Source of the DNA: a virus
Length of the DNA: 28,705 nucleotides
Reading direction: 5' to 3' (one strand)
Virus record (IMG/VR): IMGVR_UViG_3300035145_001961
Span: 1-28,705 of that record
Below the pieces are notes generated by a model. The model saw nothing but the letters and a program-made list of their open reading frames with translations. It was not told the DNA's origin and searched no databases. Both the position numbers and the translations under genes were made by a program. Positions 1 to 28,705 of this stretch are shown here, piece by piece. The stretch's first letter is position 1. Each line of letters opens with the position of its first letter.

Positions 1-3000
1 TCATTCTTCTCAAAAGAAACGGTTAGTTGACTATCTTGGAAAAATTCATTATAAACATGTCTTCTAATGTATTTACCTAATTTAGAAGATTCGCTTAAAT
101 CAAATGTTTTAATAATAGTTGCATTAGCTAACATAGACTTAATTCTATCTTGCTTATCAGCACCTAAATCCCCATAGTTTACATTTGGTTTAGGAGAATT
201 AACTCTATAGATGACAAATGTTTTAGGTATATTTGTGTCTATTTGGATAGGAGCAAATATTCTAAAGTTTTCATCGTATAACTTAGAATTGTTAAATCTA
301 GTACCATATTGATAATCTTCTTCAAATTGCAAATCATATGACTCTAAGACTGAAAGATCAGAAGCTCTTCTCTTTGTCTCATAAACCATGTCATATGGTG
401 TTTTATTATCATTAAAGAATCTAGAAACATCATATGAATAGTCGCTTTCTGGACTTACTCCATATCTTTTATAACGAGAATCTGAAAGATCCTTATTTGC
501 GTTTATTGATTCTAAATATATTTCGCCTCTAGAGTCAGTAACTAATTTAATATTACCCGTTAGTCTAGGATTAGTTCTGAGAAGAGGCTTAGAATTATTA
601 TGTAAGTTATAGTTTTGTTCTAGTCCAAACCTAGGTGCTAGCTCTTCAGCTTGATTGCCGTCGTCAAATTTAGGAAAAGAATATGGAATTCCTGGTTGTC
701 CCACAGTACTATTAAGACAATCATCACAACCGCCTATATGATAATATATTACCTTTTCACTAAGTATACCTATTGTGCCTGGATTAACAAACTGAATATC
801 TCCTTGGAAATAATCTAATTGTGATGACATGAGTTCTTCAGCTTGCGCTGGAGAAGATGCAAATATTTTACCTACGTATTTTTTACAACCATAATTTAAA
901 TCAGTTGATTCAAAACTATAGAAAGAAGAATTAAAACCTATTTCATCGGTAAATTCTGACATATAACTTGTGTTATTATCAGGTTGATTGGTATGTTCTC
1001 CAAATAATATGTAGTGAGTATACTGACCATTGACCGGAATGCAAGAGCTAAAAACATAAAACGCTAATAGATAATTAGCCCCTGAATTTTCAGTTAATGT
1101 GTTATCATTTAGTGCGTCAAAGTAATTGGGAACAGGTTGTATATTGCATTGAATAGAATTAGCTATAAATGCTTGAGATTCTGTTTGACTAGAATTTAAA
1201 CCAATCCAATGTCCTCCAGTTCCATCTTCGTTTGCAATCCATTTATAGTAATAACTAGTATCATCAGAATATGCATTAGTTTTTAAAGTTTGACCATTTG
1301 GAGCAGCAAGATTAGATAACGAGGTATATAGCGGTATATCATGTTGTACAATTTCATCTAAAGTAAAATCAAGTAAATCAGCATGTAATCTATAGTACAC
1401 ATTAGAATAACTTTGCTTTTGTCTATAGCAAAATTCATTAGAAAAATCATAATCTGGAAAAGCTTGAGGCCAAGGAGAAATATAAATTAAATTACTAAAA
1501 AATCTAACAGTCGTCTCGTTTCCAGTACAGATAAATGGAGAACTATAACTATCACTTATAGTTACAAACTCTCTACCTCTCCATGGGTTACCACCTTCTT
1601 CAGCAATATTTGAATTAAAATTGTAATAAAAACCTAATTCATCTCCAAAATAACCAGACGTAAATAACAAATCATCTATTCCATAATAAGCTCCAGCGGA
1701 TAAGCTATCAACATAAAGCGGAATTTGATTTAGCATTATTTCTTCAAATGTCAAATCTTCTTGTCCAAATGGATTTAAATATTGACAAGTAACTAAACTA
1801 TTAGCTTGGTTACTTAAATTAATGTCGCAATATGCCTGTTGTGAATTAGCATAAAATAAATCAATAGTTCTAACCTGAAATAGAGATAAACCTTCTATTG
1901 CACAATAAATACCCGAATTATTAGTAGGAGAAGCTATGCTATATAATGTAAAGATACCAAACGTATAAAACCCTGGATCTGAAAAGCCCGATCCAAAAAA
2001 TCCGGCATTCGGATCAGGATCTTCTTTTAAATATACAAAATATCTATTATCATCTATGCCATATGCGCCATCTGGCGCGTCTACTAACTGCCAATATTCT
2101 GGTACAATTTCATTTGGTATAGAGAACGGTGTAATATATATGGGTTCTTGAGCTTCCATAAGTTCACCTATAGAAGTATATTCTACGTTATTATTTGTGT
2201 AGAAAATTCTTAAACTATTTCCAGATGAACAAAATAAATTATCTTGAGAATCTACCCCTTCGCCTGCAACTTCTATTGTATTAGCATACTTAACTGTAAA
2301 TTCTCTAACAGTTTCGTTAGACGCAACAACTTGAGTACATATTGACGCTTGCCAATTAACAGTGTAATCATTTACAAATGATTCTATATTGTATATAGTT
2401 ACATCGTTTTGGCTACTAGGAAATCCTTGAGTCGCATAATAAGCAAAGCCCTGAATTGGATCAGTTGCCGGTAATATATCTCCATTAGAATCCATTAGAG
2501 GTATACCACCAGCTGCTATTTCATTTAATGTGGCACCTGCAGGTACTTCTTCTGTTGGAAAATAACTTACACCAGAAAGAGGTAAAGCCGGCTGAGAAAA
2601 ATTACATGGAGTATTTGAAGTTGTCCATTTTCTATAAATTTGTCCAGCCGTACCGGTAAAATTTACTAATACTGGATTTACAGGACTAATTAATCTAGTT
2701 TGTAACTCATTAACTTCGTTTCCGTTAAAGTCTGTATATGTATATGTCTCCCAAATATAATTCGTATTATGTAAAACCACACTAGTTGGAGGATTATAGC
2801 TATAAACTATAGAGTCTTCATTATCGGCTGGATCAAAATTAGTTACAGGAAATGGATTAGCACTATATTTACCAGGAGCTGCTTCATTTTGAAGTTGATT
2901 ATCAAAATAAAGCTTTATGCCTAATGGCGCAATTTGAGCTATACTCCATCTGGGATTTGAACAACCTGCACCACCTGGACCAAGATCAGCATCAAGTGGA

Positions 3001-3224
3001 GAAGGTAAATCTAAAACACCGTCAGGGTGTTGAGAATAACTTGCGATAGTAGTATAGACTGTATTGCAATTAACTGCATTTACCGGATCATCTGAACCTA
3101 CTCGATAATAGTAAGTTATTGGACCAACTGACGTAGGAAGTTGATCTGCATCACCCTGTGCTAAACTTAAACCGTCGTGAGGCTTATAATAAAGTTGTAT
3201 ACTCTTTGTATGAATTGGTGGCAT
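1..3224 (-). CDS. Giant repeat-containing tail-fibre/adhesin-like protein (3' end outside window)
   Basis: The frame is open from an ATG at 3224 to the left edge, giving at least 1074 residues without a stop. An in-frame TAA at 3245-3243 fixes the start; the protein begins MPPIHTKSIQLYYKPHDG. I recognise no named family. Five diverged segments share an anchor of the form S/T-x-x-E/Q-I/L followed by I-P/K-L/I-Y (for example TFEEIMLNQIPLY), spaced 119-141 residues. Many cysteines and aromatic residues occur in between, as in modular beta-sandwich adhesins. There is no signal peptide or membrane segment. It lies last in the baseplate series, behind a candidate promoter and a 54-nt gap. Position, size and repeats suggest a peripheral baseplate or receptor-binding fibre protein, which is inference. 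The C-terminal receptor-binding end, if any, is not visible. Confidence 0.8.
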   Translation of the reverse strand, partial: MPPIHTKSIQLYYKPHDGLSLAQGDADQLPTSVGPITYYYRVGSDDPVNAVNCNTVYTTIASYSQHPDGVLDLPSPLDADLGPGGAGCSNPRWSIAQIAPLGIKLYFDNQLQNEAAPGKYSANPFPVTNFDPADNEDSIVYSYNPPTSVVLHNTNYIWETYTYTDFNGNEVNELQTRLISPVNPVLVNFTGTAGQIYRKWTTSNTPCNFSQPALPLSGVSYFPTEEVPAGATLNEIAAGGIPLMDSNGDILPATDPIQGFAYYATQGFPSSQNDVTIYNIESFVNDYTVNWQASICTQVVASNETVREFTVKYANTIEVAGEGVDSQDNLFCSSGNSLRIFYTNNNVEYTSIGELMEAQEPIYITPFSIPNEIVPEYWQLVDAPDGAYGIDDNRYFVYLKEDPDPNAGFFGSGFSDPGFYTFGIFTLYSIASPTNNSGIYCAIEGLSLFQVRTIDLFYANSQQAYCDINLSNQANSLVTCQYLNPFGQEDLTFEEIMLNQIPLYVDSLSAGAYYGIDDLLFTSGYFGDELGFYYNFNSNIAEEGGNPWRGREFVTISDSYSSPFICTGNETTVRFFSNLIYISPWPQAFPDYDFSNEFCYRQKQSYSNVYYRLHADLLDFTLDEIVQHDIPLYTSLSNLAAPNGQTLKTNAYSDDTSYYYKWIANEDGTGGHWIGLNSSQTESQAFIANSIQCNIQPVPNYFDALNDNTLTENSGANYLLAFYVFSSCIPVNGQYTHYILFGEHTNQPDNNTSYMSEFTDEIGFNSSFYSFESTDLNYGCKKYVGKIFASSPAQAEELMSSQLDYFQGDIQFVNPGTIGILSEKVIYYHIGGCDDCLNSTVGQPGIPYSFPKFDDGNQAEELAPRFGLEQNYNLHNNSKPLLRTNPRLTGNIKLVTDSRGEIYLESINANKDLSDSRYKRYGVSPESDYSYDVSRFFNDNKTPYDMVYETKRRASDLSVLESYDLQFEEDYQYGTRFNNSKLYDENFRIFAPIQIDTNIPKTFVIYRVNSPKPNVNYGDLGADKQDRIKSMLANATIIKTFDLSESSKLGKYIRRHVYNEFFQDSQLTVSFEKN
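1326..2945 (-). repeat. Five diverged protein-level repeats in the giant fibre gene
   Basis: Anchor motifs begin at 2945 (SIAQIAPLGIKLY), 2531 (TLNEIAAGGIPL), 2174 (SIGELMEAQEPIY), 1751 (TFEEIMLNQIPLY) and 1364 (TLDEIVQHDIPLY). All are in the same reading frame, with spacings of 138, 119, 141 and 129 codons. Several units also carry cysteines in the stretch before the anchor. The DNA is not detectably repetitive, so the duplications are old or under protein-level selection. Confidence 0.6.
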
Positions 3225-3245
3225 TCTTAAAAATAGATTCTTTTA

Positions 3246-3267
3246 ATATACTAATCTCCTAGTATAT
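3246..3267. repeat. 8-bp inverted repeat in the 54-nt gap
   Basis: ATATACTA at 3246-3253 is the exact reverse complement of TAGTATAT at 3260-3267, separated by 6 nt. It overlaps the candidate promoter element just upstream of the giant fibre gene. It is AT-rich and lacks a U-tract, so it is a poor intrinsic terminator; an mRNA hairpin, a processing site or chance are all possible. Confidence 0.45.
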
Positions 3268-3270
3268 ATC
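3262..3270 (-). promoter_or_regulatory. Candidate late-promoter element GATATATAC before the giant fibre gene
   Basis: On the minus strand GATATATAC occupies 3270-3262, 37 nt upstream of the ATG at 3224. The same core occurs in the other three intergenic gaps of 37 nt or longer in this window. It resembles an extended -10 type phage late promoter (the T4 example is TATAAATA), but no -35 element is evident. Function is inferred from recurrence and position only. Confidence 0.45.
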
Positions 3271-3278
3271 TACTCCCT

Positions 3279-6200
3279 TTATGCCGATAGAGTCGCAGCT
3301 TTTATAGAATTTTGATTAGAACCTTGCGCCTTATATTTAGAGAAGACTTCTAGATCAAAAGAGAATTGTTCTCCGTCAGAATCAAATATATCAAAACCAA
3401 TTTTCTTAGAGTACGTCACATTAGTTACAGACCTTGACAATATACCCGCTACTCTACCTGTGTCGCTTTCTGGATTATTACCGGCATAATCAGTCATTCT
3501 ATATTGGAAGACAACATCTAATGATATCGCATTGTTATCTCCATTTTCTATTCTAGCTTTACCAAACTTATTATCACCGTCAACTAATAAAGAAGTAGTA
3601 TTTATAGGAGATAAGAATAAGAAAGATCCACATGATTTACCTCCTAAAAGATATTGATCAGCTGCATCAAATGACATCTTAATCGTTCTGTTTACATCTT
3701 CATCATATCTATATGCCAATTGCTTTAAACCATTAGTATCTGTTGATTTTAAAGTCGCTGTTTTAGGCATACTATAAATCATGCTTTGTACCAAATTAGC
3801 AACTGCTATTTCTTCTTGAACATCTGGTATTTCAGCATCACCTGCACTAAAATCTGGATTTATAGAATTAACATAACCTAAGAAAATGTTGGCCATATCA
3901 GGGTGAGACTTGTGCAAGAAAATAGAATTATCATAAGTAAGTGGATCTGAAGGAATTTCAGCCGTATCTACGTGTGATATAAGTGTATTTTCATCACTGC
4001 TAATATTATCAACTTCAAATAAAGCTACCGCATCTGGATTAGTTACGGGATTATTAGTATTTGCAAGTCTATTTCTACCAAAAGTTCCTGTCCAAATATA
4101 TCCATTGCTAGAAGCATCACCAAGCAGAGGTAAAATAGAATTAGTTCCAGATGCATAATTAGCATAGCCTAACGAATATTCATAGTCTGAAAAATCGCCA
4201 GAACTTTCTGAGGCAATAACAGATTGGTTCATATATAATGATTTTTCATTAGCTACATCCATAAATCTATTGTAGATAAATTGACCTCTTCTTTGAATAG
4301 ATTGATATGGCGCTTGTCTAGAAAATTCAGTTTCAGTTTCTCCTCCTAAAGATTGATATTGAATAGGACTCATATCATATTTGCCCTCAGTTCTATAGTA
4401 GATATCATCTATTACTCTATTGTCAATAGTTCCTGAAGCATCAAAGCCAAATCCACCATCTACTGCCGAATCAGTCGACTTAAATGCAGGTAAATCTCTA
4501 TCACCAGTTATTCTAGCAATTAATTCTAAAGTAGTTGCCCTTGTGTTTTTAAGAAGAAGCTTAAATGTTTTGGTAACTATATGTCCTTTCTTAATGGCCA
4601 AATCTGCAACTTCATCTACATAATATCCAGCAAAAACCTTATTATTTGTATTTCTGTTTATTTCAGTAGTTGTACCATCTTCAGCGACTAAAGTCACAGC
4701 CAATTCGCCTCTAATATTACTTATAGTCTCTTCAAGCGCAGAAATCTTATTTTGCATTTCTGTTAGCTTATCGAATAGAGAAACTGGGTTTTGTTCAGGC
4801 GATAAGAAACCAGATGCAATAGTATTAGTTGTGTGAGCAAAATACTTTTCATTAGCTGAGAAAGAATCACCTACGTGACCATAAACGCCAGCTGCTTCTA
4901 ATTCTTCAAGTAGTTTAACTCTTGCTACCTCATTTGCGTTTTCCTCGACTAAGTTAACAACACTAACATTATCTAATTCTCCTTCTGGGAAAACTACTCT
5001 AATAATGTCCGACCACTCTGACTCTAATGGGTTGCTTGGCCATCCAGCTTCTGATATAGACTTAACTTTAAACTCAACAACTTCTCCAGAACTAATAGGA
5101 ATATCAAGCTGATTAAAGTTAACCTCTTGCCCATCTTCTACTGCACTATTTGACCAATAGAACTTACCTTCTTCGTTTCTTAGTCTAGCTCTAACCGGAG
5201 TTTCTATTTCATTCCAATTACTAAAGACTCCCGTTCTCTTATTGCCTTTATCGTCAAATGAAATTTGAGCAATCTCAGAAGTTTTGCCAGAAGTAGATAA
5301 GTATCTGTATTGAATTTTAAACTTAACAACTTCTTGTGGTATAGTTTCTGCAACTAATTTAGGTTCTGGAATAGCCCAGAATCCTCTAATTCTATATTTA
5401 GGTGCAATAGTAGTTAATTGTGCATCTGAAGCCGCTGATTGAATTTGAGAAACGATAGACCCATAAAGCTTGGACTCAGAAGCTCTTTCATTAACTAATG
5501 AAACCAACTCATTTTTATCTTTATCTCTTTCAATAATTGACTTATACTTTTTGCTAGAGATTAAAGATCTTTTCTTAGCAATAGTATCGTCTAGCTTTTT
5601 AATAGCCGAATCTGCACTTACTTTATCAGCATTAAGTTTTTTAACCTTCAGGGCAGCGTCGTTCTCCGTTAGATGCTTGTTGATCTGCACAACTTTAAAG
5701 TTCTCTTCTAGAACCTCGGGTGCGTCAGGAGCAACGCCTAACGTTGAAGGAGGGATTGGATCATCCTTTAAAGCTTTAATAAACTGACCAAAGTCAGCTA
5801 CGCTATCTTTATAGTAATCAGCCAATGTAATAACCGTTCCATCTTCTTTAGTCATTGTTAGACTATTAGAATAAAGAGCGGCACCGGGTGACCAATTTTC
5901 TGCTACAATCTTAGAGTTAGTATCTATAACTTTGAAGAAGACCACAAACCTATCATCGAATCCAACATTTATATCAATATTAACTTGAGTATCATTGGCT
6001 TTATAGATTGATAGAATATTTGCACCTATCTTAATAGCCTCGAAACCTTCTACAATATCAAGCTCAACTTGACGAGTTTCTGTGTAGATTGTCTTAATCT
6101 TATATTTCGTGCTTCTTCTTTGAGTATTGACAATTAGCTCATCGCCAACCTTCATGAACTCAGTGTCTTTTAGATCTTTATCGGCATCAGTATAAGTTAA

Positions 6201-6929
6201 CTTATCAAGCGTATAAAGTTTGATAGTTTTTCTCTTTTCTTCTCCTTCAACTACAATAGTCTTTTGAACAGTATCTATAGATGTTACATCAAACTTACCA
6301 TAATATAGAGTATTTCTATATGGCATGTCTCTAACTTCTTCATCAATAAAGAAAGGAATATTGTTAGCCGCTATAGCCGACATTAATTGATTGTGATCTA
6401 CGTCATCTTCACCTAAGTAATTGTCATCAAAAAACTGCGCTGCAAAATCAAATGAACCATCGATAATAATTCGCTTAACTAAAACCCTTTCAGTATCAGT
6501 TGGAACTTGACCACTAACATCAAATGAAACTTTTAATAAAGGTGTTAAAAAATCCTCAAAGAAATAATTTGATTTAACTTCAAACGTGTTAGGTCTATTA
6601 AGAGTACCTATATCTGCTGCTGGAGTTTTTAAACTAGATTTAAGTATCTTTTGATAAGATCCATCTGCCAATCTAACTTTAGCTGTGCCATCTGATAGAC
6701 CCGCAAGAGCCTTCATATTTTGCTCTAGCCTTTTTAACTCACGGTTCATGTAACCAAAGGCAGGAACGTAAACCGTCTTAGTACCTCCGTCTTCGGTTAA
6801 AATATCAAGAGGCACTGTTTCTCTATCAGAGATAACCGCCTCGTTAATACGTTCGAAAGCATTTAGAGTATTTGTGTTAATCTCTAAAAATTGCTTGATT
6901 ATCGTAGAAAGTGAGTTATTTGTGTTCAT
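3279..6929 (-). CDS. Large baseplate/tail structural protein with coiled coil and FnIII-like region
   Basis: This 1216-residue protein is acidic and has no signal peptide. Residues about 1-400 are mixed alpha/beta. About 418-500 is a Lys/Asp/Ser-rich, probably coiled-coil helix. About 525-650 resembles a fibronectin type III unit, with strands such as VKFKIQYRYLSTSGKTSEIA and VEFKVKSISEAGWPSNPLES. A second short coiled coil lies near 716-745, followed by a long beta-rich C-terminus. The ATG overlaps the stop of the preceding 659-aa gene (ATGA), implying translational coupling and a shared transcript. Size and location after the wedge genes suggest a peripheral baseplate or fibre-attachment protein. 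It could play the role of T4 gp10 or a related fibre adaptor, but I see no residue-level match that would justify naming it. Confidence 0.75.
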   Translation of the reverse strand: MNTNNSLSTIIKQFLEINTNTLNAFERINEAVISDRETVPLDILTEDGGTKTVYVPAFGYMNRELKRLEQNMKALAGLSDGTAKVRLADGSYQKILKSSLKTPAADIGTLNRPNTFEVKSNYFFEDFLTPLLKVSFDVSGQVPTDTERVLVKRIIIDGSFDFAAQFFDDNYLGEDDVDHNQLMSAIAANNIPFFIDEEVRDMPYRNTLYYGKFDVTSIDTVQKTIVVEGEEKRKTIKLYTLDKLTYTDADKDLKDTEFMKVGDELIVNTQRRSTKYKIKTIYTETRQVELDIVEGFEAIKIGANILSIYKANDTQVNIDINVGFDDRFVVFFKVIDTNSKIVAENWSPGAALYSNSLTMTKEDGTVITLADYYKDSVADFGQFIKALKDDPIPPSTLGVAPDAPEVLEENFKVVQINKHLTENDAALKVKKLNADKVSADSAIKKLDDTIAKKRSLISSKKYKSIIERDKDKNELVSLVNERASESKLYGSIVSQIQSAASDAQLTTIAPKYRIRGFWAIPEPKLVAETIPQEVVKFKIQYRYLSTSGKTSEIAQISFDDKGNKRTGVFSNWNEIETPVRARLRNEEGKFYWSNSAVEDGQEVNFNQLDIPISSGEVVEFKVKSISEAGWPSNPLESEWSDIIRVVFPEGELDNVSVVNLVEENANEVARVKLLEELEAAGVYGHVGDSFSANEKYFAHTTNTIASGFLSPEQNPVSLFDKLTEMQNKISALEETISNIRGELAVTLVAEDGTTTEINRNTNNKVFAGYYVDEVADLAIKKGHIVTKTFKLLLKNTRATTLELIARITGDRDLPAFKSTDSAVDGGFGFDASGTIDNRVIDDIYYRTEGKYDMSPIQYQSLGGETETEFSRQAPYQSIQRRGQFIYNRFMDVANEKSLYMNQSVIASESSGDFSDYEYSLGYANYASGTNSILPLLGDASSNGYIWTGTFGRNRLANTNNPVTNPDAVALFEVDNISSDENTLISHVDTAEIPSDPLTYDNSIFLHKSHPDMANIFLGYVNSINPDFSAGDAEIPDVQEEIAVANLVQSMIYSMPKTATLKSTDTNGLKQLAYRYDEDVNRTIKMSFDAADQYLLGGKSCGSFLFLSPINTTSLLVDGDNKFGKARIENGDNNAISLDVVFQYRMTDYAGNNPESDTGRVAGILSRSVTNVTYSKKIGFDIFDSDGEQFSFDLEVFSKYKAQGSNQNSIKAATLSA

Positions 6930-8905
6930 CTTAAAATGTCTACTTCAAAGATATAATTTGCTGGGTCGATGCAGACTACCTCAAAATAAGGCTTGTTTGA
7001 TAATAGGTCAGAGGGCCTAATAACACTTCCAACTATTTTATCAAATCCACTAGCTGAACCGGTCCTGATATAAATATCACTCTCTGAAACGTCTATGGTT
7101 TCAAACGAAATTTTAACAGTTTGACCCTCTTTCCAGCCTACTCGTCTATCATCTATGTATATATTTAAGTCCCCCGATAGCGTAGGTGTTTCTTCTCCCC
7201 CTAAACTACTTGGATTTCCAGAAGTTTTGTTTATTAAACTAATTCTATTTGTAAATGGCTTTAGTTGAGACCATACTCCAAATGAAGCTGAACCTCCATC
7301 AGCCCCGCTGGGATTAAATGTGTTAGTTCCACCCAAGGCTCCCCCAACTCTCTCACCGGCGTTAATATCCCATTTAAAAACATTATTGTTTGAATATCCT
7401 TGAACCGTGTTATTTACTTTAATTCTATTAGGAACGCTTTTATCAATCTCAGTACCTAAACCGTTAAATATAACATCAGTATTGTATTGTAATTCAACTG
7501 GGATAGTGCCATCTATTAAAGAGTTAAGTTTATTGTGTGCCTTGGTAATTAATTGTAATAATGAATCAGAATCTTGTAAAGCTATAGAAGCATTATTGAA
7601 ACTAGTCTCGAGATCTTCTAATCTTTGAACCATTTCATCTCTTTCTTCTCCTGCTAAAACTATTCTTTCTAAATCTTCTAATCTATTTGCTAAGCTACCA
7701 TAAAGGTCATTTGCTCTTAATAAGAGATCAGTAGCATGTTCAAGGGCAGTTGTTGTGTCCAAGAACAAGTCCATTGAGAACGTAGTAAAGTCATTGATAT
7801 TAGTCTCAACGCCTACATTATCTAATGAAGTATTGAACTTTAAGTTAAGCTTTAGTGAAAACGCGTTACCGTTAAGACCTGTAACTTCATTTGGCTTAAA
7901 CTTAAGTTGCTCATGAATTTTTGAGCCCACTCCAAAGTTTCCACCTATGTTATCTAAAATTAACAAACCATATAGATTTGTTGCTCTATTTACGGGAGTA
8001 GAAACGCTAAACAAGTCATAATATACTAAAACAGCATTAAATCTAAAGTCTTGTCCCTTCTTTGAAAAGTCATTTAAGGTACTTACTTTAGTATCGCTAG
8101 CAATACCATGATATGACAAAGGCTCAAAATCAATTTGAACACTATCAGTTGCATTTGAGTTTATATCGTAGTAAGGTCCGCCTGCATTTGCTCCAACATC
8201 AACTATAGCATCTAAAGTTAAGTTAGGGTCTGGGTGAGTTTGACCTCCTCTTCCAGAAAGATCATTATCAGAATAAACTTTAGTGGCAGTTGTATTGTAA
8301 TTAGTAGGGCTAAAAAGAACAGTAGGAGTATTACCAACCGCTGAAGGTACGTTAATATACACTTCGTGATATGTGTTGCCCTTATATGCTATATCGTTTT
8401 CTGCATCAATTGAACCCAAATACTTAACTACTCTTTCATAATCTAAGCCAGTTCCCGTTGCATCAAGCTCTTCGGTATAATGAGTTCCAGATGTAGATTC
8501 AGAAGAATCACTCGTCTTGAATCTAATAGCTCCCAAACCTGACAACCACTTAAAAAGAATTTTCTCAGCATCTGATTGCAGAAGAACTGGATCATGGTCA
8601 TCATCTTGTAATAAAAGTTCTTCTAAATTAAGAACATAACTTTGAAACGATTGAGCAAACTCAACATTAGCTTCGCTATCGGCTAAGTATTGATTACCCG
8701 ATGCTTCAGTTTGATTCGTTAAGTTAATGGTATTTAAACCATTAACCGGAGTTGTAAAATCTGGTAAATCTAAAAGTGCAAATTTACTAAACTCAAACTT
8801 AATATCGGGGTTATTAAATGCACGAGTTATATCTTTTGCTGCTGAAGCAAAAGCATACATAGTGCCACCCTGTGGCTGAGGTATCCTAATTAGAGATGTA
8901 GCCAT
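6926..8905 (-). CDS. Tail/baseplate structural protein with central coiled coil
   Basis: This 659-residue protein is of unrecognised family. It begins MATSLIRIPQPQGGTMYAFA. Residues 1-370 are rich in Asn, Asp, Thr and Ser, as in phage beta-rich structural proteins, with an acidic cluster DDDHD near 101-105. Residues about 385-470 read as a helical coiled coil (DLYGSLANRLEDLERIVLAG and a following heptad-like stretch). About 485-659 returns to beta-rich sequence and ends in VCIDPANYIFEVDILR. A 15-nt gap separates it from the 189-aa gene, and its stop overlaps the next start by 4 nt. The coiled coil suggests oligomerisation, plausibly a trimeric fibre or fibre-adaptor subunit. That role is inferred from architecture and neighbourhood. 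Confidence 0.7.
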   Translation of the reverse strand: MATSLIRIPQPQGGTMYAFASAAKDITRAFNNPDIKFEFSKFALLDLPDFTTPVNGLNTINLTNQTEASGNQYLADSEANVEFAQSFQSYVLNLEELLLQDDDHDPVLLQSDAEKILFKWLSGLGAIRFKTSDSSESTSGTHYTEELDATGTGLDYERVVKYLGSIDAENDIAYKGNTYHEVYINVPSAVGNTPTVLFSPTNYNTTATKVYSDNDLSGRGGQTHPDPNLTLDAIVDVGANAGGPYYDINSNATDSVQIDFEPLSYHGIASDTKVSTLNDFSKKGQDFRFNAVLVYYDLFSVSTPVNRATNLYGLLILDNIGGNFGVGSKIHEQLKFKPNEVTGLNGNAFSLKLNLKFNTSLDNVGVETNINDFTTFSMDLFLDTTTALEHATDLLLRANDLYGSLANRLEDLERIVLAGEERDEMVQRLEDLETSFNNASIALQDSDSLLQLITKAHNKLNSLIDGTIPVELQYNTDVIFNGLGTEIDKSVPNRIKVNNTVQGYSNNNVFKWDINAGERVGGALGGTNTFNPSGADGGSASFGVWSQLKPFTNRISLINKTSGNPSSLGGEETPTLSGDLNIYIDDRRVGWKEGQTVKISFETIDVSESDIYIRTGSASGFDKIVGSVIRPSDLLSNKPYFEVVCIDPANYIFEVDILR

Positions 8906-8920
8906 TTAAGTTAGTTTTGA

Positions 8921-9490
8921 TTAAAGTACAATTGTTGCTCCTACGTGAGAAGTTACATACCATTTACTACCAACGTATCTTAAAGTTACATTAGAGTTAG
9001 TATTATCAAGCGTAAGTGAAGATGCGCCTAACGATCCAGTTATAGATATTGATCCACCTGCCTCATTTACAATAGTAATCTCTTGACCCTCTAAGCCAGC
9101 CGGTAGATTAGCATTATTGTTTATAAGGTAAGTTGTATATTCTCCGGTTGCTGGATCTAATGCGTTTGCTCCAGTATTGATAGGGGATGCAGCTGTACCT
9201 AGAACACCATTCTTAAGTAATCTACCCCCTAAAGAAACTTCTTTATCAAATTCTGAACTTACTCCAATTTGAAATACATTTGCATTAGCGCTTGCAATGA
9301 GAGTACCACCATCTTGAACAGTAATAGTTTCGGTTTGAATAGCAGACATACCCGCAATAGTAGAAGTTGTAGTATCTATTAATGTGGAAATATCCGCCAA
9401 CTCATTGTTCAACGATGAGAAATTACCATTGATGGTAATTCTAGACGAAGATAAGGAATCAGTTCCTAAAATTTCAGTAATGTTAGCCAT
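8921..9490 (-). CDS. Small beta-rich tail/baseplate protein
   Basis: This 189-residue protein has a short helical N-terminus (ITEILGTDSLSSSRITINGN, then a Leu/Ile heptad-like stretch to about residue 45). A Thr/Ala/Gly/Asn-rich beta domain follows and ends in VGSKWYVTSHVGATIVL. This helix-then-beta layout is common in small phage fibre or tail-tip subunits in which the helix trimerises and the beta part forms a knob. No catalytic motif or membrane segment is seen. It sits 8 nt after the gp7-like gene and 15 nt before the 659-aa gene, in the same transcription unit. The A-rich leader has no Shine-Dalgarno. The exact role is unknown. Confidence 0.65.
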   Translation of the reverse strand: MANITEILGTDSLSSSRITINGNFSSLNNELADISTLIDTTTSTIAGMSAIQTETITVQDGGTLIASANANVFQIGVSSEFDKEVSLGGRLLKNGVLGTAASPINTGANALDPATGEYTTYLINNNANLPAGLEGQEITIVNEAGGSISITGSLGASSLTLDNTNSNVTLRYVGSKWYVTSHVGATIVL

Positions 9491-9498
9491 TTTTTACG

Positions 9499-12400
9499 TT
9501 ATTTTACTTTTAGCATATTTCTTTCGATAGAGTTTACGTTACCATTTGTATCTTCCACATCCAATCGTATTGTGTAATATCCTGGATATTGAAAGATGTA
9601 TGTTAACCACATATCATCATAGTATATATCATTCGCTTCAGAGCTTATAGAATTAGAAATTGTCCATTTTTGGTTCTTAATTCCAGCCATCTTAGTAATA
9701 TCTGCAGATATAGTCAAGTGGGTTGACCTTTCTACTTCTGCAAAATCTCTAAAAACTCTTACGTTATCAAATGTAGGATTGTTATGAATACAGTGTAACT
9801 TACCGCTTATTTTTCCATTTAATACTTGATTATTGGCGTCAACAACATATACGTCATCGAAATCATTATATCTTGAATAGTTTTTACCAACTGCAAGTAT
9901 ATTAGCAGCTAATATATTTTGAAGAGGTATATCATCAACATCATCTACTGCTGGACCTCCACCATCAGCTACTTGACCATCTTCATCACCATCTACTGGT
10001 ATCCACTCTCCTGTAGAATCAGTAGTGCCGTCTCCGTCATAGTCAACATATATAACATTGTAGTTAAATTTACTTATAACCTCATCCTCTGAAGCATTTA
10101 GTTCATCGACTAATTGTTGCCAATCTGCAAGAGAATTAGGACTAGCTGGAGAAACGGTAGGCGTAAATGTTCCAATCTTTGACTCACCTGTACTTGGATC
10201 AGTATGTTCAATGGTTAACACTTCATTAGCTGATAGACCAAGTATCTTAAACGAAGCTGTTAGATCCATTCCAACTACTGTAGCATCCCACCAATTATGT
10301 TGACCATCATTCCATCTAAACTCACAGTTACTCCATTGATATGGACCAGCCGTTTCTGAAAAGCCAGTTTCAGAATAAATGTCCAGGTATCTCTTAACCA
10401 TAGACGTATTAATGCTATGAGACTCGTCGTGCAAATAATTAGCTCGATCCATTGACAAATAGAAAGTAGATAAAATATCTTCAGTATATTGAGTATTATT
10501 TAAAGGCATAGACCAAACACCTCCAGTAGAATTCCAATCAGTATCAGTATCTCTCCATTGCATTGTTTCCATCCACTTATGTAGTCCATAGATTTCAACA
10601 TCTTTAAGTTTAACATCGATAGTATCTTCTCTATATTCATAGGATCTATGGCCAAATAAGTCATATGTTCTCATTTCGACACTATATTTACCCTCATATG
10701 GTAATGCCAATGGAAAAACTAAAAAGTCGTCAATAGGCCCTCTAAATGTATTACTATAATCTCTAGGACCTGTAATTACCCATTCAATTTCATAAACCCA
10801 ACGCTTCCACCAATCTTTCCAAGTTACACCTAAGTTTTGATTAGAATCCATTGCATCGTTCCAATTAAACTCAGCATCATCCCAAGTATACGTGAATGTC
10901 TCAGTACCGTCTAGTATTATTGGACACCCAACTGGAATATCTTGGTTAAATGTATCTAAAGGCCCTTGAAAATAATTCTCATAAAACTCAAAATATTGAT
11001 CTCTTAATATTGATCTTTGTCCTTGAGTAACAACTTCTCCATTAGCGTCTCTTATATCTCCACTTAGATCACCATATTGATCAAAATCTAGATTTAATAG
11101 ATCGTTATAGTCATCAGCTAGTGTAGTGTCATCGTCGTCATATATGTTCTTTAAGACGAGAGCAAAATCTTCGACATATAAGTTTCTATCTTTTGGAAGA
11201 ACATCAAATTTAATATCATGACCTTCTGTAAATAAAGCAATACCGTTTTGATTGTTCCAAAAATTCATACTCTTTTGAGCAAAGAAGTCACCTTCTCCAG
11301 TAATATCAACTATCTTGGCGTTAAGCGGTAAGTACTCTCTTTGTAGCTTGTCCTTTAAGCCGTATAACTTTATAAGAACTTCTTCGGGCGTAAAGTCGAA
11401 CACCTCATCAACTTCTGGAATATCCCAATAATCAAACTCTCCGTTAGGTACATTTATTTTGTATACTAAACTAAAACGGCTTGTTTTTTTAAGAGTACTC
11501 GAAGGTACCTTAATAGACATCATCTTTCTTTGTAGCTCTCCATATGTAGAAGAATTAGGAACTGGAATAGCTTTTAGTTTACCAAATCGATCACTCGAGT
11601 CATCGATATTCATCCAATATTCCTTAAGTGTAATATTGTTATAGCCAAAGAAATCAATAGCATTTAGTATTGCCTTATATGTTCCTACGAATGGCTTAAT
11701 ATCATGTAATTCTAAGAGTAGCTCTTTTCTCTTTTGATTTAAGAGAATAAAGTCAGGTGCCATTTCAGTGATATCGTGGTCCTTAAATAATAAAAAGTCT
11801 GTTTCTTCTAGTCTAGCACCCAAGTTATTCAACATAACTTTTAATCTTTCATCTTCACCTTCTACTTCACCATAAAATTTAATTTCAGCAACAGTTGTTT
11901 CAGATATAGAATCTTTTTCGTATATTTGAAGTGTACGGTGGTGTCTCCCTTCATCAAAAGACATTAATGCTATATTGACTGCAATTGCTGAATTATTTAA
12001 ATCTTCAACCTCTTTAAAGCCATCATCGTCTATATCGGTGTCTGCGTCAACAATGTTAATTACATTACCTAACGACTCGTTAAATATAACTCCGCCTGGA
12101 GAAAAATAGTAAAGAGTGTCAGGAGCATCAAGCGGCACATTAAAAGTCAATAAACCATTTGTACCCGGATTTCCTGAATATTCTACACCGTTTGTATATG
12201 TTTCCGCTATAGACCCATCTTGATTTTCTCCGTCAGGTGTTTCTGAAAAAGCCATTATATATGGTTGATTAGACACATCGCTTTGATCAAAAATATATGT
12301 AAAGCCTCTTTTTAGTGTTAATTCAGGCGCAAATGCACAATCATTTGGAAATCCATCAGTTGGATAATTTAAGCAAAAATTAAGACCATCATCAAGAGCA

Positions 12401-12777
12401 ACACTTACATCAAAATAAGTTTCTAATAAATTATTATCAATAATGTCAATTAGATCAAAGCCTTGTTCTTTTTTAACATCTATTTTTACTACGCCTTCTT
12501 CTAAAGCAGTGCCATACATGATAATATCATTTGACGTATCAAAGTCATTAAGCCATCTAAAGTTTAGTGTACTTCCAAATGGAGAGTTTGAAGTCGGATG
12601 ATTTAACCAAATCTGATTATCCTTCTCAACTTCTTCCATCACAAATAAGTTTACAGTTTCATAAAGACCCGTAGAAACAGGATCCATATGAATAGTGCCT
12701 GTGTAAACACCATTAGTATCTTGCACTAAATTAAGATCGTGCTCAGTACCCTTGAAAAAACGTAGCTTTTGAAACAT
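9499..12777 (-). CDS. gp7-like baseplate wedge protein with inserted cupredoxin-like domain
   Basis: At 1092 residues it is close to T4 gp7 (about 1030) and follows the gp6-like gene, so a wedge role like gp7 is likely; this rests on size and order rather than a clear sequence match. Residues about 150-242 form an inserted module with LTLKRGFTYIFDQSDVSNQP, an SETPDG turn, a VPLDAPDTLYYFSPGG strand and GNVINIV. This is the cupredoxin-like fold found in phage tail proteins, but without the usual Cys/His/Met copper ligands. Acidic DxDxDG-type loops at 244-253 and 911-920 could bind calcium. Trp-rich motifs recur at 628-660, 735-756 and 811-832. PKD/Ig-like strands occur near 690-730 and in the last 35 residues (YPGYYTIRLDVEDTNGNVNS). 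The start overlaps the preceding stop by one base (TAATG). Confidence 0.7.
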   Translation of the reverse strand: MFQKLRFFKGTEHDLNLVQDTNGVYTGTIHMDPVSTGLYETVNLFVMEEVEKDNQIWLNHPTSNSPFGSTLNFRWLNDFDTSNDIIMYGTALEEGVVKIDVKKEQGFDLIDIIDNNLLETYFDVSVALDDGLNFCLNYPTDGFPNDCAFAPELTLKRGFTYIFDQSDVSNQPYIMAFSETPDGENQDGSIAETYTNGVEYSGNPGTNGLLTFNVPLDAPDTLYYFSPGGVIFNESLGNVINIVDADTDIDDDGFKEVEDLNNSAIAVNIALMSFDEGRHHRTLQIYEKDSISETTVAEIKFYGEVEGEDERLKVMLNNLGARLEETDFLLFKDHDITEMAPDFILLNQKRKELLLELHDIKPFVGTYKAILNAIDFFGYNNITLKEYWMNIDDSSDRFGKLKAIPVPNSSTYGELQRKMMSIKVPSSTLKKTSRFSLVYKINVPNGEFDYWDIPEVDEVFDFTPEEVLIKLYGLKDKLQREYLPLNAKIVDITGEGDFFAQKSMNFWNNQNGIALFTEGHDIKFDVLPKDRNLYVEDFALVLKNIYDDDDTTLADDYNDLLNLDFDQYGDLSGDIRDANGEVVTQGQRSILRDQYFEFYENYFQGPLDTFNQDIPVGCPIILDGTETFTYTWDDAEFNWNDAMDSNQNLGVTWKDWWKRWVYEIEWVITGPRDYSNTFRGPIDDFLVFPLALPYEGKYSVEMRTYDLFGHRSYEYREDTIDVKLKDVEIYGLHKWMETMQWRDTDTDWNSTGGVWSMPLNNTQYTEDILSTFYLSMDRANYLHDESHSINTSMVKRYLDIYSETGFSETAGPYQWSNCEFRWNDGQHNWWDATVVGMDLTASFKILGLSANEVLTIEHTDPSTGESKIGTFTPTVSPASPNSLADWQQLVDELNASEDEVISKFNYNVIYVDYDGDGTTDSTGEWIPVDGDEDGQVADGGGPAVDDVDDIPLQNILAANILAVGKNYSRYNDFDDVYVVDANNQVLNGKISGKLHCIHNNPTFDNVRVFRDFAEVERSTHLTISADITKMAGIKNQKWTISNSISSEANDIYYDDMWLTYIFQYPGYYTIRLDVEDTNGNVNSIERNMLKVK

Positions 12778-13046
12778 TATCGTATTCTAGTATCGTCTTT
12801 TTTAATGGTATAATTTTTATACCCCTGTAAATTCTTTATAGAACCTATTACTTTATAAAAATAGTCATTTAAAAATAGTATAAAAGTTTGCATTAAATCG
12901 TTTCGTTGAATATGACCGGATAGACTATTATTAAGCAAGTTATCTCTATAATCATGGCCTAAATTAAGTCTATTGTCTTTTCTAGACTTTTTATAGTCAT
13001 ATAACTTTACAAGTCTATATTTAAATAAGTCTTGAAATAAATTCAT
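12777..13046 (-). CDS. Small basic protein between gp6-like and gp7-like genes
   Basis: This 89-residue protein is of unknown family, rich in Lys, Arg, Asn, Tyr and Phe, and begins MNLFQDLFKYRLVKLYDYKK. It is coupled on both sides: its ATG overlaps the stop of the gp6-like gene by 4 nt (ATGA) and its stop overlaps the gp7-like start by 1 nt (TAATG). Its basic composition contrasts with the acidic neighbours. The coupling argues that it is a real, co-expressed gene. A small wedge subunit, an assembly factor or a chaperone for the large gp7-like partner are possible, but nothing in the sequence decides between them. There is no signal peptide and no clear membrane segment. Confidence 0.6.
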   Translation of the reverse strand: MNLFQDLFKYRLVKLYDYKKSRKDNRLNLGHDYRDNLLNNSLSGHIQRNDLMQTFILFLNDYFYKVIGSIKNLQGYKNYTIKKDDTRIR

Positions 13047-14884
13047 GATGATCTTCTAACTATTGATTTTCTATCGCCCGCTTGAAGCCTAGTATAAATT
13101 GTTCTTGGTACGGGAATCTCATCGAATGTAACCGTTAGTGCAGCATCTTCATTAATAGAAGGAATGTCTTTAACAAGTTGACCGTCTCTATCTAACCAAC
13201 CGCCTCTAAATACAGCGACCTCTTCTTTTTCCATAATAATGTCGCCATATTCGTCTAATCCTGCAACATCGGCCGGAATAGAATCGCCAACACTAATATT
13301 AACTAATTCAGTCTCTTGAACTTTTTTAAAGAAAACAAATTTTTGTTTACCATTGCCTATGTCTTCCAAGACAACAGGCTGTTGAGGCACAACTTTAGTA
13401 GTTATAGATTCATAATAACCTAGTCTTCTAGCTTCCTCTTCTGTTTTAGAAACAAATGTGACATTAACTGCATCAACACCTTCAACTTCTTCTAGTATAT
13501 AGATAATATCTGACTTTGGTAATTTATCTCTTCTAGTCACATTTAATAAGTAATTAGACACAACATCTCTTATATCATTAAAAATATCTTCCTTTCTAAA
13601 ACCTTCGAAATATCTAACAGAGATATCCATAGAATAATATCTAGCTTTAGGCTCAACGAACTTAACTTCTGTCGTAACCATTTGTTGACCAGATTCTTGT
13701 AAAACTCCAGCCATAGCGCTATATTCATTAGCATCGAAGAACATTTCATTTATAGGTAATGAAAAATAATCTAAGTTCTTAGCCAATTTTCGTTTAACAT
13801 CTGGAATTGCAAATATGTAAATGACATTATCGTCGTCGATATATTGGTCATCAACCGTGTTATATGCGTCAATGTAAGAGAAAATACCGTATCTGCCTAA
13901 GAAATACTCATAATGATCTGGAGTTGCTAAGACAAAGCTCTTAGACGCCATTGGAGCGATTAATTTGGTAAATTCGGTTGATTCTCTATCGCCGCCCATT
14001 TTAGGAGATGAGGTAACGCTAGCTTGTAAGAACTTATTTAAGTCATATGAATTTCCAAGAGCATCTGATCCTTCATCGACCCATTTAAAGGTTAGATCTG
14101 AAGCATCGTCTAAGTTACCCATAACTCCGTCATGTTTAATATATTCTATTTCAATAGAAGAACCGGAAACTGGCATCATACCAAAATTACCATTGCCAAA
14201 ATAAACATCTAAGCCTCCGCCGATACCCGTTTTAATAATATAACCCTTATCAGAAGGTAACATTTCATATAAAGAATTAAACTTGGTCCACAATTCGCCA
14301 TTAACCGATACTGAAACCAAATTGTGGTCCGTTAGGCCTCCAGTTTGGATATTAAACGATTGTAACTTTTCACCAGTTCCAGTCACCGTTTGAGACTCTA
14401 TTTCGCCTTGTATAATAGAACAAGTAAATGTGCTACTGTCAGATTTTTCTATTCTAAATTGATCTTTGCTAGTTCTAAGCATATAGTTTAATCCATTAGC
14501 ATCAAACTTTATTTTAGTATTTGCTGGTATATTAATAGCATCTCCTATAACTTTACTTAGATCTACACCGGCAGCCCATCTAAATGTAATCTCTCCAAAG
14601 GCCGCAAACCCTCTAGTTGGATCATGACCCGCAAGTCTAGATAGTCCGTAAATAGATTCAGGTTGTTGAGCTGTGTAAATATTTTGCTCAACGGTCGCAT
14701 CTTCAACATAGAACATTAACATTTCACCAATCTCTGACATAACCTCAAGTATTTGAGAGAAAGGAGATGCCGAAGTCAAGAGAGTCCCAGCTCTATTATA
14801 AACTCTACTTATGTAGGTTTTAGCGTCTGTTACTATGTCTTGAGCGACAGTTCTAGTTGTATTTAAAAATTTAAAATCGGCCAT
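13043..14884 (-). CDS. Baseplate wedge protein, gp6/gpJ-like
   Basis: This 613-residue protein is close in length to T4 gp6 (660). In contractile tails gp6/gpJ proteins form the ring that holds the wedges together and changes shape when the sheath contracts. The N-terminus (SPFSQILEVMSEIGEMLMFY near 40-59) and the region around NIYTAQQPESIYGLSRLAGH fit the baseplate-J pattern. Near the C-terminal half there is a characteristic segment, MDISVRYFEGFRKEDIFNDI, followed by KLPKSDIIYILEEVEGVDAV, typical of the gp6/J C-terminal domains. It directly follows the gp25-like gene, the usual gp25-gp6 order in contractile phages. The ATG is preceded by an AT-rich leader and the gene ends in a 4-nt overlap with the 89-aa gene. 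Confidence 0.85.
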   Translation of the reverse strand: MADFKFLNTTRTVAQDIVTDAKTYISRVYNRAGTLLTSASPFSQILEVMSEIGEMLMFYVEDATVEQNIYTAQQPESIYGLSRLAGHDPTRGFAAFGEITFRWAAGVDLSKVIGDAINIPANTKIKFDANGLNYMLRTSKDQFRIEKSDSSTFTCSIIQGEIESQTVTGTGEKLQSFNIQTGGLTDHNLVSVSVNGELWTKFNSLYEMLPSDKGYIIKTGIGGGLDVYFGNGNFGMMPVSGSSIEIEYIKHDGVMGNLDDASDLTFKWVDEGSDALGNSYDLNKFLQASVTSSPKMGGDRESTEFTKLIAPMASKSFVLATPDHYEYFLGRYGIFSYIDAYNTVDDQYIDDDNVIYIFAIPDVKRKLAKNLDYFSLPINEMFFDANEYSAMAGVLQESGQQMVTTEVKFVEPKARYYSMDISVRYFEGFRKEDIFNDIRDVVSNYLLNVTRRDKLPKSDIIYILEEVEGVDAVNVTFVSKTEEEARRLGYYESITTKVVPQQPVVLEDIGNGKQKFVFFKKVQETELVNISVGDSIPADVAGLDEYGDIIMEKEEVAVFRGGWLDRDGQLVKDIPSINEDAALTVTFDEIPVPRTIYTRLQAGDRKSIVRRSS

Positions 14885-14897
14885 TATATGGGTTCAT

Positions 14898-15254
14898 TTA
14901 ATTAATATAGACTTGTACTAAGTATCTTGAGTCAATTGTTATATCAATATATGCAATATCTCTAACAGTACCTCTAGCGAAAGAGACTTCCGCCGATACT
15001 TTATACTTTTTTGCAAGTGGACAATAAAGTCCTATTTGCTCGTCTATTGTAGATTTTATTTGTAAGTTATTATAGTTTAATGAATACACTAAATCCTCTA
15101 AATTACATCCAAAATTAGGGTTAGCTAACACCTCTCCTTTGTTTGTAAATAAGACAGTTTCGATCTGAGTTATAAGCTGAGCAATCTCACTACTGCTATG
15201 TACTTTAGTCTGATCAAAGTTAGGGTCGCCTACTGTCTTGATATAGAGTTCCAT
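14898..15254 (-). CDS. Baseplate wedge protein gp25-like
   Basis: At 118 residues this matches the usual length of gp25/gpW-family proteins (T4 gp25 is 132). The family sits at the inner wedge and contacts the sheath, where it helps initiate sheath assembly. The core reads SSEIAQLITQIETVLFTNKG, then EVLANPNFGCNLEDLVYSLN, which fits the family pattern of a helix, a Pro/Phe/Gly turn and an LxxLVY-type helix. The last strands (ARGTVRDIAYIDITIDSRYL) form the C-terminal beta unit. In the canonical EPR position I read ANPNF, so the family Glu-Pro-Arg triad is not obviously preserved. The gene is 29 nt after the connector-like gene and 13 nt before the gp6-like gene. Confidence 0.85.
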   Translation of the reverse strand: MELYIKTVGDPNFDQTKVHSSSEIAQLITQIETVLFTNKGEVLANPNFGCNLEDLVYSLNYNNLQIKSTIDEQIGLYCPLAKKYKVSAEVSFARGTVRDIAYIDITIDSRYLVQVYIN

Positions 15255-15283
15255 CTAGTATCTATTCAACTTTTTTATTTAGC

Positions 15284-16126
15284 TTATGAATGCATCATCC
15301 AATCGACACCTTCATCTCCTTTTATTTCTTCTATGACAGCTGCAAGCTCTTCATCTCCCATAGATTTTATTTCAGAGTAGTCAAACTCTACATTACCAGG
15401 TAACGCAAATTTAAAAATGCCTAATTTAGAACCTAAAGAAATCTTAACTTTAGCAGCGACATATCTAAAGAATATCTCATCAGAATAGAGCGCACAATTA
15501 GGAATAGTCTCATAAACTTCAAGTATAACATCTCCTTTAGGAGTGTCTCCCATAAACTTAAGCTCACCTGTCAACTGTGAGAAATGGAACGAAATCGGGT
15601 TCTCCATGATTTGTCTAGATAGATCCACCATAGATTGGTTAATTACATAGTATTGTAACTCTTCTGCACCTCTAGCAGCTCCATCTCCATCGTACACATT
15701 TCTAAATAACATTCTCTCTAATGCAAAGTCAGAGCCGCTTTCGAATCTTAAGTCTAAGCCTCCGCCTGGTTGATTCCAACCGCTTGCTAAGTCATAAAGA
15801 CCATAAACAGAGAACACCATGCCAGAACCATCACTTGCGGCCTGTGGTAAATGCAAAGCTCTATGAGCTTTAAAGTAGTCAGTACTAAATACACTATTAG
15901 GAATGTGATAATAGTTTTCCTTAACAGAATATTCATAATTCTTATAGAACCATTTAACAGCTCTTTTTATAATATTTAATACTTCTTTTTTAGGAAGATT
16001 AACGGGAATCATACATGCTCCCGTAAGTTCATCTGCGATCTCATCTAAAAATAGATCTTGACAATCTTCACCAAAACTTTTTGGAGTATTTAAGCCGCTT
16101 TCATTACCGCTTCTGATTTCACTCAT
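15284..16126 (-). CDS. Probable virion structural protein, neck/connector-like
   Basis: This 280-residue protein has an N-terminal motif with LPKKEVLNIIKRAVKWFYKN followed by an aromatic stretch. It ends with FFRYVAAKVKISLGSKLGIF, LPGNVEFDYSEIKSMGDEEL and an acidic helix. This layout recalls a group of T4-like marine-phage structural proteins, possibly neck or adaptor subunits: short helices bearing WF, a beta core, then a helix ending near an LPGG- or LPGN-type loop and an E-rich tail. I could not match a named family by sight, and its position between the amidoligase-like and gp25-like genes would equally allow a wedge-associated protein. It begins 1 nt after the stop of the amidoligase-like gene, so the two are probably co-transcribed. 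Confidence 0.6.
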   Translation of the reverse strand: MSEIRSGNESGLNTPKSFGEDCQDLFLDEIADELTGACMIPVNLPKKEVLNIIKRAVKWFYKNYEYSVKENYYHIPNSVFSTDYFKAHRALHLPQAASDGSGMVFSVYGLYDLASGWNQPGGGLDLRFESGSDFALERMLFRNVYDGDGAARGAEELQYYVINQSMVDLSRQIMENPISFHFSQLTGELKFMGDTPKGDVILEVYETIPNCALYSDEIFFRYVAAKVKISLGSKLGIFKFALPGNVEFDYSEIKSMGDEELAAVIEEIKGDEGVDWMMHS

Positions 16127-16127
16127 C

Positions 16128-17441
16128 TTATGATTTTATTTTTTTAGTAACTACAACTTCTACGTCATCTTCAAACCTAGAATCTCTAGTTATCATGCCT
16201 TCTCTAAATATACCGCCTTTCATTTTACCTTTAAATATACCATCTCTGCCAAAAACAAAACTATTAATAATAGTACAGCTACCATGTACAAAACATGATT
16301 CTACTTTAGACTCTTTTACTTCTGTGCCCTGATATAGATTACACCTTTTTAACATAGATCCTTCAACTTTACAACCAAATAAGTCGCTTTTTTCTATATT
16401 ACCTCTAATTTCGCAATCTACAAAGTCATAACCTTCCAATTGAAAACAAGTTGGAAATTTACCATCTTTAACCTGAATATGAGAAATATCACTATCATAA
16501 TTAACAATCCCCTCTGTCATACCCCCCTTAGTTATTAGATCCATAACTCTATGTTTCATACGATCCCAATACATATCTATAGTCTCACCGTGATCGTTAA
16601 GATCTACTAGAATTTCTATCTTAGGCCAATTCTTATTTACGTTTCTAAAGTCTCTTAAAGATAATGCAACTGGCTCGTTTTTATGTAGAATTCTACGAAG
16701 CTCTAATTTGTTTTCTTCTGTAAAATTAGAATTATTACAAGATTTCCAAATAGTCATAATAAATGATTCCCAAAGATAGAAGATATCGTCTTGTCTTTGT
16801 TCGTAATTCTTTCCACCTAAATACCTGAACTCCAAATAATTCTTTAACTTCTTTTCAAAATTAATTCCGTAATATTTGGTGTTTGGAAAATCATAGTTAT
16901 GAATAGAAGTGTTGACCGAATCATAGTGGAATGCATCAACCTTTGGCATAATCCATTTTATACTTTTAGCATAAACTGAATTTTCTCTATCAGGAAATAG
17001 ATTGTAAACTTGTTTCTCATTGAAGTCCAAGATAAACTTAAGAGTGTTCATCTTAGATATCATGTTCTTATCTTCTAAATAGTCTTTATCAAACGATAAG
17101 TTAAGGTGAATACCCGATCTATCCGTTGTATAACCATTTTCTCTGATCCAACCTAACACCTTAATCATCATAATTCTGGCGTTTCTATAAGGCATAGCTC
17201 CGGTAACCAGCTCCATTAATCCTTTACCACCTGACATATCAGGTTCAATCTTAAATTCTTTATCAGTTGGTTCAAAATCAGAGTGAGCTTTATCTTCTAT
17301 ACTAATAGAACGGTCTAAAAGATCCTCCAATTGCTTGGTAGTTTCTTTTAGGCCCAATTTGGAATAAAACTCGAACTCTACTCCACATAGTGAAGCATTA
17401 AGTATCTCTGCTCTATTAGAATTTTTATGAAGTTTGTTCAT
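16128..17441 (-). CDS. Amidoligase-like enzyme with C-terminal beta-helix-like domain
   Basis: This 437-residue protein has the motif pattern of the glutamine-synthetase-fold amidoligases (Pfam Amidoligase_2 type), which make amide bonds between carboxylates and amines using ATP. Visible motifs are GVEFEFY (20-26), FKIEPDMSGGKGLMELVTG (63-81), SGIHLNLSF (109-117) and YLEFRYLGG (202-210). These supply the Glu, Asp, His and Arg residues expected around the metal and nucleotide site. Residues about 325-425 are a run of short strands with Cys, Ser and Phe at regular spacing, resembling a pentapeptide or beta-helix stack. A candidate promoter lies 24 nt upstream, and the next gene starts 1 nt downstream. 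The substrate is unknown: modification of a virion protein, the cell wall or a small molecule are all possible. Assignment is by motif reading only. Confidence 0.7.
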   Translation of the reverse strand: MNKLHKNSNRAEILNASLCGVEFEFYSKLGLKETTKQLEDLLDRSISIEDKAHSDFEPTDKEFKIEPDMSGGKGLMELVTGAMPYRNARIMMIKVLGWIRENGYTTDRSGIHLNLSFDKDYLEDKNMISKMNTLKFILDFNEKQVYNLFPDRENSVYAKSIKWIMPKVDAFHYDSVNTSIHNYDFPNTKYYGINFEKKLKNYLEFRYLGGKNYEQRQDDIFYLWESFIMTIWKSCNNSNFTEENKLELRRILHKNEPVALSLRDFRNVNKNWPKIEILVDLNDHGETIDMYWDRMKHRVMDLITKGGMTEGIVNYDSDISHIQVKDGKFPTCFQLEGYDFVDCEIRGNIEKSDLFGCKVEGSMLKRCNLYQGTEVKESKVESCFVHGSCTIINSFVFGRDGIFKGKMKGGIFREGMITRDSRFEDDVEVVVTKKIKS

Positions 17442-17465
17442 CGGGACCGATATATCTTTGTTATG

Positions 17466-17474
17466 GTATATATC
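17466..17474 (-). promoter_or_regulatory. Candidate late-promoter element GATATATAC before the amidoligase-like gene
   Basis: GATATATAC reads 17474-17466 on the minus strand, 24 nt upstream of the ATG at 17441, in a 53-nt gap. A second partial copy, GATATATC, lies at 17456-17449, only 7 nt before the start and probably too close to act as a promoter. The same core occurs in the other three long gaps. Confidence 0.5.
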
Positions 17475-17487
17475 AATCTCACTATGA

Positions 17488-17502
17488 CATCATATTATGA
17501 TG
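17488..17502. repeat. Short dyad at the end of the S1-like gene
   Basis: CATCATA at 17488-17494 and TATGATG at 17496-17502 are reverse complements with a single base between them. The dyad spans the stop codon of the S1-like gene. The one-base spacer makes a protein-binding dyad more plausible than a stable hairpin, and no U-tract follows. It may be chance in AT-rich DNA. Confidence 0.3.
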
Positions 17503-18793
17503 GTAACTTTAAAAACACTTTTCTAGTTTCTGGATCTATTCTAGTTACTTGAACCGTAATATTATCTCCGTTCTTAAATACTTTGATTAGATCTTCTCCT
17601 ACTTCACTAATGTGAAGTAAACCAACAACACCTTCTTCAAGAGTTACAAAGATTCCATAATCTTTAACCGCTTTTACTTTAGCGTCAACTGTACTAGGAA
17701 CTTTGTATCTTTCAAGTATATTGATCCATGGATTGGTTTCCTCAAGTGTCTTTTGAGTCAAAGTAATCTTAGTATTAGATACAATCTCTTTGACCAAGAA
17801 CTCAATCTCTTCACCTGGTTTAATGCTTTGTGACTTATGTCTCTTAAAGGTTTCTTCATCTAAGTCATTAACATGAATCATACCTGTTAGACAAGTATTA
17901 AACTCACAGAAGACACCATATTTTGCGGTACCCGTGACAGTACCTGTAATTCTATCAGTAATATTCTCGCGAAGCTTTGAAATCTCAACAGGAATCATAG
18001 CTTGTAGGTACTTTCTGTGTGAAACAACAATTGTACCTCTATCCTGTGAGAATGAAACGGGAACAACATATAGTTCTTGGCCAACAATAGATTCAAAATC
18101 ATGTAACTTATTAATACCAGCAAGAGAACCTGGCATAAAGCAATCTACACCTTGTACATTAACAACATATCCTCCAGCAGAAATCATTTCCTTAACAACA
18201 CCGGTCCATGCAGTATCTGCCGAATCTATACCTTCTCTTAGATCCATAAAGATACGTTGACGCATACCCCCGGATATAGTTCCTATGATATTGTTTCTTT
18301 CGTCATCATTAGATCCTTCAGTTATAAGAACTGATACTTCTTCTCCAGGTCTGACGTCTCTATATTGAGGATCCTCTTTAGAAAGCTTAACAAAGACAAG
18401 TTGACGATAGTTTACATCAACAGTTGCGTGCGTTTCATTAATACCATAAATTTTACCATCATAAATAACTCCAACTTTTAATTTAGGAATGAATTCAGAT
18501 TCTTTTTCTCTGTTAGTCAAAATATCATAAAACTCTTGAGCATATGACTCTCTAGAAAATACTTTATCCGTACCTTCTACTTTAACATGTGGATTAGATG
18601 TTCTAAGAGTTTTTGGACAATCAGCAGCATATCCATCCCAATCAAACTCGCCATTATCTAGAGTCCAGCGATCTCTCTCGTTTTCGATCTTTACTTCTGT
18701 TTGTTCTTGTTGAGTCGTTGACTCCGGTTGGGTTACTTCAACCTCCTCGATGGCCTTTTTATTGATTCTAGGCCTTGATTTTTTTTGTGACAT
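17495..18793 (-). CDS. Phage-encoded ribosomal-protein-S1-like RNA-binding protein (four S1 repeats)
   Basis: Four OB-fold S1 repeats are readable in this 432-residue protein: about 104-175, 194-262, 279-349 and 365-431. The last two carry clear S1 signatures, GTVTGTAKYGVFCEFNTCLT with GMIHVNDL, and AKVKAVKDYGIFVTLEEGVV with GLLHISEV. The first 40 residues are Lys-, Gln- and Glu-rich and look disordered; 42-60 (RWTLDNGEFDWDGYAADCP) precedes a linker. Bacterial S1 usually has about six repeats (E. coli 557 aa), so this is a shorter relative. S1 proteins bind A/U-rich single-stranded RNA and help mRNA engage the 30S subunit; this protein may act in translation or RNA stability during infection. 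It sits between hub and wedge genes behind its own candidate promoter. A different S1-domain RNA-binding role cannot be excluded. Confidence 0.9.
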   Translation of the reverse strand: MSQKKSRPRINKKAIEEVEVTQPESTTQQEQTEVKIENERDRWTLDNGEFDWDGYAADCPKTLRTSNPHVKVEGTDKVFSRESYAQEFYDILTNREKESEFIPKLKVGVIYDGKIYGINETHATVDVNYRQLVFVKLSKEDPQYRDVRPGEEVSVLITEGSNDDERNNIIGTISGGMRQRIFMDLREGIDSADTAWTGVVKEMISAGGYVVNVQGVDCFMPGSLAGINKLHDFESIVGQELYVVPVSFSQDRGTIVVSHRKYLQAMIPVEISKLRENITDRITGTVTGTAKYGVFCEFNTCLTGMIHVNDLDEETFKRHKSQSIKPGEEIEFLVKEIVSNTKITLTQKTLEETNPWINILERYKVPSTVDAKVKAVKDYGIFVTLEEGVVGLLHISEVGEDLIKVFKNGDNITVQVTRIDPETRKVFLKLPS

Positions 18794-18819
18794 TTGTTTT
18801 ATATTAAAGGTGTAACATA

Positions 18820-18828
18820 TTATATATC
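18820..18828 (-). promoter_or_regulatory. Candidate late-promoter element GATATATAA before the S1-like gene
   Basis: GATATATAA reads 18828-18820 on the minus strand, 26 nt upstream of the ATG at 18793, inside the 37-nt gap. It differs from the other three copies only in the last base. The leader after it is A/T-rich with no Shine-Dalgarno close to the start. Confidence 0.45.
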
Positions 18829-18830
18829 TA

Positions 18831-19553
18831 TTAAACTGTGATTCCTTTCCACGAAATGGGTGTAGGTATTAAAACCGGGCCAGCCGGTACTAATCCAATA
18901 TAAATTCCGCTAACACTAGCTAAGTGGTCTTCAAATCCCTTAATTATATCATCTAGCATTTTAGAAAGTGCAATATTAAAATCTCTTTCATTATCATACT
19001 TTGAAAAAGCATCTTTAAACCCCTTAGCAATAGGCTTTGGATTCCCAGGAAATAAGACTAAAACACCAGGAGCCGGTGCAGTATATGGTGGAGTTAAAGG
19101 CATAGGAACGGGTAAAAAAGACCCTGGTACAAGGGCAGTTGCCCAATAAGCTACGACCGCTGCACCAATTGGTAACATTAACGGTACCGACGGCTTTGGT
19201 CCTTTATCAGAATGCATAACTTTTAAAACTCCAAGAATAGCCAAAAATATAGCTTCTTTTGCTGTATTCATAGCGCCATTATAAATAGCTGGATTTATAG
19301 GCCTAGGAATACCTCCTACTTGTTGGATAGAAGTCCCTATTGCCAAGTGGTATTCATCAGTTATTTTTCTAGCCAACTTTCTTAGTTCTTTATCAGTATC
19401 TAAAACTTCAATAGTTTTTTCTGGATCTTGAGGATCTGGAATTTCTGTCATATCAGACACTGGCATATCTTCAGCTGGAATAACTCCGCTTGCGCTACCG
19501 TTCTTATTTTGAAAGAACGTCGTCATATTTGTTTTAAATAACTCGAAACTCAT
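18831..19553 (-). CDS. Unknown protein with proline-rich hydrophobic centre
   Basis: This 240-residue protein is of unrecognised family. Residues about 20-50 are Pro/Asp/Glu-rich and probably disordered. About 54-110 is helical (ELRKLARKITDEYHLAIGTS). About 121-170 is strongly hydrophobic and proline-rich, with LMLPIGAAVVAYWATALVPG and then repeated Pro-x-Pro. A helical segment follows, and the end is hydrophobic and Pro-rich (IYIGLVPAGPVLIPTPISWK). The two hydrophobic stretches could be membrane-contacting or could pack in a beta-rich baseplate part. There is no signal peptide. Its ATG overlaps the previous stop by 1 nt (TAATG), and its location right after the spike and before the S1-like gene suggests a central baseplate or cell-envelope-penetration role. 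Nothing seen is decisive. Confidence 0.65.
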   Translation of the reverse strand: MSFELFKTNMTTFFQNKNGSASGVIPAEDMPVSDMTEIPDPQDPEKTIEVLDTDKELRKLARKITDEYHLAIGTSIQQVGGIPRPINPAIYNGAMNTAKEAIFLAILGVLKVMHSDKGPKPSVPLMLPIGAAVVAYWATALVPGSFLPVPMPLTPPYTAPAPGVLVLFPGNPKPIAKGFKDAFSKYDNERDFNIALSKMLDDIIKGFEDHLASVSGIYIGLVPAGPVLIPTPISWKGITV

Positions 19554-20362
19554 TATAATATGCTTTGAACATTAAACTCTTTTTGATAATCTTCTAATAG
19601 TCTAAAATATGTTTTAATTACGGTCTTATTAGAGAACTCTTCTATATTATATTTAACTATCGTTCCGCGTTCGACTAAATCGTCTAGATCCTGTATTCGA
19701 CTAGTCATTATCTCTTCTCTAGCAGTCGCATCACTTGGAAGATCTCCTGATTTTTCAACGTTATATGTTATTCCTTCTGGAGAAGTTTCAGTTGCCATAA
19801 CCTGATTGCCATGCAAGAGTATTTCTTCTTCGTATTCTTCTCCTACAATTTTTTTACCGTATACATAAATTACAGAATCAGTAATATGTAATTTACATCT
19901 ATTTTCTAGTCTTTCAAAATTAAAAGTTACTTGATTATTTGACCCTGATTTTCTAATAGGTCTTTTAGTGGGATCTATATGTTCTAAAAGTCTTTCATAC
20001 AGCGGTCGGTCACCCTTAAAGCCTGCAATTACTTTCTCAATAATTATATTATCATCAAATTGACCAGGTGTTACATCATATACTAGCTGTTCTATCGTCT
20101 TTTTTCTACCTGAAAAAATAAAATTTAACTCGTAAGCAGAATTTTCTGCGTCTTTGTTTTCAAAATGGCCTCTTAGTTTTTCTTTAAATTCAGAAAAATC
20201 ATGTTCACCTGCAAATTTAAATGTTTTACCACCGGCTTTTAAATCTCTACTTAATAAATCTTGACATGCGTCTATTAGTCTTTCAGAAATAACTCGCCTA
20301 CGATCTTCACTATTTAAGACATAATTTTCGCCGTATTGATTAGTTAATTGTTCAAGTGTCAT
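19553..20362 (-). CDS. Unknown baseplate-cluster protein
   Basis: This 269-residue protein is of unrecognised family, acidic and probably mainly mixed alpha/beta. The N-terminus is helical (SEDRRRVISERLIDACQDLL). The centre contains YELNFIFSGRKKTIEQLVYD and the C-terminal part is strongly charged, ending KTYFRLLEDYQKEFNVQSIL. No signal peptide, membrane span or catalytic motif is visible. It starts 6 nt after the gp5-like spike gene and overlaps the hydrophobic 240-aa gene by one base, so the three are almost certainly one unit. The location suggests a hub-associated or assembly protein. I cannot match it to a named T4 component. Confidence 0.65.
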   Translation of the reverse strand: MTLEQLTNQYGENYVLNSEDRRRVISERLIDACQDLLSRDLKAGGKTFKFAGEHDFSEFKEKLRGHFENKDAENSAYELNFIFSGRKKTIEQLVYDVTPGQFDDNIIIEKVIAGFKGDRPLYERLLEHIDPTKRPIRKSGSNNQVTFNFERLENRCKLHITDSVIYVYGKKIVGEEYEEEILLHGNQVMATETSPEGITYNVEKSGDLPSDATAREEIMTSRIQDLDDLVERGTIVKYNIEEFSNKTVIKTYFRLLEDYQKEFNVQSIL

Positions 20363-20368
20363 TGCCTA

Positions 20369-21064
20369 TCATTTTTGCTGGATAAAACCAGGGCCTGCAT
20401 TACTATTTATCTGTGTTTGCAAGTTAATCATAGCTGGTAATTGAGGAGGCAAAGGAGGACCTGAAGGACCTACGCCCGTTGGATGAGTGTGACCATTGAA
20501 TTGAGTTATAATCTCTGCCAATAAATCAGCTAAAGTTTGACCTTTGACTGCAGGTTCAGCAGTGTCGGTTCCGTCTGTAGCGATGTATATTTTATCAGAA
20601 TTAATGAATATCTCACCTTCTGGAGAGAATCTAATCATGGGCTGATCCGTTTGAGAATCTCCGGTAGTCATGACTAAGCCATCTTCTGGAGACCAATAAA
20701 TTCTCACGTTTCTTTCAGCATCATACACTAAGGATATAACGTCATATGGTCTCTCGCTATTCTGAAGTACGTCTGTTTTTAAGTCAGCGTTTTGATTAAC
20801 TTGAAATAAATATTCAGGGTGGTAGATATCGCCATTATCAAATCTAATACCAACAATATCGCCTACTCTTGGTACTACATGATGACCGGGTGTCATTCTA
20901 TTCATTGGAGAAGCCCACGGAATAGCTTCAACCGGAATGGTATCAAACTTACCAAATACTTTAACTTTACATCGACCGTTTGATAGTGGATCTTGATTGT
21001 CCACTACTTCTCCTAACCAATGTGTATCTCTAATATTATCATTTATAAGCTCAGCCTGTTTCAT
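20369..21064 (-). CDS. Baseplate spike protein, gp5/gpV-like OB-fold, no lysozyme domain
   Basis: This 231-residue protein starts with an OB-fold module (about 14-91), with WLGEVVDNQDPLSNGRCKVK, a VEAIPWASPM segment and VPRVGDIVGIRFDNGDIYHP. This arrangement is characteristic of phage central-spike and baseplate assembly protein V proteins. Residues about 115-165 are short strands as in a brief beta-helix. The C-terminus carries NGHTHPTG (191-198) followed by Gly/Pro-rich sequence; His-x-His spike tips in P2-like and related phages bind iron. T4 gp5 (575 aa) also has a lysozyme domain, which is absent here, so this is the minimal spike form. The start overlaps the stop of the tube gene by 4 nt (ATGA). 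Confidence 0.85.
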   Translation of the reverse strand: MKQAELINDNIRDTHWLGEVVDNQDPLSNGRCKVKVFGKFDTIPVEAIPWASPMNRMTPGHHVVPRVGDIVGIRFDNGDIYHPEYLFQVNQNADLKTDVLQNSERPYDVISLVYDAERNVRIYWSPEDGLVMTTGDSQTDQPMIRFSPEGEIFINSDKIYIATDGTDTAEPAVKGQTLADLLAEIITQFNGHTHPTGVGPSGPPLPPQLPAMINLQTQINSNAGPGFIQQK

Positions 21065-22275
21065 ACTCTTCTTTCAATTGCGTTGCCTAAATCTTTTGGA
21101 ATTCTAGAAACCGAAGGGTCCTTTCCTCTACTCGAGGTCGCCGGGCCGGCTTCATATACGTTGTTAGGAGTTATACTTCCAGCTGGGCCATATTTTAATT
21201 GAGTAGGATCTGGATATACATTGGGTGGAATATCTGGAGAAGATGGAGGTCTAGAACTAGCTCCAATTTGACCAGCTATATTAGCAATACCATTAAGACT
21301 TCCTGTTCTAATAGCATCTTGTATAGTAGATGCAGCGTTTAAACCATAAACATTACCTAAAAGTAAAGTACCCACTGTGTTATCTATTGTACTTTGTATT
21401 TTACTATCAAGTTTAGCCGATGCTGCTCCAACAAGGGCTTCTTTAGCGCCTTGCTTCATTAATTCAGCATTAGAAAGACCTTCATCATCTAGAATATTTC
21501 TCATAGAATTGGCGTATAGCTTCTTGTAATCATGTAGCGTTTCATAAAATATACTTATGGTTGGAGAAGCTGCCCCTTCTGGGTTTTTACTTAAATCAGC
21601 AAATACGTTATTTGTAGAATCTATATCAAATTGACAATGCCCAAGTTTAATGGCAAAATACGGCTTTACAGATTTTACATCGCCTTCGTTGGGGTCGTCT
21701 TTAATTATACCCGAATCTGTAATAGCTTGACCTATGTTATCGTTTATGCCTGCAACTTTATTTACAACAGATTGAACACTTTTATTACTTTTAAAAGTTC
21801 TAACCTCACTGACGTATATGTAAAATGAAAATCTTCTTAGATTTAAAGGTAAAACTTCAACCCATCTATCGAAGTCATACGCTGCATCTTTATAAAAATC
21901 CATTAAGCCCGTGACTGTAAGTTCTACGGTTTCTAAACATGCTATGTCTATTTTTTTATCAGCGCCTCCTCTAAATGGATCTTGCATATTACCGTATTGT
22001 CTAGTAGCATCTAAACCTGAAACACTTTGCCAAAACCAAGGCATTTCAGTATTAAGCTTTTGTAAGATCTTCTTAAACGTTTGTAACTTTTTAAGCCTAT
22101 CATCATCGTTAATAACATCTTTAAGATATTCTTCGGCTGGACCAGCAAATAAAGGTGATTCTTCTCTATTATAAAAATCGAACATAAAGAAAAAGCTCAA
22201 GTATGTTGGATCCTCGTGCGTTTTATTGAAAAGTTTACCCTTTCTAAAATCATTTATAGACTTAAAATCTGACAT
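21061..22275 (-). CDS. Tail-tube/baseplate tube-cap protein, gp48/gp54-like
   Basis: This 404-residue protein begins with helical sequence, then a beta-rich core with ETVELTVTGLMDFYKDAAYD and WVEVLPLNLRRFSFYIYVSE near 115-158. A second beta segment, AIKLGHCQFDIDSTNNVFAD, near 208-227 resembles the tail-tube-like beta barrel of T4 gp48 and gp54, which cap the hub and start the tail tube. About 240-330 is helical and Ala-rich, and the end is a low-complexity Pro/Ser/Gly tail. It is flanked by the hub gene (10-nt gap) and the spike gene (4-nt overlap), which is the expected neighbourhood. Which of gp48 or gp54 it corresponds to cannot be told by eye, and the fold assignment is tentative. Confidence 0.65.
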   Translation of the reverse strand: MSDFKSINDFRKGKLFNKTHEDPTYLSFFFMFDFYNREESPLFAGPAEEYLKDVINDDDRLKKLQTFKKILQKLNTEMPWFWQSVSGLDATRQYGNMQDPFRGGADKKIDIACLETVELTVTGLMDFYKDAAYDFDRWVEVLPLNLRRFSFYIYVSEVRTFKSNKSVQSVVNKVAGINDNIGQAITDSGIIKDDPNEGDVKSVKPYFAIKLGHCQFDIDSTNNVFADLSKNPEGAASPTISIFYETLHDYKKLYANSMRNILDDEGLSNAELMKQGAKEALVGAASAKLDSKIQSTIDNTVGTLLLGNVYGLNAASTIQDAIRTGSLNGIANIAGQIGASSRPPSSPDIPPNVYPDPTQLKYGPAGSITPNNVYEAGPATSSRGKDPSVSRIPKDLGNAIERRV

Positions 22276-22285
22276 ATACTATATA

Positions 22286-23755
22286 TTATAGTGCCGAGAA
22301 CCTAGTCGGCCACTCCCTTCTCATTAGCGTTAAAGTTTGAACTATACCCTTTGATTTTGTATAGCTATAGTCAATGTTTTGTATAATATAATTTCCACTT
22401 ATAAAGTAGTCTACTCTAGCCTGATCATTAGACTTATCATCTTCAAACTGTCTGTCTTTAAAACCTTGTTTTTTAGCCTCTTCGTCTTTTATATCAGAAC
22501 TTGCCTTTTTAATGTCGTCATACATGTACATCAAAACAGGCACTTTTTGATATTTATATACACTTGGATTAAATGAAGCAAGCGTAACTCGTAACACCAT
22601 TTTAGATGTCTCTAAATTATTTCTAAAATTATGAACCTTAGAAAATGCATAACTAGCATGCACATTACCCATTCCTTCTTCACCTACATCTTGTCTACCT
22701 ACATATTTATGTTTAATTTGACCAGTGTATCGATCTTCAGATCTTCTACCTCTTAAAGGTTCTTCAGAATCTAAAAGATTCTCAGATGTAAGCGGATCAA
22801 TTGTAAATTCAGAAAGATCTTCAGTAGTGTCATCATATATTTGAATATCTCTAAAATGACCATGATTGGCTACTATAGCAGATGAATTATTCTCTAGTGA
22901 ATATTTATTAATATAGTTATTAAACCCTTTAAATCTAAAGTAGTTTGTTAAAACTAATTTGGATTTTATGTTATCGTTATTATTAGTTCCTTCTTCAGCC
23001 TCTGATAAAGATTCAGAGAAAGACATTAAACTATCTTGAGCATCTTGAAGACTCATAGTATTCTTAGAATTAAAGATTCTATTGACTTCAATAAAGTTTA
23101 AATAATAATACTGATCAATAAAATACGTTTGAAAAGCATTATCAGAAATATATGAAGTTTCAACAATATTCTTAATAAATTTTTGATGAGAAATATAAGG
23201 TTGAATTCTAACTTGTTCATCAGAAGTTGCATCTATATTAGTTACAAGTCCTAAACCCAAGTATTTAGCCTCTTCTTCTAGATGGCTTAAAGATGTACCG
23301 GATTCATAATATCTACACTCTTCACTATCAACAAAGGGAACTTTAGCTTTTCCTATAAAATTGTATCTTACTATACTATCTTCATCAGCTGGCAAATTAG
23401 ATACCTTTAAAATATCAAAATCCATATGTATCGATTTAAAAGTAGACTCATTTTTAGAATTTAAGAGAAATGTAATGACATCGCCATCTCTTGGAAATGT
23501 ATCAATTGAAAAGTTATTTTGAGTATCTGCAATTGATATATTTAAAGTTGGTAAAAACCCAGAACAATTTAATGCAAATGAAATAATATCAGCTGGAGTA
23601 AATTGATAACCATTAATAGAAACATATGGTTCATTTACTCCTAATACCTTAGTTTGTTTTATACCTCCATTCTCCTCTTCAAACGATTTTACCTTAATCT
23701 CGGTAGGCAGTATCGATGGCTCAATAACTGCATATGTATTGTTGTTAAAGTCCAT
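22286..23755 (-). CDS. Baseplate hub protein, gp27/gpD-like
   Basis: This 489-residue protein fits the family of T4 gp27 and phage late-control gpD, which form the trimeric ring joining the tail tube to the spike. The N-terminal part (YVSINGYQFTPADIISFALN followed by FLPTLNISIADT) and the alternating strand pattern to about 160 match the first hub domain of such proteins. The C-terminus, NYIIQNIDYSYTKSKGIVQT with LTLMRREWP, is the typical final strand pair of a gpD-like domain. The middle has a helical, Asn/Ser/Glu-rich insertion near 240-270. It lies between the gp53-like and tube-cap genes, with the spike gene two genes downstream, which supports the call. Recognition is at fold-pattern level. 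Confidence 0.75.
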   Translation of the reverse strand: MDFNNNTYAVIEPSILPTEIKVKSFEEENGGIKQTKVLGVNEPYVSINGYQFTPADIISFALNCSGFLPTLNISIADTQNNFSIDTFPRDGDVITFLLNSKNESTFKSIHMDFDILKVSNLPADEDSIVRYNFIGKAKVPFVDSEECRYYESGTSLSHLEEEAKYLGLGLVTNIDATSDEQVRIQPYISHQKFIKNIVETSYISDNAFQTYFIDQYYYLNFIEVNRIFNSKNTMSLQDAQDSLMSFSESLSEAEEGTNNNDNIKSKLVLTNYFRFKGFNNYINKYSLENNSSAIVANHGHFRDIQIYDDTTEDLSEFTIDPLTSENLLDSEEPLRGRRSEDRYTGQIKHKYVGRQDVGEEGMGNVHASYAFSKVHNFRNNLETSKMVLRVTLASFNPSVYKYQKVPVLMYMYDDIKKASSDIKDEEAKKQGFKDRQFEDDKSNDQARVDYFISGNYIIQNIDYSYTKSKGIVQTLTLMRREWPTRFSAL

Positions 23756-23757
23756 AC

Positions 23758-24363
23758 TTATCGATTTAACATATTGTTAAGTTGGTCTATATCTATACCT
23801 ACGCCTGAACTCGCTGAGGATCCCTTATTCTTTCCTGGATTTTCTATAGAATCTACAACTGAATCACTTTGAGCCTGTGCACCAAATATTACTTGATTAG
23901 CCTGAAACTTAAATGTCTTCTTTCCAACTGGAATCACATTGGGTGGAAGTATATTTTCTTTATCATATTTCTTTTTAAGAGCTTCAACTCTATTTTGGTC
24001 TTTCTTACTCAATCTTTTAGTATCTATAAACTGTTGCTTAACTGTGTTTTCTTCTTTTTCCTCAATTCTATCCAATGTTCTAAATGGAAAATCAGCTCTT
24101 GGTATTCTTATAGATTCTCCTTCAGCTATAGAAAAAGGATCTGATATACCATTAAACTTAAGTATTAAATCAGCCTTCTCAACCGTACCATATGCGCTTA
24201 AAGAAATTAAATCAATTCTACCAGCCTCAAATGCATTTATAATTTTTATAGTATAGTCACTATTTTTTACGTTCTCTAATTTTACATTAAAGAACATAGT
24301 AGGTTGAACAAGTATTAACTTGATTCCCTCTATTACTTTATTTTTGATAGTAGCTAAATTCAT
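23758..24363 (-). CDS. Baseplate wedge protein, gp53-like with LysM-like domain
   Basis: At 201 residues it matches T4 gp53 (196 aa), which clamps neighbouring wedges together in the assembled baseplate. Residues about 42-92 form a LysM-like unit: LISLSAYGTVEKADLILKFN, then the GISDPFSIAEGESIRIP segment, the usual Asn-x-Ile-x-Asp-Pro and Glu-Gly-x-x-Ile-x-Ile-Pro pattern. The rest of the protein is charged and helical (100-140) with a Ser/Gly-rich tail and a short C-terminal helix (DIDQLNNMLN). It overlaps the preceding stop by one base (TAATG) and sits 2 nt from the hub gene. Confidence 0.75.
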   Translation of the reverse strand: MNLATIKNKVIEGIKLILVQPTMFFNVKLENVKNSDYTIKIINAFEAGRIDLISLSAYGTVEKADLILKFNGISDPFSIAEGESIRIPRADFPFRTLDRIEEKEENTVKQQFIDTKRLSKKDQNRVEALKKKYDKENILPPNVIPVGKKTFKFQANQVIFGAQAQSDSVVDSIENPGKNKGSSASSGVGIDIDQLNNMLNR

Positions 24364-26060
24364 TATCCAAATGCCATATCAGAACCGCTTGTTTCCATAC
24401 CGGCTCCAAAGGTTTTATTACCATATGCCCCTTGATTATATAAAGCAATACCAGGAGCTCCTTCGGGCTGAAGATACATTCTACTCTTGCCACTGTTAAA
24501 CATGCTCTCGATCTCCGTTTTATCTCTTGGACGGCCTGGTTTTAAAGTAACCGTAACCTTAAGCTTAGTTGGGAAATCTTCATACCCTAAAGGACCTTCA
24601 AATTCAAACTTAGCGCTTTGCATTCCTAGGTTTCCTATAACCATAGCTGGATTTAAGGGGTTTCCCACAGTAATATGCCATTGACCGGTTGGATCACCCG
24701 TTAAGAAGGCCTGCATAACTGTAGCGCCTTGTTTACTACCAAACAATTCCATAAGTCCTCCGCCTATAATATTGTTAAGTACCTTTGAATTTCCACTTTT
24801 TAAATCATCCCATAGATTAGTAGCCGCGCTTGCAAATTGATCAACGATGCCACCTAAAAAACCTTTATAATCACCAGATTGCAATTTAGATAAATCTCCA
24901 AATGGTTTACCAACCATACCATTAGAAACACCTCTTGTAGCTCCTCCCCAAAATGGTGCATTATTTGTAGTTAAAACTAATAAGTTAGATAAAGTATCCA
25001 TAAATGCTGCTCTTGGACTAACATTACCATATGCTTTAAGATCGTAATAGAAATTAAGTGTAAACTCTTTATCAAAGTTTATGCCTCTATCTCTAATCAT
25101 CATGCTTTTAATAACATTAAGCGGACCATATACGTGATTAGGATATGTAGTTGACATTGGGTCGTAACCTGCTCCCAGTTCTCGCTTTCTAGCAGCTGAT
25201 ACGGCGTCATACCCACTGGCTCCAGCTTCAATAGCACTTAAAAGAGGAGAAGAACTAATTCTATTACCTATCTTACCTCTATCGGTTTGACCTTGCATGG
25301 TTTGAACTTGTGCTTCTATGTCTTTCCAATTGTATCCTGTTCCAAAAGAAAATATATCTTTTAATTCATTACCAAGAGTAGGACTCATCCAAGTTATGGC
25401 TCTAGCAATATCGGGCTGTTGTGTATCTACTGGTTTTCCATCTGGTCCAAATTGCTTAGGACTAAATATATCGTCTGGCGCTGGAAAAGGAAATCTTCTT
25501 AAAGTAACCATGTAGTTGTTAGGAATGGTACCGTAATGCTCACATTGGATAAAGTCTTTAAGTTGATAACTATGTCCAAATGATTCTATTTTTCCACATT
25601 CTTCAACAATTTTTTTAGCAGAAGGATTAAGTAAACTATCTTTTTTACTTGCGTTTATCGCTTGTGATAAATCGGGCGCATTAACATCATCATTTTGATT
25701 GCCTAAAGCAATATTTTTATATTTAAATAATGTCCAAGCATTAAATTGACTTCTAGGAGCAGAACCAGGATCAATAGTCGCTTTATTTTTAGCACCTGCA
25801 TTATCAACTTCATAAGTTCTACCTGACAAATCATTAGATTTGTCATACGGATTTGGATCCTTAAGAGCGCTGGTCGCTTCTTTAGCATCTTCAAAAACTG
25901 TTCCGCCTAGCTTAGAAGCAATTAAATCTTTATCTTCTGTACTTTCACCAAAAGTATTTAAAGCATTATCTAAAGTTTCTTCGCTAAAAAGCTTTTCACC
26001 AGTTTCTAAATCTCTAAATTGCTTTACTCCGTTGTCTATTCCCTCAAATGTTAATGGCAT
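24363..26060 (-). CDS. Tube/baseplate-associated structural protein
   Basis: This 565-residue protein has a disordered, charged first third (about 1-130). A beta/alpha middle includes YMVTLRRFPFPAPDDIF and VYGPLNVIKSMMIRDRGINF. A Gly/Ala-rich low-complexity region lies near 365-440. The C-terminal part has WHITVGNPLNPAMVIGNLGM, then YEDFPTKLKVTVTLKPGRPR followed by DKTEIESMFNSGKSRMYL. That last module has the look of the tail-tube fold used by T4 gp48/gp54-type tube initiators and by large baseplate tube proteins. It is the first gene after the 63-nt gap with a candidate promoter and leads the hub block. A hub/tube initiator role is plausible, but not proven by sequence alone. Confidence 0.65.
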   Translation of the reverse strand: MPLTFEGIDNGVKQFRDLETGEKLFSEETLDNALNTFGESTEDKDLIASKLGGTVFEDAKEATSALKDPNPYDKSNDLSGRTYEVDNAGAKNKATIDPGSAPRSQFNAWTLFKYKNIALGNQNDDVNAPDLSQAINASKKDSLLNPSAKKIVEECGKIESFGHSYQLKDFIQCEHYGTIPNNYMVTLRRFPFPAPDDIFSPKQFGPDGKPVDTQQPDIARAITWMSPTLGNELKDIFSFGTGYNWKDIEAQVQTMQGQTDRGKIGNRISSSPLLSAIEAGASGYDAVSAARKRELGAGYDPMSTTYPNHVYGPLNVIKSMMIRDRGINFDKEFTLNFYYDLKAYGNVSPRAAFMDTLSNLLVLTTNNAPFWGGATRGVSNGMVGKPFGDLSKLQSGDYKGFLGGIVDQFASAATNLWDDLKSGNSKVLNNIIGGGLMELFGSKQGATVMQAFLTGDPTGQWHITVGNPLNPAMVIGNLGMQSAKFEFEGPLGYEDFPTKLKVTVTLKPGRPRDKTEIESMFNSGKSRMYLQPEGAPGIALYNQGAYGNKTFGAGMETSGSDMAFG

Positions 26061-26062
26061 GT

Positions 26063-26077
26063 AAAAGATAATCTTTT
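26063..26077. repeat. 7-bp dyad between promoter element and start of the 565-aa gene
   Basis: AAAAGAT at 26063-26069 and ATCTTTT at 26071-26077 are reverse complements separated by one base. The dyad lies between the candidate promoter element (26088-26080) and the ATG at 26060, the place an operator or a leader structure would occupy. It may equally be chance in AT-rich sequence. Confidence 0.3.
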
Positions 26078-26079
26078 TT

Positions 26080-26088
26080 GTATATATC
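26080..26088 (-). promoter_or_regulatory. Candidate late-promoter element GATATATAC before the hub block
   Basis: GATATATAC reads 26088-26080 on the minus strand, 19 nt upstream of the ATG at 26060 in a 63-nt gap. Upstream there is no evident -35 element. It is one of four near-identical copies, each in one of the four longest gaps of the window. Confidence 0.5.
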
Positions 26089-26123
26089 TTTCAACGCCAC
26101 CATTCAGATTAACTTATTATAAA

Positions 26124-26720
26124 TTACCACTCAGTGGCATCAAGCTCTTCAGACGTGGGACTGTATAGGAGTTCATCAGCCCAATCCTTTTCTTTTGGAT
26201 ACTTATCTGCTAAGAATCTTTTTAAAGCTTTCTCATAAAGTCCTTTTGTTTGAAAAAAGAACTCCCCGTTAGAATAAACAGACCTATTGGCTAATTCGAA
26301 TATCTCCTTCAGTTTCATCTGTATCATAAAGGTCTGTAAGTTATTGAACAATTCTACTTGCTCACCCCGAGTCCTAACACAAAACACTGAGTCTACAACT
26401 ATTAAGTATTTTTCCCAATTCTTACCTGCAAAAATATTATTCTCTATGTCTTCTACTGTAGAATAGTTCTTTCTAGCCAAGTTCATTCGAGTCTCGGTAC
26501 CTTTAAAGTTTCTAATGAAACGACCTCCAAAAAGATTTTTCTTTAAAAAATAGATGTTATCATAAAACTTGATAACTTTAATTTGATATTGAGGATTTAT
26601 ATCATCAAACTTCACATCGTGAATAATACACCTAACCGGAATAAGAACATTAGGTTGTTGAGATGTGGAGATAAGAGCTTGAATATATTCGCCCTTTGAA
26701 AAAAGCTTATGCTTAATCAT
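26124..26720 (-). CDS. Unknown protein, last gene of the small-gene block
   Basis: This 198-residue protein is of unrecognised family. It has a beta-rich first half (NVLIPVRCIIHDVKFDDINP, then YQIKVIKFYDNIYFLKKN), an Arg/Lys-rich stretch near 65-85 and a helical second half with FMIQMKLKEIFELANRSVY and YEKALKRFLADKYPKEKDWA. The C-terminus is acidic. No catalytic motif or membrane segment is seen. Its start overlaps the upstream gene by 8 nt, and it is the last gene before the 63-nt gap and the hub block. A tail-assembly or regulatory role is possible, but nothing visible supports one over the other. Confidence 0.6.
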   Translation of the reverse strand: MIKHKLFSKGEYIQALISTSQQPNVLIPVRCIIHDVKFDDINPQYQIKVIKFYDNIYFLKKNLFGGRFIRNFKGTETRMNLARKNYSTVEDIENNIFAGKNWEKYLIVVDSVFCVRTRGEQVELFNNLQTFMIQMKLKEIFELANRSVYSNGEFFFQTKGLYEKALKRFLADKYPKEKDWADELLYSPTSEELDATEW

Positions 26721-27105
26721 TATCTATAAACTTAACATTATCAAATTTACTAAGGACACCCTTTTTTGGATAATCACATCGATTAATAATTGTTAAGTCT
26801 AGTTGATATTCTTCTGACATCAAACTTATAAAATCTCTAAAGTTATCGACAGTCTCTTGATCTAAACTCTTAAATAAGTAGGCTGCTCGATGTGAATCTT
26901 GTTCCTTTTCTAAAAGACATCTAAACATCTTTTCTATATGGAGTGTAACTATTATATCAGAGGGTTCGTTACCGTAGGGATCGCTTTTAAGTAATCTAGA
27001 ATAGATGTCGGAGTAAGACACTACAACGTCATAATCCTCTGCTTTTACGTAGCGATTAAACTCAGTCTTAGTCTTACACCATATACCATCTATTTTTAAG
27101 TTCAT
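26713..27105 (-). CDS. Unknown small protein
   Basis: This 130-residue protein is of unrecognised family. It begins MNLKIDGIWCKTKTEFNRYV and contains a helical central part (VTLHIEKMFRCLLEKEQDSH) and an acidic end (VLSKFDNVKFIDND). The alternation of short strands and helices suggests a compact alpha/beta fold, but no nucleotide-binding loop, zinc site or nuclease motif is visible. It starts 1 nt after the 106-aa gene and overlaps the next by 8 nt, so it belongs to the same tightly packed unit. Confidence 0.6.
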   Translation of the reverse strand: MNLKIDGIWCKTKTEFNRYVKAEDYDVVVSYSDIYSRLLKSDPYGNEPSDIIVTLHIEKMFRCLLEKEQDSHRAAYLFKSLDQETVDNFRDFISLMSEEYQLDLTIINRCDYPKKGVLSKFDNVKFIDND

Positions 27106-27106
27106 A

Positions 27107-27427
27107 TTACTTTGTGAATTTTTCTAAGCGCTTAATTTCTTTCTCAAGCTCCTTAATTTTATTAGCCGCTAATTCTTTACTAGGCTTATATTTAGATCCC
27201 CATTCAGATCTAACCACAATCTTAGAATGATCTAGTTCAGTTCCTAGATCTATACCTAGGTCCATTGCTAGTTCATTTAAGAAAGTAATCTTAGAGTTGA
27301 CATTATCTATGCCATCAAAATCAAAAACTTTACGAGACTCGAATTCTTCTCCAGCCCCGTTAATGTTATCGTCGTGAATGATTTTGATTACCCCGTTCTC
27401 AGCTAGTTCTATAGCTATTGTAATCAT
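27107..27427 (-). CDS. Small acidic protein with C-terminal coiled coil
   Basis: This 106-residue protein is of unrecognised family. The first 70 residues are acidic (ITIAIELAENGVIKIIHDDN, then a D/E-rich stretch) and the last 30 form a Lys/Glu helix, KELAANKIKELEKEIKRLEK, that would form a short coiled coil. It begins with a 4-nt ATGA overlap with the Gln-rich gene. The coiled coil hints at oligomerisation or a partner protein. No function can be named. Confidence 0.6.
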   Translation of the reverse strand: MITIAIELAENGVIKIIHDDNINGAGEEFESRKVFDFDGIDNVNSKITFLNELAMDLGIDLGTELDHSKIVVRSEWGSKYKPSKELAANKIKELEKEIKRLEKFTK

Positions 27428-27849
27428 TGAGTCCTTTGTTTTCTTGATTCATCAGCTTGCTTCATCAACTTTCTAGCAGTCTTTTTATCAGCATGCCAAG
27501 TTTTCTTATTTTTGAAAGTAGTTAGCTTCCATGCTTCAGTTAAAAGAGCAATCTCATCTTCATTATAACCTTGAGTTTGCCAACCTGATACGACAGCTGC
27601 CAACTTTTCTTCCATAAGAACAGTAGTTTGCTGCTCTAGTCTATCGAGGTTTGCTTCGTGGATCTTACGACCGTTTTCTCTTTGAGCTTGTCTAAACTCA
27701 ACAGAATTTCTATCAAGAGGATGCATTTCGTTTTTAGCTCTAAGTACCTTTTGTTGACGAAGCATATTACGACGTTGTGCATGATTTGGCATAGCAAATT
27801 GCACTTGAGGTTGTTGCTCATTCTGATTTTCCTGAACTTGTTCTGACAT
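27424..27849 (-). CDS. Unknown basic/helical protein with Gln-rich N-terminus
   Basis: This 141-residue protein (from the chosen start, MSEQVQENQNEQQ) has a Gln/Asn-rich disordered N-terminus and a long basic helical body (NHAQRRNMLRQQKVLRAKNE and KTWHADKKTARKLMKQADES). I prefer the Met at 27849. The more upstream Met at 27876 would extend the protein by nine residues and enlarge the overlap with the previous gene from 32 to 59 nt. Basic, helical and disordered composition would suit a nucleic-acid-contacting, scaffold-like or tail-chaperone protein; this is speculation. The stop is coupled to the next gene by a 4-nt overlap. Confidence 0.55.
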   Translation of the reverse strand: MSEQVQENQNEQQPQVQFAMPNHAQRRNMLRQQKVLRAKNEMHPLDRNSVEFRQAQRENGRKIHEANLDRLEQQTTVLMEEKLAAVVSGWQTQGYNEDEIALLTEAWKLTTFKNKKTWHADKKTARKLMKQADESRKQRTQ

Positions 27850-28378
27850 TATAGTATGATTTAATGAATGTTTCAATTTGAGACTTAAGTTGGTCTCTTA
27901 AGTTATCTATTTGACTTTCTATGAGTAGCGAAATATTCTCATGTAGATCATCTTCTGTTAGATCCATCTCATCTTTAAGCATCTTATAGACAGATTTAGA
28001 TGGAATATTGACGCTGACTGGCATGTCAGCTGAGTTTTTCTTACTCATCTTCTTGAGCATTTCCAACATAACGTTGGTCTCTGCTACAGGTTCTGGCATG
28101 GTTTCAACCTTGACCTCAGTCTTAGTTTCGGTTTTAGTTGACACCTGACCCTTTTCCATAGTAGTTAAACCCAATGGTTCTGCAAGTCTTTTAGCTTCAT
28201 CTAAAGTTGAGGCTCTTAATGTATACTCGTTAATTAAACTCTTATTGATTCTCGAACCATCTGTAAAATAAAGCCACTGTTTATCGACTTTCTCTACGTC
28301 TTCGGTTACGACTTGACCCGCTCTTTCACTCTTCGTCCATATGAAGATTCCGGGCTCTCTTTCTTTTGTTGCCATCAT
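27818..28378 (-). CDS. Unknown protein with possible beta-barrel head and helical tail
   Basis: This 186-residue protein (from the chosen start, MMATKEREPGIFIW) has a beta-rich head with GIFIWTKSERAGQVVTEDVE and WLYFTDGSRINKSLINEYTL, possibly an SH3-like or small barrel fold. A Thr/Lys/Glu low-complexity linker follows near 75-95, then a helical C-terminal half with MLEMLKKMSKKNSADMPVSV and ISLLIESQIDNLRDQLKSQI. I chose the Met at 28378 because it lies 19 nt after the previous stop with an AAATTATTTAAA-type leader. The upstream Met at 28414 would overlap that gene by 17 nt. Function is unknown. Confidence 0.55.
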   Translation of the reverse strand: MMATKEREPGIFIWTKSERAGQVVTEDVEKVDKQWLYFTDGSRINKSLINEYTLRASTLDEAKRLAEPLGLTTMEKGQVSTKTETKTEVKVETMPEPVAETNVMLEMLKKMSKKNSADMPVSVNIPSKSVYKMLKDEMDLTEDDLHENISLLIESQIDNLRDQLKSQIETFIKSYYNVRTSSGKSE

Positions 28379-28397
28379 TTTAAATAATTTGTATAGA

Positions 28398-28616
28398 TTA
28401 TTCCGAAGGTTCATTGCTAAACGAACTACTTTCCTCTATATCATACTCACCTGCTATAAATTGTTTAATAAAATCTATAGAGTCTTCTGGTCCCATTACG
28501 GCGTCAGCCTTAACATAACGTCTTGACCAATCTTTAAAGAATTGTTCGTTGCCCTTAGTTAATAGTTCCTTCTTTAGTGAATCTACAGAAGGAACAAAAA
28601 GTTTATTGAATCCCAT
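28398..28616 (-). CDS. Small unknown protein
   Basis: This 72-residue protein is of unrecognised family. It begins MGFNKLFVPSVDSLKKELLT, has a helical, charged centre and ends in a Ser/Glu-rich acidic tail (YDIEESSSFSNEPSE). Its ATG overlaps the stop of the upstream partial gene by one base (TAATG), a coupling pattern shared with several genes here, which supports it as real. The size and acidic tail allow a regulatory or adaptor role, but nothing more can be said. Confidence 0.55.
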   Translation of the reverse strand: MGFNKLFVPSVDSLKKELLTKGNEQFFKDWSRRYVKADAVMGPEDSIDFIKQFIAGEYDIEESSSFSNEPSE

Positions 28617-28705
28617 TACTTAATTGTTTTAATACGTTGTTTGAAACTAGGCGGAAATAAATCTGGCTTATTTATCAAGCTTCTAAAGCAAGCGTCCACC
28701 ACATA
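28616..28705 (-). CDS. C-terminal end of an upstream gene (partial)
   Basis: On the minus strand, the frame entering from the right edge is open for 29 residues and ends in TAA at 28618-28616. It reads from YVVDACFRSL to QRIKTIK. The TAA overlaps the next ATG by one base. With only 29 residues the product cannot be identified; the open frame and the TAATG coupling make it likely to be a real gene tail. Confidence 0.55.
   Translation of the reverse strand, partial: YVVDACFRSLINKPDLFPPSFKQRIKTIK

Follow-up and report, generated by a model that had tools for sequence, protein, structure and literature searches.

The 28,705-nucleotide stretch of viral DNA analysed here (the window) encodes, at 16128..17441 on the minus strand, a 437-aa protein (P0001) whose ATG start lies at 17441; across 16128-17441 the plus strand has stops throughout. 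In the direction of transcription the gene order is S1, amidoligase, neck/adaptor, gp25-like, gp6-like, an 89-aa gene and a 1092-aa gene. The S1-domain protein gene (17495..18793, minus strand; three S1 stretches, PF00575 E 2e-25) is immediately upstream of the amidoligase, and the gene for a neck or head-tail adaptor-like protein (15284..16126, minus strand; phrog_211 head-tail adaptor Ad2, E 1.3e-10) starts 1 nt past the amidoligase stop. It is followed by genes for a gp25-like baseplate wedge protein (14898..15254, minus strand; phrog_43, and PF04965 at E 4.3e-6 with 26.9 bits against a cut-off of 27.2) and a gp6-like baseplate wedge protein (13043..14884, minus strand; phrog_219, E 8e-28). 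An earlier note on this DNA had proposed an amidoligase-like enzyme within a baseplate operon at 16128-17441. The coordinates are correct, the strand, left unstated in that note, is minus, and the presence of the neck/adaptor, gp25-like and gp6-like genes directly downstream bears out the operon setting. The four motifs on which the proposal was built also occur in the order described: GVEFEFY at residues 20-26, KIEPDMSGGKGLMELVTG at 64-81, SGIHLNLSF at 109-117 and YLEFRYLGG at 202-210. Three parts can be distinguished in the protein, all encoded on the minus strand: a ligase domain with a glutamine synthetase (GS)/GCS fold (residues ~16-236, 16734..17396; from the model, its fold match and residue invariance), a helical linker (residues ~237-306, 16524..16733; from the secondary structure of the model) and a right-handed beta-helix resembling pentapeptide repeats (residues ~307-437, 16131..16523; with the motif GGIFREG and an invariant R413). 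As an aside on the neighbouring neck protein (15284-16126, minus strand), its C-terminus is a highly conserved tail that reads EEIKGDEGVDWM.HS in most marine rows of the alignment.

Taken alone, P0001 has no Pfam match and no amidoligase match in PHROGs, PF00120 does not match it, and a PDB sequence search returned chance-level matches only. A scan of the window with PF12224 (Amidoligase_2) was silent, as were its controls, and for that reason the scan is not used as evidence of absence. Against the curated Pfam cut-off of 22 bits for PF12224, four relatives from the same locus, 59-64% identical to P0001, score higher (L015, 27.2 bits; L027, 29.9; L078, 29.5; L080, 23.9), L049 falls under it at 19.9 bits, and the remaining five of the ten marine orthologues scanned have no PF12224 match. 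Across 52 family members, ten match PF12224 at E <= 0.01. The relative encoded by phage Atu_ph07 (A0A2L0UZM1) also exceeds the cut-off, with 30.2 bits, and aligns motif by motif with the family profile (E 8e-13). Since P0001 itself has no Pfam match, its membership of Amidoligase_2 is by orthology; the HMM check proposed in the earlier note thus came out positive for four orthologues, but not for the protein itself.

The structural model points to the same class. Built by AlphaFold2 from a 52-sequence alignment (mean pLDDT 90.1, pTM 0.82), it superposes over residues ~8-306 on glutamine synthetase with Z ~11, and all 50 PDB matches listed are glutamine-synthetase-type ligases (Z 10.5-11.5, rmsd 3.2-4.5 over 174-196 residues) at 10-17% sequence identity. 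Foldseek finds GS at E 1.6e-4 and gamma-GCS at 5e-3, both with low TM-scores, and BFVD holds many phage models named 'Amidoligase enzyme'. The fold is shared with GS and gamma-GCS over ~180 residues, whereas the C-terminal half of the window protein differs from both. Together, the GS-type matches to the model and the PF12224 scores over cut-off in orthologues uphold the assignment to the GCS/GS-fold amidoligases.

In the secondary structure of the model, the motif residues occupy alternating positions on core strands. Together with the GS-fold match, this bears indirectly on the earlier note's refuting condition, namely motif residues that do not converge on one pocket. The presumed catalytic set (E22, E24, D68, E77, H112, N114, E204 and R206) is unchanged in 131/131 distinct homologues, a count that covers distinct sequences of at least 400 aa, includes P0001 and excludes L084, L085 and L206 as too divergent; the set is kept in sequences down to 29% identity. 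Because some of the search patterns contained D68 or E204/R206, we recounted invariance from the neck-gene side, and the same residues were unchanged in 55/55 distinct sequences, drawn from the 78 of 80 neck-gene loci that were long enough, in a sample that overlaps the first in contigs. We take these residues to correspond, in order, to E129/E131, E212/E220, H269 and E357/R359 of GS. The putative metal- and phosphate-binding pattern (ExE, D/E, E, H, ExR) is therefore conserved in the family, and we regard the predicted catalysis as likely.

The C-terminal part of the protein, residues ~307-430, is modelled as a right-handed beta-helix of five-residue repeats; short strands run from ~310 to 412, the repeat is visible in the sequences, and the domain modelled alone has a pLDDT of 89.5. 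Pentapeptide_4 (PF13599) matches 27/52 members at E <= 0.01 (best 8.7e-7), with every bit score shown, which covers part of the members, below the Pfam pentapeptide cut-offs (38 for PF13599, 20.2 for PF00805). The fold matches of the domain include 4kh3 (Z 10.4), a bacterial self-associating protein, NP275/276 (9.1), AlbG (8.2) and MfpA (8.2); many unrelated beta-helices, antigen 43 and pectate lyases among them, score alike, and a phage tailspike is listed among the many matches. AlbG (E 0.0014) and MfpA (0.058) are both weak hits of the family profile. The modelled strands, the Pentapeptide_4 matches and the beta-helix fold matches agree with the earlier description of a beta-helix-like C-terminus made of short repeats. 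With AlbG, MfpA, Qnr and NP275/276 this C-terminus has the five-residue repeat and the right-handed beta-helix in common; unlike in those proteins, the repeat is here a mere domain of a larger protein. At the GGIFREG end, R413 is invariant in 131/131 sequences and mean column identity is 0.646, compared to 0.662 in the ligase domain. This end may contact the active site or another subunit.

Relatives are encoded in 239/243 candidate IMG/VR stretches, and comparison of the amidoligase gene with seven near relatives gives dN/dS values of 0.019-0.074, dS being for the most part close to 1 or higher; both observations indicate that the gene is not a chance reading frame. The dN/dS values resemble those of the neck, gp25, gp6 and S1 genes. 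Among 124 pattern matches in a scan of genome contigs, one was a relative, on a 5.9 kb MAG contig, which argues that this is essentially a viral family. The window belongs to a lineage of very large T4-like phages whose hosts are mostly Bacteroidota. In a comparison of gp6 across 31 records, LR756500 and the 634-735 kb records are closest to the window, followed by Tenacibaculum phage pT24, Lak phages and others. The pT24 record and the one Lak record searched have no match to the amidoligase family, which suggests that the enzyme is dispensable for some relatives with such tails. Salicola phage SCTP-2 (L084:11023-14783) has two tandem relatives of 606 and 647 aa, assigned to PHROG 33777; the second gene downstream of them is ClpP-like.

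In the marine clade of giant phages to which the window belongs, the gene has a fixed place, in the order S1, amidoligase, neck/adaptor, gp25, gp6. The neck gene is directly downstream in 88 of 134 distinct amidoligase genes of at least 300 aa; in 86 of these 88 the S1 gene is directly upstream, and in 82 of 88 the amidoligase stop lies 1-4 nt before the neck start. With the neck gene as the starting point, an amidoligase is adjacent in 80/80 loci, and S1 is present in all 76 that have room for it. Pairwise distances between amidoligases from 34 loci track those of neck (r 0.893), gp25 (0.828), gp6 (0.920) and S1 (0.928), values equalled in 0/999 permutations for each gene; the amidoligase is vertically inherited with the structural genes.

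In the marine clade, a promoter-like box, GATATATA, is found in 60/60 distinct regions upstream of the amidoligase, where it begins 31-39 nt ahead of the start codon. The window copy lies at 17467..17474 on the minus strand, its first base 33 nt before the amidoligase ATG. Five exact copies are present in the window, all on the coding strand, and four of them (3263-3270, 17467-17474, 18821-18828 and 26081-26088, minus strand) fall in intergenic gaps, which make up 292 of 28,614 nt. The S1 gene has a promoter-like box of its own. We infer that GATATATA is a candidate late-promoter-like box, and the neck-baseplate unit would begin with the amidoligase, which has its own copy upstream. The gap between the S1 gene and the amidoligase (17442-17494, minus strand) contains, in the window and in relatives, an inverted repeat around the box. 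Folded as RNA, six such regions give z values of -2.4 to -4.4, and the stem varies between clades in both of its arms; the repeat may be a hairpin, a regulator site or a transcript processing site.

A second clade, of mahaphage-like phages of 634-735 kb, places the gene elsewhere. On these contigs the amidoligase lies outside the neck-gp25-gp6 operon, often adjoining the tail genes g24363 and g23758, so co-transcription with neck is not universal. Even so, one or more of the structural genes known from the window lie in the stretch examined for 31/38 second-clade representatives (7/38 have none). In LR745206, ~200 kb separate S1 from the amidoligase. The gene is thus linked more broadly to structural genes than to S1, though to no single fixed one. 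In Atu_ph07 the relative and the portal gene are one gene apart and on opposite strands, and the relative lies outside any baseplate operon. For this phage, PMC6102473 reports 131 virion proteins, mostly in the clusters CDS 31-76, 170-215 and 284-329. Provided that the portal is gp198 and the prohead core protein gp204, the enzyme would be numbered gp196 and fall inside a cluster.

In the mahaphage-like loci, a family of ~570-aa proteins (L082:9826-11814, L087:9841-12114, L126:9885-11894 and others) is encoded near the amidoligase in 25/42 loci, on the same strand in 19; one member tested has a weak DHH-domain match (E 2.4e-5, below cut-off). N-termini like MIKKYQNFLNEE, which we take to resemble the T4 capsid targeting sequence, begin 16 of 2609 open frames (in L082, L087, L128, L136, L142, L149, L162 and others), against 0.45 expected from shuffles, although the 16 include near-identical relatives. 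Judging from these N-termini, the proteins that carry them are possibly packaged in the head.

Since the relatives keep every presumed catalytic residue, some component of the virion, or of its assembly, may be chemically modified. Our main reading, to which we give a probability of roughly 0.4, has the amidoligase as an active ATP-dependent amide ligase, made late, with a virion or assembly protein as its target. In a reaction dependent on ATP and Mg, it would convert a carboxylate to an acyl phosphate and then couple the acyl group to an amine. Judging from the box, its gene would be expressed late, at the head of the neck-baseplate transcription unit, with translation immediately preceding that of the neck/adaptor protein. 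The enzyme would most likely serve to alter or crosslink a protein of the virion or of its assembly, while the pentapeptide-like beta-helix would serve in docking or oligomerisation. The location of the gene and the short distance between it and the neck gene make the proteins of neck and baseplate the first candidate targets. A narrower and rather doubtful version is that a core enzyme of giant phages forms amide bonds on the phage's own neck or baseplate proteins during assembly; the candidate chemistry would be aminoacylation, peptide tagging or isopeptide crosslinking, with the beta-helix as a built-in dock. Operon position can reflect the timing of expression instead of the target, and a target in the virion or its assembly is a guess that we rate somewhat above the alternatives.

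The choice of target is where the alternatives diverge. An active ligase might instead act on a small molecule or on the host envelope, perhaps as a block to superinfection, a role suggested for phiEco32-type amidoligases, with reference to Iyer et al. 2009, in PMC10580990 and PMC11318856. The location of the Atu_ph07 relative outside a baseplate operon would suit such a target, but in the marine clade the gene is fixed among structural genes and tightly spaced with neck. Moreover, LUZ24-like phages carry GATase_6 and COOH-NH2_lig alongside PF12224 (PMC3890496), yet each of the two was found in 0/14 related records, nine of which are IMG/VR records and possibly fragments, while a LUZ24 control was positive for both. 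The lack of these partners therefore speaks against the published small-peptide or envelope scheme, and we consider a target of this kind unlikely, though the most serious of the alternatives. PF08443 (RimK) matched one of the same 14 records, LR756501, as a RimK-like ATP-grasp; it is a weak test, since LUZ24, whose gp21 is annotated as RimK-like, gave no match. RimK modifies S6, and by analogy the amidoligase might modify the phage S1-domain protein or the host ribosome in favour of phage translation. The S1 gene directly upstream in 86 of the 88 genes followed by neck and the highest of the four distance correlations (0.928) fit this idea, but S1 has its own promoter-like box, lies ~200 kb from the amidoligase in LR745206, and has counterparts in Lak phages, the one searched record of which has no amidoligase match; a translational target seems quite improbable.

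Two further possibilities set catalysis aside or make it secondary. The earlier note had allowed that the fold may be kept for structure only, and a structural virion part without catalysis would be at home among structural genes, the more so as beta-helix domains are known in tail proteins and a phage tailspike is among the fold matches. Residues presumed to be catalytic would hardly stay invariant (131/131 and 55/55, down to 29% identity) in such a part, and this possibility is accordingly disfavoured; we consider it improbable. Finally, the pentapeptide domain could act on DNA or topoisomerases in the manner of Qnr, MfpA and AlbG, with the ligase domain secondary. The profile matches to AlbG and MfpA and the fold matches to pentapeptide proteins at Z ~8-9 lean this way, but the former are weak, antigen 43 and pectate lyases score as well as the latter, and the idea fits poorly with a place in a structural unit, all of which makes it very improbable.

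Phage amidoligases are already known; what is new, as far as the open-licence literature goes, is the fusion to a beta-helix and the baseplate setting, since neither an amidoligase-pentapeptide fusion nor an amidoligase in a baseplate operon is described there. Known phage members of Amidoligase_2 (A0A2L0UZM1 of Atu_ph07, LUZ24 gp18) share the motif order and the GS/GCS-like fold with the window protein, which adds the pentapeptide-like beta-helix. It also differs from these members in lying within a neck-baseplate unit and in the absence of GATase and COOH-NH2 ligase partners from the 14 records, and a profile comparison of the family with LUZ24 gp18 alone gave nothing significant. One look-alike over the whole length in BFVD is A0A6J5PQ40 from an uncultured Caudovirales phage, an unannotated protein with 24% identity to the window amidoligase and the same full-length arrangement (TM 0.84; C-terminal domain TM 0.88). 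Phage amidoligases are common in annotation, and the papers cited here do no more than suggest a role for them. Because the gene described here is fixed beside neck and baseplate genes and has a clean catalytic set, its candidate targets are few and can be named. If a virion protein is the target, enzymatic amide ligation would be a maturation step of a contractile tail, would offer a handle on how the particles of the largest known phages are built and stabilised, and could possibly yield a new protein-ligation tool.

Other candidate amide ligases occur in these phages. Separate, short glutamine-synthetase-like genes (PF00120) are present in 4/14 records, namely LR745206 (at 190 kb), LR756502 (at 218 kb), LR756501 (at 150 kb) and the IMG/VR record of L147 (at 342 kb), and with the RimK-like ATP-grasp of LR756501 a single phage can encode several such candidates. 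A 'glutamine synthetase' is reported for moraphages in PMC12619734; it might belong to the amidoligase family or to the separate GS-like PF00120 genes.

Follow-up and report, generated by a model that had tools for sequence, protein, structure and literature searches.

A bS1-like protein fixed among the baseplate genes of an aquatic phage clade and its predicted place on the host ribosome

The stretch of viral DNA that we analysed (the window; 28,705 nt, positions 1 to 28,705 of IMG/VR record IMGVR_UViG_3300035145_001961) encodes a protein akin to the first four domains (D1-D4) of bS1, the bacterial protein that loads mRNA onto the ribosome, and its gene is fixed, in constant baseplate synteny, in an abundant aquatic phage clade. 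We hold it fairly probable, judging from sequence and structural models, that this phage S1 binds the 30S subunit of its host, docking at the uS2/bS21 site, and selects A-rich phage mRNAs. The protein is a phage-lineage relative of bS1 cut to the ribosome-anchoring domains (D1-D2) and the first mRNA-binding domains. Contact with the 30S at that site would be made by the N-terminal helix and Arg130. Docked on uS2, the phage S1 would displace host bS1 from a fraction of the ribosomes, and D3-D4 would keep the A-rich, Shine-Dalgarno-less phage leaders close to the start codon. Phage late mRNAs would be favoured in this way, presumably late in infection. Redirection of the host ribosome to phage mRNAs had been suggested in an earlier note on this DNA, and the anatomy agrees with that prediction: the order of D1-D4, the docking elements (a uS2 helix and a basic residue at the Lys43 position), the F-x-W motif of Bacteroidia, the fixation of the gene, the lack of Shine-Dalgarno sequences and the presence of bS21, all of them, like the loss of D5-D6, read from sequence or models.

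Genes of this kind are known. S1 in huge phages was reported by Al-Shayeb et al. (2020, PMC7162821), who proposed steering of host initiation and linked it with missing Shine-Dalgarno sequences, and UniProt already names similar proteins '30S ribosomal protein S1'. What is new here is the Bacteroidia signature and the pairing of bS1 with bS21; these, together with the D1-D4 cut and the fixation in the baseplate cluster, are worth following.

The phage S1 gene and its likeness to bS1

The gene starts with ATG and occupies positions 17495..18793 on the minus strand, encoding a 432-aa protein whose four S1 OB folds correspond one to one with D1-D4 of bS1. Its span and length were right in the earlier note, and the strand is here corrected to minus (read on the plus strand, 17495-18793 contains many stops); the remaining window genes lie on the minus strand as well, so that the S1 gene indeed shares its strand with the baseplate genes. 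The four S1 repeats reported from the sequence were also recovered, three of them as stretches above threshold in the Pfam S1 match (2e-25). The fourth, D2 (residues 194-258), was missed by the Pfam S1 search, yet it aligns with D2 of bS1, and AlphaFold models it as an OB fold (strands 196-204, 208-213, 216-221, 240-249 and 254-258). In the AlphaFold model as a whole (mean pLDDT 75), the repeats are S1 OB folds, with strands spanning residues 110-172, 196-258, 282-346 and 367-429. On the minus strand, D1 corresponds to 18278..18475 (codons 107-172) and contains Arg130 (codon 18404-18406), D2 to 18020..18214 (codons 194-258) with the aromatic pair Tyr209/Phe219, and the S1 domains D3 and D4 to 17753..17953 (codons 281-347) and 17504..17698 (codons 366-430). 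D2 is the best conserved domain, with 28/65 positions invariant (CFMPGSLAGINKLHDFES) in an alignment of 28 phage sequences; its conservation exceeds that of the RNA-binding D4. In every full-length clade member the protein stops after D4, with D5-D6 missing. The phage S1 is under purifying selection, dN/dS against its nearest relatives being ~0.05-0.06.

Residues 20-346 of E. coli bS1 align in order with phage residues 107-430 (2e-46; 1e-54 with the family profile), and when bacterial bS1s from the sampled phyla are aligned to the phage profile, D1-D4 keep one common register throughout. Among NCBIfam models, 30S ribosomal protein S1 scored best (1.9e-50), the PNPase model reaching 2.7e-16 and that of RNase R 1.6e-11, and the best match to a nuclease model falls on the S1 domain of such models. 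The phage protein has only S1 folds, with no catalytic domain attached, and we rejected a nuclease or PNPase-type protein (PNPase, RNase R, RNase E) on the grounds of these model scores and folds. The RNA polymerase or nuclease complex that the earlier note had offered as alternative targets likewise found no positive support, with ribosomal models outscoring PNPase and RNase R. By fold, the AlphaFold model was closest to E. coli bS1 chains in 30S complexes. Superpositions over long chains gave a high rmsd (9guv: Z 14.3, rmsd 14.5 over 324 residues), probably from hinging between the modelled domains, and the two-domain match to 9guq (model residues 86-264 on bS1 3-174; Z 13.5, rmsd 4.9) is therefore more telling.

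With the bS1 (rpsA product) of Bacteroidia, the phage S1 has in common the order of D1-D4, a Lys or Arg at the uS2-pocket position, and an F-x-W motif after a variable N-terminus. It differs in having four domains instead of six, in its identity of ~25-29%, in forming a separate clade, and in scoring under the NCBI equivalog cut-off (best 171.8 bits vs 524; TIGR00717, 146.5 vs 577). A D1-D4 protein can serve a cell: E. coli with a chromosomal rpsA reduced to D1-D4 is viable, with slow growth and cold sensitivity, while D1-D3 make up the minimal core and a protein without D1-D2 no longer binds the 30S (PMC3858243).

The low score could point instead to an RNA chaperone working off the ribosome, which would coat, protect or unwind transcripts or couple to RNA polymerase while host bS1 is kept. 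S1 domains generally bind RNA, host bS1 aids phage RNA enzymes away from the ribosome (T4 RegB and Qbeta, cited in PMC13157829), and Al-Shayeb et al. left open whether the protein acts 'on or off the ribosome' (PMC7162821). Against this, free S1-domain regulators and nucleases match far more weakly than ribosomal S1 models, the domains that dock in E. coli, D1-D2, are retained, D2 being the most conserved, and neither the Bacteroidia motif nor a bS21 partner would be expected of a generic RNA chaperone. We regard such a role as unlikely.

N-terminal elements and phage lineage

The N-terminus had been described as long and disordered. This holds for residues 1-33 (pLDDT <50), but residues 47-93 carry two conserved elements. 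The first is the F-x-W motif NGEFDWDGYAADCP (18614..18655, minus strand; codons 47-60; FDWDGYE), common to Bacteroidia bS1s, whose F50 and W52 are invariant in 28/28 aligned phage sequences. In the second, FSRESYAQEFYD, E82, Y84 and A85 are invariant across the same number of sequences. The segment FSRESYAQEFYDILT (18515..18559, minus strand; codons 79-93) is modelled by AlphaFold as a helix over residues 85-93 and superposes on the N-terminal helix with which E. coli bS1 docks on uS2; the second aromatic of this docking helix is variable.

In bS1, the N-terminal helix stacks on uS2, and Lys43 enters the uS2 zinc pocket (PMC10123108). The Lys43 position is taken by Arg130 in the phage S1, with Arg in 16/16 clade sequences, as compared with Lys in 6/7 other phage S1s and in 51/51 aligned bacterial sequences. 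The position of E. coli Phe130 holds an invariant Phe (phage Phe219) and that of Phe120 a Tyr (phage Tyr209), whereas the docking residues Phe79 and Lys117 of E. coli bS1 are not retained. The loss of these two residues, the variable second aromatic and a score far under the cut-off for true S1 proteins would argue against docking on the ribosome.

Examining bacterial bS1s revealed how the motif, in the form F-[D/N]-W, is distributed. It occurred in 67/68 Bacteroidia bS1s of the first group read, a Bacteroidota sample picked by similarity to the phage protein that could thus favour the motif, and we therefore added a draw across the phylum made without the motif. In this independent draw, the motif was present in the bS1 of 18 genomes and absent in the rest. 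It was absent in 16/16 genomes of a Verrucomicrobiota-like draw and present in 1/14 'other' sequences, from a MAG contig that bears a Chlorobiota label and resembles Flavobacteriia in sequence. In a tree built with the motif excluded, the motif-bearing bS1s form one clade (100/100), and outside the S1s of the window clade and Lak the motif is confined to this Bacteroidia clade. The S1 of Lak, a Prevotella phage, carries it as FNWTPYEDG. The motif in phage S1s could be inherited or convergent, and in Bacteroidia bS1 it is a lead in its own right. Bacteroidia, in which it occurs, have ribosomes that ignore Shine-Dalgarno sequences. In addition to rpsA, one Bacteroidota genome carries another S1-like gene (G065:C1:2232926-2233975).

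The S1s of the window clade, of other huge phages (LR756500-LR756504, LR745206) and of Lak form one clade (23 rows, 100/100), with very long branches between it and every bacterial bS1; the long branches of Lak and LR756500 leave the inner order of this clade unsure. The phage S1s did not fall among unrelated S1-domain nucleases or PNPase and RNase E types, the placement that would have spoken against a ribosomal kinship. Since they form a single clade far from bacterial bS1, they represent an old viral lineage and not a recent pick-up, and we rejected a recent transfer from the host for the one long-branched clade that they make up. In AU tests, grouping the phage S1s with Bacteroidia (p-AU 0.10) or with all Bacteroidota (p-AU 0.36) was not rejected in either case.

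Within this lineage, LR756500 has its S1 gene in the same synteny as the window clade, while S1 and baseplate genes are dispersed in LR745206-type phages. The window clade combines fixation in the baseplate cluster, F-x-W and Arg at the Lys43 position; the S1s of LR756500 and of the LR745206 type lack F-x-W. The Microcystis jumbo phage PhiMa05/MaAM05 (PMC13157829) likewise carries an S1. Unlike that of the window, the PhiMa05 bS1 branches among bacterial bS1s and adjoins bL21/bL27 genes, and for these two reasons it represents a separate acquisition from a host.

Leaders, bS21 and translation

Shine-Dalgarno words occur at 4.9% of ATG starts in the phage clade, as compared with 5.0% in shuffled sequence (n = 307 in relatives and 22 in the window; the first in-frame start per ORF was taken, ATG only, so that some starts may be wrong). 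With the same script, the values were 5.4 vs 5.8 shuffled in Bacteroidota and 38.5 vs 13.5 in other bacteria. The phage leaders are 51% A. D4 of bS1 has been placed near mRNA positions -12 to -15, where the leaders of Bacteroidetes are A-rich (PMC6847099). Bacteroidia ribosomes hide the anti-Shine-Dalgarno tail in a pocket of bS21, bS18 and bS6, in which Tyr54 of bS21 is key (PMC9976891), and in E. coli bS21 bridges D1 of bS1 to the 30S (PMC10123108); this bridge and the D4 placement may not hold for Bacteroidia ribosomes.

The Pfam Ribosomal_S21 family matched 10/14 long clade records, including one whose S1 is 96% identical to that of the window. The gene for bS21 was present in 10/10 records that extend far enough, at a distance of 17-29 kb upstream of S1; the four records with no match reach only 6-23 kb upstream. 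This pattern suggests that the window phage also encodes bS21, at a locus beyond the window end. All five bS21 proteins read have Tyr54 or an equivalent residue. A search of 12 clade records for bS18, which likewise belongs to the pocket in Bacteroidia, found none. In the relatives, bS21 belongs to a conserved run of genes (DnaJ-like, small ORF, bS21, small ORF, PhoH-like), the small ORFs being ~86-94 aa. Among deposited huge or Lak phages having S1, bS21 occurs in 4/6, with no match in LR756500 and Lak.

The bS21 phages of Bacteroidetes described by Chen et al. (2022, PMC9723584) resemble the window clade in predicted host group, aquatic origin, myovirus type and a bS21 with Tyr54; their bS21 is thought to act late in infection. 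Their complete genomes reportedly hold no other ribosomal protein genes, to which the window clade adds bS1, and the location of bS21 between DnaJ-like and PhoH-like genes sets the window clade apart from them.

The absence of D5-D6 in all full-length members could also be read in terms of host shut-off, by which the phage S1 would dock like bS1 and, lacking these domains, block or weaken host translation instead of promoting that of the phage. The slow, cold-sensitive growth of E. coli cells having only D1-D4 fits this (PMC3858243), as does the drop of in vitro translation to ~5% when viral bS21 was placed in E. coli ribosomes (PMC6375957). However, Shine-Dalgarno sequences are missing from phage and host mRNAs alike, so that simply blocking translation would harm the phage as well. 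Strong selection has, moreover, preserved D3-D4, and the genes around S1 are late structural ones, for which the phage requires abundant translation. We thus consider shut-off improbable.

The fixation of S1 among the baseplate genes and the presence in the relatives of bS21, its neighbour on the ribosome, together suggest that these phages refit the mRNA-docking site of the host to favour their own messages. A more specific version, which we put forward only tentatively and rate below even chances, is that bS1 (D1-D4) and bS21 make up a matched kit for the mRNA-docking platform of Bacteroidia: Tyr54 of bS21 would lock the anti-Shine-Dalgarno tail, and the phage bS1, anchored through F-x-W and the uS2 helix, would be the mRNA selector. 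If this is true, such phages would build themselves a specialised ribosome in hosts that do without Shine-Dalgarno pairing, which would show that phages are able to replace two touching ribosomal proteins at once. In Bacteroidota, where start codons are chosen without such pairing, bS1 is the suspected reader of A-rich leaders; D1-D4, the Bacteroidia-only motif and bS21 would mark the parts that matter for this choice, and the phage S1 would offer a natural minimal test protein.

Baseplate synteny, spread and a promoter-like octamer

The neighbours of S1 are a contractile-tail baseplate set that includes neck proteins; the baseplate cluster named in the earlier note is thus borne out by a gp25-like protein, a gp6-like wedge protein and a Phage_base_V hub. 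All lie on the minus strand. The hub or injector OB protein (Phage_base_V; 20369..21064) is upstream of S1 in the relatives covering that stretch, and two genes of 240 and 269 aa with no family match (18831-20362) separate it from S1. These two genes are found in only 13/68 relatives, with other sequence at that spot elsewhere. Downstream of S1 is a gene (16128..17441) for a glutamine-synthetase-fold (amidoligase-like) domain with a beta-helix tail, constant in 67/68 loci. Residues 8-255 of its predicted structure are glutamine-synthetase-like, of amidoligase type (Z ~10-11, 10-16% identity), and on this model the product could modify a protein. It is followed by a neck or head-tail adaptor protein (Ad2-like; 15284..16126), a gp25-like wedge protein (14898..15254) and a gp6/J-like wedge subunit (13043..14884). 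A PHROGs search returned no useful family for the S1 protein, and a tRNA search of the window found none.

Searching IMG/VR proteins with S1 gave 68 loci (46-97% identity) with unbroken gene order. The gp6-like neighbour served as the query for testing the absence of S1 in the clade and gave 80 loci. S1 was present in 69/69 newly fetched loci covering its place and absent in none, 8 being without coverage. By their baseplate genes, the nearest deposited phages are LR756500, other huge phages, Lak (Prevotella), Tenacibaculum pT24/PTm1, Flavobacterium MaF61 and Chryseobacterium MA9V phages. Because the cultured relatives of these genes infect Bacteroidota, the hosts are most likely Bacteroidota, and the window phage, a large one, probably infects this phylum. 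A search for S1 in phages pT24 and MaF61 gave no match.

A position inside the baseplate cluster that is fixed in all relatives might suggest that the protein is part of the virion or associated with the baseplate, whether as a structural component or one injected along with the DNA, and that its S1 folds serve assembly or early delivery. Baseplates commonly contain OB folds, and packaging in the virion has been raised for phage bS21 (PMC9723584). The OB folds of the phage S1 are, however, specifically bS1-like, with docking elements, and not baseplate-like; other huge phages have S1 far from the baseplate genes (in LR756501, S1 is at 684 kb and the gp6-like gene at 575 kb); and S1 has a promoter-like motif of its own. 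A virion role therefore seems very improbable to us.

This motif, the octamer GATATATA, lies at 18821..18828 on the minus strand, 27 nt before the S1 ATG. The earlier note had proposed that S1 has its own promoter; a promoter-like element is indeed there, but it is not a sigma-70 site, a scan for sigma-70 promoters giving no signal (22 sites vs 26.8 in shuffles). Further copies on the minus strand (3263-3270, 17467-17474 and 26081-26088) precede the genes starting at 3224, 17441 and 26060. Within the window alone, the octamer is not above chance (5 vs 3.3 expected). Across 16 relatives, 67 copies are on the coding strand as compared with 2 on the other, 49/67 are no more than 90 nt away from an ORF start, and the S1 leader holds the octamer in 21/25 relatives. 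Judging from this distribution, GATATATA likely marks a phage promoter class, which we infer to be the late class. As it also precedes the 26060, 17441 and 3224 genes, S1 probably has its own start, driven by a promoter class common with structural genes.
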